A stretch of 64,000 nt of DNA from Pseudomonadota bacterium (GTDB lineage Bacteria > Pseudomonadota > Gammaproteobacteria > Burkholderiales > Nitrosomonadaceae), in the NCBI GenBank assembly GCA_018240285.1, contig JAFEGA010000002.1, positions 1 through 64,000 of the forward strand. The letters are read 5' to 3'. This document shows, in pieces, positions 1 through 64,000 of the stretch. The notes under the pieces were generated by a model. The model was not told where the DNA came from and did not search any database. It worked only from the letters and a program-made list of their open reading frames with translations. Position numbers and translations under genes: made by a program. Each line of letters opens with the position of its first letter. Position 1 is the stretch's first letter.

Positions 1-50
1 GTACGAATTATCGGGGCAAGGTCAAAAACTACCACACCCGATCATAAGGA

Positions 51-150
51 GTTGAGATCAAATTCAGAATACTCAGGCCAATCGTAAACCGCATATTCTC
101 ACCTGATACTGTTTTCCCTAGCCGTCGTTCACTGCTTTTTTCAGAATTCC
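51..150. repeat. Dispersed repeat, degenerate copy A
   Basis: About 100 bp here align with 31513-31611 with the same order of landmarks: GTTGAnATCA, then TCGTAAAC, then TTCTCACCTGAT, then CCGTCG, then TTTTCAGAA. The left arm is more eroded than in the second copy, so the long hairpin of that copy is not complete here. The region upstream (1-50) holds nothing I recognise. It is probably a small palindromic dispersed repeat of this genome. Family unknown to me. Confidence 0.6.
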
Positions 151-169
151 CAGTTATCGGAAATTAAAT

Positions 170-556
170 TTATTGGATAGTAAACTGACGCATTTCTTCC
201 AATGCATCGGTGACATGTTCACTGGCAATATCAGCATGTCCTACTTTTGCGTGATTAATGGCTTGCACTAAGTGCCGGATTGATTCCGTAATATGCTCCC
301 TTCCCCCGCCATTTTCATTTTCAATCACTTCCGCTTCTGCCTTTTTAACATACTCCAGGCTTGCCTCGGCATGCTTATGAATATGCTCCGCGTGTGCTTT
401 ATGGGTCTTGGCCATTTCGGCGTGTTTTATTGCTTCTGCCATGAAGGCAGCTGCCTTTCCCGATTCAGTATTTCCTGGAATCCCTGATGCACTAATCTCA
501 CCAATCAGGAATAGCGCCAGCATGGCAGCAATCAATATGAATGGTATATTTCTCAT
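170..556 (-). CDS. smbP: SmbP-like small metal-binding periplasmic protein
   Basis: A 128-aa protein with an N-terminal signal peptide (about residues 1-24, hydrophobic run LIAAMLALFLIGE). The mature part is rich in His, Ala, Glu and Lys, with repeated helical units such as AIKHAEMAK, HIHKHAEASLEY and AINHAKVGHADIA. This is the pattern of SmbP of Nitrosomonas europaea, a four-helix periplasmic protein that binds Cu and other divalent metals. It differs from classical SmbP by a longer leader and an acidic, Gly-rich linker (ENENGGG) in mid-protein. It stands alone, transcribed leftwards. A role in copper buffering fits a nitrifier that depends on copper enzymes. The call rests on composition and repeat pattern, not on an alignment. 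Confidence 0.8.
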   Translation of the reverse strand: MRNIPFILIAAMLALFLIGEISASGIPGNTESGKAAAFMAEAIKHAEMAKTHKAHAEHIHKHAEASLEYVKKAEAEVIENENGGGREHITESIRHLVQAINHAKVGHADIASEHVTDALEEMRQFTIQ

Positions 557-637
557 GATATCGATACCTCGCTTTTCATTGATAAAAACACATCACTCTT
601 TTTAGCATTACACGCGGAGGCAGCTCGCGAACTGATT

Positions 638-949
638 CTACAATTTCTCCACGTGATGACTGAGATATTCCACCACTCCTTCTAGACTTGCTTTCATACC
701 AAGCTCTCCACTTTTCCGGCCGAGCGGCAAGTCGTTAACTACATGATGGCGTACAATTCCTTTTCTGCCGATCAAGAATGGATCGCGTAGCGCCACATGA
801 CTCGGATGATTAACTCCGTAAGCGTTCATCACTTCGCCACCAAAATCAGACACCAGCGTAATATCAATCGAACCGATACCGCCTTGGATTATCAATGCGT
901 TGCACCAGGCAATCGGCCTGCGGTCAGCACCATATCCGACAATCCTCAC
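638..949 (-). pseudogene. Peroxiredoxin (AhpC/TSA, 1-Cys type) remnant
   Basis: The 103 codons carry the middle and C-terminal landmarks of a peroxiredoxin: AWCNA, QGGIGSIDITLVSDFGGEV, YGV, ALRDPFLIGRKGIVRHHVVNDLPLGR. The N-terminal third, which should hold the catalytic cysteine motif (P-x-x-x-T/S-x-x-C), is missing. The tail after DLPLGR also no longer follows the family. The frame opens with GTG inside the stop of the upstream LOV gene (GTGA overlap, 946-949), so it could still be translated by coupling, but it could not be a normal peroxidase. I call it a truncated remnant whose 5' part was lost when the LOV gene came to lie next to it. Confidence 0.7.
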
Positions 950-1398
950 TTTTTAAGTGCAGCCAGTTGCTCCTTCAATGATTTAATTTCTTCTTCCGCT
1001 CGGATTTGCGGCGTGATATCAAATTGCACACCCAGGAAATAAAGCACATTTCCATGCGAATCAAAGAGCGGCGAAACAAGTAAATGGTTATAAAACAATT
1101 CACCGTTTTTACGAAAGTTTCTCAAAACCACCTCAACGGGTTTCTTGTTCTTGATCGCATCTTGTAACTGCTTGACACCGGCTTGATCGTGCTCATTTCC
1201 TTGCAAAAAACGGCAATTCTTGCCCACCGTTTCCGCCAAGGTATACCCGGTTATTTCCTCAAATGCTTTGTTAACATAAACCAACGGCATGTCCTCTTGA
1301 TCGGGATCAGCCAGTGTTACCCCATTTACGCACGAATCAAGAATCTTGGATAATACTTGTGGAATTAATCCGGGGTCTTTTTCAACGATAAAATCCAT
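946..1398 (-). CDS. Short LOV (PAS) blue-light photoreceptor protein
   Basis: A 150-aa single-domain protein. Residues 60-67 read KNCRFLQG, the flavin-binding LOV signature with the photoactive cysteine (C62), R63 and Q66. The other flavin contacts are also in place: N94 and N104 in the RNF...YN strand and Q125 in the GVQFDIT strand. Residues 131-150 form a charged helix suited to dimerisation, as in the short LOV proteins of Pseudomonas putida. There is no output domain, so signalling would have to pass through dimer change or a partner. Upstream lie an SRPBCC protein and an NDH-2-like flavoprotein on the same strand; downstream it overlaps a peroxiredoxin remnant. All adduct-forming residues are conserved, so photochemistry is likely; its target is unknown. 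Confidence 0.87.
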   Translation of the reverse strand: MDFIVEKDPGLIPQVLSKILDSCVNGVTLADPDQEDMPLVYVNKAFEEITGYTLAETVGKNCRFLQGNEHDQAGVKQLQDAIKNKKPVEVVLRNFRKNGELFYNHLLVSPLFDSHGNVLYFLGVQFDITPQIRAEEEIKSLKEQLAALKK

Positions 1399-1448
1399 GA
1401 TCTTCTCTCCAGGTTAATCAACGATTGGTTGATGCTTAAAATGACCGG

Positions 1449-1928
1449 TTATTTGGAATCAACCCGATCCGCTTCAATCAATTTCTTGATATTTCTCACT
1501 GTTCTCTCGGTGCCGTCTTGAACCGCGATGCGCACGAGCTTTTCGAATGGCCGCACGTGCAAATCCAGGCTCAACAGCTCAAAAACAAACGTCACCCGGC
1601 TATCCGCAACATTGATGGCTTCAATCACATAATCACAACGGTACGGATTGGAAACACCTTCAAAGCAAATGCGCGATCCTTCCTCAAAAATTTTTACCTT
1701 GAACGTCGATTCCGAACGATTTCCCTGATCGATACGAACCTGACGGCAAACCGTTCCAAGTTTTATCGGACCATCGGTGATTTTTTCCAGTTCTTTAACT
1801 TCGGGCGACCAGCGCGGGTAATTGATCAACAGATTATGGCCGATAAAATCAAAAATCTTGTCACTGGGGCTTTGAATGATTGCACTGGCCTTGCCGATTA
1901 CCGGGCTATCTTTGAACAAACCAAGCAT
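1449..1928 (-). CDS. SRPBCC (START-like) family protein
   Basis: A 159-aa cytoplasmic protein with the layout of the polyketide cyclase/SRPBCC superfamily. It has an early strand (GKASAIIQSPSDKIFDFI), a YPRWSPEVKELEKI helix-strand, a central beta sheet, and a long C-terminal helix (EKLVRIAVQDGTERTVRNIKKLIEA). Such proteins bind hydrophobic ligands; no specific ligand can be read from the sequence. It lies 24 bp downstream of the NDH-2-like gene and 50 bp upstream of the LOV gene on the same strand, so the three may form one transcript. Confidence 0.7.
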   Translation of the reverse strand: MLGLFKDSPVIGKASAIIQSPSDKIFDFIGHNLLINYPRWSPEVKELEKITDGPIKLGTVCRQVRIDQGNRSESTFKVKIFEEGSRICFEGVSNPYRCDYVIEAINVADSRVTFVFELLSLDLHVRPFEKLVRIAVQDGTERTVRNIKKLIEADRVDSK

Positions 1929-1952
1929 TTAACGCCTCCTGCACAGTGTTTG

Positions 1953-3116
1953 CTAAACCAAATAAGTATCGATACCTGCCAATAATAAGTCATATTGCGC
2001 TTCAACGATTTCTTTAATTGCCAAAGCCGGCATGCCGGTAATCAAATTGCCCTCCGCCACCAGCCAGCCTACCGCATCCGACGCGCCGAGACTGACTACA
2101 TAGCCTAGTTCGTGATGCAGATAGGGTTCAAGCAAGCCGGGAAATCCTGCGTGCCGCAGTACGTTGCGCGCCACCAGTTTGCCTTTACGCACGGCGGATT
2201 GTGCAGTCAATGTATTGGAACCCAACGATTGATAATACGAGCAATCGCCGGCCACAAAAATATTGGGCAATGGTTTTTGATCAGCCAGCACTTGCCCGAA
2301 CGCATTCGCGGTAAACGTATTTTGCTGTTTCTTACCTAAAAACAACAGTGATAAATCCGAAGGCAAATCGAACTGCTTTCCGGTAACTTTCTCCTTCAGC
2401 ACAATCTTACCAACCTGTTGCTCACAGTAATAAGTTTCCGGGTAAAACGCAATATTCAAATCGCGCATGCGGGATTCCACATACTTAGCAAAACCGGCTG
2501 GAAATTGTTCAAGCACATGTTCACCCGAATGAATCAAACGCAAATCTGCTTTACTTCTAATGCGATCGAGAAACTGCTTAATCTCAAACAAAAACTGAAT
2601 ACCCGTTGCGCCCCCGCCAACGACGGAAATCACCGGTCGCGGTGCCTCACTCCGATTAAGAAATGCGGTTAACAACTCCGCGCCGCCAGTCACCATAAAG
2701 TCATGCAGATTGAGCAGATTTTCCCTGTCGTTATGACTACTTTCCTGATTCTGACAACCGGTTGCGATGATCAGATAATCAAAATCGACGGCTTCACCGT
2801 TTAAAACCAATTGCCGCTTAGTTTGATAAGTTTGTAGCGCATCCGCATCGAAGCTTAGCGATGCCGCTATGTGGCGGCACCCGTAACGGCTTTCGATATC
2901 GATAAAAGGAACCAGCAAATCGGTTAAGGGATAGCGGAATGTTTCGTGCAAGTGTGTGATTTTCAAATGCTGCGTCTTTGGATCAACCAAGATAATTTCT
3001 GTATCCGGAGCAAATTGCAGCAGATTGGTCAATGCAGCAAGACCGGCGTATCCGCCACCAGCGATGACCACTTTCAGTCTTTTTTGTCTTGTAATATTAA
3101 ATGGCAAAAAAGCCAC
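1953..3116 (-). CDS. NDH-2-like FAD-dependent NAD(P)H oxidoreductase
   Basis: A 387-aa flavoprotein. The N-terminal FAD-binding Rossmann motif is seen near residue 17 (VVIAGGGYAGLAAL). The ATG motif YLIIATGCQN is near residue 115, a second dinucleotide fold (ISVVGGGATGIQFLFEI) near residue 165, and the FAD-closing motif VFVAGDC-like IFVAGDCS near residue 290. This is the fold of type II NADH dehydrogenases and sulfide:quinone reductases. The paired cysteines of a sulfide:quinone reductase are not evident, so an NADH:quinone oxidoreductase-like role is favoured. It heads a same-strand group with the SRPBCC and LOV genes. Substrate unproven. Confidence 0.75.
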   Translation of the reverse strand: MAFLPFNITRQKRLKVVIAGGGYAGLAALTNLLQFAPDTEIILVDPKTQHLKITHLHETFRYPLTDLLVPFIDIESRYGCRHIAASLSFDADALQTYQTKRQLVLNGEAVDFDYLIIATGCQNQESSHNDRENLLNLHDFMVTGGAELLTAFLNRSEAPRPVISVVGGGATGIQFLFEIKQFLDRIRSKADLRLIHSGEHVLEQFPAGFAKYVESRMRDLNIAFYPETYYCEQQVGKIVLKEKVTGKQFDLPSDLSLLFLGKKQQNTFTANAFGQVLADQKPLPNIFVAGDCSYYQSLGSNTLTAQSAVRKGKLVARNVLRHAGFPGLLEPYLHHELGYVVSLGASDAVGWLVAEGNLITGMPALAIKEIVEAQYDLLLAGIDTYLV

Positions 3117-3235
3117 GCTAACCTCTTACCTGATATCTATAAGTAACTTAAATTATTCACACTGGCAAATTTACAACAATATTCCGCCACTGCCAGCCAG
3201 TTCATCTATATGACAGACTAGCATAATTACCGCTT

Positions 3236-4240
3236 TCATGGTTTTTTATCACACCCATCAGGAATCCGATCCACACGCCAATTAGGTATTGCCCATTGCC
3301 AGAATGAAGAAATATCGCCGTCCAAAATTTCTGCAGGCGGGTTCTGTCCAAGAAAGCGCAATGCCGCAACCAGTTCACGCAAAGCATTAACCGTATCGAT
3401 TGGAGCGGCGTTAGTTTGCTTACTGAATTTCTCACCGGCTGCGTTGGTTACCACAGGCAAATGCAGGTAATGCGGTGTCTTGTAACCCAGTAGCTGCTGC
3501 AGAAATATTTGCCGCGGTGTGGAATCGAGCAAATCGGCGCCGCGCACGACATGCGTGATATTTTGCGCCGCGTCGTCCACCACAACCGCTAGTTGATACG
3601 CATAAATCCCATCGGCGCGGCGCAACACAAAATCGCCGACATCACGGCGCAGTCTTTGCGCATATAGTCCTTTCAGAATATCCTGGAACTGGATCACCTC
3701 ATCGAAAGTTCGAATGCGGAGCGCATGTGCATTTTTGATCGAAGCGGGCTTGTTCAGACAGGTTCCCGGATAAATAAAACCGTATAAACCGGTTATGCTG
3801 GAATCCGCAATTTCTTTTCGTGAACAGGTGCAGGGATAAAGCAAGCCCTGTTGATTCAAAACCTCCAAAGCTTCTTGATAGACTTTGGAGCGCTGGCTCT
3901 GATAAATGACCTCCTCGTCCCATTCCATTCCCAATTTCTCGAGCGTATCGAGAATATGATGTGCCGCACCTGGTACGGTGCGTGGTAAATCAACATCCTC
4001 AATTCTCACCAGCCATTTACCGTGATGAAATTTCGCATCGGCATAACTGCCTACCGCCGCAACCAGTGAGCCGAAATGTAGCGGCCCAGTGGGTGATGGC
4101 GCAAACCGCCCGCGATAATCTGAAACTGCGAATGGATCGTTCTCCACTGGAAAATTAGCCAATTGATTGAAAGAAAATAACGAACAAACTACAAACAAGC
4201 TCCGGTATGGGCCGGCCTTATCCTTTATAATGCCCGCCAT
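3236..4240 (-). CDS. gluQ: Glutamyl-Q tRNA(Asp) synthetase
   Basis: GluQRS attaches glutamate to the queuosine base of tRNA-Asp. The class I signature RFAPSPTGPLHFGSL (HIGH-type) and the GRL/KFSKQ region (GEKFSKQT, KMSKS equivalent) are present, as is the short Zn-type region (LYPCTCSRKEI) typical of GluQRS. There is no anticodon-binding domain, as expected for this truncated GluRS paralogue. The frame carries about 40 residues before YRGRFAPSPTG, longer than usual. The first ATG has its GAAGG directly abutting the start, so translation may begin at an internal GTG near 4138. The gene is divergent from mpl. Confidence 0.9.
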   Translation of the reverse strand: MAGIIKDKAGPYRSLFVVCSLFSFNQLANFPVENDPFAVSDYRGRFAPSPTGPLHFGSLVAAVGSYADAKFHHGKWLVRIEDVDLPRTVPGAAHHILDTLEKLGMEWDEEVIYQSQRSKVYQEALEVLNQQGLLYPCTCSRKEIADSSITGLYGFIYPGTCLNKPASIKNAHALRIRTFDEVIQFQDILKGLYAQRLRRDVGDFVLRRADGIYAYQLAVVVDDAAQNITHVVRGADLLDSTPRQIFLQQLLGYKTPHYLHLPVVTNAAGEKFSKQTNAAPIDTVNALRELVAALRFLGQNPPAEILDGDISSFWQWAIPNWRVDRIPDGCDKKP

Positions 4241-4294
4241 CCTTCAATCATAATCGTTTTCCTGCTGCATTAAATCACGAATTTTAGATCAGAC

Positions 4295-5638
4295 ATGCAT
4301 ATTCATATATTGGGAATTTGCGGCACCTTCATGGGAGGAATTGCTGCAATTGCACGTGAGTCCGGACATACGGTGACCGGTTGCGATCAAGATGTTTACC
4401 CGCCCATGAGCACGCAACTTGAATCGCAAGGCATTCAATTAATACCCGGTTATTCGCCGGAACAAATTCGCTTGCAGCCGGATATATTCGTCATCGGCAA
4501 TGTCGTGACGCGCGGCAATCCGCTGATGGAGGAAATTCTCAACCGCAATTTACCTTATATTTCCGGCCCGCAGTGGTTATCGGACAACATTCTGCGAAAC
4601 CGCTGGGTGCTTGCCGTCGCCGGTACGCACGGCAAAACGACAACCAGCTCGATGCTGGCTTGGATACTGGAATATGCCGGATTGAACCCAGGGTTTCTGA
4701 TTGGTGGAATCCCCGAGAACTTCGGCATTTCAGCGCGCATCGGCAACACTTCACCTTTCTTTATCATTGAAGCGGATGAATACGACACGGCTTTTTTTGA
4801 TAAACGCTCCAAATTCGTTCATTACCACCCCAGAACGGCCATACTGAACAATCTCGAATTCGATCACGCCGACATCTTTGCCGATCTTCCAGCTATCGAA
4901 CGGCAATTCCACCATTTCGTGCGGATTATCCCTAATAACGGCTTGATCGTGGCAAACGGCAGAGATCAAAATTTAACCCGGGTTCTGCAGCAAGGCTGCT
5001 GGACGCCCGTCGAAACATTCGGCACAGAAAACGGCTGGCATGCGAAGTCGCAGGATAACAACGCAATTGATATTTATTGTCACGAAGCGCTTCAAGGACG
5101 GTTGCGATGGGATTTATTGGGCGAGCATAACCGTATGAACGCGCTGGCAGCGCTCATCGCAGCACGGCATGCCGGAGTACCGGTCACGATCGCAATCGAA
5201 GCCTTAGCGAAATTCAAGAATGTCAAACGGCGCATGGAAAAACGGGGAACGGTTAACGGCATTACCGTCTACGACGACTTTGCTCATCATCCGACCGCCA
5301 TTCAAACCACAATCAACGGTCTGCGAACACATGTTGGTACGGAAAAAATTATTGCGGTTCTGGAACCACGTTCGAACACGATGAAAATGGGGGTGTGGAA
5401 AGATTTTCTGGCAGATAGTCTGCGAGAAGCCGATCAGGTTTTCTGCTTTACCCGCGATGCGCAATGGGCAAAAACCGCGCTGACGCCATTAGCTGAAAAA
5501 GCGGATTGTTTCAACGATATGAACCAACTGGTGCAGGCTATCTGCGGCATCGCAAAATCCGGTGATCACATCCTGATTATGAGCAATGGCGGATTCGGTG
5601 GTATTCATGAAAAAATTTTATCGGTTCTAAAAAAGTAG
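4295..5638 (+). CDS. mpl: UDP-N-acetylmuramate:L-Ala-gamma-D-Glu-meso-DAP ligase (murein tripeptide recycling)
   Basis: The 447-aa protein recycles murein tripeptide by ligating it to UDP-MurNAc. It opens with the nucleotide motif MHIHILGICGTFMGG. It has the Mur ligase ATP loop AGTHGKTTTSSML near residue 108, the NNLEFDHADIF motif, GEHNRMNALAA, and the C-terminal YDDFAHHPTAIQ block near residue 320. These features are those of Mpl rather than MurC. Length is normal. It is the only plus-strand gene in a run of minus-strand genes; nagZ, another murein-recycling gene, is in the same window at 33.3 kb. Confidence 0.95.
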   Translation: MHIHILGICGTFMGGIAAIARESGHTVTGCDQDVYPPMSTQLESQGIQLIPGYSPEQIRLQPDIFVIGNVVTRGNPLMEEILNRNLPYISGPQWLSDNILRNRWVLAVAGTHGKTTTSSMLAWILEYAGLNPGFLIGGIPENFGISARIGNTSPFFIIEADEYDTAFFDKRSKFVHYHPRTAILNNLEFDHADIFADLPAIERQFHHFVRIIPNNGLIVANGRDQNLTRVLQQGCWTPVETFGTENGWHAKSQDNNAIDIYCHEALQGRLRWDLLGEHNRMNALAALIAARHAGVPVTIAIEALAKFKNVKRRMEKRGTVNGITVYDDFAHHPTAIQTTINGLRTHVGTEKIIAVLEPRSNTMKMGVWKDFLADSLREADQVFCFTRDAQWAKTALTPLAEKADCFNDMNQLVQAICGIAKSGDHILIMSNGGFGGIHEKILSVLKK

Positions 5639-5687
5639 TTTAACCGAGAGTTAATTCTATTCGAGGAAATTGATAGCCGATACCGTC

Positions 5688-6215
5688 CTAATCACCTTCA
5701 AATTCGCACAGCGCAAATACCTTACAACCCAGTTTCTCCAATCGCACCTTGCCGCCGACATCCGGCAGATCAATCACAAAACAGCATTCCACAACCTCCC
5801 CACCCATATCCCGGATCAGGCCGACGGCCGCTTCCGCAGTTCCGCCGGTTGCAATCAAGTCATCGATCAAAAGCACTCGCTCCCCCGGTTGAATCGCATC
5901 CACATGAATTTCAATCCGGTCGCTACCATATTCCAATTGATAATCCCTTCCTATTGTTTCGGCTGGCAATTTGTTTTGCTTGCGAATCGGCACGAAACCT
6001 TTACCCAACTGATAAGCGACGGGAGCACCAATAATGAAGCCGCGCGATTCGATTCCAGCTACTTTATCAATTTTGACGTTGCTGTAGCGGCTTGAAATTT
6101 CCTGTATGGTCGTTCGTAACCCGATAGGATCCTTTAACAGTGTCGTGATATCACGAAACATAATGCCATGATGCGGGTAATGCGGAACAGTGCGAATATG
6201 GGACTTAATGGACAT
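5688..6215 (-). CDS. apt: Adenine phosphoribosyltransferase
   Basis: A 175-aa purine-salvage enzyme that converts adenine and PRPP to AMP. The PRPP-binding motif VLLIDDLIATGGTAEA is near residue 115, with the preceding FMFRDITTLLKDP-type block (MFRDITTLLKDPIGL) near residue 19 and IESRGFIIGAPVAYQLG near residue 55. It converges with mpl, with a 49-bp gap that holds no clear hairpin. Length and motifs are complete. Confidence 0.95.
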   Translation of the reverse strand: MSIKSHIRTVPHYPHHGIMFRDITTLLKDPIGLRTTIQEISSRYSNVKIDKVAGIESRGFIIGAPVAYQLGKGFVPIRKQNKLPAETIGRDYQLEYGSDRIEIHVDAIQPGERVLLIDDLIATGGTAEAAVGLIRDMGGEVVECCFVIDLPDVGGKVRLEKLGCKVFALCEFEGD

Positions 6216-6274
6216 GATGAAACGATAATCAAACAGTAAAAAAGATTGGAGTCAAAATAGGCAGCAGAAATGTC

Positions 6275-6307
6275 AAAGGCCCCAACCTGGAACAGGTTGA
6301 GGCCTTT
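6275..6307. terminator. Terminator hairpin downstream of nirK
   Basis: AAAGGCC-C-CAACCTG / CAGGTTG-A-GGCCTTT forms a 14-pair stem with one mismatch around a GAA loop. It is followed by a five-T run on the plus strand and TTTGACATTT on the minus strand. It lies just beyond the nirK stop, between nirK and apt, and would stop minus-strand transcription leaving nirK. Confidence 0.8.
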
Positions 6308-6338
6308 TTATCACTACCTCGTTACACTAAGTCTATTC

Positions 6339-7439
6339 TTAGTGATCCATTCCAGCTTTTGCATCAAAGCTGGCTGGTTTTTTCAGTTGGGTCATGATGT
6401 CATCATTCCAAGCGCCTTCAACATTCATGTGAGCAGCAGCACCCAGCAATACAGCTTCAATCAGGTTATGACTGAGGTATACATGTAAACCAGGTTGATG
6501 GAATTCATACGCTGCAGCAACTGCGGCACCTGCTGGAACAAACCAGGTTTCTTGGTTGGTCAGAGGCGCATCGCCAAATGAACCGCCAACCCAGTACAGG
6601 TCACCGTGTCCACCGATCAAGTGTGGATAGGAAGGACGGTTAGCTTGCGAGTGAATGAACAGAACTTTCTCGCCCACTTTAGCTTTCAGTGCGTTGTCGC
6701 CGGTCAGCGCGCCAACTGCGCCGTTAAATACTACGTGTGTTGGGATGAGTCCTTTAGCAACTTCCAGCATGTCGGCCATGCCTTCAGCTGGCGAAGCGTA
6801 GGATTTGAATTTTCCGCTAGCATCTTTCGGCAGATAGAAATCTTGCTCACCGATGTAGTAAGCGCGATCATACTTGTATGGTTTGCCTTTGTTGTCTTTC
6901 AGGCCGTCTTTAGGCAATACCATAATGGCGCCGCTCATACCAGAAATAACGTGGAACGGAATCATGGTTCCGCCAGGTGCGCAGTGATAAACGAACACAC
7001 CAGATTTAATTGCTTTCCAACGCAGTACAACTTCTTCACCTGGTTGAACCAGAGTCAAACCAGCACCACCGAGTGCGCCGGTTGCAGCGTGAAAGTCTAC
7101 GTTATGCGCCAATGTGCTTGTTTTTGGGTTTTTTAATGTTAATTCAACATAATCGCCTTCATGAACGACGATGAGCGGACCAGGAACGCTGCCATTGAAA
7201 GTCAGCGCCCAAACTTTTGCGCCTGGAGCAACTTCGATCAGTTTCTCCACGGTTTCCATGGTAACTTCAACGACTTTTGGTCCTTTTGAAGTTTGCTCAT
7301 GTGCAGGTACATTTGGTGGAGCCACCAATGTTTGTTTTACACGTGGCAGTTTAGAAATGTCTGGTGCAGCAGCAACCGCTTGTGTTGCGCCTAAACAGAG
7401 CAATCCTAAACCAACCATTGCTTGAACAGCTTTAATCAT
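6339..7439 (-). CDS. nirK: Copper-containing nitrite reductase
   Basis: NirK reduces nitrite to NO in the periplasm; in ammonia oxidisers it supports tolerance to nitrite and efficient ammonia oxidation. All copper and catalytic features are visible: [14 protein letters not shown] (type 1 His, catalytic Asp, type 2 His), YHCAPGG...PFHVISGM (type 1 Cys, His, Met and type 2 His), [11 protein letters not shown] and LSHNLIEA (type 2 His). A signal peptide ends near AAAAPD. The start used is the ATG at 7439, because GGAGGGAGA lies 1-9 bases before it; a longer frame begins at 7451. The gene is alone here, without the multicopper oxidase and cytochrome genes (ncgABC) that precede nirK in N. europaea. 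It ends in a strong hairpin. Confidence 0.96.
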
Positions 7440-7452
7440 ATCTCCCTCCATA

Positions 7453-7474
7453 AATGATGAATTTTATGCTTCTT
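7453..7474 (-). promoter_or_regulatory. Possible NsrR-type operator upstream of nirK
   Basis: Read on the minus strand, AAGAAGCATAA/AATTCATCATT is an imperfect dyad resembling the NsrR consensus (AAGATGYATTT-N-AAATRCATCTT). It has at least three mismatches and lacks the central spacer base. It sits 14 bases above the nirK start codon. NsrR, a nitric-oxide-sensing repressor, controls nirK in N. europaea, so the position makes sense. The match itself is weak. Confidence 0.25.
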
Positions 7475-7695
7475 TATGCGCCATCTAATTACTACTTATC
7501 ATGTAATCATCACGATTACCGACATCTGCCTTTTACTATAAATTTGAGCAAAAAAGACGGAACGGAGAATATACACTTTCTATAGAAAACTGTCTATTCT
7601 TAGTGGCTTGTAGCGATTAAAGCCTTACTGAATGAATGGAATTGCGACTCACCGGTAGCGATCCTTGATACTTATCGTCTTATCCGCTTGAATTT

Positions 7696-9678
7696 TCAAC
7701 CTTGTATCAACTTAATTTCTGCTGCTGCGAGATTTTCTTGTGTACCGCGGAGAACAATCACATCGCCAAGTTCCAAACGTGTTTCTTCAGTTGGCAGCAA
7801 TCCGCGAATATTGCGCCTTCTGACTGCGGTAACTTCGACATCAAGGCTTGCCAAATCAAGCTCACCCAGCGTTTTATCAATCGCAGCCGCATCCTGAGTA
7901 ATAGTAATCGTCAACAAACGCGGCAACAGTTTGTCACTGCCATCTTCCGCCTCATCCGTCACACCATGATAGAAGCCGCGCAACAAGCTGTAGCGCTGCT
8001 CGCGGATTTGCCTGATGCGGCGCAAAATCCGCCCGGTCGATATGTCGACAAACATCATCGCGTGCGACGCCAGCATTAAGCTGCCTTCCATAATTTCCGC
8101 GACCACTTCGGTAGCACCAGCTTCTTTCAATAAATCAATGTCAGAATCATCGCGCGCCCGGACGACAACGGAGAGATCTGGACGTAATTCCTGGACATGT
8201 TTGAGAATTTTTAACGTGGAAACCGTATCGGCATAACTGACCACCAAAACTTTTGCGCGCATCAGACCGGCTGCAATCAATACTTCGCGCCGGGCCGCAT
8301 CGCCGTACACCACCGCCTCCCCTGCACTGGTCGCTTCCCGGATGCGTTGTGGGTCAAGATCCAAGGCAATAAACGGTATCGATTCCTGCTCGAATATGCG
8401 CGCAATGCTCTGTCCACTGCGTCCATAACCGCAGATGATCACATGGTTCTGTGCCACCATCGTCTGGGCGGCAATCGATGTGATTTGCATGGCACGATAC
8501 ATCCAATCCGAACCGTAAAAACGGTGAATCACCGACTCACTGTATTCAATCAGAAATGGGGCAATGAACATCGACAACACCATCGCCGCAAGCACCGGCT
8601 GAAGAACAGAATTTTCGATCAAACGGAACTCACCGGCTTGTGCTAGTAATACAAATCCGAATTCCCCGGCTTGCGCCAGACTCAGTCCCGTCCTGACTGC
8701 GACATTAGAATCCGCGCCAAACAAGCGCGACAAACCGGCAACGATCACTATTTTCAATACCGTGAGTCCCGCCAGGATCACAAATACCCAGACGAAGCTC
8801 TCAATGACGACTTGCATATCCAGCAACATGCCGATCGTGACAAAAAACAGTCCGAGCAAAATATCGCGGAAAGGTTTGATATCATCTTCCACCTGGTAGC
8901 GATACTCCGTCTCGGAAATCAGCATGCCCGCCAGAAACGCGCCCAGCGCCAGCGACAGGCCGGCTAATTCGGTCAGCCATGCGGTCCCGAGCGTAACCAG
9001 CAGCACGTTGAGCACGAACAATTCCGATGATTTCTGCCGTGCCACCAAATGAAACCAAGGGCGCATCAATTTCTGCCCGAAAAACAGCAAAAAAGTCAGC
9101 ACCGCCACCACCTTCAACAAAGCAACCGAAAGCATCCAGCTAAAATCGCTGGTATCGCTATCGATCTCGATCGCCAAAGCCGGGATGATGATCAATAGCG
9201 GAATCACCGCCAAATCCTGAAAAAGCAACACGCCGATCACTTGCCGGCCATGCGTGGAATTCAGTTCCGCCCGCTCCGTCAGGATTTTGCTCACAATCGC
9301 CGTCGAGGACATGGCCAGGGCGCCGCCCAGCACCAATCCGGCGTGCCAATCCAGCGCCAGCATCCAGGCAATCGCCATCACCACGGCAATACTGACAACC
9401 ACCTGTGCCGTACCAAAACCCAAAACAATGCGTTTCATCGTGATCAATTTCGGCAAACTGAATTCCAAACCCACGCTGAACATCAAAAATACCACACCAA
9501 ACTCGGCCAGATGACGAGTCTCGTCACTATCTGCAATCCAACCCAAAGCATGTGGTCCGATACACACCCCCGCCAGCAAATAACCCAGCATCGGCGGCAG
9601 GCGCAATGAGCGGAATACCACCACAGCCAATACTGAAACAGTTAACAAAATAAGCACAGGCTGCAACGGATTAAACAT
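7696..9678 (-). CDS. CPA2 family K+/H+ antiporter (KefB/KefC-like) with RCK domain
   Basis: A 660-aa inner-membrane transporter with about 12 membrane segments in residues 1-390 (Na_H exchanger fold, with LPPMLGYLLAGVCIGP and FGVVFLMFSVGLEFS). A TrkA-N/RCK NAD-binding domain follows from about residue 410 (HVIICGYGRSGQSIARIFEQE). A TrkA-C-like domain ends the protein (GELDLASLDVEVTAVRRRN...LELGDVIVLRGT). Kef systems export potassium and are gated by glutathione adducts. It is divergent from gshA-gshB, which make glutathione, a suggestive pairing. The exact subtype (KefB, KefC or YbaL) cannot be fixed by eye. Confidence 0.88.
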   Translation of the reverse strand: MFNPLQPVLILLTVSVLAVVVFRSLRLPPMLGYLLAGVCIGPHALGWIADSDETRHLAEFGVVFLMFSVGLEFSLPKLITMKRIVLGFGTAQVVVSIAVVMAIAWMLALDWHAGLVLGGALAMSSTAIVSKILTERAELNSTHGRQVIGVLLFQDLAVIPLLIIIPALAIEIDSDTSDFSWMLSVALLKVVAVLTFLLFFGQKLMRPWFHLVARQKSSELFVLNVLLVTLGTAWLTELAGLSLALGAFLAGMLISETEYRYQVEDDIKPFRDILLGLFFVTIGMLLDMQVVIESFVWVFVILAGLTVLKIVIVAGLSRLFGADSNVAVRTGLSLAQAGEFGFVLLAQAGEFRLIENSVLQPVLAAMVLSMFIAPFLIEYSESVIHRFYGSDWMYRAMQITSIAAQTMVAQNHVIICGYGRSGQSIARIFEQESIPFIALDLDPQRIREATSAGEAVVYGDAARREVLIAAGLMRAKVLVVSYADTVSTLKILKHVQELRPDLSVVVRARDDSDIDLLKEAGATEVVAEIMEGSLMLASHAMMFVDISTGRILRRIRQIREQRYSLLRGFYHGVTDEAEDGSDKLLPRLLTITITQDAAAIDKTLGELDLASLDVEVTAVRRRNIRGLLPTEETRLELGDVIVLRGTQENLAAAEIKLIQG

Positions 9679-9759
9679 AGCGGCGAAAATCTATTTTGAA
9701 CAAAAAGCGATAAGATACTTCAGGATAGCGCGCTTCACAATCTGCGCAAGACATAATGC

Positions 9760-9765
9760 TATAAT
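9760..9765 (+). promoter_or_regulatory. Candidate -10 element of gshA
   Basis: A perfect TATAAT lies 27 bases before the gshA start codon. The only -35-like hexamer (TTCACA at 9734) is 20 bases upstream, wider than ideal, so the promoter is tentative. Confidence 0.35.
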
Positions 9766-9792
9766 CGTGGCGATTTAACACTTCATACGGAA

Positions 9793-11088
9793 ATGCCAGT
9801 ACCTCATCTTTCAACCGCCCTGCGTGGCCCCATCCTCGATCTTGAAAGCCGTATCATCAACGCCATGCCGACCATTGAGCATTGGTTGAGAAACAAATGG
9901 CGCGAGCATTCCGTTCCTTTTTATTGCTCAGTCGATCTACGCAACAGCGGCTTCAAATTGGCGCCCGTGGATACCAATTTGTTTCCCGGCGGTTTCAATA
10001 ACCTAAATCCGGAATTCATCCCGCTCTGCGTTCAGGCGATGATGAGCGCGATTGAAAAAATTTGCCCGGACACACACAGCATCCTGTTGATCCCGGAAAA
10101 CCACACGCGCAACACCTTCTACTTGCAGAATATCGCCACGCTGCAAAACATCATCCAGCGCGCCGGATTGAATGTACGCCTGGGCACGTTGCTGCCCGAA
10201 GTGACTGAAGCCACCCGGATTGATCTGCCGGATGGACAATCCATCACGCTCGAACCTATCATCCGCAAAAACAACAAACTCGGTGTCAGCGGCTTCGATC
10301 CCTGTGCAGTGCTGCTGAATAATGATTTATCCAACGGTGCGCCGGAGATTCTACAGGGCTTGCAGCAAACGGTTATTCCACCTTTGCACGCCGGCTGGGC
10401 GACACGGCGCAAGTCGGAGCACTTTGCCGCGTACGATCGCGTGGCACAGGAATTCGCCGATCTGATCGGCATCGATCCGTGGTTGATCAATCCGCGCTTC
10501 ACTTCGTGCGGGGAAATCAATTTCCTGGAAAAACAAGGTGTGGAATGCGTTGCGGCGGCGATCGACCGGATTCTCTCGGTGATCAAGAAAAAATATCAGC
10601 AGTACGAAGTAAAAGAAGATCCCTTTGTCATCGTCAAGGCCGATTCCGGCACCTACGGCATGGGCATCATGACGGTCAAGAGCGGCGAGGATATCTACAA
10701 TCTCAACCGCAAGCAGCGTAACAAAATGGCGGTGGTAAAAGAAGGGCTGCAAGTATCGCACGTGCTGGTGCAGGAAGGTGTCTACACTTTTGAAACGATC
10801 AATCAGGCGGTGGCCGAGCCGGTGGTGTACATGATCGACCGTTACGTCGTCGGCGGTTTTTACCGCGTGCATACCGGGCGCGGCATCGACGAAAACCTCA
10901 ACGCCCCGGGCATGCATTTCGTGCCGCTGGCGTTCGAAACCACCTGTTTGGAAGCCAACGCCAAGCAACCGAACATCATTCCGAACCGATTTTATGCTTA
11001 TGGCGTCGTGGCTCGCCTGGCACTGTTAGCCGCCGCATTGGAATTGGAACAAACCGATCCGCATGCGCAAGCACCGCTACCTGCCTGA
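9793..11088 (+). CDS. gshA: Glutamate-cysteine ligase, Acidithiobacillus/Nitrosomonas type
   Basis: First step of glutathione synthesis (L-Glu + L-Cys + ATP). The 431-aa protein is of the proteobacterial class named after Acidithiobacillus ferrooxidans, not the E. coli class. Visible blocks are YCSVDLRNSGFKLAPVDTNLF near residue 45 and FVIVKADSGTYGMGIM near residue 279, an ATP-grasp-like strand and loop. A conserved RYVVGGFYRVHTGRG block and a C-terminal NRFYAYGVVARLALLAAA helix follow. gshB follows after 8 bp, so the two are one transcription unit. Confidence 0.92.
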   Translation: MPVPHLSTALRGPILDLESRIINAMPTIEHWLRNKWREHSVPFYCSVDLRNSGFKLAPVDTNLFPGGFNNLNPEFIPLCVQAMMSAIEKICPDTHSILLIPENHTRNTFYLQNIATLQNIIQRAGLNVRLGTLLPEVTEATRIDLPDGQSITLEPIIRKNNKLGVSGFDPCAVLLNNDLSNGAPEILQGLQQTVIPPLHAGWATRRKSEHFAAYDRVAQEFADLIGIDPWLINPRFTSCGEINFLEKQGVECVAAAIDRILSVIKKKYQQYEVKEDPFVIVKADSGTYGMGIMTVKSGEDIYNLNRKQRNKMAVVKEGLQVSHVLVQEGVYTFETINQAVAEPVVYMIDRYVVGGFYRVHTGRGIDENLNAPGMHFVPLAFETTCLEANAKQPNIIPNRFYAYGVVARLALLAAALELEQTDPHAQAPLPA

Positions 11089-11096
11089 ATGCCGCC

Positions 11097-12062
11097 ATGA
11101 AGCTCGCCTTTATCATCGACCAGTTGGATTCGATCAAAACCGCAAAAGATTCCAGTTTTGCGATGATGCGCGAGGCAATCGCCCGGAATCATCAGATTTA
11201 CGTGCTCTACCAACACGATATCGCATTGATCGATAATGCTGTCATAGGTTCTTGCCGCTCCCTAACCTTAACCGACACTCCCGATCAAGCCGGTCATTGG
11301 TATCACACCGGCGACAGCTTGCCTGTGCCGCTCAATCAATTCGACGCCGTGCTGATGCGCAAGGATCCGCCTTTCGATCTGGAATATGTTTACAGCACGT
11401 ATCTGCTGGAATTAGCACAAACGCAAGGTGCGTTCGTTATCAACAATCCGCGCGCTATCCGCGATCACAATGAAAAGCTCGCGATTGCACAATTCCCGCA
11501 GTGGATCGCTCCCACCCTGGTGACCAGCCAGGCGCATTTGATCCGGGAATTTCTCGCGCAGCATCAGGATATCATTCTGAAACCGCTCGACGGCATGGGC
11601 GGTGCCAGCGTGTTCCGCGTGCACAGCGCCGATCACAATCTCAGCGTGATTCTTGAGACACTAACGCATTACGGCACGCGAACCATCATGGCACAACGGT
11701 TTATCCCTGAGATCGCGCAAGGAGACAAACGCATTCTGCTCATCGGCGGCAAACCCGCACCCTATGCACTGGCGCGGATTCCCAAACCGGGAGAATCGCG
11801 CGGCAATCTTGCTGCCGGCGGCACCGGAAGAGCGCAACCGTTATCCGCACGCGACCAAACCATTGCGGAATCGCTCGGACCCGAATTGGCCAAGCGCGGT
11901 TTGATGCTGGTAGGATTGGATGTAATTGGCGACTACCTAACCGAAGTCAACGTCACCAGTCCGACCGGCATGCAGGAAATTACCCAGCAAACAGGATTTA
12001 ACGTCGCGGGTATGATGCTCGATGCGGTTGAAGCGAGTACCCAGTCAAGCAAAATAAAATAA
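11097..12062 (+). CDS. gshB: Glutathione synthetase
   Basis: Second step of glutathione synthesis, adding Gly to gamma-Glu-Cys. The 321-aa ATP-grasp enzyme shows the N-terminal MKLAFIIDQLDSIKTAKDSS, DAVLMRKDPPFDLEYVYSTYLLE near residue 82, the ATP-grasp loop KPLDGMGGASVFRV near residue 161, and the C-terminal DVIGDYLTEVNVTSPTGMQEI block. It is directly downstream of gshA. The AT-rich insert at 12.1 kb begins after its stop. Confidence 0.96.
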   Translation: MKLAFIIDQLDSIKTAKDSSFAMMREAIARNHQIYVLYQHDIALIDNAVIGSCRSLTLTDTPDQAGHWYHTGDSLPVPLNQFDAVLMRKDPPFDLEYVYSTYLLELAQTQGAFVINNPRAIRDHNEKLAIAQFPQWIAPTLVTSQAHLIREFLAQHQDIILKPLDGMGGASVFRVHSADHNLSVILETLTHYGTRTIMAQRFIPEIAQGDKRILLIGGKPAPYALARIPKPGESRGNLAAGGTGRAQPLSARDQTIAESLGPELAKRGLMLVGLDVIGDYLTEVNVTSPTGMQEITQQTGFNVAGMMLDAVEASTQSSKIK

Positions 12063-12144
12063 CTATCTACAAAAGTATAATTAAAGCAGGAGTTAAAATA
12101 TTAAGTATCACTAATGCATCAACAGTCTGCCATATTTGATAACT

Positions 12145-15100
12145 ATGACTGACCCCAATCGTACCATTAGAAAACTAGCAGAAATCACCGATGCGGCATT
12201 GTTTGAAAGACTTGCAACTGCTGTTTTGAGGTCCTACAAGCCGTCTCTTTATGAAAACCTAAGTCACCCTGGCGTAAACTCAGATGGTAAAACCGTCAAA
12301 GCACCACTTGATGGCATTGGATGGATACGCGATATCGGCGGCGATAGAGTCATTGCGGCAGCACACTCGACATGTAAGCAAGATGATATTGAGAAAAAAT
12401 GGCTCCATGATCCTACTACTGCTAAAACACGAAAGACCGGCAGTAAACCATCAACTCCAGAAGGCGATTTGCGCAAAGCGATCCGGGAAATAAACGCTTT
12501 CCGCCAAGATCAAACTAATCTTCAAGCAACTCTTGCACTAACCAGTAATCGCGAACCAAGCCAAACAAGCATCGTAACCGCACAGCAATTAGCTTCGAAA
12601 GCAGGCATTGATCTTGACATTTGGTCTGCTTCCAGAATCGCTCAATACTTGGATTCAGCTCACGGACAATGGCTGCGAAAAGTATACTTTGGTGATTCTG
12701 TAGAGTTTGTATCTGCTGAGTTGTTGCAATCATGTACCCAGAGAAATCTGCTTGGATACATTCATTTGATGAGCTCCGCGGAGCTTGTGGATCGAGAAAC
12801 TTCAATACAGCGTTCTTCAGGTCATACGCTACTAGTTGGCCCTTCGGGCGTTGGCAAAACAACAATAGCACTTCAAATTCTGAACCGCCATGCTGAAGCA
12901 GGTGGGTTTGGGCTTGTAATTCCACATGAAACCGTAGTCTTGGCTACAAGTTTGACGGAAGCTATTGATATTGAATTACGCAAGCTGGAGCCCGATTTAC
13001 AGGCTGGCTCGGGTCACCAGGCATTGTCTCTAGCCTCTGAAAATCTTCCGTTCATTGTTGTCATTGAAGATATTAATGCTGCAAGCGATCCACCAATGGT
13101 TCTCAACAAAGTGGTGAATTGGGTGTTATCAAGCAACACTGATTCAATTATCCAATGGCGGCTTATATGTCCAGTCTGGCCTCGATACATTGATTCTCTC
13201 AATCAAAAATTAAAAAATTCACATATTTCTATGTTGCAAGCTGTGGATGTTTACACCGATGGGCAAGCTGAAGAAGCCATACAAAAAAAGAGTCAAATGG
13301 CCGGAAGCACATTATTGCCAGCTACAATCTTATCAATTGCAAAAGCACTCGGTAATGATCCTCTTCTAATCGCTTTATACGACTTTACAAATTTACCCGA
13401 TGCAATAAAAGTGGTTGATCTATACATAGAAAGAGAATTAGCTCTAGTAGCATCCAACTCATCCAGCTTCCACCGATCCGATGTCAGTGATGCCATTGAC
13501 AATCTTGTGCGGCAGATGCTCATTAAAAGAAAACTGAACCCAACCTTGAGAGAAATCAATGATTGGTTTCGGCAAGGGCCGAGGGAACGTGAAATATTGG
13601 GCCATGTCTTTAAGGCAAGTAGTGTATTCCGGCTTGTTCATCGAGGCAGTGCGGATGTTTTAATACCTCGGCATGATCGAGTATTACTATCGCTTTTTAG
13701 TCATATTATGAGTGAAGATCTGCGAAACAATAGGATAAATGAAGAATATTTAACCGATCCTTTTTTTGCAGAAGCAATGGGATTGGCAATCCTGCACTCA
13801 CAATCCGAACTTGATCAATTGAATTGGTTAATACAGACAAATCCACTTTCTCTGTTTTATGCATTTCATCTCTCGGGAAAATCAAGCTCATCAAACCTGT
13901 CAGCAATAATTCATCTAATAAAAAATTGGCTTTCAGGCAAGGATTCGCACCGTGTAAAGTTTCGAACCGTTCGTTTTATTGTTCTACAGATTCTGGCGGA
14001 GACCGATTCTGTCGATGTACTGGCAATAACAAGCCTATTTTCAAAGGAAAATCAAAATTACCATTGGTACAAAGCCCGGTTCAGGAATGGTGATCTTGGC
14101 GCAGGTTTAAATTTGCTGACATTATTTGAATTTGGAACCAGAATATCAGGCCAAGATGAACTATTAAAACATGTCCTTGCGCGCTCCGGCTCTCAGATTA
14201 CACAAGAGTTGATAAAATTATTAAACATTCCAAACTTAAATAAACGAATTAAGACGGGATGTCTCTACCTTGCTGGCTACCTTGGCAGTCCATTACTTGC
14301 ACCAGCGATACTTACTTCCTGGAACTTCGACAAGCCTGAAAATCGAGAACTCAAAGCTTATCTTTGGGCTTCCGCCAGATGTTATAACGCCGAAACAGAT
14401 AATGTTTTAGAGTCCGTATGTGATGTATGGGCAGAACTGCCTGAGAGTAAAGAGGATCAGGATTTCAGTTTAACAATATATAGCTTGGCAGCATACCGAA
14501 TTTCTTGGGAGTTCCGTCGCTACTTGCCTTCCGCTGCGATTCCATATTTTGTTGGAAGAGCATGCACCGATAATCGATTGGAATGGCCAATTACATACAT
14601 GCTGCGCAACATCGATCATCCAGTTGCTGTTGAGCATATTGCTAGATTCATAGCCAATCGTAATCGAAATCTGCAACCAGGTATGTTCGATCCCAGTCCC
14701 AACTTTTTATTAAATGAGTGGGAGCGTCAGCAACGCGAAGATGGAATCCGAATGTCATCAGCTTCCAAAAACAGATTACTAGAACTTGCATTCGATCCCA
14801 CAAATGACTTACCACTGAGAAAATCGGCATTCCGAGTATGGGAAGTGTCTCAGTCGCCTGGAGATATAAATCATATTAAGCAAATTGATAAAACAAGTGA
14901 TCTGCACGAAAAAGCCATATGGGCTAGAGCTCGAAGAGGTGACAAAACTGTCATACCACAGCTAATCGAATTAATTCAAACAAACCCGAGCTACTGGTGG
15001 CAAGCAGGACGTTATTTATGGTCAAACGAAATGACCGAAGCACTTCACCAAAGTATTAAAATTATGTCGAATAACATAAAAACTTATCGTAACAATGAAA

Positions 15101-15504
15101 CTGATACTGAATGGATTCTTTCAGAAAGAATCATGGAAATTGATCAGCGATCGGCCGAGCACATTGTTCTTCAAGAATGGGAAAATTTGAAGTATTCACC
15201 CCGATTCGTTCAAGTTGCTTTGTATCTTGCAACCCCTCAACTGGCACAATTAGCGAAAGAAGCAATCGCACAAGCAGCTGAGCCAGCCAAATTCCTGAAG
15301 CACGTAACGATGCATTTTGGTTGGAAAACTCAAGGACGTACCGGGATTACTCGCTTTGAGCAAGTAAAACTGCTCTGTGATTACATAGAGCTTTTGTCAG
15401 AACACGACATCTATGCGCTTTGGGAGTTATGTAACGAACGCAATTGGATTGATTTCAGGAAAATGTATCTTGACGAGAGGCTCGCACAAACAGAACATTT
15501 TTGA
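12145..15504 (+). CDS. Large P-loop (STAND-like) NTPase, candidate defence protein
   Basis: A 1119-aa protein I do not recognise by name. Residues 1-180 form an N-terminal domain with DGIGWI around D56 and AAAHSTCK...KKW around 72-85, a layout loosely like a PD-(D/E)XK nuclease domain but with His in place of the usual acid. Walker A is GPSGVGKTT (G232-T240); a Walker B-like strand FIVVIEDIN is at 303-311. About 700 helical residues follow, probably repeat-like, without clear catalytic motifs. Effector-like N-terminus, NTPase and long helical C-terminus is the plan of STAND/Avs immune proteins. It is AT-rich next to GC-richer gshB and metE, suggesting transfer. ATG at 12145 is used; an in-frame TTG lies 9 bases upstream and no clear ribosome-binding site is present. 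A 103-aa gene follows after 6 bp. Confidence 0.7.
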   Translation: MTDPNRTIRKLAEITDAALFERLATAVLRSYKPSLYENLSHPGVNSDGKTVKAPLDGIGWIRDIGGDRVIAAAHSTCKQDDIEKKWLHDPTTAKTRKTGSKPSTPEGDLRKAIREINAFRQDQTNLQATLALTSNREPSQTSIVTAQQLASKAGIDLDIWSASRIAQYLDSAHGQWLRKVYFGDSVEFVSAELLQSCTQRNLLGYIHLMSSAELVDRETSIQRSSGHTLLVGPSGVGKTTIALQILNRHAEAGGFGLVIPHETVVLATSLTEAIDIELRKLEPDLQAGSGHQALSLASENLPFIVVIEDINAASDPPMVLNKVVNWVLSSNTDSIIQWRLICPVWPRYIDSLNQKLKNSHISMLQAVDVYTDGQAEEAIQKKSQMAGSTLLPATILSIAKALGNDPLLIALYDFTNLPDAIKVVDLYIERELALVASNSSSFHRSDVSDAIDNLVRQMLIKRKLNPTLREINDWFRQGPREREILGHVFKASSVFRLVHRGSADVLIPRHDRVLLSLFSHIMSEDLRNNRINEEYLTDPFFAEAMGLAILHSQSELDQLNWLIQTNPLSLFYAFHLSGKSSSSNLSAIIHLIKNWLSGKDSHRVKFRTVRFIVLQILAETDSVDVLAITSLFSKENQNYHWYKARFRNGDLGAGLNLLTLFEFGTRISGQDELLKHVLARSGSQITQELIKLLNIPNLNKRIKTGCLYLAGYLGSPLLAPAILTSWNFDKPENRELKAYLWASARCYNAETDNVLESVCDVWAELPESKEDQDFSLTIYSLAAYRISWEFRRYLPSAAIPYFVGRACTDNRLEWPITYMLRNIDHPVAVEHIARFIANRNRNLQPGMFDPSPNFLLNEWERQQREDGIRMSSASKNRLLELAFDPTNDLPLRKSAFRVWEVSQSPGDINHIKQIDKTSDLHEKAIWARARRGDKTVIPQLIELIQTNPSYWWQAGRYLWSNEMTEALHQSIKIMSNNIKTYRNNETDTEWILSERIMEIDQRSAEHIVLQEWENLKYSPRFVQVALYLATPQLAQLAKEAIAQAAEPAKFLKHVTMHFGWKTQGRTGITRFEQVKLLCDYIELLSEHDIYALWELCNERNWIDFRKMYLDERLAQTEHF

Positions 15505-15510
15505 AAACAA

Positions 15511-15822
15511 ATGTATACAACAATTGATTTCTCGATTCTCAACAAGGCGATTGAAGAAAATACAATTATTTCAACTCGATTTTGGATTGAAGATCAAACG
15601 CGACATTCAGGTAAAACGCTGCCGGAATTGATAGATAGCTTGTTTGATTGGTTAAATAAGCATCAAACTCAGAAAGCTTTTGAGATTATCGCTGGAATCT
15701 TCCAGGAATCAGCGAAACGAACTGATTTGGAGAGATTACAGGGTTTTATTAAGCATTGGCCACATGCACAAGAACTCATGGCAGATCTAACACTCTCGAT
15801 CAAAAAAAGAACGCTCGACTAA
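15511..15822 (+). CDS. Small hypothetical protein, partner of the upstream NTPase
   Basis: A 103-aa, mostly helical, charged, soluble protein (MYTTIDFSILNKAIEEN...). I recognise no domain. It begins 6 bp after the stop of the large NTPase gene with only a weak A-rich leader, so it is probably translated by coupling and works with that protein. It shares the low GC content of the upstream gene. It could be a regulator, a stabilising partner or an immunity factor; nothing in the sequence decides between these. Confidence 0.6.
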   Translation: MYTTIDFSILNKAIEENTIISTRFWIEDQTRHSGKTLPELIDSLFDWLNKHQTQKAFEIIAGIFQESAKRTDLERLQGFIKHWPHAQELMADLTLSIKKRTLD

Positions 15823-15851
15823 CAAGACAAAACCCACTTCCATTTTAAAAA

Positions 15852-16214
15852 TTACCGGCGGAAACCGCACTGCAACACAAAATACCGCGGATTGTATTGG
15901 GCCAACGGTTGATACAGCTTCTGCAATTCTTCTTCCGGTCCGTGTATTTCCAGACGCACGATTTCAGCCATTTCGAGCGCTTGCTGCAGAAGATCGTTCA
16001 CATTTTCCAAATGCGCCAGCAGCCCATCGGCATCTTCATAGCCTTCGCGGCAATACGCTTCGCTACCATTCAGACTGAAACCGTAATAAAGGCATTTCGG
16101 TTCAACACTGGATCTGGCAACAAATTGCTCGCACAGTTGTTTGAAGCGATCAACTTGACCCTCAGCGATCTTGAAATACGGCGCAATCGAACAGCATCGA
16201 TCGTAGGTGGACAT
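15852..16214 (-). CDS. ABM-like (dimeric alpha-beta barrel) protein of unknown function
   Basis: A 120-aa protein with an antibiotic-biosynthesis-monooxygenase-like pattern: an early strand (YFKIAEGQVDRFKQLCEQFV), a mid strand (CLYYGFSLNGSEAYCREGYEDADGLLAHLENV), and a last strand (VRLEIHGPEEELQKL). Similar proteins occur in betaproteobacteria without a proven reaction. It lies downstream of the pABA gene on the same strand, beyond a hairpin. No clear ribosome-binding site precedes the ATG. Confidence 0.6.
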   Translation of the reverse strand: MSTYDRCCSIAPYFKIAEGQVDRFKQLCEQFVARSSVEPKCLYYGFSLNGSEAYCREGYEDADGLLAHLENVNDLLQQALEMAEIVRLEIHGPEEELQKLYQPLAQYNPRYFVLQCGFRR

Positions 16215-16287
16215 GGATTTTAGCGATCTTAATGGGAGGGAGTTTTGTCACGATGAGATCATGAAAAAACCGGATTTATCATTAACA

Positions 16288-16329
16288 AGCCCGGAACGAA
16301 CACAATTTATAGGGTATCCGTTCCGGGCT
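16288..16329. terminator. Hairpin downstream of the pABA-synthesis gene
   Basis: AGCCCGGAACG and CGTTCCGGGCT form a perfect 11-bp stem around a 20-nt loop, 35 bp after the stop of the minus-strand CADD-like gene. No long T run follows, so it may act as a weak terminator or stabilise the 3' end. Confidence 0.5.
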
Positions 16330-16363
16330 GATCGTAAAACTGACAGCGTGCTGTTACAAACGC

Positions 16364-17107
16364 TTAATGCACCGTCGCAGCCTGTTTTTCTTCGCAAATC
16401 AAATTGCTGCAATAGGTTTCGTGAATACCGTCCAGGAAGCCCCACAGCGCATCGCAAGCTTCCTTGGTTGCAGCCAGTACTTCCGCTTGTTTTTCCGGGG
16501 TATCGGCGAAGCGTTCGATGATGCTCCATTCGGCTTGTGAATGGTAAATATCGGCTTTTTGGTGAACCGAGAAGAATTCGTAATCTTCAGGATTGCTCAT
16601 GCCATAGAATTTAGCCAGGCCGTCGATTTTTACTGCTGCAATGTCGGGCACTTGCGATTCAAACGCGTGCAGTGCCGCCAATCCGGCGTAGAACGGGCGA
16701 TTCAAGCAAATATCGCGGAACGTGTTGACCAAGTTTTCGGTAGTCGGCAATGCCGCTGTATTGGCCAAGATTTTATCGTTCGCGCCCAGTGCGAAGGCAA
16801 AGTTTTTCCATAACGCCGGGTGGTTTTTCTCGCCGTGCTCTTCATCGATCAGATTGCGCAGTACTTCCTGGCGCACGCTGATGTCGCCGCTGTTAGTTTC
16901 GGAATGGATGTGCGGGGTGTTGAAGTGCACCGCGCTTAAATAGGTCGGTTCCGCCAGCACATTGTAAAAATATTGTTCGGCATAATGACGCAGTTGTTCC
17001 TTGGTCAATTTGCCTTCGGTCCAAGCGATATAAAACGGATGTTTGAGCAAATGTTTTTCGCTGATGATGGCGCTGATTTTTTGTTTGAGCAGGGTATTGG
17101 TTGTCAT
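16364..17107 (-). CDS. CADD/PqqC-like di-metal oxygenase for p-aminobenzoate synthesis
   Basis: A 247-aa haem-oxygenase-fold protein. Conserved metal-binding residues fall in EQYFYNVLAEPTYLSAVHFN, LIDEEHGEKNHPALW, LHAFESQVPDIA and EDYEFFSVHQKADIYHSQAE. This is the family of Chlamydia CADD (CT610) and Nitrosomonas europaea NE1434, which replace the PabABC route and supply p-aminobenzoate for folate. The start at 17107 (MTTNTLL) is chosen because AAAGGAG lies 6 bases before it; a longer frame adds 21 residues with no support. It follows metE on the same strand; MetE uses a folate donor, so the two are linked by one-carbon metabolism. Confidence 0.88.
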   Translation of the reverse strand: MTTNTLLKQKISAIISEKHLLKHPFYIAWTEGKLTKEQLRHYAEQYFYNVLAEPTYLSAVHFNTPHIHSETNSGDISVRQEVLRNLIDEEHGEKNHPALWKNFAFALGANDKILANTAALPTTENLVNTFRDICLNRPFYAGLAALHAFESQVPDIAAVKIDGLAKFYGMSNPEDYEFFSVHQKADIYHSQAEWSIIERFADTPEKQAEVLAATKEACDALWGFLDGIHETYCSNLICEEKQAATVH

Positions 17108-17177
17108 GATTACTCCTTTTAAACCGTGATGGATAAAGTGCTGCATATGATCGCTAAATAACACCGGCAAGTCAAAT

Positions 17178-19475
17178 TTAACCGGCTCGCGCGGCGTCCA
17201 AGCAGCCAGCCAACTGCCGGCTGGCGGCGATCATGTTGCTGAGCGCCGGTTTTACTTCGTCCCAGTTGCGTGTTTTCAGTCCGCAATCCGGATTCACCCA
17301 CAAGCGCTCAGGCGGTATGCGCTGCGCGGCTTTTTTCATCAACTGCATGATCGAGTCGACCGACGGAATATTGGGCGAGTGAATATCATACACACCCGGT
17401 CCGATTTCGTTCGGATACTGAAACTGATCGAAGGCATTGAGCAACTCCATATCTGAGCGCGATGTCTCGATCGTGATTACGTCGGCATCCATGCTCGCGA
17501 TCGCCTCCATAATGTCGTTGAACTCCGAATAGCACATATGCGTATGAATTTGCGTTTCGTCTCTGACACCGTTTGCGGTAATGCGAAAGGCGCGGGTAGC
17601 CCAATCCAGGTAACTCCGCCACTGAGATTTTCTCAGCGGCAGCCCTTCGCGCAATGCCGCTTCGTCGATCTGTATCATGCGGATGCCTGCTTGCTCCAGC
17701 GCCAATACTTCATCGCGAATCGCCAGTGCCAATTGCAAGCAGGTTTCCGCACGCGGTTGGTCGTCGCGCACAAACGACCAGTTCAGCATCGTCACCGGCC
17801 CCGTCAACATGCCTTTCATTGGTTTGCTGGTGAGTGATTGCGCGTACCGGATCCATTCGGTGGTGATCGGCTGCGCATGTGCCACATCACCATAAATCAG
17901 CGGCGGTTTGACGCAACGTGAACCGTACGACTGCACCCAGCCAAATTCGGTAAACGCGAAGCCATCCAGATGCTCGCCGAAATATTCCACCATATCGTTG
18001 CGCTCCGGCTCACCGTGCACCAGCACGTCCAATCCCAGTGCCTCCTGCTCGCGCACGCAAAGTTCGATTTCCTGTTGCATCGCCTGGCGGTAATCGGTCT
18101 CAGACAATAGCCCGGCGCGAAAATCGCGGCGCGTTTGCCGGATCTGTTGCGTTTGCGGAAACGAACCGATCGTCGTGGTCGGAAACAGTGGCAGCCGGAA
18201 TCGGTCCCGTTGCACGATCGCGCGCTGATGATAAGGCGAACGGCGGTTACCCATCGCATAGGTGATAGACAGCACGCGCGCTTTGACATCCGCCCGATGT
18301 ACCCGCTGCGATTGTTTGCGGCTAGTGATCGCCGCCTGATTTTCCTGGAGCGATGCGGCAACGCTGGCCCGGCCATGATTCAAGGCTTTCGCGAGGATGG
18401 CAATTTCATCGAGTTTCTGCACTGCAAATGCCAGCCATGAACGGATCTCCTGATCAAGTTTTTGTTCATTGCCCAGATCAACCGGCACGTGCAGCAACGA
18501 GCAAGACGGCGCCAGCCACAACCGGTCTTGCAAGCGCGCATGCACCGATTCCAGCCAATCCAGCGCCGCAGTCAAATCGGTTTTCCAAATATTGCGGCCA
18601 TTCACGACACCGAGCGAGAGGATTTTATGCGTCGGCAGCCAGTCGGCCACCTTGGCAACTTCATCCGGCGCGCTGACGGCGTCCAGATGCAGCCCGGCCA
18701 CCGGCAGTTCGCACGCCAATTGCAGATTGTCTTGCAGTTGGCCGAAATAGGTCGCCAACAGTAACTTAACCGGCGCTGCTTGCAATTGATAATACGCCGT
18801 GCGCAACGCATGCTGCCACGGTTGCGACAGCTCCATGACCAGCACCGGTTCGTCGATTTGCACCCACTCGGCACCGGCATTTTTAAGTGCGCTCAACAAT
18901 TGCGCATAAACCGCCAGCAGATCGTCGAGCAAATCCAGTTTCTCACTGCCGTCCTTGGATTTTCCCAGCCACAAATACGTGACCGGCCCCAGAATGACCG
19001 GTTTGACGCGCGAATGTGTTTTCCACGCTTGATCGATCTGCTCGAGCAAGTGGCTGGCATTTAAAGAAAAACTTGTGTCCTTATCAAACTCCGGCACGAT
19101 GTAATGGTAGTTGGTATCAAACCATTTCGTCATTTCACCGGCATGCACGCAACTGCATGCGGACTTATCGACAGCCGATCGCCCCCGGGCGACACGGAAG
19201 TAGCTGTCGATTTCGCTGCCTTCCAATGCGCTGACGCGCGTCGGAATGTTTCCCAACATGAAGCTGGTATCGAGCACATGGTCGTACAACGAAAAATCGC
19301 CCGCCGGAATCCAATCCAGTTGCGCCTGATCCTGCCAATGCTGCAAGCGCAGCGAATCAGCCGCATCCTGTAAAGCCTGTTCAGGGATCTCCCTTTTCCA
19401 GTATTTTTCCAAAGCAAATTTCAATTCCCGGTTTTTGCCGATGCGCGGAAATCCAAGATTGTGTGTCGTTACCAT
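17178..19475 (-). CDS. metE: Cobalamin-independent methionine synthase
   Basis: The 765-aa enzyme transfers the methyl group of 5-methyl-tetrahydropteroyl-triglutamate to homocysteine. It has the usual duplicated barrel: N-terminal [21 protein letters not shown], a central linker with [10 protein letters not shown] near residue 440, and the C-terminal zinc/homocysteine site with [39 protein letters not shown] and [10 protein letters not shown]. All zinc ligands appear present. It is divergent from metR with a 101-bp shared control region, the classical arrangement for MetR activation. Confidence 0.97.
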
Positions 19476-19576
19476 AAATCACCACTCCAAGAATAATCAA
19501 AGTGGCGCTATTGTATGAAGATTGAGTAATGAATAATAATGATCAATTTTCACATTCCAATAAGGTTTCCTAATAA
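19476..19576. promoter_or_regulatory. metE-metR divergent control region
   Basis: The 101 bp hold the promoters of both genes and are AT-rich in the middle (TGAATAATAATGATCAA). I found no perfect MetR consensus (TGAA-N5-TTCA), only separated TGAA and TTCA half-sites. Regulation by MetR is inferred from gene order. Confidence 0.4.
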
Positions 19577-20476
19577 ATGATCGAGCACAGCCACCTGAAA
19601 ATCATCCAGGCGCTACACGCCAACGGCACCCTGACCGAAGCCGCCAACGCGCTCTGCCTCAGTCAACCCGCGCTATCGCATCAAATCGGTTATCTGGAAA
19701 AGAAACTCGGCGTCGCGCTATGGGAGCGCGAAGGCCGCAGCCTGCGACTGACGCAGGCCGGCCTGCTGTTATTGGAAACCGCCCAGCAAGTGCTGCCGGT
19801 GCTCACACAAGCGGAAAAAACGCTGGCAGCCTACGGCGAAGGCCGGCAAGGCATTTTGCGCATCGGCGTGGAATGTTACCCGTGCTTTGAATGGCTCACT
19901 GGCATGATCGGCCAGTACATGCGGCAAATGCCCGGCATCGACGTCGACATCGTGCAGAAATTTCAATTCTCCGGCTTGGAAGGCTTGTTGAATCACCACA
20001 TCGACGTATTGATCACCCCCGACTTGGTGCGGAAAGACGGCATCGAATATGAAGTGCTCGCGGAATATCAATTGGTGCTGCTGGCAGCGCCCGATCACCC
20101 GCTGGCGGATTTGCCGCTAATCACACCGGAGCTTTTGAGCAAGGAAACACTGCTGACTTTCCCGGTGCCGCTGGAACGGCTCGACATCCTCACGCATTTC
20201 CTCACCCCCGCACACCTCGAACCGGCAAAACTGAAATCCATCGAATCCCTGGAAATCATGCTGCAAATGACCGCCCTCAACCGCGGCGTGTGCGTCCTGC
20301 CGGAATGGCTCGCCGACATCAAGAACAAGGATTTGAACCTCAAAAAAATCCAAATTGGCGATCAAGGGCTTTTTCAGAAACTGTATCTGGCGATGCGGGA
20401 AGCGGATAAAGAAGTGACTTACATTCAAAAGTTTATTGAGTCGAAGCTGAATACAGTCAGAAATTCAGTGATATAA
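19577..20476 (+). CDS. metR: LysR-type activator of methionine genes
   Basis: A 299-aa LysR-family regulator. The N-terminal winged helix-turn-helix is clear (HLKIIQALHANGTLTEAANALCLSQPALSHQIGYLEKKLG, residues 6-45), followed by a substrate-binding domain (GILRIGVECYPCFEWLTGM). The ECYPCF stretch and divergence from metE match MetR, which senses homocysteine. The start ATG is 101 bp from that of metE. Strong call from family plus context. Confidence 0.93.
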   Translation: MIEHSHLKIIQALHANGTLTEAANALCLSQPALSHQIGYLEKKLGVALWEREGRSLRLTQAGLLLLETAQQVLPVLTQAEKTLAAYGEGRQGILRIGVECYPCFEWLTGMIGQYMRQMPGIDVDIVQKFQFSGLEGLLNHHIDVLITPDLVRKDGIEYEVLAEYQLVLLAAPDHPLADLPLITPELLSKETLLTFPVPLERLDILTHFLTPAHLEPAKLKSIESLEIMLQMTALNRGVCVLPEWLADIKNKDLNLKKIQIGDQGLFQKLYLAMREADKEVTYIQKFIESKLNTVRNSVI

Positions 20477-20598
20477 AATATCGAACCTCCTCGAACCAAA
20501 CTTTCATCGCACAAACAAAATGTGACACAATCGCATCGATATTCGACGACATCAACCACCTTATGAACTCTGACTAACACAACATTAGGCAAAGCAGC

Positions 20599-23049
20599 TT
20601 AATGAATTTTTTGCTCAATTATCTCTCGCGCCTCTTTAAGTGCAATCTTACATTGATAGATATATCGATGATGTTTAGCATGCTCTGCTTTGGTTAAAAC
20701 AGTTTCAATAAATCGCATGACTCCTTCTTTGGCCTCAATACTCATATGCTCCACATACATTTTTACGAATGGTAACAAATTTGTTGCTACTTTATATGGA
20801 TAGTGGTCGCCATCATTAAACTGAGGAAGCAATAATGATTTTGCTTTATTCAGTTGATTTTCTGCATCAGCAATTGGCAAAGGCACACTGTTACCAGTGA
20901 CTGCATTTTCCAAAATATATCTTGCATAATGATTATCTATATATTTAGTGTCATATCCAGATCGGCTTACACCATATGCGGCGTTAAAATATTTCTCAGC
21001 TTGTGGAAAATTGCCTAAAAATAATTGGCATATAGCGTATTGCAACCAAAACTGAGGATCATTTTCATAACCATACTCTTGTTTAATTAAATCATAGATT
21101 TCTTCAATTGCCTCTAACGATTTTGTTTGAGTATTGGGAAGTAGTTGTTGGATCAAACGAAACTGAATAATTCTTGTAGGGAATTTACGATGAACACTCG
21201 AAACCCCATAATTCTTAGCATTTTTTATTGCATTAACTAAGCACCGGATAAGCACATCAAGTGGTACGAATTTACGAATGATAGTCTCTGCAACAATTGC
21301 AGAAACTGTTCTTACTATATTTGGTGATTTCAACTGTATTAACGATTTAACACCACTTGAATTCGCCAGAAGTTGCCGTAATGGCATTGTGTTCACAAGA
21401 TCATCAACTACATCTTGACGAAGCTCTACAGCTTGAGTAACAGTTAAAATTAGACACATCAACAGACCATCAAAGTCTTTATTTCTAAAATCAATATCTC
21501 CAAAAGATTTCTTTAGATTATCAATCGCACTTGGTGACTTTATTACACCAAGTAAAATACCCCTAATTTGATTTGAAACCTCACTTCTAATTACTTTGTT
21601 TTTATAATAGTCTGGAGCTCCTTGAAGTTCCTCCCACAATCCGTGAACCTGTAATAAATTGACAAAATCAGAACGTTCTTTATCACTTAACTCATCAATT
21701 TCAAATTCGATAGGGCGGCTATCTGCTGAATTCTGTATGAGTTTACTTTCTATTGAATCATAACGGATTGTTCTATCGGCAATGACAAGCACATCGCCTT
21801 TTCTAATTAATCTTTGAATATCCTTAATACAATTCAGTCGTTCCCCATTGCCACAATCATCAACTAAGAATGCAACATTTCTTTGTTCAACATTAAAAAT
21901 TGTTTGAATATCTTTTGACCAATTTCTGCTGGTATCTACAAGCATAAGAACACAGTAACCCTTTTCAATTAATGCACGGGAAAGCTGATAAAGAGCAATG
22001 CTTTTTCCATTTGATATTTCGCTAATAATAGAAAAAAAATTAGAATGTTCTTTCGTAAGATTATTAATAATGTCACTAACAACTTGTCTTTGGACGGTGT
22101 ACTTGCCATGATTTTCCACTTCAGGCATTAGTAACAAATCTTCATTGGAAAACCCAGAAGATAATAGTTTGAACACATCAGGATTTGACGGGCGTAATGG
22201 ATTTCTTGGAATTTTAAGTTCATTAAACGCCTCGAAACTCTCTGGTAATTTTCGCAAAGCTAAACGATCTATTTTTGATAAAGATTCTGCAAAGCCGACT
22301 ACACCGATTGGACAAAATGTACCAAAGTCATCAAGCATAATTTCTAGATCACTATCACCATCTTCTTTAATGATGAAAAAAGTCTTGTCTGCAATATCCA
22401 ATCCACACTGATATAGAGTTTTTGCAATATCCAAATCGTTTAATGAATATCCAATAAAAAATATAGCTTTTGCAGCCCTAAGATCATGTTTCAATTGGTT
22501 ATGCCAGCCTGAACCAAAGAACTCCCCAGCAGCATAACCAGGCAATGTTATAACCAAATTGGTTTCAATATTGTCTGATGAAATCTTGTCAATAAAACCG
22601 TGAATATGAATACATGTACGAGGATTATGTGAGAATTCCTCCACTTTAGATGCTACTGTTGCAGAAAGCACTTTTCTTCCAGCTTGAGCAGCTGCTTTTT
22701 CATAACCATCATCAAAGTTTGTAGTGTAAATTCGAGCCCAGTTTTCACTAGCTATCTTTATAGCCGACTCCATAGATTCAGTTTCAATACGAACAGTAAA
22801 TCTTTCTCGAAGAAAATTGATGTAATTTTCATTGCCAATCTTCTTTAGTAGTTGAGTGGCGGCAACTCTTAAATCTTTTGTTGATTTGCCATTACATTCG
22901 CTCACCATTTCGTCAGCGAGATTGTTACCAGTAGGTAAAGGTCGAGATTTAATGTCTTTAAAAAGAGTGGAGAAGCCTGCTCCAAGAAAAAGAATAGCAT
23001 TACCCTGAATAGCATGTTGCAGTGCATCATTGAACAACATCTTTGGCAT
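20599..23049 (-). CDS. SIR2-domain STAND-like protein, candidate NAD-depleting defence protein
   Basis: An 816-aa protein. The N-terminal SIR2 domain shows FLGAGFS (residues 21-27), TTNFD (109-113), IHIHG (147-151) and FIGYSLNDLDI near 200, the core NAD-binding and catalytic set. The NTPase region follows: SNGKSIALYQL with GKS at 348-350, a shortened Walker A, and VAFLVDD near 390, a Walker B. The C-terminal 400 residues look helical and TPR-like (EEIYDLIKQEYGY...LFLGNFPQAEKYFNAAYG). SIR2 fused to a STAND NTPase is known in antiphage systems such as Avs5, which deplete NAD on infection. The gene is strongly AT-rich against metR and stands alone. AAGGGA about 10 bases before ATG supports the start. 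Confidence 0.82.
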   Translation of the reverse strand: MPKMLFNDALQHAIQGNAILFLGAGFSTLFKDIKSRPLPTGNNLADEMVSECNGKSTKDLRVAATQLLKKIGNENYINFLRERFTVRIETESMESAIKIASENWARIYTTNFDDGYEKAAAQAGRKVLSATVASKVEEFSHNPRTCIHIHGFIDKISSDNIETNLVITLPGYAAGEFFGSGWHNQLKHDLRAAKAIFFIGYSLNDLDIAKTLYQCGLDIADKTFFIIKEDGDSDLEIMLDDFGTFCPIGVVGFAESLSKIDRLALRKLPESFEAFNELKIPRNPLRPSNPDVFKLLSSGFSNEDLLLMPEVENHGKYTVQRQVVSDIINNLTKEHSNFFSIISEISNGKSIALYQLSRALIEKGYCVLMLVDTSRNWSKDIQTIFNVEQRNVAFLVDDCGNGERLNCIKDIQRLIRKGDVLVIADRTIRYDSIESKLIQNSADSRPIEFEIDELSDKERSDFVNLLQVHGLWEELQGAPDYYKNKVIRSEVSNQIRGILLGVIKSPSAIDNLKKSFGDIDFRNKDFDGLLMCLILTVTQAVELRQDVVDDLVNTMPLRQLLANSSGVKSLIQLKSPNIVRTVSAIVAETIIRKFVPLDVLIRCLVNAIKNAKNYGVSSVHRKFPTRIIQFRLIQQLLPNTQTKSLEAIEEIYDLIKQEYGYENDPQFWLQYAICQLFLGNFPQAEKYFNAAYGVSRSGYDTKYIDNHYARYILENAVTGNSVPLPIADAENQLNKAKSLLLPQFNDGDHYPYKVATNLLPFVKMYVEHMSIEAKEGVMRFIETVLTKAEHAKHHRYIYQCKIALKEAREIIEQKIH

Positions 23050-23397
23050 GATTAAAATCCCTTATAAATTATGTAGTCGTCTCTGGGTTTACGACTTCAA
23101 TCACTAAGCTGTAAGCAATCAGTGTGTCGGTGATGAAGTTCGAATGCAGGTCTCGAGATTTCTTCGGGAATGTCTTCGAATTTCAAATGGAAAATTGGGA
23201 TACTACGGTTGTTCATATCGCTACACTTTCACATCTTCTTGCTATTTTCAAATAAACAAATAGATAGAGCATATTCAGATTCTGTTGATTAGTTTCAACA
23301 AGTATATTCTATTGCCTGGATTTAAATTATAACAATTCATATTCCTCACACTCTGCAATATGCAGCTGAAGAACTCTCCTCACTAGGAGCGAAAATT
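23050..23397. other. Intergenic, upstream of the SIR2 gene
   Basis: AT-rich and without a convincing gene. A 39-codon frame (23097-23216, minus) with an ATG and no clear ribosome-binding site is the only reading frame of note, and I do not support it as a gene. The promoter of the SIR2 gene should be here. Confidence 0.5.
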
Positions 23398-23454
23398 TTG
23401 AATTAACAATCAAGCCTGCTAGCCTTTTTCATTAGTAGTTTTCTGGCTGCTCGA
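23398..23454 (+). pseudogene. Vestigial copy of the yqaA 5' end
   Basis: These 57 bp align without gaps to 24957-25013, the first 19 codons of yqaA, at about 70% identity. The translated remnant is LN*QSSLLAFFISSFLAAR against MDEQSSLLALFTSSFLAAT in the intact gene. Most changes are silent or conservative, plus one stop and loss of the ATG. It is a decayed duplicate of the gene start, with the fic gene between the two copies. Confidence 0.7.
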
Positions 23455-23523
23455 ACCAACCCAAAAATCTGTAATCCGTCACGCTAATTGCCATTCAGAC
23501 ACACCATGATACCTTCTTCTTTG

Positions 23524-23565
23524 CATTTGCCATTTGCCATTTGCCATTTGCCATTTGCCATTTGC
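23524..23565. repeat. Heptanucleotide tandem repeat, (CATTTGC)6
   Basis: Six perfect head-to-tail copies of CATTTGC. The array lies 35 bp beyond the stop codon of the minus-strand fic gene, outside any supported reading frame. Copy number of such repeats usually changes by slipped-strand mispairing, so it may vary between strains. Confidence 0.95.
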
Positions 23566-23599
23566 AGCAATTGCTCTAACAAATTGATTATGTTTTTTC

Positions 23600-24646
23600 T
23601 TAAGGCAAGCTATACCAGGTCGACCGACCGCCGCCATGGCGTGTCAGAAAGCCCTTTTCAACCAGTGACGTGAAAGTTGCTTTAAGTGTATTCGGGCTTG
23701 CGCTGGTTTCGCGCACCATGTCGCGGGTGGTGACGCGGCCATGGTCGCGCACATAATCCATAATTTTGACGGCCAGCTCTGGCAGAGTAGCGAGCGCGTT
23801 CTTCTCGCGCTCGACTTTCACGGCCAGGCGGCGCTTTTGCTGCTGCAAGGCGCGCAGGAAAAACAGCAGCCAGGGCTGCCAGTCTGGAGCTTCGGTGCGG
23901 ATAGTGCTTTGAGTCTGGCGTAAAGCCAGGTAGTAGCTTTCTTTGCTGTTCTCGATCACACTTTCCAGTGACGAATACGGTACATAAGCATAGCCTGTCT
24001 GCAACAACAGCAAGGTGGTCAGGATACGGCTCAGGCGGCCGTTGCCGTCCTGGAAGGGATGAATTTCGAGGAAGGTGACGATGAAGATACCGGTTATCAG
24101 TAGCGGATGAAGACGCGCCAGCTCGCGGGCATCCTTCAGCCAGCTGACAAGCTCCTGCATCCGGCGCGGTGTATCGAACGGTGAAGCCGTCTCGAACACG
24201 ATGCCGATCATCTTCCCGTCCGCATCAAAGGCTCCCACGTCATTGCGCAGGGTTTTGTATTCGCCACGATGCCGCTCGTCCTTGTCGCTGTAGCGTAACA
24301 GGTCGCGATGAAGCTGCTTGATGTGATTTTCCGTGACGGGAATGTCGGCCCAAGATTGGAAAATGGTTTCCATCACCTCGGCATAGCCTGCAATTTCCTG
24401 CTCGTCACGGCTAGTGAAGCGTTTGATTTCAAGGTTGGCCAGCAGGCGCTCCACCTCGCGGTCGGCCAGCTTGCTGCCTTCGATACGAGTGGAAGAGCCG
24501 ATACTTTCGATAGTGGCAATGTGACGCAGCGCTCTCAGGCGCTCAGGCGCAAGAGAACCAAGTGCGCGCCAAGCGCCTTTGAATTCATCAATCTCGGCAA
24601 CCAGCGCAAGGAGATCCGGTGTAATCTGAATCCTATCCGTCTTCAT
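23600..24646 (-). CDS. Class II Fic protein with C-terminal winged helix
   Basis: A 348-aa Fic/DOC enzyme, probably an AMP-transferase. The catalytic motif HPFQDGNGRLSR begins at H196. The N-terminal autoinhibitory motif (S/T)xxxE(G/N) is present as STRIEG (52-57), so the enzyme is class II and likely silent until released. The C-terminal 60 residues form a winged helix (VTTRDMVRETSASPNTLKATFTSLVEKGFLTR). Four ACCGGAAT-like repeats sit directly above the start, which has no clear ribosome-binding site, suggesting autoregulation. It lies between a vestigial and an intact yqaA start, consistent with acquisition. Its target protein is unknown. Confidence 0.9.
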   Translation of the reverse strand: MKTDRIQITPDLLALVAEIDEFKGAWRALGSLAPERLRALRHIATIESIGSSTRIEGSKLADREVERLLANLEIKRFTSRDEQEIAGYAEVMETIFQSWADIPVTENHIKQLHRDLLRYSDKDERHRGEYKTLRNDVGAFDADGKMIGIVFETASPFDTPRRMQELVSWLKDARELARLHPLLITGIFIVTFLEIHPFQDGNGRLSRILTTLLLLQTGYAYVPYSSLESVIENSKESYYLALRQTQSTIRTEAPDWQPWLLFFLRALQQQKRRLAVKVEREKNALATLPELAVKIMDYVRDHGRVTTRDMVRETSASPNTLKATFTSLVEKGFLTRHGGGRSTWYSLP

Positions 24647-24649
24647 AAT

Positions 24650-24697
24650 ACCGGAATATTGACCGGAATATACCGGATTGTCTACCGCAACCGGAAT
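24650..24697. promoter_or_regulatory. Four ACCGGAAT direct repeats upstream of fic
   Basis: ACCGGAAT or ACCGGATT occurs at 24650-24657, 24662-24669, 24672-24679 and 24690-24697, all in the same orientation, spaced 12, 10 and 18 bp. They begin 3 bp above the fic start codon and cover the place of its promoter. They look like an operator array, possibly bound by the winged helix of the Fic protein itself. Confidence 0.6.
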
Positions 24698-24779
24698 TTG
24701 GGTAATGCCTTTTAACTAAGAAGCTGGGATAAAATCACGCACGACAGCGGGATTCTTAACAGTCATCAGCAAGGCAGCC

Positions 24780-24851
24780 GGTTCACCTTTTAGCAAACCG
24801 CTGTTTCATGGTGATGATTTCGTTATTGCTTTGACTGATTTAAGAAAATAA
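24780..24851 (+). pseudogene. Possible PIN-domain toxin C-terminal remnant
   Basis: One frame ends in PLFHGDDFVIALTDLRK followed by TAA. This resembles the C-terminal signature of VapC-like PIN toxins (LLFKGxDFxxTDI). No upstream part of a PIN domain is left. It is a weak call on about 15 residues. Confidence 0.3.
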
Positions 24852-24956
24852 ACCAAAATCCATTTCTCCGGATTAAACGAAGTTCAGCTTCCGCCTGCAA
24901 GATTTACTTTTTACTATTCAACAAAGCTTATCTATTCTCCAATCAAATCATCTCTC

Positions 24957-25376
24957 ATGGACGAACAATCAAGCCTGCTGGCGTTATTCACCAGCAGTTT
25001 CCTAGCCGCGACGTTACTTCCCGGTGGATCGGAAGCAGTACTCGTGGGGGTGTTGCTGGCTTATCCCGATCTGCATTGGCAAGCGTTGGTTTTGGCAACG
25101 ATTGGCAATACGCTGGGCGGAATGAGTTCGTATCTGATCGGCCGGTTGCTGCCGGACGAAAAGACCGTGCTGAAAAAAGCCGGGGGAAATGCGCGCGGGC
25201 TGGAGTGGGTGCGGCGGCATGGTGCGCCGATTCTGCTGTTATCGTGGGCACCGTTGATTGGTGATTTGTTGTGTGTGGCGGCGGGGTGGTTGCGCACCAA
25301 TTGGTTGTGGGCGTTGCTCTTTATTGCTGTGGGGAAGTTTGCCCGGTATTGGGCGATTGCTGCTGCGGTTAATTGA
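24957..25376 (+). CDS. yqaA: YqaA family (DedA/VTT-like) membrane protein
   Basis: A 139-aa inner-membrane protein with a re-entrant start (FTSSFLAATLLPGGSEAVLVGVL), LATIGNTLGGMSSYLIGRLL, and a C-terminal pair of segments (ILLLSWAPLIGDLLCVAAGWL, ALLFIAVGKFARYW). This is the YqaA type of SNARE-associated/VTT proteins. DedA-like proteins take part in lipid or proton-dependent membrane functions; the role of YqaA is not settled. A degenerate copy of its first 57 bp lies 1.5 kb upstream. It converges with grxD. Confidence 0.85.
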   Translation: MDEQSSLLALFTSSFLAATLLPGGSEAVLVGVLLAYPDLHWQALVLATIGNTLGGMSSYLIGRLLPDEKTVLKKAGGNARGLEWVRRHGAPILLLSWAPLIGDLLCVAAGWLRTNWLWALLFIAVGKFARYWAIAAAVN

Positions 25377-25386
25377 TTGTGGCACA

Positions 25387-25424
25387 CGATCCAGTTTATC
25401 CGCTAGGATGGATAAACCGGATCG
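25387..25424. terminator. Bidirectional hairpin between yqaA and grxD
   Basis: CGATCC-A-GTTTATCC and GGATAAAC-C-GGATCG form a 14-pair stem with one mismatch and an 8-nt loop between two convergent stops. There is no long T run, but position and strength suggest shared termination. Confidence 0.65.
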
Positions 25425-25446
25425 CTATTAACCGGTTAAATCATGC

Positions 25447-25755
25447 TCAGTTTTCAAACAGTTTCTGTAGCTCACCGTTTTGATACATTTCGGTCACGAT
25501 GTCCGAACCGCCAATAAACTCACCATTGACGTATAACTGAGGAATGGTAGGCCAGTTTGAATAATCCTTGATACCCTGCCTGATTTCCGGATCTGCCAGC
25601 ACATCCACAGCGTAAATATTATCAACACCACAAGCCTTCAGAATATTCACGGCATTCGCCGAGAACCCACATTGCGGCTGGTCTGGTGTGCCTTTCATGT
25701 AGAGTACGACGGGATGCGTGGTAATTTGTTGTTCAATTAAATCTTCAACATTCAT
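25447..25755 (-). CDS. grxD: Monothiol glutaredoxin (Grx4 type)
   Basis: A 102-aa monothiol glutaredoxin that carries [2Fe-2S] clusters with glutathione. The CGFS active site is visible ([12 protein letters not shown], residues 29-32), as are [19 protein letters not shown] and the glutathione-binding GGSD. It closes the hemA-prfA-prmC-grxD group; gshA and gshB elsewhere in the window supply its glutathione. Confidence 0.97.
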
Positions 25756-25848
25756 AGTGTTAATTTCTCCAAAAAATCATTCCAAAAGTTTTATACAGAA
25801 ACAAAAAAAGCGTTATACCAATTGCTGCGCTGGATTACAACGTATAGC

Positions 25849-26685
25849 TCACTTCACAAAATTCAACTGACCGCCGCTCACGCGCATTATGCCAGCCAAG
25901 TCCGGGCGGGAACAAATATTACTAAAATCCTTATTCTGTAACAATTGCCGGCACACAGAAGCTTGATCATAGCCATGTTCCAGCAGCAACCAGCCATTCT
26001 CGGCCAGGTGATCCGGCGCTTTATGGATAATATGGTTGATACACGACAAACCGTCGTCCCCTGCGGATAAAGCCAGTTGCGGTTCAAAGCGCAGATCCCC
26101 TTGCTGCAGATGCGGATCACCGTGCGCCACATACGGCGGATTGGATACGATCAGATCAAATCTTTCTTCGGAAAGTTCATCGAACCAGCTGCCCGTAACG
26201 AAACGCAGATTATGGATTTGCAGGTTCTGGGCGTTCCATTGCGCAACCGCAATCGCAGCCGGTGACAAATCAACCGCAACAATTTGAGATTGCGGCCGGT
26301 GCTTGGCGATGGTAATCGCAATCGCGCCGCTGCCGGTACCTAGATCAAGTACCCGGCAAGATCGGCCGAGCGTGATCAATTGCAACGCCAGATCGACCAG
26401 TAATTCTGTCTCGGGGCGTGGAATCAAAACCGCTTCGTTGACCTTGAAAGTCAGATCGTAAAAATCCCGTTCTCCGGTCAAATAAGCAATTGGCGCACCG
26501 TCAATCCGCCGTTTGACCAAATGCCGGAATTCTTCCAATTGCTGCGAGGTCAGCATCTGATCGGGATGGGTCAGCAAGTGCGCCTGAGTGGCATCGAGCA
26601 CGTATTGCAGCAACATATAAGCGTCGACCCGGTCGATATCCCGGCAGGCAGTTGTCAAAGTTTGGGAAATGGTCGCGTGCTGCAT
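25849..26685 (-). CDS. prmC: Release factor glutamine methyltransferase
   Basis: PrmC methylates the GGQ glutamine of RF1 and RF2. The SAM-binding motif VLDLGTGSGAIAITIAKHRP and the catalytic SNPPYVAHGD are both present. The start at 26685 (MQHATISQ) gives a 278-aa protein of normal length; a longer frame adds 32 unconvincing residues that run into prfA. It lies 35 bp after prfA, whose product is its substrate. Confidence 0.95.
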   Translation of the reverse strand: MQHATISQTLTTACRDIDRVDAYMLLQYVLDATQAHLLTHPDQMLTSQQLEEFRHLVKRRIDGAPIAYLTGERDFYDLTFKVNEAVLIPRPETELLVDLALQLITLGRSCRVLDLGTGSGAIAITIAKHRPQSQIVAVDLSPAAIAVAQWNAQNLQIHNLRFVTGSWFDELSEERFDLIVSNPPYVAHGDPHLQQGDLRFEPQLALSAGDDGLSCINHIIHKAPDHLAENGWLLLEHGYDQASVCRQLLQNKDFSNICSRPDLAGIMRVSGGQLNFVK

Positions 26686-26720
26686 TTCACTGCATTGAAA
26701 AATAATCAGCCGGAAGCTGA

Positions 26721-27800
26721 TTATTCTTGTACCGAAGCGGCCAACAGTTCCGCTTGATGCTCGGCCATCAACGCCGAGCACAATTCATCGATATCACCAT
26801 CCATGATCTGATCCATTTTATACAGCGTCAGATTAATGCGATGGTCAGTTACCCGTCCTTGCGGAAAGTTGTACGTGCGAATCCGTTCCGAACGCTCGCC
26901 GGTACCGACCAGAGATTTCCGCGTTGCGGCTTGCTCTGCATGGTGCGCACGCATTTGTTTGTCATGAATACGTGCCGCCAGCACGCTCAACGCTTGTGCT
27001 TTGTTCTTATGCTGCGAGCGTCCGTCCTGGCACTCCACCACGATACCGGTCGGTAAATGGGTCACGCGCACGGCGGAATCGGTTTTATTGATATGCTGAC
27101 CGCCCGCACCGGAAGCACGGAAAGTATCGATGCGTAATTCGGCGGGATTCAACACCACCTCGCTGACTTCGTCGGCTTCGGGCATGACGGCAACCGTACA
27201 GGTTGAGGTATGCACGCGCCCTTGCGTTTCCGTGACCGGCACCCGCTGCACGCGATGCCCGCCGGATTCAAACTTGAGGCGAGAATACGCGCCATAGCCG
27301 ATGATTTTAGCGATGATTTCCTTATAACCGCCGATGTCCGACACGCTTTGCGAAATGATTTCGACTTGCCAGCCACGCCGCTCCGCGTAACGCGAATACA
27401 TGCGGAACAAATTACCGGCGAACAGAGCGGATTCGTCGCCGCCGGTACCTGCACGGATTTCCAGGAAAATATTGCGTTCGTCGTTGGGATCTTTCGGCAG
27501 CAGTTGTTTTTGTATTTCCGATTCCAGCTTCACCAGCTGTTCTTTGCCCGCTTGTATTTCGGCTTCGGCAAACGCGCGCATATCCAGATCGGCGTGCATT
27601 TCCCGTGCGGTTTGAATGTCGCGCTCACTTTGCTGGTAAGCGCGGTAGAGCTCCACGATGGGCACGATTTCCGCGTGTTCGCGCGTCAATTTGCGGTAAT
27701 TATCCAGATCGGCCGTGGCGGATTCGCTGCTCAGCAAATGGTTTAATTCTTCCAGCCGCACACTCAGACGAGTGAGCCTGTCCGTGATATTTTTGTTCAT
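26721..27800 (-). CDS. prfA: Peptide chain release factor 1
   Basis: RF1 ends translation at UAA and UAG. The 359-aa protein has the GGQ motif in [17 protein letters not shown], the domain 3 [15 protein letters not shown] block and [14 protein letters not shown]. The PxT anticodon-like tripeptide is read in [10 protein letters not shown]. It overlaps hemA by 4 bp (27797-27800), a common coupling. Confidence 0.98.
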
Positions 27801-29050
27801 TGCGGGCGATGCAGTTGGTATAGCCGGTTGATCAGATCGACTAATTCTTCGCGTTCGTCAGCCGCCGCATGGTTCAAGGCGCTGGACGGTACATGCAGAA
27901 ATTTGTTGGTTAAGCCGTTACTGAGCGCTTCCAAGACTTTTTTCGGATCTTCGCCTTTCTCCAGCAGTTTATGCGCCCGCTCCAATTCATGACGGCGGTA
28001 ACGCTCCCCCTGATCACGCAATGCACGGATAGTCGGCACCATTTCCCGGGTTGCCAGCCAGCGCATGAAGTCGACGACATTGGAATCGATGATGGTTTCG
28101 GCCTGCGCCACCGCATTCTGACGCGAATCCAGCCCCTCTTTGACAATCTCCGCCAAATCGTCGACATAGTAGAGAAACACGTCATCCAATTCGGCTACTT
28201 CGGATTCCACGTCACGCGGCACGGCCAAATCGACGATGAAGATAGGACGATGTTTACGGATCTTGATCGCACGTTCGACCATGCCCTTGCCGAGAATCGG
28301 CAACGGACTCGCGGTACAAGTCACTACGATGTCGTGCAACGCCAACTGTTCTGGCAGGTCACTGAGCGTAATTGCTTGTGCATTGAAACGGTCCGCTAGC
28401 GCTTCGGCACGCTCCGTGGTACGGTTTGCCACGGTAATTTTCTTTGGATTGCGCGCAGCAAAATGATTAGCGCACAATTCGATCATTTCTCCGGCACCGA
28501 TAAACAAAACACGTTGTTCACCAATATCGCCGAAAATCCGTTCCGCCAGACGCGCTGCGGCAGCGGCCATGGATACCGAGCTGGTACCGATCTCGGTCGA
28601 CGTGCGCACTTCCTTGGCGACATAGAACGTGCGCTGAAAAAGTTTATGCAGCAACAAACCGAGTGTCCCAGCGTGTTCCGCCGATTTCACCGCATTTTTC
28701 AGTTGTCCGAGTATTTGCGGTTCACCCAACACCATGGAATCCAATCCGCTGGCAACGCGAAAAGCGTGTTTCACTGCATGTTCACGCGGAAATTTGTACA
28801 GATAGGGATCCAGTTCGCGCGTCGGCAAGTGATGAAAATCCGCCAGCCACGCCATGGCGTCTTCCGGTCTGTCGGTGCAGCAATACACTTCGGTGCGATT
28901 GCACGTGGATACAATCGCAGCCTCTTTAATCGGGTTGCGCCCGACCAGATCCCGCAAAGCCAATTCCATGGTATTTTCGGGAAAAGTCACTTGCTCGCGC
29001 ACATCCAGCGGCGCAGTATTATGATTGATACCGAAAGCGAATAACTGCAT
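27797..29050 (-). CDS. hemA: Glutamyl-tRNA reductase
   Basis: First committed step of tetrapyrrole synthesis by the C5 route, which supplies the many c-type haems of a nitrifier. The 417-aa protein shows the catalytic ATCNRTEVY-type motif ([13 protein letters not shown], Cys near residue 50), [33 protein letters not shown] and the [12 protein letters not shown] block. Full length. It heads the prfA-prmC-grxD group, linking haem synthesis, translation termination and redox. Confidence 0.98.
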
Positions 29051-29179
29051 GAAAAATAATGTCAGCCAATGAAAGCAACAGGTAAGAAATAACTCGCGAT
29101 TATAATATTAGGCGCCCTTAATTACCATCAATGAAGATAATTAATTTTGCAATTCTTTATCGCTTTTTTAGCCATTTCT

Positions 29180-29677
29180 TCAGTGCCACGGCGTAATCGG
29201 AATGATCGAAATACTATTCTTCGGCGACCCTTCAATGATGCGGTCGCTATACGTCAGATACACCAGCACATTGCGCTTTGCATCATAAAATCGGACTACT
29301 TGCAGCGTTTTGAATAAAAGCGATGTGCTCTTTTTGAAAACTTCCTTGCCGTCTTCATGACCATTCTTCACTTTCTCAGGCAACGTAATCGGCCCGATCT
29401 GGCGGCAGGCTATCGAAGCATCCGAAGTATCTTCGGCGACACCGACCACGCCGCTGACCCCGCCGGTTTTTGCCCGGCTTAAATAGCAGGTAGCACCAGG
29501 AATTTCCGGATCGTCAAATGCTTCGATCACAATCTTGTCATTAGCACCCAACAATTTGAATTTAGTCGAAACACTACCGATTTGCTCCGCTACGGCACTA
29601 CCGGCAATAGACAACAACAAAACCATCGTCAATACGAAATACCCAGTCATTCTTTTTTTATTTTGAAACCGCATCAT
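29180..29677 (-). CDS. creA: CreA family periplasmic protein
   Basis: A secreted protein of about 165 aa with a signal peptide ending near SAVAEQ. The CreA pattern follows: IGSVSTKFKLLGANDKIVIEAFDDPEIPGATCYLSRAKTG, then SIACRQIGPI and VVRFYDAKRNVLVYLTYSDRIIEGSPKNS. Function unknown in any species. The start is taken at the ATG at 29677, preceded by GGGAGAAA; an upstream in-frame TTG is less likely. Confidence 0.9.
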   Translation of the reverse strand: MMRFQNKKRMTGYFVLTMVLLLSIAGSAVAEQIGSVSTKFKLLGANDKIVIEAFDDPEIPGATCYLSRAKTGGVSGVVGVAEDTSDASIACRQIGPITLPEKVKNGHEDGKEVFKKSTSLLFKTLQVVRFYDAKRNVLVYLTYSDRIIEGSPKNSISIIPITPWH

Positions 29678-29878
29678 GTTTTCTCCCAACTTTGGTATTA
29701 CCCGCTTCTAATTTGTGCGCTATATCCTTTTACTCAGCACAACTTCAAGAAATTATAGCCATTGAGTATCAGGATACAAGTTAGTTTCATTGACACTAAA
29801 GGTTTTTTGCAACTACCGGGACAGCATCATTCAAACGCAAGCGAATATAACACAGGAAAAATGCCGGATGGATTCGAT

Positions 29879-29955
29879 TGGTAGGCGCGATTGGACTCGA
29901 ACCAACGACCCCCACCATGTCAAGGTGGTGCTCTAACCAACTGAGCTACGCGCCT
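29879..29955 (-). tRNA. tRNA-Val (GAC)
   Basis: A 77-nt tRNA read on the minus strand. It has an AGGCGCG/CGCGCCT acceptor stem, D-arm with CTCAGTTGGTTAGAG, anticodon stem CCACC/GGTGG around TTGACAT (anticodon GAC), T-arm GGTTCGAGTCC, and encoded CCA. It stands alone. Confidence 0.95.
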
Positions 29956-30055
29956 GGGAAAAGCGGATTCTAACCGAAACCGTCAAACGCCACAAATGTA
30001 ATTGCGCTAACCCTGCCTGACAATACACCTGCGGCGCGCAAACAATTTTAAGCGA

Positions 30056-30765
30056 TCAGTTCAACTTTACCGGTTTCCAAATGATATATCCCGCCCACGA
30101 CCCGAATTTTTTCTGATCGTGATAGTAATCCAGAACTGGTATTTTGGTTCTCAATCTTTCAACCGTCATGATGATGTTCATTTTGGTTACATTAATCAAC
30201 CGGCTGCTGGAGGTGTCATTGACGGCCCTGACAGCTGGCGCAATCGCACTGGTCAGCAACTGGATAAGCCGGGAAAGTCTTTGTGATGATCGATCGCTTC
30301 CACAGCCGCCTTGACCACCCCGCAACTCTCATGACCCAAAACCATGATCAAAGGTGTATTCAGTATGGCGACAGAGTACTCAATGGTGGCGACGTTATCG
30401 TTGGTCACATAATTTCCGGCGCCGCGCGCCACGAACAAATCACCCAGCGCTTCGTCAAAACAATGCTCGGGACTGACTCTGGAATCTGAACAACCCAGTA
30501 TGATGGCATAAGGATTTTACCCGCTCACCAAAGCAGATTGAATGTCATGAAAATCAAGTGGCTTGGATTTACCGGAAACATAGCGTTCATTACCTTGCAT
30601 CAGTCTTTCCAATGCTTGATCCGTTGTCAGCACATTTCCGGCTTGGGGGAAATTACAGCCCGGGACGGCTCGGCGGCAATACTGTTCCCCATCGGTGCCC
30701 CGGCATACGCCATCCCCAAACTCAGCGCAGATGCCGCTGATAATTTGATGAACGACCGCCTGCTG
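30056..30765 (-). pseudogene. Tat-exported beta-carbonic anhydrase, multiply broken
   Basis: The pieces read as a beta-class carbonic anhydrase: a twin-arginine leader (SRRSFIKLSAASALSLGMAYAG), QALERLMQGNERYVSGKS, then NPYAIILGCSDSRVSPEHCFDEALGD with the Zn Cys and Asp-Arg, LFVARGAGNYV, VLGHESCGVVKAA (Zn His and Cys), and a C-terminal tail. Three lesions separate them: a one-base loss near 30645, an in-frame TAA near 30517, and a frame change near 30270. The zinc and catalytic residues survive, so inactivation is probably recent. No start codon is clear. As a periplasmic CO2/bicarbonate enzyme it may once have aided carbon supply. Confidence 0.85.
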
Positions 30766-31038
30766 CTACATATACCGAAATCTTGATTGAGTTCATCGGG
30801 CTACTCACATCGATAACACATGCTGAAAATCCTATCCCTGCAGAATTAATCAAAGCGCCGATTCTACGCCCTCAGTACTCACAAAACCCAATATCGATAA
30901 TGTTCAAAACTTAATTTTCAAGTATACTGCCCCGCTGCAAGAATTATCCGGAAAAGAAAAACTGATCTGGAAGCAATGCGTTAACACGAAATAAAATTCC
31001 ATTTTAATAAATGAATTGGCATTTGCCAGGGAGAATTT

Positions 31039-31476
31039 ATGCATAAATTATTACCAACCGCTTTGTTGTTTTTAATACTTTCTTTACCTTTCAGCAGTTT
31101 TGCTCATGAAGGTGAGGATCATAGCCACGATGAATCCGCAGCGGAATCTCAATTGGATAGCGGAAACGGCTGGCGTCTGGTCAGAAAAGTGGAAATGGGT
31201 ACTTCAGGGAAATTTGTTAATTTAGTACTGGTCGACCACGCCGTTTACACCGACAAAACAGTCTATAGCGCCGCCATCAACCGGCTGTGCAGCCCATCCG
31301 ATCAGTTTTGCAGAATCCGGTTCTGGAGCGAAGAGCGCTTTGTTCCTGAAACCGCGGCTTTAACCGTAGAACAAAACAAGCAGCTCAGAGCCGATTATCT
31401 GGTAAACAAAACAGCCGGTATGCATCATTTACGTTGGTCTTGCACTGTGGATCCGGACAGGACACATTGCTTCTAA
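31039..31476 (+). CDS. Secreted hypothetical protein with His-rich N-terminus
   Basis: A 145-aa protein with a clean signal peptide (residues 1-22, LLFLILSLPFSSFA), then HEGEDHSHDESAAE, a possible metal-binding stretch. Four cysteines (LCSPSDQFC and WSC...HCF) could form two disulphides. AGGGAGAA lies 6 bases before the ATG. I recognise no family. It lies alone between the carbonic anhydrase pseudogene and a dispersed repeat. Confidence 0.75.
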   Translation: MHKLLPTALLFLILSLPFSSFAHEGEDHSHDESAAESQLDSGNGWRLVRKVEMGTSGKFVNLVLVDHAVYTDKTVYSAAINRLCSPSDQFCRIRFWSEERFVPETAALTVEQNKQLRADYLVNKTAGMHHLRWSCTVDPDRTHCF

Positions 31477-31480
31477 GAAA

Positions 31481-31615
31481 GCTCTGAAAACTGCAGCGCT
31501 CGGTCATACTCGTTGAAATCAGGCTTAAAAGCTCATTTACTCATCGTAAACTCCGCTTTCTCACCTGATTCTGTCTTGCCTGACCGTCGCTCGCCACCTT
31601 TTCAGAACTGCTCTA
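31481..31615. repeat. Palindromic dispersed repeat, copy B
   Basis: About 135 bp form a long imperfect inverted repeat. Outer arms are GCTCTGAAAA and TTTTCAGAACTGC, inner arms CGGTCA/TGACCG and AAATCAGG/CCTGATT, and the centre AAAGC-TTTAC-TCATC-GTAAA-GCTTT. Part of it aligns with 51-150. It looks like a MITE- or REP-like element. A second small hairpin (GGAAA..CTGAA/TTCAG..TTTCC) follows at 31618-31648. Confidence 0.7.
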
Positions 31616-31721
31616 AGGAAACACTGAACAAATTATTCAGCATTTCCCTAAAATTTGCTTTCACAAGCACTGCAACAATCCTGGATGAGAGTGCTGCAAT
31701 ACAAGATTACACACCGTAATT

Positions 31722-33182
31722 TCAAATATGCAAAGCACGCTTATCCACGCCAAGTGCAGCCTCATGGAATACTTCCGATAACGACGGATGCGCATGCACA
31801 ATGCAGGCGATGTCCTGGCTGCTGGCGGAAAATTTCATCGCCATTACAGCTTCTGAAATCAATTCCGACACATGCGGGCCGATCATGTGAACACCCAATA
31901 CACGATCGGTTTTCTCGTCCGCCAATACTTTGATGAATCCGCTCGTTTCGCCCATGGCACGCGCCCGGCCGTTGGCAATAAACGGGAATTGACCGGCTTT
32001 ATAGGCAATACCGGCTGCTCTTAACTCCTGCTCATTCTTTCCCACCCAGGCAATTTCCGGCGCGGTATAAATCACCCACGGCACGGTATTGAAATCGACG
32101 GCTTCAAGCTCGCCGGCCTGGCCTTTTTCCACATGCAGGATCGTTTCCGCAACCGCCACGCCTTCTTCGGAAGCCTTATGCGCGAGCATGGGACCGCGCA
32201 CCACGTCGCCCACGGCATAAACATTCGTCAGATTAGTGCGACAATACTGATCAACCACGATGAATCCGCGTTCATCGACCTGCAGACCGTTTTCCTGGAC
32301 GCCCAATCCCGCTGTATTCGGAATGCGGCCGATCGCAACAATCAGTTTATCGACTTCCAGAATCTGTTCCTGGTTATCCGAGTCGCTATAACTGACGCTG
32401 ACCGTATCACCGTCAACTTTGACCGATTTGATATTGACACCGGTATTGATTTGCAGCCCCGGCTCTTTGGCAAATACGCTTTTAGCTTCCTTAGCAACTT
32501 GCTCATCCGCCGCCATCAGAAAACCCGGCATGGCTTCGAGAATCGTCACTTCCGCACCCAGCCTGCGCCACACGCTGCCCATTTCCAACCCGATCACCCC
32601 CGCGCCGATCACCCCCAGCCGCTTGGGCACTTCCGTCAATGCCAAAGCACCGGCATTATCCAGAATCATGACATTATCGACCGGCGCAAACGGTAATGGC
32701 CGCGGCACCGAGCCGGTTGCCACGATGACATGCTTGGCCTGAATCGTTTCAGCGTTACCGCTATCGTCCACTTTTATTTGCCATGTATTGGCGGATGCAT
32801 CGCGTTGCAGCAGCGTTCCGCGGCCATGCATCGATTTCACTTTATTCTTCTTGAACAATGAAGCGATACCGGCGGTGAACATCGTCACAATTTTGTCTTT
32901 GCGTGCAATCATGACGGGAACATCGACGGTGACATTCTCCACTGCGATGCCGTGCGCGGACACCTTGTGCTGAATCTGGAAATAATTTTCCGAGGATTCC
33001 AATAATGCCTTGGACGGAATGCAACCGACGTTCAGGCAGGTGCCGCCGAGACTTGCTTTGCCTTTTGGATTTTTCCATTCATCGATACACACGGTATTCA
33101 AACCCAGTTGCGCGCAACGGATCGCCGCAACATAACCGCCTGGACCGGCACCGATAACTGCGACATCAAATATTTCTGACAT
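31722..33182 (-). CDS. lpdA: Dihydrolipoamide dehydrogenase
   Basis: E3 component of 2-oxoacid dehydrogenase complexes and the glycine cleavage system. The 486-aa flavoprotein has the FAD fold [21 protein letters not shown], the redox disulphide [16 protein letters not shown] (near residue 48), the NAD fold [17 protein letters not shown] and the C-terminal [13 protein letters not shown] with the catalytic His-Glu pair. No other complex subunit is nearby, and there is no lipoyl domain fused at the N-terminus. Confidence 0.97.
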
Positions 33183-33269
33183 GATTCAACCTTATCAATA
33201 GACCTAAATAAGGCGTAATTTTAAAGTAAAAACTGCTGTTGATGATTTGTTTTGCTTGGCGAGCTGAAT

Positions 33270-34322
33270 CTACTGCAACGGCAATTCGCCGCTGGCGCAA
33301 CCGATTCCGCTGATTTCACGCACGGCTTGAACATAATCGCCGTTTTCGCGCAATTTTATCCATGAGCCCGAGTGATTGCGGGCGTGCATGCGCGCCAGCC
33401 GGGAAAGGCTAGTGGCGGACATTTCCCACTGCAAACCGTTTAAGATTTCATCGGCACCGGCGGCATTATTGCACACCAAGATCATGTCGCAACCCGCTGT
33501 CAGCGCCGCTTGCGCGCGCGCCAGCATCGATTCCAGAAATTCTCCAGCACCGCGCATACTCAAATCATCACTAAAAATGCATCCTTCGAATTGCAATTCG
33601 GTGCGTAAAATTTTCTGTAACCAAAAGGTTGAAAAGCCCGCCGGTTTCGCGTCCGCCTCGGGGTAAATCACATGCGCCGGCATGATGCCGGTCAATCCGC
33701 AATCGATCATTTGCTGGAAAGGAATCAGGTCGCACATTTCAATATCGGCGTAGCGGCGCGGATCGATGGATTTCTGCACATGAGAATCGGCGTGGATATA
33801 GCCGTGCCCGGGGAAATGCTTACCGATTGCCGGCATGCCGCCTTTTTTCAGTCCGAGCATCAATTGGTGCGCCAGATCGGAAACCGCTTGCGGATCGGAA
33901 TGAAAGGCACGATCACCGATCACACCGCTTTGCCCATGATCGATATCCAGCACCGGCGTGAAACTGAAGTCGACGCCGCAGGCATTTAACTCCGCCGCCA
34001 GCACGTAACCAACTTGCAGCGCAAGATGATGTGCACGCGCAGGTTGTTTATCCCAGATTTTTCCCAGTTCGCGCATCGCGGGCAGACGCGTAAAGCCCTC
34101 GCGGAAACGCTGCACGCGGCCGCCTTCATGATCGACAGCGATCAGCAAATGCGGATTGCGCAACGCATGAATCTGCTGCGTCAATTCGATCAACTGGCGT
34201 TGATCGGTATAATTGCGGGTAAAAAGAATCACTCCGCCGGTGAGCGGATGCAGCAGCCTGCGCTTATCGTCGCCGGTCAACTCCGTACCGGTGATATCGA
34301 GCATCACGGGTCCGAGCGCCAT
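33270..34322 (-). CDS. nagZ: Beta-N-acetylglucosaminidase of murein recycling
   Basis: NagZ removes GlcNAc from anhydro-muropeptides in the cytoplasm. The 350-aa GH3 enzyme has [13 protein letters not shown], the conserved [14 protein letters not shown] (catalytic His loop, near residue 168) and the nucleophile region [14 protein letters not shown]. It is the last gene of the pdxJ-acpS-nagZ group, 2 bp after acpS. Confidence 0.95.
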
Positions 34323-34324
34323 GG

Positions 34325-34702
34325 TTATTTTTCCAGCACGACAAAGGCGCAGACCATCGTGATCTCATCGCTGATGGAAAGATGGTGCTGCGTAATACCT
34401 CGTTCGTTGATGAGTTGGTCGAGTTCGGGATGGAATTGAAAAAACGGCTTGCCCAGATCATCGTGCGTGATCGTGATATGCGTGAAATTCACCGGATGGC
34501 GCAATCCCGTGCCCATCGCCTTGGACAATGCTTCCTTGGCGGCAAAGCGGCCGGCCAGATACAAAACCGGTTTGCTGCTGGAATGATATTCCTGCCATTC
34601 GCTGTCGGTTAAAATGCGCCGCGCAAAGCGCTCGCCATAGCGATCCAGCGATTGAGCGATACGCGCCGATTCGACGATATCGGTGCCGATGCCGTAGATC
34701 AT
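34325..34702 (-). CDS. acpS: Holo-[acyl-carrier-protein] synthase
   Basis: AcpS adds 4'-phosphopantetheine to acyl carrier protein. The 125-aa protein has [14 protein letters not shown] at the N-terminus with the Mg-binding Asp, and [16 protein letters not shown] near residue 52 with the second Mg site. It overlaps pdxJ by 4 bp. Confidence 0.96.
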
Positions 34703-35427
34703 GCGCGCGCTGTAAGCATCAACTGTTTCATTTCCTGCACAGCCTGCTTGAAGCCGGTAAAAATCGCCCGCGCGACAATCGCGTGACCGATATTCAACTC
34801 GGAAATACCGGGAATGGCGGCAATCGCCTGCACATTGCCATAATGCAAGCCGTGACCAGCGTTGACTTTCAGGCCAAGACCGATACCCAGATCAACTGCT
34901 TTTTGAATGTCGGCAAATTGCTCCGCTTGCGCTTGCGATGTATGCGCATCGGCATAACCGCCGGTATGGATTTCGATCACCGGCGCACCCGCGCGCGCGG
35001 CGGCATCGATTTGCAGCGGATCGGCATTGATGAACAACGAAACCCGTATCCCCGCTTGCGCCAGTTTCCGGCATACATGCTGAACCTGATCAAAATGCTT
35101 CACGACATCGAGCCCGCCTTCGGTCGTCAATTCTTCGCGCCTTTCCGGCACCAAGCAAATATCGTGCGGTTTTATGCGTAGCGCTATGCCGATCATTTCA
35201 TCGGTCACCGCACTTTCCAGATTCATCCGGGTAGTCAGCCGGTCGCGCAAAATCTCGACATCGCGATCCTGAATATGGCGGCGGTCTTCGCGCAAATGCA
35301 ACGTTATCGCATCCGCCCCGGCGGATTCGGCAATCAGCGCCGCCTCGACCGGATCCGGATAAGTCGTGCCGCGAGCCTGCCGTAACGTCGCCACATGATC
35401 TATATTCACGCCTAATTCAATCATCAT
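34699..35427 (-). CDS. pdxJ: Pyridoxine 5'-phosphate synthase
   Basis: PdxJ closes the ring of vitamin B6 from DXP and aminoacetone phosphate. The protein shows [41 protein letters not shown], and [17 protein letters not shown]...[14 protein letters not shown]. The start is set at the ATG at 35427 with GGGAAA before it; the longest frame begins 8 codons earlier. recO, usual between era and pdxJ, is absent: only 41 bp separate them. Confidence 0.95.
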
Positions 35428-35468
35428 TGCAATTTCCCAGGATACCGCCAAAAAAAATTTCCAGCGGA

Positions 35469-36362
35469 TTATTCATAACCAAGATTCCTCAGCACACTTT
35501 CACTATCGGCCCAGCCGCTTTTCACTTTCACCCAGACTTCCAGGTAAACTTTTCCGCCCAACAACAATTCCATATCCTGACGCGCCTGAGTGGCGATTTG
35601 TTTCAGCTTTTCACCTTTCCTGCCAATGATAATCGCTTTCTGATTCGGTTTCTCAACCAGAATCGTGGCATAAATTTTATGCAACTCACCTTCCTGTTTA
35701 AATTGATCGACCACAACACTGGTCGAGTAGGGAATCTCATCACCAACCAGGCGAAATAATTTCTCCCGGATAAATTCCCCAGCGATGAATCGCTCGCTGC
35801 GATCCGTCACCTCGTCTTGACCGAACATAGGCGGACTCACCGGCAAATAACCTCGGATCACATTAAGCAGATCCGGCAACTGAACCTTATGCATGGCGCT
35901 CACCGGTATGATGTCAGCAAACGTAAACGCTTTCGCCACTTCTTTCAAAAACGGTAGCAGCTGTTTTTTGTCAGCTAGCTTATCGATTTTATTGACGACC
36001 AAAATAACCGGAACATTTTCCGGCAGGATTTTCAGCGCGGCCATATCCCGCTCATCGAAACGCATCGCTTCGATGACGAACAGAATAACGTTCACATCTT
36101 GCATGCTTTGTGTCACCACCCGGTTCATTGACGCATTCAAGCGGTTGGTATATTGCGTCTGAAAGCCGGGCGTATCGACAAAGACAAACTGCGTTTGCTG
36201 ATCCGTCAGAATACCGTTGATCCGGAAACGGGTGGTCTGGGCTTTTCTCGATGTGATGCTGATTTTTTGTTGCAGCAGCTTATTGAGTAAAGTCGACTTA
36301 CCCACATTGGGACGGCCGATAATAGCGATGTATCCGGTACGAAAATCGGCGTCAGCAGTCAT
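35469..36362 (-). CDS. era: GTPase Era
   Basis: Era binds 16S rRNA and helps 30S assembly. The 297-aa protein has G1 [16 protein letters not shown]3 DTPGFQ, G4 VNKIDKL and G5 SAMH, followed by a C-terminal KH domain ([40 protein letters not shown]). It follows rnc by 39 bp, the usual order. Confidence 0.98.
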
Positions 36363-36401
36363 CCCGAACGATCTTTAAGATATTTTTCATACGTGCGGTG
36401 C

Positions 36402-37109
36402 TCATGGCGTAAGCTTGATTTCTTCATAGGCCAATTCTGCGGCGGCTTGCTCGGCGATGCGGCGGCTTGTGCCTTCCCCAGAGGTACGCACATTCAATGC
36501 CGATACCACACAATCGACCTTGAACTTCTGTTTATGCGCCTTCCCGCTGGTGGTCACGACAACATACTCCGGCAACGCCAGTTTCTGGCTTTGCAAAAAC
36601 TCCTGCAATAATGTTTTGGGGTCTTTGCCGTGTGTCTTAAGGTCGATATTTTGCATCAACGGTAAAAAAAGTTTACCAACCACATCTTCAGCTCGTGCAT
36701 AACTCTCATCGACATAAATGGCCCCCAACACGGCCTCAAAGGCATCGGCCAGTATAGACGGACGGTGACAGCCGCCGCTTTTTAATTCCCCCTCCCCCAG
36801 TCTTATCAGTTGATCCATCTGCAGATTAAGCGCCATACCGGATAATGCTTTCTGGTTGACAAAATGGGCGCGCAGCCGCGATAAATCCCCCTCTGGAAGA
36901 TCAGGGAAACATTTATAAATCAATCCGGCAATTGCGCAATTCAGTACTGCATCTCCGAGAAATTCAAGGCGTTCATTGTGCGCCGCGCTATGACTTCGAT
37001 GTGTCAGCGCTTCCAATAATAGCTTGGGCTGCTTAAACGAATACCCGAGACGTTGATTAAATTGATCGAGTAACGATTGATTAATACCTAATAGCGCTCC
37101 GCTTGGCAT
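36402..37109 (-). CDS. rnc: Ribonuclease III
   Basis: RNase III cuts double-stranded RNA in rRNA and mRNA processing. The 235-aa protein has the signature HNERLEFLGDAVLN (near residue 41), the second catalytic acid block LADAFEAVLGAIYVDE and a C-terminal dsRNA-binding domain (DPKTLLQEFLQSQKLALPEYVV...AEQAAAELAYEEI). It follows the DUF4845 gene by 12 bp. Confidence 0.98.
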   Translation of the reverse strand: MPSGALLGINQSLLDQFNQRLGYSFKQPKLLLEALTHRSHSAAHNERLEFLGDAVLNCAIAGLIYKCFPDLPEGDLSRLRAHFVNQKALSGMALNLQMDQLIRLGEGELKSGGCHRPSILADAFEAVLGAIYVDESYARAEDVVGKLFLPLMQNIDLKTHGKDPKTLLQEFLQSQKLALPEYVVVTTSGKAHKQKFKVDCVVSALNVRTSGEGTSRRIAEQAAAELAYEEIKLTP

Positions 37110-37121
37110 GATGTTTAACCA

Positions 37122-37493
37122 TCACTCGCTGACTGCATCAAAATCTATCGTCAAGGATAGGTTGGAAACCAGCGGTATCCGTACCGTATAGCTTGCACTT
37201 AAAAAGATACGGCCACTTTCCTTATTAATCTTAATGTCTTGCACATTAATGGATTTAATATTATCGATCTGGGCACGCTTGCTGAACAACATTCTGACTT
37301 GATTCAAGTCTGCACTCTGCGCGTTTATATCTTTAACAATGGCAGATAGATTTTTTTGGATCGATGCAAATTCAATATAGGCAGGCGCAATCTTCAAACC
37401 GGAAATCACAACCAGAATTAAAATCACAGCCCAAACGAGCAAACCGGATAGACTGATACCCTTTTGTTTCTGCCGCATCGTGTGATATTGCAT
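37122..37493 (-). CDS. DUF4845 membrane-anchored protein
   Basis: A 123-aa protein with one N-terminal membrane segment (GLLVWAVILILVVISGLKIAPAYIEF) preceded by a basic KQKG stretch like a pseudopilin leader. A small periplasmic domain follows. It is the conserved gene found between lepB and rnc in betaproteobacteria. Function unknown. An in-frame ATG five codons in is an alternative start. Confidence 0.85.
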   Translation of the reverse strand: MQYHTMRQKQKGISLSGLLVWAVILILVVISGLKIAPAYIEFASIQKNLSAIVKDINAQSADLNQVRMLFSKRAQIDNIKSINVQDIKINKESGRIFLSASYTVRIPLVSNLSLTIDFDAVSE

Positions 37494-37526
37494 GCTTTTT
37501 TTCCGCGTTTAAGAAAAACTTGCCAA

Positions 37527-38333
37527 TTATTTAATGGATAAGCCGATACGTTCAAAATTTCCAAAATGCCACCAAATCATGAAGGCCTTGCCGACAATAT
37601 TTTCTTCCGGCACAAACCCCCAATAACGGCTGTCGCTGCTGCTGTCGCGATTGTCGCCAAGCGCGAAATAATTTCCCGGTGGTACTTCACAGGTAAACCC
37701 CGTGCGGTGGTACTTGCAATTATCGCGAAACGGAAAATCCCTGACATTCGAATACTGCAACCCTTTAACATCCTGATTGATCAGAATCGAGTGGCTTTCT
37801 TCCTTATTCAAATACTCGGAATAACGATCGGAATAGATATAACCGAGACCTGATTCCACGTACTTGTAATCGCCATCGTATTCCATCTTGACCACTTCAC
37901 CATTAATAATCAGCTGTTTATTATGATAGGTAATTACATCGCCGGGTACTCCGATGACGCGCTTGATGTAATCAATCGAGGGATCCTCCGGATAACGGAA
38001 TACCAGTACATCGCCGCGCTTCGGTTCGTTCATATCGATAATTTTCTTGTTGATCACCGGCAATCTGATTCCGTAGGTGTATTTGTTGACCAGAATGAAG
38101 TCGCCGACCAGCAACGTCGGAATCATCGATCCCGACGGAATCTTGAATGGCTCAATTACAAAGGAACGCAAACTGAAAACGATCAGAATGATCGGAAAAA
38201 AACTCTTGGGATATTCGATCCACCACGGTTCGCTTTCTCCCTCAGCACGTTTATTTTTCCAAAATAGAAAATCCAATAGATAAATACAGCCGGTGATCAC
38301 CAGCAATACGAATAAAATCAAAGGAAAATTCAT
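37527..38333 (-). CDS. lepB: Signal peptidase I
   Basis: LepB cleaves Sec and Tat signal peptides at the outer face of the inner membrane. The 268-aa protein has two membrane segments (FPLILFVLLVITGCIYLLDFLF and SFFPIILIVFSLRSFVIEPF), the catalytic Ser in IPSGSMIPTLLVGDFI and the Lys in DYIKRVIGVPGD. Box E is GDNRDSSSDSRYWGFVP. It follows lepA by 91 bp. Confidence 0.98.
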   Translation of the reverse strand: MNFPLILFVLLVITGCIYLLDFLFWKNKRAEGESEPWWIEYPKSFFPIILIVFSLRSFVIEPFKIPSGSMIPTLLVGDFILVNKYTYGIRLPVINKKIIDMNEPKRGDVLVFRYPEDPSIDYIKRVIGVPGDVITYHNKQLIINGEVVKMEYDGDYKYVESGLGYIYSDRYSEYLNKEESHSILINQDVKGLQYSNVRDFPFRDNCKYHRTGFTCEVPPGNYFALGDNRDSSSDSRYWGFVPEENIVGKAFMIWWHFGNFERIGLSIK

Positions 38334-38424
38334 TTAGATTCCTTCGATAAAATATTACACAGTGTATTCACGCAATCCGGCCATAATTTAAAATCAGACA
38401 ATGCAACTGTATTTTTAAGATTCA

Positions 38425-40218
38425 TTATTTATTATCAACCTGCAAAATTGCCAGAAATGCTTCTTGCGGAATTTCCACATTACCCACCCGCTTCATTCTC
38501 TTTTTACCTGCTTTTTGTTTCTCCAGCAACTTCCGTTTACGGGTTATATCGCCGCCGTAACATTTCGCCAGTACATTCTTACGCAATGCCTTAACCGTTT
38601 CGCGCGCGATAATATGCGCGCCGATCGCAGCCTGCACCGCAATATCAAACATCTGGCGCGGAATCAGCTCACGCATTTTCTGCACCAATTCCCGTCCACG
38701 GTATTGACTGTTACTGCGGTGGATAATCAGCGATAACGCATCGACCTTGTCACCATTAATCAATACATCCAGCTTGACCAAATCGGAAGCGCGGAATTCC
38801 TTGAATTCATAATCGAGCGAAGCATAGCCGCGGCTGGTCGATTTCAACCGGTCAAAGAAATCCATGACGACTTCGTTCAACGGCATTTCATACGTCAGCA
38901 TCACTTGCTTGCCCATATATTGCATATTCGTCTGATTGCCGCGCTTGCTGACGCACAAAGTAATCACCGCACCCACATATTCTTCCGGCACGATGATCGT
39001 TGATGTGATAATCGGTTCGCGTATCTCTTCAATTTTGGAGAGATCGGGGATTTTTGACGGATTTTCAATTTCGATCACACTGCCATCGCGCATCAGCACT
39101 TGATAAACCACGGTCGGCGCGGTCGTGATCAAGTCCATGTCGTATTCTCTTTCCAGACGCTCCTGCACGATATCCATGTGCAGCAAACCGAGAAAACCGC
39201 AACGAAAACCGAAACCCAATGCTTGCGACACTTCCGGCTCGAAGTGCAGCGATGAATCGTTCAACTTCAATTTTTCCAACGCGGAACGTAAGGCGTCGTA
39301 TTGATTGGATTCCACCGGATATAGCCCTGCGAACACTTGCGGTTTGATTTCTTTAAAACCTTGCAACGGCTTGTCGGCCGGATTGGTGGCGGAAGTCACC
39401 GTATCTCCCACTTTTGCCGTATCAAGTTCTTTAATGCCGGAGATGATAAACCCCACTTCTCCCGCGCTAAGAGAGTCGCGATTGACCGATTTCGGCATAA
39501 ACACCCCAACCTGCTCACAGAGCTGCACCGCATTACTCGCCATCAACAAAATTTTATCGCCGGGCTTTAGCGTGCCATCCATCACCCTGACCAATATCAC
39601 GACACCGACGTAATTATCGAACCAGGAATCGATGATCAATGCCTTCAGTGGCGCACGGGGATCACCTTTCGGTCCCGGAATTTTGGCGATCAAGGTTTCC
39701 AAAACATCCTCGATGCCTTGACCGGTTTTCGCGCTGATTCTGACGGCATCGTGCGCATCGATTCCGATGACATCTTCGATATTCTGGATGACACGTTCAG
39801 GATCGGCCGCCGGTAAATCGATTTTGTTCAACACCGGAATAACTTCGACACCTTGTTCAATCGCGGTATAGCAATTAGCGACCGTTTGCGCTTCCACCCC
39901 TTGCGATGCATCAACCACCAGGAGCGCACCTTCACAGGCGGCTAATGAGCGCGAAACCTCGTAGGAAAAATCTACATGCCCGGGAGTATCGATCAAATTC
40001 AGCAAGTAAGTTTCACCGTTTCTGGCTTTATAACGTAATGCCGCAGTCTGAGCCTTGATGGTAATGCCTCTTTCACGTTCCAAATCCATCGAGTCAAGCA
40101 CTTGCTCTTCCATTTCGCGATCGGACAGGCCGCCGCATAAATGGATAATACGGTCCGCCAGTGTCGACTTACCGTGATCGATATGGGCAATAATGGAAAA
40201 ATTGCGGATATGCTGCAT
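38425..40218 (-). CDS. lepA: Elongation factor 4
   Basis: EF4 is a ribosomal GTPase that back-translocates or aids assembly under stress. The 597-aa protein has G1 [36 protein letters not shown] and the LepA-specific C-terminal domain ending in [26 protein letters not shown]. It pairs with lepB, as in most bacteria. Confidence 0.98.
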
Positions 40219-40318
40219 CAGAATATGAAGTATATAAATATATTTTCAGTCACACCAAAACGAGCATCATCAGACTGAAAATTAAAATATTGTATTAGCA
40301 GTTAAAAGAGGCAGCATT

Positions 40319-40609
40319 CTAACGAAATTTGGCAAGATAATCATCTAAAGCCGCCAAATCGAGAAAATAGTGACAAATCTCTTGGTGGGTAAACGGGGAT
40401 AGCAGGACAGGAATCTTATCACCGTAACGCGCTACCAGTTCCGGATCGGAATCGATATCAATGACCTGAAAATCAAACGATACTTGCGCTTGCAAATTTC
40501 GCAGCGCAAGTATCATATCCTGGCAAAGATGACACTCTTCCCGGCCGTATACGATCAATTTTCTCGCTTGATCCGCATCTGATGAAACAGCATCACTCTT
40601 TCTTGTCAT
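40319..40609 (-). CDS. Glutaredoxin-like (DUF836) protein
   Basis: A 96-aa thioredoxin-fold protein with a CxxC motif in YGREECHLCQDMILAL and a C-terminal part like DUF836 glutaredoxins (IDIDSDPELVARYGDKIPVLL). It overlaps the 3' end of degP by 17 bp, so it is translated with it. A role in thiol control near the envelope-stress genes is likely from context only. Confidence 0.85.
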   Translation of the reverse strand: MTRKSDAVSSDADQARKLIVYGREECHLCQDMILALRNLQAQVSFDFQVIDIDSDPELVARYGDKIPVLLSPFTHQEICHYFLDLAALDDYLAKFR

Positions 40610-42008
40610 CGTCGCTCAGCTTCATGGTGATGAAAGTCGTAAGATCCCCTCTTTTCACAAGCAGGGCGATATTTTTCCCGCTTTTGGCCTGACTCAGCAA
40701 TTCATTAAATTGCTCAACCGTTTTCACATCTTTGCTGTTTAAACCCAGAATGATATCGCCGATGCGGATTCCGGAACGGCTGGCAATACCCGGTTGCATG
40801 TCTTCGACCAATAAGCCGCTGGTAATCTCCAGCTGTTTCTGCTGCTCTTCGGTGATTTCACTCAACACCACCCCCAGGCGATTCGACGCACTCTGTTTTT
40901 TACTGGGCTTGTGCTTGCGATTTTCCGCTGCATCGTCGGAAGGTGTTTCTCCAACCTCGACTTTAACGGTTTTCAAAGCACCGTCTCGCCAAACTTCAAT
41001 CGATACTTTGGATTTTGGTTTGGTATTACCGACTATGCGCGGCAAATCTGAAGAAGTGGCAACTTCTTTTTCATCAAACTTCAGAATAATATCGCGCGCC
41101 TTGATTCCTGCTTGATCGGCAGGACCGCCTTTCTCCACTGACACGACCAGCGCACCGTTACTATCAGATAAACCGAAAGATTCCGCGAGTTCTTTGGTCA
41201 CTTCCTGAATCATGACACCGATTCTTCCACGGCTTACTTTGCCATTAGCCTTCAGTTGATCCGCAATTTCAGTCGCAACATTGATCGGTATGGCAAACGA
41301 CAATCCCATAAACCCGCCTGTGCGGCTGTAAATCTGGGAATTAATTCCGACCACTTCGCCGCGCATATTAAACAACGGGCCGCCGGAGTTTCCCGGATTG
41401 ATCGCCACATCGGTTTGGATAAACGGAACATAATTTTCCTGCGCCAAGGAACGGCCTTTTGCACTCACGATACCGGCCGTCACGCTATGCTCGAAACCGA
41501 ACGGCGAACCGATCGCCACTACCCATTCACCGACTTTGAGATTTTCCGGATTTCCCTGCGTCACTTTGGGCAAGCCGGTGGCATTGATTTTAATTAAGGC
41601 AATATCGGTTTTCCGGTCGGCGCCGACGATCTCGGCGGCAAACTCACGCTTGTCATTCAACTTTACCGTAATCTCATCCGCCGTTTCGACAACGTGCGCA
41701 TTGGTCAGAATATAGCCATCCGAACTGATGATAAAACCGGAACCCAGCGATTTAGGTTCAGATTTCCTCGGCGCCGGGAAAGGTTGCATATGCCGTTTGA
41801 AAAAATCATAAAACGGCGAATTTTCGGGAATGCCCGGCAGTTCAGGCAACATTTGGCTGCTCACCGCATTTGCATTCTGTACAGCGCTAATATTCACTAC
41901 CGCGGCACCATGTTTCTCAACAAGTCCAGTGAAATCAGGCAGCTGGCTGGTTTGCGCGAGTGCCGATGAGGTGTACAGAAACAACAAAATTACGATCAAT
42001 CGAAGCAT
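40593..42008 (-). CDS. degP: Periplasmic serine protease/chaperone, Do family
   Basis: A Do-type (MucD/DegP) protease for misfolded envelope proteins. Signal peptide: LRLIVILLFLYTSSALAQ. The catalytic triad is read in LTNAHVVE (His), DIALIKI (Asp) and GNSGGPLF (Ser). Two PDZ domains follow (GRIGVMIQEV... and LGVVLSEI...GIRIGDIILGL), with a charged Lys-rich linker (ENRKHKPSKKQSA). Start at 42008 rests on AAGGAC before the ATG and the signal peptide directly behind it; the longer frame adds 16 residues. Under RpoE control by context. Confidence 0.95.
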   Translation of the reverse strand: MLRLIVILLFLYTSSALAQTSQLPDFTGLVEKHGAAVVNISAVQNANAVSSQMLPELPGIPENSPFYDFFKRHMQPFPAPRKSEPKSLGSGFIISSDGYILTNAHVVETADEITVKLNDKREFAAEIVGADRKTDIALIKINATGLPKVTQGNPENLKVGEWVVAIGSPFGFEHSVTAGIVSAKGRSLAQENYVPFIQTDVAINPGNSGGPLFNMRGEVVGINSQIYSRTGGFMGLSFAIPINVATEIADQLKANGKVSRGRIGVMIQEVTKELAESFGLSDSNGALVVSVEKGGPADQAGIKARDIILKFDEKEVATSSDLPRIVGNTKPKSKVSIEVWRDGALKTVKVEVGETPSDDAAENRKHKPSKKQSASNRLGVVLSEITEEQQKQLEITSGLLVEDMQPGIASRSGIRIGDIILGLNSKDVKTVEQFNELLSQAKSGKNIALLVKRGDLTTFITMKLSDDDKKE

Positions 42009-42159
42009 GATTTTTGTCCTTACTTTACGTTGTGCAGCAATCCGCAGTGGATGCATAACTCTTATATCCCCGAGTCGGGGATATTTTCTATTCTAGCGGG
42101 TGAATATATTTGGAAAGCCGGGGAATTTTGCAAGTTTAGTATGCTTTGACCTGCGGAAA

Positions 42160-43155
42160 TTAATTTTTTTTAACAACAGAATCGCCTATCAGTTTAATTG
42201 TTTCCAACGGAACCTCACCGACCGCCGTTATTTTATGATCATCGAGCGTACGAACATAAATATTAATGGCACCTCGGCTGGTAAAAAAACCAGGAACCGG
42301 TGACGGCGCATCCTTGCTAATCGGTTCGATAAAAACGGAAACTGTGGCAAGTCCGTCGGATACCGCAATATGATCGACCAGCGCGGTTTTCTCTGTCAAG
42401 TTGCGTTTCATCTCAACCAATTTCCTGAAACCAGCCGGCAGATTCTTGATCTGCCACTGTAAGTCACCTTCTTTTAAAATGGAAGTCAACAGGTTTGTCG
42501 TCTGCCAGTCATCCGCAACCAGTACTTGGTTGGGTTTTAATTGACTGGGATCAATTTCCTTATCGATTTCCAGTTGCGCGAAAGCGAATTGTTCAATGAT
42601 TTGATTGCCGTTGACGACAGCCGCTTTAACAGGCACGCCTGTTTTAGCGTCAATCCAAAATTGATATCCATAACGGAAGGGATCTCGCGGCATTAGAGAC
42701 AGAACTTGACATTCATAGTCTGAAATCCGTTCGCGCCCGGTTTCCTTGACGTAGTAATTTCTGTCAACATCGTCAAGCGGAAAGGGGAGAATATCGGGAA
42801 AGAATTTACGAAACCAACGTTTCTCAGTATATATTTTTTTGCTTTCCGGCAGATAGCACTGCATTTCATCGTTGTCACGAAAAACAATGCGCGGCGATCC
42901 ATCTAAAACTTCAATTCTCTCACGTTCACCGGCTTGATCAGTCTTGTGCACAATGCGCGATGTTTCCACGTGTCCATTGGCATAATATACAAACGTTCCT
43001 GAATAATTATGCCGGCGCGGTGCCTCCGCCATTTTTTTTAACCAATCAAGCGCGTTTTCGGTTGAACGAGATGATTCTTGTGCAAATACTGTTTGAAAAC
43101 CGACTGCTAACAATAAAAACAGCGAAAACGGCGCGAATATTCTGCGGCTCATCAT
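42160..43155 (-). CDS. mucB: Periplasmic regulator of sigma-E, MucB/RseB
   Basis: MucB/RseB binds the periplasmic part of the anti-sigma factor and shields it until lipid or misfolded protein signals arrive. The 331-aa protein has a signal peptide (residues 1-26, ending VFAQ) and the MucB pattern ALDWLKKMAEAPRRHNYSGTFVYYANGHVETSRIVHKTD, then PVPGFFTSRGAINIYVRTLDDHKITAVGEVP. It overlaps rseA by 4 bp. Confidence 0.95.
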   Translation of the reverse strand: MMSRRIFAPFSLFLLLAVGFQTVFAQESSRSTENALDWLKKMAEAPRRHNYSGTFVYYANGHVETSRIVHKTDQAGERERIEVLDGSPRIVFRDNDEMQCYLPESKKIYTEKRWFRKFFPDILPFPLDDVDRNYYVKETGRERISDYECQVLSLMPRDPFRYGYQFWIDAKTGVPVKAAVVNGNQIIEQFAFAQLEIDKEIDPSQLKPNQVLVADDWQTTNLLTSILKEGDLQWQIKNLPAGFRKLVEMKRNLTEKTALVDHIAVSDGLATVSVFIEPISKDAPSPVPGFFTSRGAINIYVRTLDDHKITAVGEVPLETIKLIGDSVVKKN

Positions 43156-43706
43156 CTCCCATATCTTTCGTGGTATTCAGTCACATTATTGACGTTGGTA
43201 ACTTGCCCATTCATTGCGATCCCTGGAGAAAACTCACGGTGCACAAACAGGTAGTCATTCATTTCAACGGGAGGATGAGAATAATTGTGAATCAAGGAAG
43301 GGGAAGAAACTACAACGGGGGAAGCGGTTAGCGTATTTTCACGTTTGGATTGCTCCGCCACAATTATCTGTTGCGGTTTATATAAATTATGCATAATTAC
43401 CCATCCTGAGATCATCGCGATGATCGAAGCCGCCATCGAAAACGCCAGGACTTTATGCGTTTGTTTTTTTTCTGTAATGCGAGAGGTATTGGGAGAGAGG
43501 ACAGTCGGCTCAGCTTTTAACTTGTGACTAACACTGGAAGAAATATTCATTGATAATCGTGAAGATTGCCGTAACGCATCACCGATCAAATGATACGTTT
43601 TCCACTCATCACGCAAATCATTATCCTTTTTTATTGCTTCGATAATATTTGAAACATCTTGTTGATCAAGTTCACCATCCATTAATGCAGATACTTTACT
43701 TTTCAC
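43152..43706 (-). CDS. rseA: Anti-sigma-E factor, RseA/MucA
   Basis: Single-pass inner-membrane protein that holds RpoE. The N-terminal cytoplasmic part is typical of RseA (KSKVSALMDGELDQQDVSNIIEAI...WKTYHLIGDALRQ). One membrane segment follows near residue 90 (VLAFSMAASIIAMISGWVIM). It starts right after the rpoE stop and overlaps mucB, so the three are co-translated. Confidence 0.94.
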   Translation of the reverse strand: MKSKVSALMDGELDQQDVSNIIEAIKKDNDLRDEWKTYHLIGDALRQSSRLSMNISSSVSHKLKAEPTVLSPNTSRITEKKQTHKVLAFSMAASIIAMISGWVIMHNLYKPQQIIVAEQSKRENTLTASPVVVSSPSLIHNYSHPPVEMNDYLFVHREFSPGIAMNGQVTNVNNVTEYHERYGR

Positions 43707-43707
43707 A

Positions 43708-44307
43708 TTACCACCTCTTGTCTTTACTTGTCCCTAGCAAAGGACGCAACTGTTCGGATATCGCTTCTCGTGCACGAAATATACGTGAACGTACGGTCCC
43801 TATGGGACAACTCATAATATTGGCAATTTCTTCATAACTTAATCCATCAATTTCCCTCAACACAATCGCTGTTCGCAATTCTTCAGGCAATGAATCCAAT
43901 GTCTGATTAACTGTTTGAGCAATTTCTTGACTCATCAGTTCACTTTCAGGCGTATTCATTTCCTTCAGCAAACCGCTATCTTCAAAATCTTCAGCATCCT
44001 CATTGTCGAATCCTTGCAATGTCGGAAGCTTGCGCCCTTGGGACACTAGAAAATTCTTCGCTGTATTAATACCAATGCGATACAGCCATGTATAAAAAGC
44101 ACTATCTCCACGAAATGAAGGCAAAGCTCTATATGCCTTAATAAAGGCTTCTTGTGTTACATCCTCAACTTCGGCCGCGTCGCGTATAAATTGCGATAGT
44201 AAGCGCGCCAGCTTCCGTTGATACTTAATGACTAGTAGATCAAATGCATGCTTATCTCCGCCTTGAACTCGTTCTACTAACTGTTGATCGATTTCCCGAT
44301 CCCCCAT
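43708..44307 (-). CDS. rpoE: RNA polymerase sigma-E factor
   Basis: A 199-aa ECF sigma factor for envelope stress. Region 2 shows DLLVIKYQRKLARLLSQFIRDAAEVEDVTQEAFIKAYRALPSFRGDSAFYTWLYRIGINTAKN; region 4 shows LPEELRTAIVLREIDGLSYEEIANIMSCPIGTVRSRIFRAREAI. The downstream genes are its anti-sigma factor, modulator and the degP target. The 261-bp upstream region has a GAACT...TCT pair that could be an autoregulated promoter, but the match is weak. Confidence 0.97.
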   Translation of the reverse strand: MGDREIDQQLVERVQGGDKHAFDLLVIKYQRKLARLLSQFIRDAAEVEDVTQEAFIKAYRALPSFRGDSAFYTWLYRIGINTAKNFLVSQGRKLPTLQGFDNEDAEDFEDSGLLKEMNTPESELMSQEIAQTVNQTLDSLPEELRTAIVLREIDGLSYEEIANIMSCPIGTVRSRIFRAREAISEQLRPLLGTSKDKRW

Positions 44308-44568
44308 ACAACTTGGCCCCTGAGCATTTTGAATAAATTTAAATTTACTCTTGTTCTGTTATTAAATGTTGCATAATGGAGCAACAGAATAAGTATACAT
44401 ATCCAAATGAATCTCGGAAACCAGTAATGGCATCGCAATCGTTCCAAAGACAATTAATCTTATCAATTAGTTCACAATCCAGTTTTTGTCTTCAAAAAAT
44501 AAAACAATACGTAATTTCACACTCGCTGTTTTTTAACCCATTAATTACAAGAACATAAACCCTACTTA

Positions 44569-46164
44569 ATGTCTAATAACGATTTCGATACCTTAATTAT
44601 TGGCAGCGGACTGGCTGGATTTACACTCGCACTGCATTTGGCGCCCTATAAAAAGGTTTGCATAGTCACCAAACAAACCGCTGATTCAGGCGCCAGCTCT
44701 TGGGCGCAAGGCGGAATTGCAGCGGCATTATCAACCAATGATTCTCCAGCAAAACATGTGCACGATACGCTAGTCGCCGGGGCCGGTTTATGCGATGAGG
44801 AAGTCACTCGATATGTAGCCGAGAATGCGGCAAATGCAATCTATTGGTTGATAAACCAAGGTGTTATTTTCACCAGCGACCGAACCAGTGAAACGGGATA
44901 TCACCTAACAAAAGAAGGCGGTCACAGCATGAGGCGCATCATTCATAGCGGTGATGCCACAGGAAAAGCTGTTCAGCAAGCTCTCATCCAGAAAATACGG
45001 AATCATCCGAACATAGCGGTATTGGAACATCATATCGCCATTGATTTGATTACCAGCGACAAATTATCGGGCTACACAGATCTAAAGCAAAAACGATGTT
45101 TTGGCGCTTATATCTTGGATAAGAAAAAAGATAAAGTCCTGACATTCACCGCGCAAAATACCGTGTTAGCAACTGGGGGAGCCAGCAAAGTTTATCTATA
45201 TACCACCAATCCGGATACAGCCACAGGTGACGGTATTGCCATGGGATGGCGTGCAGGTTGCCAGATTGCCAATATGGAATTCATCCAGTTTCATCCGACA
45301 TGTCTTTATCATCCCCACGCAAAATCGTTCTTAATCAGCGAAGCCGTACGCGGCGAAGGTGGTTTGTTGAAATTGCCCAATGGCGAGCGTTTCATGCCGC
45401 ACCATGATCCGCGCGCCGAACTGGCACCACGCGATATTGTCGCTCGCGCTATCGACTTTGAAATGAAAAAAAGAGGACTGGATTGCGTCTATTTGGATAT
45501 ATCCCATAAACCGGCTGGTTTCTTAAAAGAGCATTTCCCAACGATTCATTCTCGTTGTCTGGAATTGGGAATCGACATTACGCAAGAACCGATCCCAGTC
45601 GTTCCGGCAGCGCACTATACCTGCGGCGGAGTGGTTACTGACAAGCAAGGCAAAACAAATCTCGCCAATCTGTACGCCATCGGAGAAACCGCGCATACCG
45701 GATTGCATGGCGCTAACCGCTTAGCCAGTAATTCTTTGCTTGAATGCCTGGTACTAGCGCAAGCAGCCGGAAATGATATTGTCAATCAACCGGCGAATGG
45801 ATTGCCTCAACTTCCCGATTGGGATGAAAGCCGGGTTACGGATGCGGATGAAGAAATAGTCATTGCGCACAACTGGGATGAATTGCGCCGTTTTATGTGG
45901 AATTACGTCGGTATTGTGCGTACCACCAAACGGTTACAACGCGCGCAGCACCGCATTGCGCTATTACATGAAGAAATCAACGAATACTATACAAATTTCC
46001 GCGTCAGTAGTGATTTGTTAGAGTTGCGTAATCTAGTCGATAGCGCCGATCTCATCGTGAGGTCGGCCATGCTGCGCCACGAAAGCCGTGGATTGCACTA
46101 TAGCAAGGATTATCCGGACACATTGCCAGTAGCTCACAATACGATACTGAAGAGGGATATTTAA
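44569..46164 (+). CDS. nadB: L-aspartate oxidase
   Basis: First step of NAD synthesis from aspartate. The 531-aa flavoprotein has the FAD motif [55 protein letters not shown], the active loop VRGEGGLL and [18 protein letters not shown]. All key blocks of NadB are present. It is divergent from rpoE. Confidence 0.97.
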
Positions 46165-46236
46165 CTACGAATTCTGATTACACCTAAGCCGGTTAAACCG
46201 GCTCAGGCCAAAACAAGATAGTATTATTTTAAAAAA

Positions 46237-46515
46237 CTAACTGCATTTTCCTGTTTCAGAACCATCACTCTTGGTTTCCGTACCATCATCTTTCACACAA
46301 GAATTCTGGCAAACACCTGATTTTTTACATGATTTCCCAGCCGGAAGACTCTTTTTATCAATACAGGTTCCATCAACCAAATAGCAGACTTGGTTCGCAC
46401 CACATGCGGATTTTCCGTCTTTTTCAGTATCCAGGCTACATGCAGCAAAAGCATGACTAGTAGCAAACACCATCACCAAAACCAATATCAATGCATTAAC
46501 AGTTTTTTTAAGCAT
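46237..46515 (-). CDS. Small secreted cysteine-rich protein
   Basis: A 92-aa protein with a signal peptide (residues 1-24, LVMVFATSHAFAAC) and eight cysteines in the mature part (SACGANQVC, GTCID, KSCKKSGVCQNSCVKDD). It is likely stabilised by disulphides in the periplasm. AAAGGAGAGGA lies before the ATG. No family recognised. It stands alone. Confidence 0.7.
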   Translation of the reverse strand: MLKKTVNALILVLVMVFATSHAFAACSLDTEKDGKSACGANQVCYLVDGTCIDKKSLPAGKSCKKSGVCQNSCVKDDGTETKSDGSETGKCS

Positions 46516-46666
46516 ATCTCCTCTCCTTTTAAGTTTATAAATAAATCCCCCTTATTGCATTGTTAGAATAGCAGAAAAATTTTCTACCGAGTGAGGATTG
46601 TTTTTACCATCAGTATCAGAAAATACTTCCTAATAAATTCTATCCGTGACCGTTCACCTTGAAGAT

Positions 46667-47110
46667 TTAGTGCTTCTTCCGGTCATTCCTCCATTTCCAC
46701 CGCAACCAAATCCGTAGCCACCTGAATTCCTCCGCATCCATGCTATCCGGCAATATCACTACACTGCGCATAAAAAACCTGTCAACCGGCTGCAAGTTGA
46801 TTACAGTAAGATAGGGAGCGGCAAAGGTACTATCCGATAGACTGCAGGCAATCGATTGGCCGGAATTCGTTGTTAAAGTGCATGACATCTCATCTGTCAG
46901 CGTCAAAGCCACGATGGCATCTTGTGCCGTAAGCAATGCATCTTTACGCACATAATAAATCAGGCTGACGATCAGCAAAATAACGATCACCACTTTCACA
47001 CCCAACGGCAACGCCAGCGGCCATAATACGAGGCCAGCAGCGGCATGAGCCAAACCAAGCAGCACCGCAAGATAATAGGAAGGCTGAAGGCGAACAAGCA
47101 AATCGGACAT
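46667..47110 (-). CDS. ygfX: YgfX-like membrane protein
   Basis: A 147-aa protein with two N-terminal membrane segments (YYLAVLLGLAHAAAGLVLW and VKVVIVILLIVSLIYYV), then a soluble C-terminal part that ends in DSMDAEEFRWLRIWLRWKW. This is the YgfX pattern, where the homologue in E. coli (CptA) affects cell shape proteins. It is divergent from ygfZ, its usual neighbour, which supports the call. Confidence 0.75.
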   Translation of the reverse strand: MSDLLVRLQPSYYLAVLLGLAHAAAGLVLWPLALPLGVKVVIVILLIVSLIYYVRKDALLTAQDAIVALTLTDEMSCTLTTNSGQSIACSLSDSTFAAPYLTVINLQPVDRFFMRSVVILPDSMDAEEFRWLRIWLRWKWRNDRKKH

Positions 47111-47241
47111 ATTTAAATTACCAATCTACTTCTCATGATTGCAGCAAACAAAATTTCACCCGGCAGTACAGTTCCTAGCACTGCGCTCGCGCAGGTTAGT
47201 ATCGTATAATCATCGCCCGTTAATTCATCCGTCGTTTTTGT

Positions 47242-48300
47242 ATGAACTCAGCTTGGCAAACTTTTTTATGCAATCATCGCGCCGTTATTGAAAATTATCA
47301 CGTAATTCATTTTGGCGATAGTGCAGCGGAACTTCAAGATACGCCATCAGCTACTGTGATGACCGACCTTTCGCACCACAGTCTCATTCGTTTTTCCGGA
47401 GAAGATGCGAAAACTTTTTTACAAAGCCAACTCACTTGCGATATCCAAGAAATCAATCCGCACAAGGCGCAATATGGCAGCTACTGCACACCCAAGGGCC
47501 GGATTCTGGCAACCTTTCTACTCTGGCAGCAAGGTGAAGATTTTTTGATGCAATTGCCTGCCAGTTTAGCCGCTGCCATTCAAAAGCGTTTAGCAATGTA
47601 TGTGCTGCGTGCCAAAGTAAAAATAACTGACGCAAGCGATGATTTGATTCGTATCGGCATTGCCAGCCCGGATGCTTTTGCGCTGATTGCCAATATTACA
47701 GGCTCTCCAAGCAGCTCAATTCAATCCTTACAAGTCACGCATGATAAAGAAATCAGTTTTCTTTATCTTTCTCAGCAACGCATCGAATTGATCACAACGC
47801 TTGAAAATGCTCCCGAACTTTGGAATCGCCTGAGTCAACACGCAAAAACTGCCGGCGCCGGTTGCTGGGATTGGTTAACAATCGCATCCGGAATCCCGGT
47901 TATTTTGCCTGAAACCCAGGAAATGTTCCTGCCGCAGATGATCAATCTGGATGCAATCGGCGGCGTCAGCTTCAAAAAGGGCTGCTATCCGGGACAGGAA
48001 ATTGTGGCGCGCACGCAGTATCTCGGCAAACTCAAGCGGCGCATGTTTCTGGCGCATATCGACACATCGCAGACAATCACAGCAGGCGATGCGCTCTATA
48101 GCAATGATATGGAGGATCAATCCAGCGGTAATATCGTCAATGCCGCGTTATCGCCGCATGGCGGTTTTGACGTTCTGGCCGTGATCCAGCAAAGCAGCGT
48201 TGAAACCTGCCGGATTCATTGGCAATCTCTCCAGGGGCCAGCGTTAGAGATTAAATCCCTGCCCTACCCGTTGCCGGACTCAATAGCAACGGCCGGCTGA
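47242..48300 (+). CDS. ygfZ: Folate-dependent Fe/S cluster protein YgfZ
   Basis: YgfZ helps maintain certain [4Fe-4S] enzymes with tetrahydrofolate. The 352-aa GcvT-like protein carries the family signature KGCYPGQEIVARTQYLGKLKRR near residue 246, with the conserved Cys. The N-terminal block is FSGEDAKTFLQSQLTCDI. It converges with the DUF502 gene with only 22 bp between stops. Aconitase and nitrite-related Fe/S enzymes are plausible clients. Confidence 0.93.
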   Translation: MNSAWQTFLCNHRAVIENYHVIHFGDSAAELQDTPSATVMTDLSHHSLIRFSGEDAKTFLQSQLTCDIQEINPHKAQYGSYCTPKGRILATFLLWQQGEDFLMQLPASLAAAIQKRLAMYVLRAKVKITDASDDLIRIGIASPDAFALIANITGSPSSSIQSLQVTHDKEISFLYLSQQRIELITTLENAPELWNRLSQHAKTAGAGCWDWLTIASGIPVILPETQEMFLPQMINLDAIGGVSFKKGCYPGQEIVARTQYLGKLKRRMFLAHIDTSQTITAGDALYSNDMEDQSSGNIVNAALSPHGGFDVLAVIQQSSVETCRIHWQSLQGPALEIKSLPYPLPDSIATAG

Positions 48301-48322
48301 TGAGTTCTATTAGAATTCGTTC

Positions 48323-49027
48323 TTATTGCTTCTGATCTTCCGGCGCAGGCTGCTTGTCCTGGGAGAAATTCAAGTTCTCCGGCGCATTGGTGCCACCCGT
48401 TACGACAAACGTCATCGCTTCTTCCGTCGTCCAATCCGTCAATATCACACTTTCCATCGGTAATATTTCAATATAGCCGGATGTCGGATTGGGTGCAGTC
48501 GGCACATAAACAGCAGCAAGCTTTTTCCCGCTAATTTTATCCGTCATGACTTTTGTGATAAATCCAACCGCTTTCATTTCCGACGATGGAAAACTAATCA
48601 GCACAACACGTTGCCCAGTAACAGGCGGTTGGCTGATGGTATGCAGGAAGCGCTTGGTAGCACCATAAATCGTTTGCACCAAAGGCAATCTCGCCAGAAT
48701 ATTTTCATAGATGCCGATGACTTTCTTACCAATGACAAAAGATGCCAGCAACCCGATTCCATAAAGACTCATGATCGTTAGCAATGCAGCCACTGCTTGC
48801 TGAAAATGAGAGTCGAGCAACCAACTGGCCGTGGTATCCGAGAATGGCCGGACAGCCCGCGCCATTCCTTTGAGTAGGGGATCACCGATCTGCGCCAATA
48901 AATTCAACAAAAAATCAAACACCAGCCACGTTACCCACAACGGCGCTACTGTAAGAAAGCCTATCAATATATAGCGCCCCAGGTGAGCGGAACGCGGAGC
49001 ATGTTGCTCATTACTCTCGGTTGACAT
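48323..49027 (-). CDS. DUF502 family membrane protein
   Basis: A 234-aa inner-membrane protein with two membrane segments (YILIGFLTVAPLWVTWLVFDFLLNLL and AAVALLTIMSLYGIGLLASFVIG). The DUF502 signature follows: LPLVQTIYGATKRFLHTI, VVLISFPSSEMKAVGFIT and VYVPTAPNPTSGYIEILP. Function not established in any organism. Confidence 0.9.
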   Translation of the reverse strand: MSTESNEQHAPRSAHLGRYILIGFLTVAPLWVTWLVFDFLLNLLAQIGDPLLKGMARAVRPFSDTTASWLLDSHFQQAVAALLTIMSLYGIGLLASFVIGKKVIGIYENILARLPLVQTIYGATKRFLHTISQPPVTGQRVVLISFPSSEMKAVGFITKVMTDKISGKKLAAVYVPTAPNPTSGYIEILPMESVILTDWTTEEAMTFVVTGGTNAPENLNFSQDKQPAPEDQKQ

Positions 49028-49456
49028 GTTTTAATTTTTCTCCAGCGAGATTTATATAATCGATTCTTTATTTTCTTCCAGTCAAGAAGCGCCACTCACC
49101 TACGCAATACCCTCCAAGCAGTAGCGCATAAGATGGGTTATGATAATATTTTTTTGCGCGAAACCGGTACAAATATTAGAAATATCATATACTGGCACAG
49201 CAGCGGTGTTCTTGGTAGAATCGCCGGGCTTGCTGCAATAATTTCTGACATAGATTGACTGGCATTGAACATGCGCTATCCGTAAAACTGTTTTCATTGG
49301 CTGCAGCAAAATTTTGGTCAATGTACACCCCGTAAAAACCAAAACCACCTGCTAAAAACAGCATCATCTCATGCAGAAAAAATGAATCGATAAACTAAAA
49401 ATCACCCTGATACCATTCAGAGTTACTTTATAAGATAAGATTGAAAAGGGATCGTT
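49028..49456. other. Intergenic, no supported gene
   Basis: This 429-bp stretch between the DUF502 and dynamin genes holds the promoters of both. A 60-codon minus-strand frame (49185-49367) with a hydrophobic start and four cysteines (MMLFLAGGFGFYGVYIDQNF...) might encode a small secreted protein, but there is no ribosome-binding site and I give it little weight. Confidence 0.4.
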
Positions 49457-50920
49457 ATGTCACAAAGCTCAACACAAATTAATAAGTATCTTAAGAGTTT
49501 ACAGAAACACTTAGCTGATGAGCATCCGGATAACCCGACACTCGCCAACGCAGTCAAAAGTTTCAGAAAAATGGACTATGTGGGTCATAGCATGGGTCTA
49601 CTCAATAAAGATGAATCTTACGCAACCTGTGTTACTTGGTGGCCCATGATTGCCGTATTAGGTACTTTTTCTGCCGGAAAATCGACCTACATCAATTCTT
49701 ATCTGGACATGAAGCTGCAGCGCACGGGCAATCAAGCCGTCGACGATAAATTTACAGTTATTTGCTATAGTCGCCATAATGAAGCAAAGACACTACCCGG
49801 CATTGCGCTTGACGCCGATCCCCGTTTTCCATTTTTCCAGATCAGCCGCAGCATTGAAGAAATCTCCGAAGCCGGGCAAGAACGCATCGACGCTTACCTG
49901 CAGTTAAAAACCTGTCCATCCGAAAACATCCGCGGAAAAATCCTGATCGATTCTCCTGGCTTTGATGCCGATAATCAGCGTGCATCGACGCTGCGCTTAA
50001 CACAGCACATCATCAATTTATCCGATCTGGTACTGGTATTTTTTGATGCGCGCCATCCCGAACCGAAAGCCATGCAGGATACGCTGGCTTATTTGGTGTC
50101 GGCCAGCGTCAACCGCGCCGATGCGAATAAATTTCTGTACATTCTGAATCAGATCGATGTCACCGCGCAGGAAGACAATCCGGAGGAAGTTGTTTCGGCG
50201 TGGCAACGATCACTCGCGGAAGTCGGCTTAGTCACGGGGCGCTTCTACCGGATCTACAATCCAGCTGCTGCCGTACCGATCGCCAATCCGCACATCAAGG
50301 AACGCTTCGAGAAAAAACGCGAAGAAGATATGGCCGACATCAATGCAAGGATGCATCAGATCGAAGTCGAACGCTCTTACCGCATTGTCGGAAAATTGGA
50401 ACAAACCGCCAAAGGCATTAAGAATCAGATCGTCAACAAGCTTTCCGACATGTTGAAAAAATGGAAAAGCAAGGTGGTTTTATTTGACGGCCTGGCTTTT
50501 GGCACACTGGCGGTTCTAACGGGAATCGCTCTCACCATGAATGAATCCTGGGGTCTTTTGAAAACATTCCAGGAAGAACTCATGCGAGGTGAAACCTCGG
50601 CAATCGCCATAGCCGCTTTTCTGCTGATCAGTATTATTTTTATCCATTTCTCCATCCGTCGCGCAGTTGCCAATAAACTATTGAAGAATCTGGCGAATGA
50701 AATCGGCAATGATCATGAAACCTACAAGCAATATATGCAGGCATTTAACAAAAGCACCGCCGCGTACCGCCCGATGTTCCTGAGCGGCCCCGCTGGCTGG
50801 AATGACGTTGCGCAACAAACAATCGATGAAATCATCAACGAAGCCAACGACTATATTCAAGCATTGAACGATCAGTTCACGAATCCGTCGGGAAATGGAG
50901 GCGAGAACTCACAAGTTTGA
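49457..50920 (+). CDS. Dynamin-like GTPase with two C-terminal membrane segments
   Basis: A 487-aa protein of the dynamin superfamily. G1 is GTFSAGKSTYINSYL (near residue 74), G3 IDSPGFDAD (near 160) and G4 NQID (near 230). A helical stalk region leads to two hydrophobic segments (FGTLAVLTGIALTM and SAIAIAAFLLISIIFIHFS), then a short helical tail. Bacterial dynamins remodel membranes, and some protect cells during phage attack, but this protein's role is unknown. It is a lone gene between a DUF502 gene and a decayed transposon. Confidence 0.88.
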   Translation: MSQSSTQINKYLKSLQKHLADEHPDNPTLANAVKSFRKMDYVGHSMGLLNKDESYATCVTWWPMIAVLGTFSAGKSTYINSYLDMKLQRTGNQAVDDKFTVICYSRHNEAKTLPGIALDADPRFPFFQISRSIEEISEAGQERIDAYLQLKTCPSENIRGKILIDSPGFDADNQRASTLRLTQHIINLSDLVLVFFDARHPEPKAMQDTLAYLVSASVNRADANKFLYILNQIDVTAQEDNPEEVVSAWQRSLAEVGLVTGRFYRIYNPAAAVPIANPHIKERFEKKREEDMADINARMHQIEVERSYRIVGKLEQTAKGIKNQIVNKLSDMLKKWKSKVVLFDGLAFGTLAVLTGIALTMNESWGLLKTFQEELMRGETSAIAIAAFLLISIIFIHFSIRRAVANKLLKNLANEIGNDHETYKQYMQAFNKSTAAYRPMFLSGPAGWNDVAQQTIDEIINEANDYIQALNDQFTNPSGNGGENSQV

Positions 50921-51037
50921 GATCCTGAGTGATATAGAATCATCATTATTTGCTGATTGTGAGTATCTTCATTCTCGCGTAAACATCAAAATACACCGTT
51001 ATTGCACCTGGAATAACAAATTAAACTAATAAAGAAT

Positions 51038-51080
51038 CTCAGAAAGTTAAGCACTTGCAAGAGTGTTTTAACTTCCTGAG
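51038..51080. repeat. Hairpin at the left end of the decayed IS
   Basis: CTCAG-AAAGTTAA-CACT and AGTG-TTTTAACTT-CCTGAG form a long interrupted stem that ends at the ATG of the transposase remnant. It may be the terminal palindrome or a translation-limiting leader of the element. Confidence 0.6.
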
Positions 51081-51878
51081 ATGAATGTTAAAAACAGATA
51101 CTATTTTCGTTCTCGAATCAGAGAAGCAAAATTCAGGCAGTTCATTCGTTATTTCTCTCTGAACTTCACCGCTACCAGCATAGCAAAATTGACCCGCATT
51201 TCGCTTCGATCCGTTAACGGTATTTACCTTAAAGTGCGCCAACGCATCGCCCAGTGCTGCGAGCTTGAATCGCCTCTGCAAGGTTCTATAGAGATCAATG
51301 CTTACTTTGGTGCCCAGCGAATCAGAGAAAAAAGAGGCCGGGGGCGCTTACGGCAAAACCATCATTTCCGGTGTCCTGAAATGCCACGGTAAAGTGCATA
51401 CAGAGGTTGTTCCAGATTGCTCTAAAGCTACACTGCAAGCCATTATCCATGTTCATACTGTGCCTGATGCAATAATCCATTACGATGGATGGCGTGGTTA
51501 TGATGGGTCGGTCGATATTGGCTTCGATAAGCACTTCAGGGTTCACCATGGTGACAATGAGTTTGCCACGAGTGAGCGGCATATTGACGGTATCGAGTCT
51601 TTCTGGAGTTTTGCAAAGGGAAAAAATTCAACGGCGTGCCCGATCATATCTTCTACTTGCACCTGAAAGAAACCGAATTTCGTTTTAATCAGTGTCGTGA
51701 TAATCTCTATCATAAGATCCTTAAATTGTTACGTTTAAACTTGCCTTTATTTCCTAATAAAAAAGCTCGACCAAACTTATTAATTCCTTTTTGCTATCTC
51801 CCGCGCCAGCAAGGCGTTGCGCATGCATATCATCATTCGCTTATTTCTCGCTTATCCGCTCCCTCTAATTCACACTGA
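51081..51878 (+). pseudogene. IS1595-family (IS1016-type) transposase, frameshifted
   Basis: Three frames together spell an IS1016-group transposase. The first (51081-51392) has SPLQGSIEINAYFGAQRIREKRGRGR. The second (to about 51640) has GKTIISGVLKCHGKVHTEVVPDCSKATL, then IHYDGWRGYDGSVDIGFDKHFRVHHGDNEF and HIDGIESFWSFAK, with the DDE/N residues. The third has FYLHLKETEFRFNQCRDNLYHKILKLLR. Two frame changes, near 51350 and 51630, make it non-functional. Exact ends of the element were not resolved; it lies just before the rpsO promoter. Confidence 0.88.
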
Positions 51879-51898
51879 ACGTTATATCTTGATCTGAT

Positions 51899-51928
51899 TT
51901 GGACAAGAACAAGATTAAAGAGTAAAAT
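51899..51928 (+). promoter_or_regulatory. Candidate rpsO-pnp promoter
   Basis: TTGGAC (51899-51904) and TAAAAT (51923-51928) are spaced by 18 bp, a reasonable sigma-70 promoter 48 bases above the rpsO start. It would drive rpsO and pnp. Confidence 0.5.
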
Positions 51929-51976
51929 TCCCGCTCTTTAATAATGGCAGTAATTTAATCACCGGAGAATCAACTT

Positions 51977-52246
51977 ATGTCAGTTACAATCGACCAAAAA
52001 GCACAGATAGTGCGTGACTATCAAAGAGCCGAAGGGGATACTGGCTCTCCAGAAGTACAGATTGCACTTTTAACAACCAGAATCAACGACTTGATTGGGC
52101 ACTTCAAGACGCATGTCAAGGATCACCATTCCCGCCGAGGTCTGCTACGTATGGTAGGCCGCCGCCGCAAGCTGCTTGACTATCTCAAGAACCGTAACGC
52201 TGATTCTTATCAGACACTGATTGAACGTCTCGGTTTGCGCAAATAA
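51977..52246 (+). CDS. rpsO: 30S ribosomal protein S15
   Basis: S15 binds 16S rRNA early in 30S assembly. The 89-aa protein is standard ([57 protein letters not shown]). It precedes pnp, as in most proteobacteria. CGGAGAATC precedes the ATG. Confidence 0.99.
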
Positions 52247-52381
52247 ATGTTCTTTTCAATACTAGCTCGTATTGATCACATGGATCATTGTTCATCCCAA
52301 TTGCCATGGGATCGATCTCCCTGTCTGCAAGTAAAATCAAAATTCGGAAAGATTCATTAAATAGGAAAAAAGGATTGTTAA

Positions 52382-54505
52382 TTGAAACCTATTAAGAAGA
52401 GCATTACCTATGGGCGCCACCAACTCACACTGGAAACCGGTGAAATAGCACGACAATCGCATGGCGCCATAATGGTCACAATGGACGATACCGTAGTGCT
52501 TGTTACCGTAGTCGGCGCAAAAAATATAAAACCCGGACAAGATTTTTTCCCGCTCACCGTTGATTATCAAGAAAGATCTTATGCTGCAGGTAGAATACCT
52601 GGCAGCTTCTTTAAACGGGAAGGCCGCCCTTCCGAGAAGGAAACGTTGACCTCCCGGCTGATCGACCGCCCGATCCGCCCACTCTTTCCCGAAGGCTTCT
52701 ACAATGAAGTGCAAATAGTGGCCACTGTAATGTCGGCCGACAACGAGATCGATCCCGATATTCCTTCCATCATTGGCACCTCCGCCGCATTGATTCTTTC
52801 CGGCATTCCGTTCGATGGTCCGCTCGGCGCAGCGCGAGTCGGCTATATCAATAATGAATACGTTCTCAATCCAACCACTTCGGAATTAAAAGACACACAA
52901 TTGAATCTGGTTGTGGCAGGCACACAACAAGCTGTTCTGATGGTTGAATCGGATGCCATGGAGCTTTCGGAAGAAATCATGCTCGGTGCAGTAACGTTCG
53001 GTCACGAGCAAATGCAAGTGGTTATCAACGCGATAAATGAATTTGCCGATGAAGCCGGTGTTACGGCTTGGGATTGGATACCGCCGGAAAAAGATGTTGC
53101 ATTTGAGGAAAAAATTACCGCTCTGGCGGAAACCGATTTGCGGCAAGCGTACAAAATTAAACAAAAACAGGCACGAACTGAGGCGATTGAAGCAATCAGT
53201 CAACGTATCTCCACAGAATTGGGTGTCGATACGGAAGGTGGTCCCGATCTTCAATCATTCAAGGAAGCTTTTTTCGCGCTGGAATCAAAAATCGTGCGCA
53301 ATCAGATTCTGGATGGAGAACCTCGAATTGATGGTCGCGGCACACGCACTGTCCGCCCCATTACCATCCGTAACGGCATACTGCCACGCACGCACGGTTC
53401 CGCATTGTTTACGCGTGGTGAAACGCAAGCATTAGCGGTTGCAACATTAGGTACTGCACGCGATGAACAAAAAATCGATTCGCTGCAGGGCGATTATAAT
53501 GACCGATTCATGCTGCACTACAACATGCCGCCTTACGCAACGGGAGAAATCGGTCGCGTCGGCACACCCAAACGCCGTGAAATCGGCCACGGCCGGCTTG
53601 CCAAGCGCGCCTTGGCTGCTGTGTTGCCTACACCCGAAGAATTCGGTTATTCATTGCGTGTTGTATCGGAAATTACCGAATCCAACGGCTCCAGTTCCAT
53701 GGCATCGGTTTGCGGCGGTTGTCTCGCGCTGATGGACGCCGGCGTACCACTCAAAGCGCATGTCGCCGGCATCGCCATGGGCTTGATTAAAGATGGCAAC
53801 CGTTTTGCTGTACTGACCGATATTTTGGGCGACGAAGACCATCTTGGCGACATGGATTTTAAAGTGGCAGGCACCGAGAAAGGTATTACCGCACTTCAAA
53901 TGGATATAAAAATCCAAGGCATTACCAAAGAAATCATGCACGCAGCTTTGATACAAGCGCATGAAGGGCGGATGCACATCCTGCAAATTATGAAGCAAGC
54001 CTTACCGTCAATCCGGGAAGACATCTCAGTTCATGCACCGCGCATCATAAAATTAAAAATCAATCCGGAAAAAATCCGCGATGTGATCGGCAAAGGCGGC
54101 GCAGTCATAAGAACCTTAACTGAAGAGACTGGTACTACAATCGACATCACCGATGATGGTCAAGTGACGATTGCGTGCGTTAATGCAGAAGGCGGTGAGC
54201 TAGCCAAAAAACGTATTGAAGATATTACCGCTGAAGTGGAAGTTGGAAAAATTTATGATGGTGTGGTATTAAAATTGCTTGATTTTGGCGCCATTGTCAG
54301 CGTACTGCCAGGGAAAGACGGTTTGTTACATATTTCACAAATTGCGAATGAGCGTGTAAGCAACGTTTCCGATCATCTGAATGAAGGTCAGCAAGTTCGC
54401 GTTAAAGTGCTCGAAGCCGATGACAAAGGACGACTGCGCTTAAGCATGAAAGCTGCAGCAGCCGATGAAGGTAGCGCAGATTCTGCTACTACAGAAGAGA
54501 ATTAA
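52382..54505 (+). CDS. pnp: Polyribonucleotide nucleotidyltransferase
   Basis: PNPase degrades RNA phosphorolytically in the degradosome. The 707-aa protein has two RNase PH domains ([25 protein letters not shown] and [35 protein letters not shown]). KH ([26 protein letters not shown]) and S1 ([34 protein letters not shown]) domains follow. It starts with TTG, preceded by AGGAAAAAAGGA; no in-frame ATG is better placed. Its mRNA ends in a perfect 20-bp hairpin. Confidence 0.98.
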
Positions 54506-54527
54506 ATCATCGCTACATTCTGATTTT

Positions 54528-54572
54528 AGAAAAACAAAAGCCCTACCTTTAAGGTAGGGCTTTTGTTTTTCT
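54528..54572. terminator. Bidirectional terminator between pnp and dksA
   Basis: A perfect 20-bp inverted repeat (AGAAAAACAAAAGCCCTACC and its complement) around a TTTAA loop, with a GC core and T runs on both strands. It serves pnp on the plus strand and dksA on the minus strand. Confidence 0.93.
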
Positions 54573-54602
54573 AATCATAACCAACCTGATAGCCATTTAC
54601 AC

Positions 54603-55028
54603 TTATTTCGCTATCTGCTTCTCACGCATTTCATCCAATGTTTTACAATCAATACAAAGTGTCGCTGTAGGCCGGGCTTCTAGGCGCTTCAACCCAATTT
54701 CAATACCGCAGCTTTCACAATAACCATAGTCCCCCGAATCAATCTTGCCAATAATCTCATCAATTTTCTTGATCAGTTTACGCTCCCGGTCACGATTACG
54801 CAGTTCGAGCGTCATATCAGATTCCTGACTAGCACGATCATTAGGATCAGCAAAAACCGTCGCTTCATCCTGCATAGTATGAACAGCACGATCAATATCC
54901 TGCCCCAGTTCAACCTTCATATCTTCCAATATCTTACGAAAATGCACCAGTTGACCAGGACTCATGTATTCTTCGCCTGCTTTTGGTTCATAGGGAGTCA
55001 CTTGTTTACTTTGCAGCTCATTTGGCAT
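54603..55028 (-). CDS. dksA: RNA polymerase-binding protein DksA
   Basis: DksA works with ppGpp in the stringent response. The 141-aa protein has the coiled-coil with DPNDRASQESDM (tip Asp residues) and the C-terminal zinc finger CESCGIEIGLKRLEARPTATLCIDC. Length is usual. Convergent with pnp. Confidence 0.97.
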   Translation of the reverse strand: MPNELQSKQVTPYEPKAGEEYMSPGQLVHFRKILEDMKVELGQDIDRAVHTMQDEATVFADPNDRASQESDMTLELRNRDRERKLIKKIDEIIGKIDSGDYGYCESCGIEIGLKRLEARPTATLCIDCKTLDEMREKQIAK

Positions 55029-55298
55029 CTTTAAGGCTCCTCTTCAATTCCTATAGCGTACAAAAATCGCATAGTATTATCAGAAAATGTATTAGATAAC
55101 AAGTCATTTATGACTTTTTCCCTACTTATTATCGAATCACATTTTAAAATAGCAGAAAATTCAAACCCAATCTGTAACATTACAACATTACTCATCTGCA
55201 AGTATCTTCTTCTCATAGATAGTACAAAAAAATACTAGCTACTCTGCGCACGAAGAAATTGACGTATCAAAACTAAGAAGGTATAGTGTCGCCTTTTC

Positions 55299-55375
55299 CG
55301 GGGTGTAGCGTAGCCTGGTAGCGCGCCTGGTTTGGGACCAGGATGTCGGGAGTTCAAATCTCTCCACCCCGACCA
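55299..55375 (+). tRNA. tRNA-Pro (TGG)
   Basis: A 77-nt tRNA with CGGGGTG/CACCCCG acceptor stem, anticodon loop TTTGGGA (anticodon TGG), T-loop GTTCAAATC and encoded CCA. First of three tRNAs in a row. Confidence 0.96.
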
Positions 55376-55410
55376 ATTTCAGCTTTAATATTTAGAGCAT
55401 GCCCGACTTG

Positions 55411-55487
55411 GTGCCCGTAGCTCAATCGGATAGAGCACCAGCCTTCTAAGCTGGGGGTTACAGGTTCGATTCCTGTCGGGCACGCCA
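55411..55487 (+). tRNA. tRNA-Arg (TCT)
   Basis: A 77-nt tRNA with GTGCCCG/CGGGCAC acceptor stem, anticodon stem CCAGC/GCTGG around CTTCTAA (anticodon TCT), T-loop GGTTCGATTCC and encoded CCA. Confidence 0.96.
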
Positions 55488-55564
55488 CAAATATTTCCTG
55501 ATGATGGACTGAATTGCTCAACTCAGTTTGTATCCTAAACAAACTGCACCGCTTTTCTTACTAT

Positions 55565-55641
55565 GGTGGCTGTAGCTCAGTTGGTAGAGTCCCGGATTGT
55601 GATTCCGGTTGTCGTGGGTTCGAGTCCCATCAGCCACCCCA
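55565..55641 (+). tRNA. tRNA-His (GTG)
   Basis: A tRNA with GTGGCTG/CAGCCAC acceptor stem, an extra G at -1 opposite the discriminator C as expected for His, anticodon loop TTGTGAT (GTG) and encoded CCA. Confidence 0.96.
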
Positions 55642-55786
55642 AGCACCGTTTACCTCTGCCGTTCAATTTCAACGCTTAAATTCCCCTTCGCCTAATGGAA
55701 ACGTGACTTTGTCCGCCTGAAAATATATATTAGCGGCAGAATGCTTTATTTACCGCAAACCCGCATTATTCTTAGGAACCGTACCG

Positions 55787-58687
55787 ATGAGCCACAATTT
55801 ATTCGATAGCCTGCATGAACTATCCCTAGCCCCCGGAAACACTGCGAAATACTATTCACTCCCGGCACTGGAAAAAAACGGCATTGGAAAAATTTCCCGC
55901 TTGCCAGTATCGATTCGCATCATATTGGAATCGGTATTGCGGAATTATGACAATAAAAAAATCACGGAAACCCATATCCGCCAACTGGCCAATTGGACAC
56001 CCGATGCCGCCAGAGTGGATGAAATACCGTTTGTGGTTTCACGCATTGTGCTGCAAGACTTCACTGGTGTACCGCTGCTGGTCGATCTTGCCGCCATGCG
56101 CAGCGCAGCGGTAAAACTGGGAAAAAACCCCAAATTGATCGAACCTCTGGTTCCCGTCGATCTGGTCGTCGATCATTCGATTCAGGTCGACCATTACGGC
56201 ACGAAAGACGCGATCAATCGCAATATGGAAATAGAATTTTTCCGCAATAACGAACGTTATCAGTTCATCAAATGGGGCATGCAGGCGTTTGATACGTTCA
56301 AGGTGATTCCTCCCGGCATCGGCATTGTGCACCAAGTCAATCTCGAATACCTCGCCCGCGGCGTTCACCAAAAAGGTGGGTTCGTTTTCCCCGACACGCT
56401 GGTTGGCACCGACTCGCATACCACAATGATCAATGGCATCGGCGTTGTCGGCTGGGGGGTCGGCGGTATCGAAGCGGAAGCCGGTATGCTGGGCCAGCCG
56501 GTTTATTTCCTGACACCCGATGTTGTTGGCGTCAATTTAACCGGCCATCTGCGCGAAGGGGTGACCGCAACCGATCTGGTGCTAACGATCACGGAAATGC
56601 TGCGCAAAGCGAACGTCGTCGGCAAATTTGTCGAATTCTTCGGTGAAGGAACTGCCTCATTGACGCTACCCGACCGCGCCACAATCGCCAACATGGCGCC
56701 GGAATATGGCGCAACGATGGGTTTCTTTCCGGTTGACGATGCGACCATCGAGTACTTCAAAGGCACCGGGCGCAGTGAGGAAGAAATCGCCGCTTTTCAA
56801 AGTTATTTCCAAGCGCAGCAAATGTACGGCATTCCCAAAAAGGGAGACATTGACTATAGCAGCGAGCTCGCACTGGATCTGGGTTCGGTCACATCCTCGC
56901 TGGCAGGCCCCAAACGTCCGCAGGATCGCATTGAGCTTTCAGCAATCAAATCGCGCTTTATCGAACTCTTCAACAAACCCGTCAAGGAAAGCGGTTACGG
57001 CAAACAAGGCGATGACATCCTGCAGCGTTACGCCATACGCGCTCACACGCAAGAACCCGAAGTATGTATCGACTCCGGCATACCCAATAGCAGCCGCGTA
57101 CCGGCACCAGGCGAAAGCAGCGGACAAACAGCGGTAAATGCCGCCCCCGCGGAACGCCGCATGGTTTCCCGCAATGTTGCGGAAATGACCAACAATCGTC
57201 CGGCTCCAAATTCACCCGATTTATGTCACGTTGAATTAAACGACTCTTCAATTGATCTCGGCCACGGCGACGTATTGATCGCCGCCATCACTTCTTGCAC
57301 CAACACATCCAACCCCAGCGTGCTGCTCGCCGCCGGGTTGCTGGCTAAAAAGGCTGTGGAGAAAGGCTTATCGGTCAAGCATCATATCAAAACATCGCTG
57401 GCGCCGGGTTCACGCGTAGTCACCGATTATTTAAGCGTCACCGGACTTCTGCCCTATCTTGAGCAACTAGGCTTCGATCTAGTCGGCTACGGCTGTACCA
57501 CATGCATCGGCAACGCCGGACCGTTATCCGAACCGATTGAGGAAGCGGTCGTCAAAAACGATCTGGTTTGTGCTGCGGTGCTGTCGGGTAACCGCAATTT
57601 TGAAGCGCGCATTCATTCCAACATACGCGCCAACTTTTTAGCATCGCCACCGCTGGTGGTAGCGTATGCAATCGCAGGTAACGTTCTAAAAGACCTCACA
57701 ACCGAACCGCTGGGTATCGGTAAAAACAATCAAGCGGTCTGGCTGAAAGATATCTGGCCGACTAGCGCCGAAATTCATGCCCTGTTGAAATATGCCGCCA
57801 ACGCCGATACTTTCCGGCAACTCTACGGCAATCTCACCAAGGATCATGCGCTGTGGAATAGCGTTACTTCGGTTACCGGGCAAACCTACAACTGGCCGGC
57901 ATCGACTTACATTGCCGAACCACCCTTCTTTGCAGATTTCTCCCTGCAACCAGCGGCGACCGGTAGCAACGACATCAAAAACGCTTATGCATTGGGCGTA
58001 TTCGGCGACTCTGTCACCACCGACCACATCAGTCCGGCCGGCTCGATCAAGGACACTTCACCTGCAGGTAAATATCTACTGGCCAATCATGTCACCAAAG
58101 CCGATTTCAACAGCTACGGCGCACGCCGTGGGCACCACGAAGTGATGATGCGCGGCACCTTCGCCAACGTGCGCATCAAGAATCTGATGATTCCCGGCAG
58201 CGAAGGCGGTATCACCCTATACCAAGGAACCGCTGGAGCCGAGCCGGAACAGATGAGCATTTACGATGCCGCGATGAAATATCAGGCACAAGGTATCCCG
58301 ACCGTTGTCTTCGGCGGCAAGGAATACGGCACCGGATCGAGCCGCGACTGGGCCGCCAAGGGCACCCAATTGCTCGGCGTCAAAGCGGTGATCGCCACCA
58401 GTTTCGAGCGCATCCACCGCAGCAACCTGATCGGCATGGGCGTTCTGCCGCTGCAATTCAAAGGTAATGACAGCGTCGAATCGCTCGGCATCAAAGGTGA
58501 CGAACAGTTCGATATTATCGGACTGGATAACATTCAGCCGCAGCAAGACGTCACGTTAAATATTCGCAGAAAAGATGGCAGTAACCAGGCCGTGCAACTG
58601 CTATGCCGCATCGATACCGCTATCGAGGTGGATTACTTCAAACACGGCGGCATTTTGCCTTATGTGCTGCGCGAATTGATGTCGTAG
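55787..58687 (+). CDS. acnA: Aconitate hydratase A
   Basis: Aconitase interconverts citrate and isocitrate with a [4Fe-4S] cluster. Cluster Cys are read in [16 protein letters not shown] and [11 protein letters not shown]; substrate loops include [13 protein letters not shown] and [16 protein letters not shown]. The 966-aa protein is longer than the usual 890 or so because of an Ala-, Pro- and Ser-rich stretch of about 60 residues near 430-480 ([16 protein letters not shown]...), between the two domains. It is preceded by the tRNA cluster. Confidence 0.97.
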
Positions 58688-58801
58688 GCAGTTATTTGTT
58701 GTATCGGAATAAATAGATCGTTAATAACCATACACTGCCCCTGTTTATATAACGCCGGATGTCATATAGTACGTTATACGAAAAAAAGCGGAGGCAGTCC
58801 G

Positions 58802-59281
58802 ATGATGTACGATCTGGTTGATAAGGTTTTTAAAACGCTTTTGTCTTTAAATGAGGAAGATGAAAGAAAATTTGCCGATGTAAGAAAAGACATCAACCAC
58901 ATCAACCATATCCTGCACGATATGGTGATTATCGATACCAAAAGCTCGGCGTTACTGACGCATGTATCCGTCATGTTGGCGGTTGTGATCGGCATGCTGT
59001 TCACGTTGATCGGCCCCAAGGAAAGCGGCAGTATCCTGGCTTATATGCTGAAAATTGAAATGGTGGCTTATGCCGTGGTCGCTATGGTACTACTTCGATG
59101 CCTCGATATTATGGGGCCGCCATTCCGTAAACTCAGAAATGAACTGCACGAAATCGATGCTCAATACCATCAAGAAATAGTAACTAGAAGAGCAATCTAT
59201 CAATTGATGTCGCGGGTTGTTTTTATTTTGACGGTTGTGCTGATTCTAATTACGTTCTTAAAGATTTTCGGCTTTCAATGA
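58802..59281 (+). CDS. Small 3-TM membrane protein, possibly Pycsar-like effector
   Basis: A 159-aa protein. A charged helical N-terminus (about 45 residues) leads to DTKSSALLTHVSVMLAVVIGMLF, a second segment (MVAYAVVAMVLLRCL), a charged loop, and a third segment (VVFILTVVLILITFLKIF). A D-x-K-x-S/A motif at the start of the first membrane segment is shared with Pycsar TM effectors. No cyclase is nearby, so this is a resemblance and not an assignment. GCGGAGGCA lies before the ATG. Confidence 0.65.
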   Translation: MMYDLVDKVFKTLLSLNEEDERKFADVRKDINHINHILHDMVIIDTKSSALLTHVSVMLAVVIGMLFTLIGPKESGSILAYMLKIEMVAYAVVAMVLLRCLDIMGPPFRKLRNELHEIDAQYHQEIVTRRAIYQLMSRVVFILTVVLILITFLKIFGFQ

Positions 59282-59448
59282 AACTTGAGCGCAAATTGAT
59301 ACGATAAGCTTATATATCGCGGATCTTGGCGAGGATCGTAAGGCAACGCCGGAGATCGCACTACTCCCACCCAATAACAACGCAAGAAATTTTGTTTATT
59401 GACAAGCACTTACATCTCCTAAAATCAAGTGTGTAACTTTTGTGTATA
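59282..59448. other. Intergenic before the small IS-like element
   Basis: No gene. It contains CTACTCCCAC at 59361, a 10-bp match to the 3' end of guaA (63539-63548), which may be an old attachment-site copy (see findings). Confidence 0.4.
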
Positions 59449-59553
59449 AATAAAGCACCCCGCCGCAAGCAGCGGGGTATTAACTACGCTCCTCAATCTG
59501 CTGGTTTTCAACCAGCTTTCGCCCCAAGGGGCGGGGAATTGAACCCACAGAGA
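59449..59553. mobile_element. 105-bp non-autonomous IS200/IS605-related element (PATE)
   Basis: The left end AATAAAG-ACCCCGCCGCAAGCAGCGGGGTAT and the right end CGGGGAAT-GAACCC-AGAGA match both ends of the full IS200-like element at 61923-62450 nearly base for base, including the subterminal hairpin. There is no transposase between them. TTAA flanks both elements at the same side. It is an internal-deletion derivative that could be moved by the complete copy. Confidence 0.88.
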
Positions 59554-59686
59554 TTAAAATAGGTAAATAGCTTCTCTAATAAATGCATATCGTGGAAATC
59601 GATGCACAAAGTGTAATGCATTTCTGAAGAGAAAAGTCAGTCTATCTTCACCGCAATTGCGCTATCATCACTACGATTTTTAAAAA

Positions 59687-61609
59687 TTAATGTAAATCCC
59701 CAATGTTTTTATACAAAAATTTTCCGTATAAATCATAGGCGCGCACGGTGAGATGAGCATTATCCCAAATCAAGGGCTTCCCACCCTCAAATAAATGACA
59801 CTTATTAGTTGATGGAGTGCAAAAAAATTCAGCTTTCTCGATCCATTTAAGATTAGGATCTTTCGAAACTAAATCGCGTAACTTATTTGATATTCTCAAT
59901 CGATCAAAACGTTGATTTCTGTACACCGAAGAGGCGATCAAATCATAATTTCCGTTAAGTCCGGCCGTCTTGAAACTAAAGGAAGACAAATCTTCAAACA
60001 TAACAGAACCAATCAAAGCTACTTTTGCCTTGCTTTGGCTAGTTATAAATTTGGCAAAAAGATAGCCATCCTTATAAGTAGATTCCTGCCATTTAGCAGA
60101 AATTATTACGATATCGGAATCAAAAATCAAACCTAAATCAATATTAGCGCCATTACAAGAAACTTTATTTTTTAAATCATAGACATCACTGAAACAAGGA
60201 TCATCAAGCTCTATTTTTCTTATGGACATATCAGATCGAGATAGAGACTGCAGTGACAAATAAGCATCCTCAGCAAAAGAGTCACCTATTATCAATATCT
60301 TAGTACATACAGGCAAACTGCACGAAAAATTGTTGTTGGAAGGGTAAAACAATTGTCTCTTCTCATCAATCAACTTTTTCTCCTCTTCTACATTCACAAG
60401 AGTCACCCCGCCTCGTTCAGTCAACCTGCTTCTGAAATACTCAAGAAAGCCATTGGTAGTATGAGCTTTATATCCTAGCGCAACGATCAAAAACACCAAC
60501 AAAAAGCCAAAAGAATAAAAGGCTTTTACTCCAATAATTGCTTTATTCCTCACATTCTTCTCAACAAATCGGTATGCCCAAAATGAGGCCAAAACGATAA
60601 AGGGTATGCTAATAACTTTAATGATTAACGCGCTCCCATCTACGACGTGATAATCAATTGCAGAAAAAACAGGATTGTGAAATAAGTAAAGTGGATAACT
60701 TATCAATCCGACCCATACAAGTAAATTGCTTCCCAAGATTTTCTTCGAAATGCTTGAGAAACGCGAAAAATAAATGACCAAACAAGATCCGAGTATTGGC
60801 ATTATGGTTATAAAATACGGATGCTTGTCAGTCTTATCAATCAATAAATAAGCTAAAAAAATAAGTAACAATCCGGTCAAAGAAAAAAAATCGGAAATTG
60901 TTTTATTGAGACTTGGGGCGAAAGATGAAATCGAAACGAGGGCCAAAATTGATCCAGCCAATAGCTCCCAAGCCCTCGTGTGAAACGAGTAAAAAGACAA
61001 ATTAGGATCAATGAGTGTCTCATTAATGGCAAAATAAAATGACACAAAAAACAACGCGCCAAGTACAAAAAATTTGGCGTTTAAAATTCGAGCTGAAATA
61101 AACAAAATTAAAGGGAAGATCAAATAAAATTGCTCCTCTACCGCAAGACTCCAAGTGTGCAACAAAGGAGCTGATTGATTAAATGGATTAAAGTAATCCG
61201 TCTCCAAGTAAAAGAAATAATTGGACAAAAACCCAAATGAGGCCACCAAACTTTGACCTACGTTTTTAATATCTGCAGGCGAAAAAGTGATGCTTATGAG
61301 AATGGTTAAAAGAGCGGTTATCAAAAGCGAAGGAAGTAGTCTTCTAGCGCGCTTATCATAAAAGCTGACCACAGAGAAAGTTCCATCGTTTATTTGGGTG
61401 TAGATGATTGAAGTTATTAGATAACCGCTGATTACGAAGAAAACATCCACACCTAAAAAACCGCCTCCAAACAGCTCAAAGCCAGCGTGGAACAGTATGA
61501 CTGGCAGCACAGCAAGCGCCCTAAGTCCGTCTATCTCTCTTCTGTAGTTCATAGTTATCGATGCTTCTTGGAAGCCTTCTCTGGTTTCGCTGTTCATCAG
61601 TTTAAACAT
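59687..61609 (-). CDS. O-acyltransferase with C-terminal SGNH domain (OafA type)
   Basis: A 640-aa protein that adds acyl groups, usually acetyl, to surface polysaccharides. The acyltransferase-3 domain (about residues 20-380) has YRREIDGLRALAVLPVILFHAG, the FLGVDVFFVISGYLIT block and about ten membrane segments. The C-terminal SGNH domain has LIIGDSFAEDAYLSL and DNAHLTVRAYDLYG (DxxH). GGGAGG five bases before ATG at 61609 supports the long start. It is AT-rich and stands in a decayed mobile region, so it was probably acquired. Confidence 0.93.
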   Translation of the reverse strand: MFKLMNSETREGFQEASITMNYRREIDGLRALAVLPVILFHAGFELFGGGFLGVDVFFVISGYLITSIIYTQINDGTFSVVSFYDKRARRLLPSLLITALLTILISITFSPADIKNVGQSLVASFGFLSNYFFYLETDYFNPFNQSAPLLHTWSLAVEEQFYLIFPLILFISARILNAKFFVLGALFFVSFYFAINETLIDPNLSFYSFHTRAWELLAGSILALVSISSFAPSLNKTISDFFSLTGLLLIFLAYLLIDKTDKHPYFITIMPILGSCLVIYFSRFSSISKKILGSNLLVWVGLISYPLYLFHNPVFSAIDYHVVDGSALIIKVISIPFIVLASFWAYRFVEKNVRNKAIIGVKAFYSFGFLLVFLIVALGYKAHTTNGFLEYFRSRLTERGGVTLVNVEEEKKLIDEKRQLFYPSNNNFSCSLPVCTKILIIGDSFAEDAYLSLQSLSRSDMSIRKIELDDPCFSDVYDLKNKVSCNGANIDLGLIFDSDIVIISAKWQESTYKDGYLFAKFITSQSKAKVALIGSVMFEDLSSFSFKTAGLNGNYDLIASSVYRNQRFDRLRISNKLRDLVSKDPNLKWIEKAEFFCTPSTNKCHLFEGGKPLIWDNAHLTVRAYDLYGKFLYKNIGDLH

Positions 61610-61922
61610 TACTGCCTCCCTTTAAGCACTTTCTCAATAAAATTTTCTACTAATTAACGCTTTGTGCGATCAAACCCAAATCGCTGCAGCTCATCAAATT
61701 CTCGATATCGATCAATATCAGCATGCGCTTGTCCACCGCTCCAAGCCCTGTGATATATTCGGTGTCAATGACAGAGCCTAATTCCGGCGCGGGCCGGATT
61801 TGCTCAGCTTGTAAATTGATCACATCCGATACGCCATCGACTACGATCCCCATGACACGCCCGGCTACATTGAGGATAATCACGACGGTAAATTGGTCAT
61901 ATGTCGCGCTGCCTAACCGGAA

Positions 61923-62450
61923 AATAAAGAACCCCGCCGCAAGCAGCGGGGTATTTTTGCTTAGAACAACGCAAGCTGATAATCCGAGTGTAGCTTCTGA
62001 TACGTTTTACCTTGATTTTGTACATACTTGCCAATCATCTGCTCATCTCCATGCTTACCAACTGTACTTGCAAAATAACCATCCGTCCAAAACTCTCCGC
62101 CCCAGAGCTTCTTCTTAACTTGAGGGCATCGCCTGAAAATTTCTCGTGCGGTTATGCTCTTAATGAGCCTCACAAGCTTGGTCACGCTATATGTCGGTAC
62201 TGACTGCACCAAGAAATGAACATGATCCTTAGCCGTACCAATCTCTAAAAACTTCACTTGATAACGTTCTGCCACCCCAAGGCAAACCTCTTTGAGAACA
62301 GCATCAACCTGCTCATCAAAGATGATCCGCCTATATTTTGCCGGAAATACTAAGTGATATATCAAAACCGTAACATTGTGGCTCTTATGAATATATTCGC
62401 TCATCCACAAATTCTACGCCGCAAGCGGCGGGGAATATAACCCGAAGAGA
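61923..62450 (-). mobile_element. IS200/IS605-family insertion element in cheW
   Basis: A 528-bp element with no target duplication, inserted after ATTAAA of cheW. Both ends carry imperfect palindromes (GGCGGGG/CCCCGC type), typical of IS200-like elements, which use them for single-strand recognition. It holds only tnpA. A deletion derivative lies at 59449. Confidence 0.9.
61961..62410 (-). CDS. tnpA: IS200/IS605-family transposase TnpA (Y1 HUH enzyme)
   Basis: The 149-aa protein is a complete Y1 transposase. The HUH motif is DHVHFLVQ, the nucleophile Tyr lies in [12 protein letters not shown] near the C-terminus, and the family markers [18 protein letters not shown] and [18 protein letters not shown] are present. 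Intact and probably active. TnpB is not present. Confidence 0.95.
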
Positions 62451-62689
62451 TTTAATCCGCATGTCGATGATCGGTACGATAATGCCGCGCAAATTAACCA
62501 CCCCTTTGATAAAGTCAGGTGCATTCGCTATTTGCGTGATGGCATCGTAACCGCGGATTTCTTGCACTTTCAGGATTTCTATTCCATATTCCTCCTTCCC
62601 AATCGAAAAGTTAGGAATTCGCTGAATCCATGATCCATTATCGATCCAGTCACTCCATTTGATGCAACAGGTGATTGCTCTAACGTCAT

Positions 62690-63002
62690 AATATTTCTCT
62701 CTTCTTTGCTTTAGATAATCTGATTAACTAATTTAGTCAATTCATAATGAAATTGATTTATCTCTTTTCCAGTCAAACAATGTGTAGGAATGGAACTAAT
62801 ATTTACGGAGCAAAATAAAATAAGTTTTGCAGGATAATTCCTAATATATATTAGGAATTATCTATTATTAGAAAGTATTTAGTTCCACAGTGTGCTGGAC
62901 TTGGCTTTACTACTTCACTTCGGCTTAGTCACAGCTACACCTCAGCTACAGACTAAAGGGCGACAGTTGGCAGCACGTTGGGCAGCTAAAAAGACTAAGC
63001 CT
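62690..63002. other. Intergenic, no recognisable gene
   Basis: AT-rich up to 62880, then a mixed stretch. I see no reading frame worth reporting. It lies between the cheW promoter and the integrase remnant and is probably leftover island DNA. Confidence 0.5.
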
Positions 63003-63389
63003 TAAACTAACTCTACTGCCTTGCGTTTCATTGCGTCATTGACGTCAATGTAAGCTTGAGTAGCGCTGATGTTACGGTATCCAGCCTTTTACTATTAGCT
63101 CCGCCTCTACGTCCTCCTCTCTCTGCTTTAAGTATTCCTCGACGCCTTGCTTTGCCGTCTTCGAAAAATACGTTTTGCCAGCCAACTGTTGCGCCATAAG
63201 CTCGTGATAGTGCTTCTTGGCTTTGTCGATAGCTGTATCTCTATTTCTCGTGCGTAGGCTAAAACGTGCGTACTTCTTTTCCTTAGTCAGCCACATACGC
63301 ATCTGCCAATACTCACCCCTTTGATACACGACAGCTTCGTCGTATATCGGAATTTCATTGTCTGCGTATGACTGTTTTTTGAGAGGCAT
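63003..63389 (-). pseudogene. Tyrosine recombinase (integrase) with large internal deletion
   Basis: The first 95 or so codons (from 63389) read as an integrase N-terminus: YQRGEYWQMRMWLTKEKKYARFSLRTRNRDTAIDKAKKHYHELMAQQ...QGVEEYLKQREED. Near 63090 the frame changes, and the following codons read KAGYRNISATQAYIDVNDAMKRKAVELV then TAA, the C-terminus of such enzymes with the active-site Tyr in TQAYID. The catalytic core between is gone. It lies 150 bp beyond the guaA stop. Confidence 0.88.
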
Positions 63390-63450
63390 ATGGCGCTTAG
63401 AGTGACTACGTTTTTGAACGGCTACAGCTTTGTGTAGCTTTAATGCAAAT

Positions 63451-63479
63451 GCCCAACTAAATCAACGACTTAGTTGGGC
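63451..63479. terminator. Hairpin downstream of guaA
   Basis: GCCCAACTAA and TTAGTTGGGC form a perfect 10-bp stem with a 9-nt loop, 60 bp after the guaA stop. It may terminate guaA or belong to the old attachment region. Confidence 0.5.
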
Positions 63480-63538
63480 GCGCGCCAGTTTTGTTTAAGT
63501 TAAAATACTATATAAATCAAAAACCTACGTGATAATTT

Positions 63539-64000
63539 CTACTCCCACTCGATGGTGGCGGGTGGTTTTCCAGATATATCGTAGACGACGCGGTTGATGC
63601 CACGAATTTCGTTGATGATGCGATTGGAGACCTTGCTTAATAGTGAGTACGGCAATTCTGCCCAGTTGGCGGTCATGAAATCCTGTGTTTGCACGGCACG
63701 CAGGGCAATGACATATTCGTAGGTGCGTCCATCCCCCATGACGCCGACGGATTTGACCGGCAAAAACACCGCGAACGCTTGCGAGGTTTTTTCGTACCAG
63801 CCGGAATGCTGCAATTCTTCGATAAAAATGTGATCGGCCTGTCTTAATAGCTCGGCATATTCGTATTTCACTTCACCCAGGATACGCACGCCCAAACCTG
63901 GACCAGGGAACGGATGACGGAAAACCATATCGCGCGGCAGCCCTAGCACCAGGCCTAATTCACGCACTTCGTCCTTGAACAATTCGCGCAACGGTTCGAG
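63539..64000 (-). CDS. guaA: GMP synthase, C-terminal part (runs off the window)
   Basis: GuaA aminates XMP to GMP. Visible are [40 protein letters not shown] and the C-terminal dimerisation domain to PPATIEWE. The 5' part with the glutaminase and ATP-binding domains lies beyond 64000. Its 3' end is a known island integration site. Confidence 0.97.

Follow-up and report, generated by a model that had tools for sequence, protein, structure and literature searches.

The window, that is, the whole 64,000-nucleotide stretch of DNA analysed, carries on its plus strand a large ORF of 1119 aa (12145-15504) and a small ORF of 103 aa (15511-15822), with 6 bp between the stop of the large ORF and the next ATG. 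The ORF calls reproduced the positions, sizes and gap given in the first-pass annotation, where the small ORF was regarded as a separate partner gene. The features assigned at this locus are as follows.

12033..15847, no strand: acquired stretch between gshB and the gene after it, absent from 7/7 relatives examined
12145..15822, +: whole broken gene for a STAND receptor of ~1224 codons with an internal TGA (same frame, tail HMM, profile A3)
12145..12693, +: N-terminal PD-(D/E)XK-type domain, residues 1-183 (model, fold matches, residue counts)
within 12145..12693, +: candidate site residues of the N-domain, E21, D56, H74 and K85 (residue counts)
12838..12861, +: P-loop GPSGVGKT, residues 232-239 (G235, G237 and K238 in 22/22)
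13057..13077, +: Walker B-like strand VVIEDIN, residues 305-311 (D309 and N311 in 22/22)
13351..13362, +: GNDP, residues 403-406, taken to be a GxP-like motif (D405 and P406 in 22/22)
13669..13680, +: RHDR, residues 509-512, presumably the winged-helix histidine motif (R509-H510-D511 in 22/22)
13702..15501, +: C-terminal alpha-helical solenoid, residues ~520-1119, presumed sensor (secondary structure, fold matches)
15502..15504, +: gene-splitting in-frame TGA, codon 1120 (reading frame, profile alignment)
15511..15822, +: the "small partner" ORF, the final 103 codons of the same protein (tail HMM)

In all seven relatives compared at the junction, which were picked among the nine closest by gshB, the region from about 12033 to 15847 was replaced by 23-32 bp, indicating a 3.8-kb insert, and the gene was not found in 84 other genomes of the genus. 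The insert was AT-rich as originally described, with a GC content of 41.4% compared to 47.0% for the whole window (6.6% of same-size windows were equally low) and a third-position GC of 35% compared to 61% in gshB. The absence of the large gene from the relatives and the other genomes of the genus and its deviating GC show that it was horizontally acquired. No convincing direct repeats or target duplications were found at the insert edges. The direct flanks resemble housekeeping genes (names assigned by eye), so that the description of a pair alone between housekeeping genes was accurate for the immediate neighbours but not beyond them, as a SIR2-STAND gene is located at 20602-23049. This second STAND gene is Avs5-like, lies 4.8 kb from the broken receptor gene and sits within another stretch that the relatives were not seen to carry.

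A single gene split by an in-frame TGA

The small ORF is in frame with the large ORF behind a single TGA, and no second stop was present in either piece. An HMM of 21 homologue tails, built with the window excluded, matched the small ORF at E 1.3e-15, while the best of 5000 shuffles reached E 0.011; among the 763 six-frame segments of the window, the small ORF was the sole match at E<1. By tblastn, 21/21 intact homologues aligned across the TGA as one alignment, and profile A3 aligned positions 2-1228 of 1229 over 12154-15816 with "1 TGA" inside. The tail was contained within a single ORF of about 1190-1245 aa in 22/22 intact homologous loci, 21 of which also went into the tail profile. It was detached only where the main gene was itself broken (29 loci searched), and a free-standing small gene beside an intact large gene was observed in 0/22 intact loci. 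Because of the shared frame, the tail HMM match, the tblastn alignments across the TGA and the position of the tail inside the intact ORFs, the small ORF encodes the C-terminus of the large protein, and the two ORFs originate from one gene. The C-terminal piece resembles its homologues less than the rest of the protein does (19% compared to 42-49%, with L028), a difference partly due to the family-wide variability of that end.

Decay was also observed in other members of the family. One locus carries an in-frame TAG (L033), another a TAG and a frameshift (L045) and a third an insertion of about 1 kb (L034). In L048 a stop occurs after ~106 residues, inside its contig, and two further copies (L042 and L046) continue into DNA resembling insertion sequences close to a contig end. 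Gene decay is therefore recurrent in this receptor family.

The explanation that fits the locus best, and that we consider likely, is that a gene for a single STAND (NLR-like) immune receptor of about 1224 aa was gained by horizontal transfer and was broken, probably not long ago. The 6-bp gap and the ATG directly after the stop would permit translational coupling and so would suit a true two-gene system, consisting of an NTPase effector and an independent 103-aa regulator or sensor. Such a system has almost no remaining probability given the shared frame, the homology of the small ORF to the C-termini of intact relatives and the finding that none of the 29 loci searched has a separate copy next to an intact gene; the two genes were not found as a pair elsewhere, and on the strength of the tail HMM and the 22 single-ORF loci this candidate was ruled out. 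The same proximity of ATG and TGA, together with two otherwise open pieces, a tail that retains its conserved end and the helical C-terminus of the read-through model described below, could point to a functional split, in which termination and re-initiation or partial read-through makes both pieces and these reassemble to a working receptor. This was judged improbable, as the split occurred only in this genome among those searched, no obvious ribosome-binding site was seen by eye directly before the ATG, and the other copies carry clearly destructive lesions, which makes simple decay the commoner event. An assembly or sequencing error in a gene that is intact in the real genome is equally improbable: apart from the one stop, no break occurs in 3.7 kb, and the genome is a 48-contig draft, but breaks were found in relatives too. 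A broken gene for a single receptor is thus the preferred reading, and the window copy is probably damaged.

Domain structure of the receptor

Of the features proposed from the first inspection, the P-loop NTPase core was recovered, as was the long helical C-terminus. The P-loop and the Walker B-like strand were found in 22/22 aligned sequences, as were [GSAN]xDP and RHD, which we take to be the GxP-like and winged-helix motifs of a STAND protein. The window protein had 19 matches in Pfam, all of them under the curated cut-offs, and for the curated STAND profiles the scores were 26.4 bits for AAA_16 (cut-off 32.6) and 17.4 bits for nSTAND3 (cut-off 27.2). Weak Pfam matches in the family members were to AAA_16 (12/21), nSTAND3 (5/21) and nSTAND_NTPase5 (4/21). 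Since no curated profile exceeded its cut-off, the STAND class of the protein was established from the motifs together with middling fold matches. In the VIA fold search of the NTPase part, for which model residues 200-1225 were used, NOD2, NLRC4 and NLRP3 were matched at Z 9.9-10.4 over 341-382 residues and Cdc6/Orc, Hda and RFC at Z 10.8-11.4 over about 185-280 residues; the replication AAA+ ATPases scored as high as the NLRs or higher, though over fewer residues, and between the two it is the motifs that decide in favour of STAND. NLRP7 and NLRC4 topped the Foldseek list with low TM-scores of 0.12-0.25 by model length. The fold of the solenoid was barely probed by the structure matches, and its helical nature was deduced from the secondary structure of the model. 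When the TGA was read through in the model, the final ~106 residues stayed helical with a block pLDDT of 74-88.

The nuclease-like N-terminus suspected at the outset was supported by structure prediction. The N-domain model had a pLDDT of 85.1 and contained the alpha-beta core of the PD-(D/E)XK fold, and its best fold match was Avs4 (PDB 8dgf), with a VIA Z of 10.2 and an rmsd of 3.1 A over 139 residues and a Foldseek E of 2.6e-4. Further VIA matches were AspBHI (Z 9.8), MspJI (Z 9.7) and LlaBIII (Z 8.9). Twenty chains were matched at Z>=8, and 13 of the 14 entries listed were Avs4 or restriction or nicking enzymes, the other being of unknown function. The predicted structure therefore places the N-domain in the PD-(D/E)XK-type fold class. 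At the sequence level, the N-domain profile gave one chance-like match against the PDB (E 0.69) and none to an endonuclease chain, and nothing was found in the viral structure library at E 0.001 or better.

The N-terminal residues depart from the textbook pattern, as had been suspected. The canonical D...(E/Q)-x-K was not in place, E-x-K being absent in 22/22 aligned sequences; position 73 was H in 12/22, A in 6/22 and E in 4/22, and position 75 was T in 21/22 and S in 1/22. The conserved set instead comprised E21, D56 (22/22), H74 (20/22) and K85 (22/22), and K85 may be a shifted lysine. With the canonical E-x-K missing, the N-domain may be non-cutting, and a restriction-endonuclease fold used for binding or for other chemistry is a possible but somewhat doubtful reading, since D56 and K85 are strictly conserved and the fold lies close to those of Avs4 and Mrr-type nucleases, both of which favour an enzyme.

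Family distribution and proposed function

The receptor family is thinly spread through bacteria and haloarchaea. In distant bacteria its copies lie both on plasmids and on chromosomal contigs, and in haloarchaea they lie on plasmids; intact homologues include L028 (Hydrogenophilales) and L030 (Corallococcus). A second genome matching only over a 91-residue P-loop stretch was left out of the counts. The search for a known defence or other protein family returned weak matches or none, and PADLOC 2.0.0 (2023) gave no convincing match for the family. None of its Avs models matched the window protein, even with E values of up to 10 allowed, and two Avs2 models each matched 1/21 members (best E 3e-4); other weak PADLOC matches over the 21 members were to Nhi (3/21, E 1.7e-5), AbiO (3/21, E 6.4e-5) and mad8 (5/21, E 3e-4). 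In NCBIfam there was no match over cut-off for the window protein and one weak KaiC match among the members (1/21), and in PHROGs nothing was found at 0.001 for the four proteins scanned. The whole protein gave weak matches to PDB sequences, nearly all P-loop. Two queries of phage records found no copy of the receptor gene, and two short patterns, a weak test, found no relative in viral_contigs. The family was likewise not found in the accessible literature searched, including passages of PMC12931631 and PMC13092281, but may have been published elsewhere. It is uncatalogued in the libraries searched, yet consists of a single protein whose kind is known.

The neighbourhoods of the homologues are mixed, housekeeping genes included. 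Defence genes near some homologues were Shedu, Lit, AbiEii and a type I restriction subunit, and large P-loop or NACHT genes lay near some. For the neighbour tally, 119 of 199 flanking ORFs, chosen mostly by length, were scanned; some redundant loci were left out and large upstream P-loop/NACHT genes were scanned apart. At least three UvrD/GajB-like and at least two AbiEii matches to PADLOC were present among the matches listed (25 of 176 families). By comparison, 39/54 window ORFs matched PADLOC, in 7 families; no enrichment of defence genes is claimed, as the organisms and the choice of ORFs differ between the two sets. In some lineages, the receptor gene directly adjoins a gene for another, larger P-loop protein, probably also of the STAND class, an arrangement suggestive of paired receptors.

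In intact members, the C-terminal helical solenoid would recognise a phage protein, upon which the NACHT-like NTPase would change state and assemble. Assembly would bring the PD-(D/E)XK-type N-domains together, and the clustered domains would cut nucleic acid and so stop infection, as in Avs1-4, whose effector action is described in PMC12931631. In the window copy, the TGA would take off the last ~105 residues, the end of the presumed sensor, and the copy is therefore expected to work poorly or not at all, unless the two pieces are both produced and come together again. Defence, nuclease activity, C-terminal sensing, the loss of function and the recency of the break are all inferred here.

More broadly, it is tentatively proposed, as a plausible reading, that the family comprises uncatalogued single-protein receptors of bacteria and haloarchaea, with a PD-(D/E)XK-fold enzyme having a rebuilt site (E21, D56, H74, K85), a NACHT-like switch, a helical sensor of ~700 residues and, in some lineages, paired receptors. 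The supposed two-gene system was a false lead, and its place is taken by a testable one, a receptor family that resembles Avs and has an unusual nuclease site. When a large immune receptor encoded by a single gene acquires a nonsense mutation, the severed end can mimic a new small partner and so mislead co-occurrence scans. Should the rebuilt site be catalytic, the PD-(D/E)XK effectors known from STAND immunity would gain a variant.

Comparison with known systems

In Avs4 (AVAST type 4), a nuclease-like domain is followed by a STAND NTPase and a helical C-terminus in one polypeptide. The receptor shares this order and the N-domain fold but is shorter (about 1220 aa compared to 1534-1541 residues for the 8dgf chains) and is without a PADLOC Avs match and without E-x-K. 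The general Avs plan of an N-terminal effector, a STAND NTPase and a C-terminal sensor in one protein, as given in PMC12931631, is matched by the effector-like domain, NTPase and solenoid of the receptor, the sensor role of the solenoid being presumed. The Avs-type resemblance proposed at first was supported for the domain plan. Avs5/SIR2-STAND (PDB 9jap) resembles the receptor in its STAND NTPase (VIA Z 10.0, but with an rmsd of 20.6 A), whereas its N-domain is SIR2 rather than PD-(D/E)XK-type. The metazoan NLRs NLRC4, NOD2 and NLRP3 resemble the receptor, at the fold level only, in the NACHT-like NTPase and the helical and winged-helix domains that go with it, a resemblance that replication AAA+ ATPases equal in score over shorter stretches; the receptor differs from these NLRs in having another effector and a helical solenoid in place of LRRs. 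The endonuclease domains of Mrr, MspJI, AspBHI and LlaBIII share the fold of residues ~1-188 (Z 8.9-9.8), while the active-site residues of the receptor differ from theirs.

Reading frame and composition of the insert

The two open reading frames called by the first-pass annotation were confirmed, with a gap of 6 bp between them:

12145-15504 (+), large ORF, 1119 aa
15511-15822 (+), small ORF, 103 aa

Read through, this in-frame pair contains one stop (codon 1120); the small ORF aligned with the C-terminal ends of homologues. A tail profile built from 21 homologue tails, with the window left out to avoid circularity, found the small ORF at an E value of 1.3e-15 (best of 5000 shuffles, 0.011), and this was the sole match with E <1 among the window's 763 six-frame segments. 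In tblastn, 21 of 21 intact homologues spanned the TGA in one alignment. In the genome search with A3, a family profile of 1229 positions that includes the large ORF of the window without its tail, positions 2-1228 aligned over 12154-15816 with "1 TGA" inside. The tail was present in 25 of 29 homologous loci from other genomes (L numbers), being the end of one intact ORF in 22 (21 of which built the tail profile, while L050 did not) and lying behind a lesion of the same gene in L033, L034, and L045. Of the loci without it (L032, L042, L046, and L048), L032 has a receptor gene cut by the contig end, and the L048 receptor ends at ~106 residues and is followed by 525 bp of unrelated DNA. The proposed two-gene system was therefore refuted, as the tail lies inside one ORF in 22/22 intact loci. 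A separate small partner gene is contradicted by the shared frame, the tail profile match, and the homologue ORFs.

The reported AT-richness also held, with a GC content of 41.4% for the insert versus 47.0% for the window, a value equally low in 6.6% of same-size windows; third-position GC was 35% in the insert and 61% in gshB. The latter gene was matched in 85/85 genus genomes (own included). In seven examined genomes, 23 to 32 bp were unmatched between gshB and the next gene, compared to 3.8 kb in the window. No clear target duplication was found at the insert edges.

GC content falls lower than in the insert at 21-23 kb of the window (34-35%). Other observations concerned two further ORFs:

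20602-23049 (-), 816-aa SIR2-STAND protein, 34.8% GC
59690-61609 (-), AT-rich 640-aa ORF, by eye like an acyltransferase-3/SGNH-type membrane protein

The former matched 9jap (titled EfAvs5 SIR2-STAND) over residues 15-731 (phmmer E 9.1e-61). It lies in a second stretch, unmatched in all five relatives (of six) whose match reaches it, and was matched in 3/85 genus genomes, own included. For the latter, a sequence search of the PDB found nothing at E 0.01. One of the 39 window ORFs scanned matched the PADLOC SoFic model (E 2.7e-49).

Damage across the family

Decay of the receptor gene recurs in the family. Among 31 copies, 22 were intact, 2 were cut by a contig end (L032 and L051), and 7 were damaged, although some of this damage may be assembly error since several copies come from draft or metagenome assemblies. 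Besides the window, L033 carries an in-frame TAG, L045 a TAG and a frameshift, and L034 (Acinetobacter variabilis) a ~1-kb insertion near the C terminus (L034:9222-10262), which is probably an insertion sequence. L048 is truncated, and L042 and L046 were counted because their receptors end in insertion-sequence-like DNA close to the contig end. By eye, the sequence behind the L048 receptor (L048:6316-6840) resembles the beginning of a type I restriction methylase subunit.

The C-terminal piece of the window was 17 to 26% identical to 10 homologues versus 25 to 49% in adjoining stretches; for seven homologue pairs, the values were 26 to 43% versus 30 to 57%. Judged from identities, this pattern would allow some relaxed constraint on the piece and is no proof of it.

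Predicted domains

The earlier reading of a nuclease-like N terminus, P-loop NTPase, and helical C terminus was supported by predicted folds and conserved motifs. For residues 1-220 (alignment of 21; pLDDT 85.1), Foldseek placed Avs4 and MspJI at the top. VIA gave Avs4 residues 2-174 as best (Z 10.2, rmsd 3.1 over 139), followed by the restriction and nicking enzymes AspBHI, MspJI, BspD6I, LlaBIII, and FokI (Z 8.8-9.8). We take all of these to be PD-(D/E)XK enzymes. The candidate active site appears unusual: E21 and D56 were present in 22/22 sequences, position 73 was H (12), A (6), or E (4), position 74 was H in 20/22, and position 75 was T or S. K85, in the next helix, was also found in 22/22 and may be a shifted lysine of this site.

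Residues 200-1225 were modeled with the stop read as W (alignment of 15; pLDDT 83.8) and formed a mixed alpha/beta NTPase followed by nearly all helices, with the last ~106 residues (block pLDDT 74-88) extending the helical array. NLRP7 and NLRC4 led in Foldseek with low TM-scores. In VIA, NOD2, NLRC4, and NLRP3 (Z 9.9-10.4 over 341-382 residues) were outscored by the replication AAA+ ATPases Cdc6/Orc, Hda, and RFC (Z 10.8-11.4 over ~185-280), so that the fold alone offers no choice between STAND and other AAA+ proteins. Pfam gave weak support for a STAND/AAA P-loop. The putative STAND assignment was decided by conserved P-loop, Walker B, GxP-like, and RHD motifs together with the layout.

Spread, neighbors, and function

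The receptor family is rare, occurring in 3/398 phylum genomes (own included; one a partial match of 553 positions) and only in the window's own genome among 399 of the order and 85 of the genus. A tblastn search of plasmids gave seven records (query coverage, 97-100%; identity, 26-30%), including Sphingomonas, Aliarcobacter, Pseudanabaena, and two haloarchaea, with products of 1191-1244 aa, which exceed the window ORF by ~70-125 aa. The genome-contig search gave 21 loci, 14 with a single intact ORF (1188-1234 aa), including Hydrogenophilales (42% identity), Pandoraea (40%), Ramlibacter, Corallococcus, a cyanobacterium, Acinetobacter, Marinomonas, Devosia, and others. By its title, L032 belongs to a metagenome bin of Klebsiella pneumoniae, but its receptor shares 61% identity with that of Corallococcus, and the contig may be mis-binned.

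Shedu and Lit lie near homologues on Aliarcobacter plasmids, AbiEii near one homologue, and a type I restriction subunit near another; this evidence for defense is modest because other homologues sit among ordinary genes. Four loci have a large gene directly upstream of the receptor:

L047:770-5917, P-loop gene, 1716 aa; AAA_16 below cut-off
L048:773-5917, P-loop gene, 1715 aa; receptor truncated
L041:5015-5917, remnant of the P-loop gene, two ends only
L044:1223-5992, different gene, 1590 aa; NACHT just below cut-off, C-terminal NCAB2

The gene shared by the related loci L047, L048, and L041 is probably STAND. Both genes are intact in L047 and L044 only, and hence in L047 alone of the three related loci, L048 being excluded by its truncated receptor. 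In these three loci, the P-loop gene and the receptor gene possibly encode paired receptors.

According to PMC12931631, STAND receptors combine an N-terminal effector, a central NTPase, and a C-terminal sensor, and the Avs1-4 nucleases kill the infected cell after recognizing terminase, portal, or another phage protein. We infer a defense role for the receptor family. Loss or impairment of function would be expected for the window copy, because its presumed sensor lacks the final ~105 residues. The plan of the window protein matches the STAND receptor layout, and the window copy is most probably a broken gene from an Avs-like STAND family that the searched libraries do not list.

What the first reader, a model, noticed from the sequence alone, without database searches (positions are those of the whole stretch)
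20599..23049. SIR2-STAND-like single-gene defence candidate
The 816-aa protein has a complete SIR2 catalytic set, a shortened Walker A (NGKS) and a TPR-like C-terminus, in strongly AT-rich DNA between metR and fic. It probably depletes NAD on phage sensing. The shortened P-loop sets it apart from canonical STAND proteins.
Basis: inference. Interest (0 to 1): 0.6.

Follow-up and report, generated by a model that had tools for sequence, protein, structure and literature searches.

The report
Distant Avs5 (SIR2-STAND) antiphage gene
This is a single bacterial gene that very probably makes infected cells destroy their own NAD when it senses a phage; it is a very distant new member of a known immune family (Avs5), parked in a chromosomal spot where related bacteria keep other antiphage genes.

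Summary
In detail: an intact 816-codon gene (20599-23049, minus strand; GC 34.8%, third-position GC 24% against 57-69% in neighbouring genes) encodes SIR2 + STAND NTPase + helical repeats. It is an Avs5 (AVAST type V) protein of the EfAvs5 lineage. Its best relative of known structure is EfAvs5 (PDB 9JAP; phmmer 9e-61; family profile 5e-251; Foldseek 2e-40; VIA Z 29.7 over 777 residues); second is the AVAST5 filament (9NC9). At most 27% identity to any of 90 homologues, so it is a deep branch. The 'shortened' Walker A is wrong: the loop has normal length (SEISNGKS). Position 1 is Ser in 63 of 91 family members, including EfAvs5, and GK is invariant. Unusual are Ser346 (Gly/Ala/Cys elsewhere) and HG where most relatives have NG. 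Context supports immunity. In 13 genomes of the genus with intact metR-dedA synteny, six sites are empty, and occupied ones include Avs5, Dsr1, two SIR2-SEC-C-like genes and Olokun. The window copy sits beside a 41-codon oloA pseudogene, so it apparently replaced an Olokun system. Function in this organism is inferred, not shown. New member of a known kind; interest modest.

The parts
20599..23049 (-). avs5-like gene, 816 aa: SIR2 - STAND NTPase - helical (TPR-like) repeat protein
22360..23034 (-). SIR2 NADase domain (about aa 6-230; catalytic N111, D113, H150)
   Evidence: PF13289 45.7 bits; superposes on KomC, ThsA, DSR2 SIR2 domains, Z 20-22; conservation
21745..22101 (-). STAND NTPase core (Walker A SEISNGKS 343-350, Walker B AFLVDD 393-398, R426)
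   Evidence: PF25199 nSTAND_NTPase5 36 bits over cut-off 34, coordinates; motifs
20602..21300 (-). C-terminal helical repeat (probable sensor) region, about aa 584-816, with the conserved Y652, W668-x-Q670
   Evidence: AlphaFold2 secondary structure; W668 91/91, Q670 99%; role as sensor inferred
23058..23063 (-). Shine-Dalgarno-like AAGGGA 8 nt upstream of the ATG
   Evidence: sequence
23112..23234 (-). pseudogene remnant: codons 1-41 of an Olokun oloA (76% identical to the OloA of relative G013; stop at codon 2)
   Evidence: tblastn E 6e-13; 82% DNA identity over window 23088-23447; the G013 protein is OloA, 289.8 bits
23405..23450 (+). degenerate copy of the start of dedA (80% identical to 24964-25009), scar of earlier site turnover
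23600..24646 (-). fic gene (Fic + winged helix), a separate occupant of the same site, not thought to be part of the system
   Evidence: PF02661 63 bits; 92-94% identical in G029 and G013 without avs5

Best explanation
The gene encodes a divergent Avs5 (AVAST type V) protein of the EfAvs5 lineage. At rest the C-terminal repeats fold onto the STAND NTPase. On binding a phage protein the NTPase switches (nucleotide bound by K349/S350, D397/D398, R426), the proteins assemble, probably into a helical filament, and the clustered SIR2 domains hydrolyse NAD+ (N111, D113, H150), stopping the infection. Shown here: the intact gene, domain order, catalytic and nucleotide-binding residues, full-length similarity to EfAvs5 by sequence and predicted structure, foreign composition and a defence-hotspot location. 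Inferred from characterised relatives: phage trigger, filament assembly and NAD loss. The trigger is unknown.
For: Full-length match to EfAvs5 (9JAP): phmmer E 9.2e-61, family profile E 5.2e-251 over profile 4-805, Foldseek 1.9e-40, VIA Z 29.7 with 777 residues aligned. Second match the AVAST5 filament 9NC9 (Foldseek 2.4e-17, Z 20.9). SIR2_2 and nSTAND_NTPase5 over Pfam cut-offs. In 91 homologues N111, D113, G348, K349 and W668 are invariant. Residues shown to be needed in PaAvs5-1 (PMC12931631: N110, D112, G362, K363, E410, R438) and the conserved Y661, W675, Q677 have counterparts with nearly the same spacing. Foreign composition. Same-site relatives carry Dsr1 (2118 bits), Olokun OloA/OloB (290/510 bits) or SIR2-SEC-C-like genes. 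Eleven SIR2_2 genes in nine relatives, three at this site, 0.016 expected.
Against: At most 27% identity to any homologue. The protein misses the NCBIfam Avs5 equivalog (NF041814, no match at E<=1) and the PADLOC Avs5 model, though EfAvs5's near-twin misses them too. Walker A positions 1 and 4 are Ser; Ser at position 4 is unique in the 91-member set. No expression or activity data. A SIR2 domain alone does not prove NADase activity.
Confidence: 0.88

Rival explanations
1. A decayed Avs5: the gene is intact but its P-loop (SEISNGKS) no longer works, so it is an inactive relic in a turnover hotspot.
For: Position 4 Ser occurs in no other member of 91; it lies next to pseudogene debris; long terminal branch, 1.21 changes per column.
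Against: Reading frame intact; all invariant catalytic and nucleotide-binding residues kept; confident fold, pLDDT 90.4; G348-K349-S350 intact.
Confidence: 0.07
2. A SIR2-STAND protein with another role, for example plasmid exclusion or a stress-regulated NADase, not phage sensing.
For: The trigger is unknown; several homologues sit on plasmids.
Against: Nearest characterised relatives (EfAvs5, PaAvs5) are antiphage (PMC12931631); site neighbours in relatives are antiphage systems.
Confidence: 0.1
3. The gene works together with the adjacent fic gene as a two-gene system.
For: Same strand, adjacent.
Against: 551-bp gap filled with pseudogene debris; fic has native composition (GC3 0.66) and occurs at the same site without avs5 in G029 and G013; Avs5 is a single-gene system.
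Confidence: 0.04

Closest known systems
EfAvs5 (SIR2-STAND, PDB 9JAP; near-twin WP_206343558.1 on an E. coli IncF plasmid)
   Same: Full-length collinear: SIR2_2, STAND NTPase with NGKS, R426, W-x-Q repeat motif; non-Gly first position of Walker A
   Different: 24% identity; EfAvs5 has NG instead of HG and Gly at Walker A position 4; its N-terminus is about 15 aa longer, with a further insertion before the TTNxD motif
AVAST type 5 filament 9NC9 (and NCBIfam NF041814, Avs5)
   Same: SIR2-STAND-repeat architecture, full-length structural match Z 20.9
   Different: 17% identity; window protein is below detection by the NF041814 model
PaAvs5-1 (PMC12931631)
   Same: Domain order; counterparts of N110, D112, K363, E410, R438, Y661, W675, Q677
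   Different: PaAvs5-1 has NG, canonical GPAGSGKT and an nSTAND3 annotation; direct alignment not done (sequence not at hand)
Dsr1/Dsr2, ThsA, KomC
   Same: SIR2 NADase domain, Z 20-22 for the SIR2 domain
   Different: They lack the collinear STAND NTPase plus repeat body; similarity is confined to the SIR2 domain or is loose beyond it
SAMD9 (human)
   Same: Whole-model fold similarity, Z 19.4 over 654 residues, as reported before for PaAvs5
   Different: 10% identity

Membership tests
Avs5 / AVAST type V (broad sense) | N-terminal SIR2-like domain (PF13289) with GAGxS and TTNxD | tested here: met
   45.7 bits over cut-off 24.5; GAGFS, TTNFD
Avs5 / AVAST type V (broad sense) | HG or NG catalytic motif | tested here: met
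   H150-G151; family 68 N, 21 H, 2 Y
Avs5 / AVAST type V (broad sense) | Central STAND NTPase | tested here: met
   nSTAND_NTPase5 36 bits over cut-off 34; GK invariant
Avs5 / AVAST type V (broad sense) | nSTAND3 annotation (PF20720) reported for PaAvs5 | tested here: inconclusive
   16.6 bits, below 27.2; EfAvs5 near-twin 33.2
Avs5 / AVAST type V (broad sense) | C-terminal helical repeats with conserved Y and W-x-Q | tested here: met
   Y652, W668, Q670; helices 584-815
Avs5 / AVAST type V (broad sense) | Full-length fold like solved Avs5 proteins | tested here: met
   9JAP Z 29.7 over 777 residues; 9NC9 Z 20.9 over 672; large rmsd, probably because the model is closed and the solved forms are filaments (inference)
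Avs5 / AVAST type V (broad sense) | Phage-triggered NAD+ hydrolysis | not testable with these tools
   needs experiment
NCBIfam NF041814 (Avs5 equivalog, narrow sense) | Score of 1000 bits | tested here: not met
   no match at E<=1; EfAvs5 near-twin L002 also has none; 11 of 53 homologues match weakly, best 7.5e-13
Dsr1 | NF041818 over 1400 bits, full length | tested here: not met
   12.5 bits, SIR2 domain only
Thoeris ThsA | SIR2 followed by a SLOG domain | tested here: not met
   ThsA model matches only residues 7-214; a STAND NTPase and repeats follow

The most novel reading that the evidence does not exclude
The metR-dedA interval of this genus is a previously undescribed small defence hotspot biased toward SIR2 effectors, and here an Avs5 gene captured the upstream region of an Olokun operon that it displaced, so that immune effectors of different families may be swapped behind one retained control region.
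Probability: 0.35. Interest if true: 0.5.

Novelty: new member of a known kind. Interest (0 to 1): 0.33.

Why it matters
It extends Avs5 to a probably ammonia-oxidising genus with a very deep branch, and shows that the standard Avs5 profiles miss the EfAvs5 lineage, so Avs5 is undercounted. The natural SEISNGKS P-loop and HG motif are ready-made variants for testing what the STAND switch and the SIR2 site really need. The site records a defence swap (Olokun to Avs5) that can be read in the sequence.

Tried and rejected
Shortened P-loop as a distinguishing trait: rejected. Fic as a partner: rejected. Search with the single protein in genome contigs found nothing; the alignment found 119 relatives. 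Phage records: no match. NF041814 searched in 369 genomes of the class: no match, also none in controls, so uninformative. PF25199 in relatives rings everywhere below cut-off, uninformative. No paper for 9JAP or 9NC9 in the held library; their identity comes from the PDB titles. Tree placement of the window protein is unresolved: no starred set holds it, so I do not assign it to a subclade within the family, and whether HG arose independently here is undecided. Genus check by amoA in the own assembly found nothing.

Full report
The observation. The window holds an intact 816-codon gene at 20599-23049 on the minus strand. Its GC is 34.8% and its third-position GC 24%, against 57-69% third-position GC in gshA, gshB, tenA, metE, metR, fic, dedA, prmC, prfA and hemA around it, so it is very probably an imported gene. 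It has an AAGGGA site 8 nt before the ATG.

Domains. Pfam finds SIR2_2 at about residues 106-230 (45.7 bits, cut-off 24.5) and nSTAND_NTPase5 at 316-434 (36 bits, cut-off 34); nSTAND3 and TPR_12 are below cut-off. An AlphaFold2 model on 81 homologues is confident throughout (pLDDT 90.4, pTM 0.85): a SIR2 domain, an NTPase core with strand 338-343 and helix 349-362 flanking the P-loop, and mostly helices from 456 to the end.

Which family. The best solved relative by sequence is 9JAP (phmmer 9.2e-61, residues 14-730; profile of the family 5.2e-251). PDB titles name it 'Helical structure of EfAvs5(SIR2-STAND)' and the second best structural match, 9NC9, 'Helical assembly of AVAST5 filament'. VIA-align gives Z 29.7 over 777 residues for EfAvs5 and 20.9 over 672 for 9NC9; the large rmsd fits a closed model against filament conformers (inference). 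A protein on an E. coli IncF plasmid (L002) is almost identical to 9JAP over its whole length and 24-25% identical to the window protein. NF041814 (Avs5 equivalog) and the PADLOC Avs5 model miss the window protein, but they also miss L002, and 11 of 53 homologues touch NF041814 weakly. I therefore file it as Avs5 in the broad sense used by PMC12931631, EfAvs5 lineage, and not as the NF041814 equivalog.

Residues. Across 91 homologues from Proteobacteria, Bacteroidota, Firmicutes, Chloroflexota, Nitrospirota and others, W104, T110, N111, D113, G151, G200, D205, G348, K349 and W668 are invariant. The published work on PaAvs5 (PMC12931631) shows N110, D112, G362, K363 and E410 to be needed, R438 to matter, and Y661, W675 and Q677 to be conserved. 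The window protein has N111, D113, G348, K349, D397, R426, Y652, W668 and Q670 in the same order and nearly the same spacing. These correspondences rest on motifs and spacing, as the PaAvs5 sequence was not at hand.

The P-loop. It is not: SEISNGKS (343-350) fills the eight positions of GxxxxGK[ST]. Position 1 is Ser in 63 of 91 homologues and Gly in 23; EfAvs5 itself has SDLGNGKS. Only Ser at position 4 (residue 346) is unique to this protein; the rest have Gly 78, Ala 10, Cys 2. Nucleotide binding is therefore expected, but not shown.

HG versus NG. The window protein has the classical HG; 68 homologues have NG, 21 HG (this one included) and 2 YG. PMC12931631 reports a near one-to-one mixture in Avs5 and partial activity of the N-to-H change in PaAvs5-1. 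The tree leaves the window protein unresolved on a long branch, nearest identity 27%.

The site. In the closest relatives the genes gshA-gshB-tenA-metE-metR-...-dedA-grxD-prmC-prfA-hemA are collinear. Thirteen genomes of the genus, the window included, show metR and dedA as neighbours in that order. The interval is empty (about 90-170 bp) in G025, G006 and G026 and, from coordinates, in G004, G428 and G002. It holds a 221-aa membrane-like ORF in G034, a 165-aa ORF plus fic in G029, Olokun OloA/OloB plus fic in G013, Dsr1 in G022, related SIR2 proteins of 660-699 aa with a SEC-C-like end in G031 and G020, and Avs5 plus fic in the window. Nine of these relatives scanned for SIR2_2 carry 11 such genes, three of them at this site where 0.016 would be expected for a 5-kb target (P about 7e-7, or 1e-4 if the two related genes count once). 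The calculation treats genes as randomly placed and is rough; defence genes cluster anyway.

A defence swap. Directly upstream of the SIR2 start, 23112-23234 translates on the minus strand to codons 1-41 of OloA (76% identical to the G013 OloA, E 6e-13) with a stop at codon 2, inside 360 bp that are 82% identical to the G013 upstream region. No OloB remnant was found. The simplest reading is that an Olokun operon stood here and was replaced by the Avs5 gene, leaving its start and upstream region. A 46-nt degenerate copy of the dedA start at 23405-23450 is a further scar, also present in the G013 stretch. Whether the old promoter drives avs5 is unknown.

Mechanism. By analogy with EfAvs5, 9NC9 and PaAvs5: repeats sense a phage protein, the STAND module switches, the protein oligomerises into a filament and SIR2 hydrolyses NAD+. 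Only the anatomy is shown here. The trigger cannot be predicted; PaAvs5 systems respond to JADA of nucleus-forming phages (PMC12931631), but nothing here says that this one does.

Organism. Four of five same-genus genomes tested carry three amoA-type genes each and the window has a nirK-like gene (6339-7451, recognised from its sequence), so the genus is probably Nitrosomonas; amoA was not found in the window's own 48-contig assembly. The genus name is inference.

Verdict. A real, intact, probably functional, highly divergent Avs5 in a defence hotspot. Known mechanism, new member; the swap and the hotspot are the parts worth a second look.

Noticed in passing
window 12136-15504 (+): 1122-aa STAND-like protein (P-loop GPSGVGKT, weak AAA_16, long helical-looking C-terminus), GC 42% and GC3 35%, between gshB and a small ABM-like gene; in relative G029 those two genes are only 25 bp apart, so this is a second inserted islet. 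It matches no known defence model well.
   Followed up: partly
L146 6614-10332 (relative G013): Complete Olokun-like OloA/OloB pair (289.8 and 510.1 bits) between metR and fic at the site where the window carries Avs5.
   Followed up: yes
L148 10106-13936 (relative G022): Dsr1 (1277 aa, 2118 bits), the only SIR2_2 gene found in that genome, in the same metR-dedA interval.
   Followed up: yes
L147 10025-12121 and L149 10187-12166 (relatives G031, G020): Related SIR2 proteins with a C-terminal SEC-C-like CPCGSGEKLRFCC motif and no close match to a named system; possible uncharacterised SIR2-SEC-C defence family.
   Followed up: partly
L003 1441-3900 (relative G020): Another EfAvs5-lineage gene (819 aa, NG motif, GDLGNGKS) elsewhere in a same-genus genome, only 24% identical to the window protein.
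   Followed up: partly
window 23524-23565: Tandem 7-bp repeat (CATTTGC, about six copies) just beyond the 3' end of fic.
   Followed up: no
L002 4905-7454 and window 20599-23049: PADLOC and NCBIfam Avs5 models do not recognise even a near-twin of EfAvs5, so automatic annotation misses this lineage.
   Followed up: partly
window genome G000: No amoA-type gene found in the 48-contig assembly although four of five same-genus genomes tested have three copies each; probably collapsed or missing repeats in the assembly.
   Followed up: no
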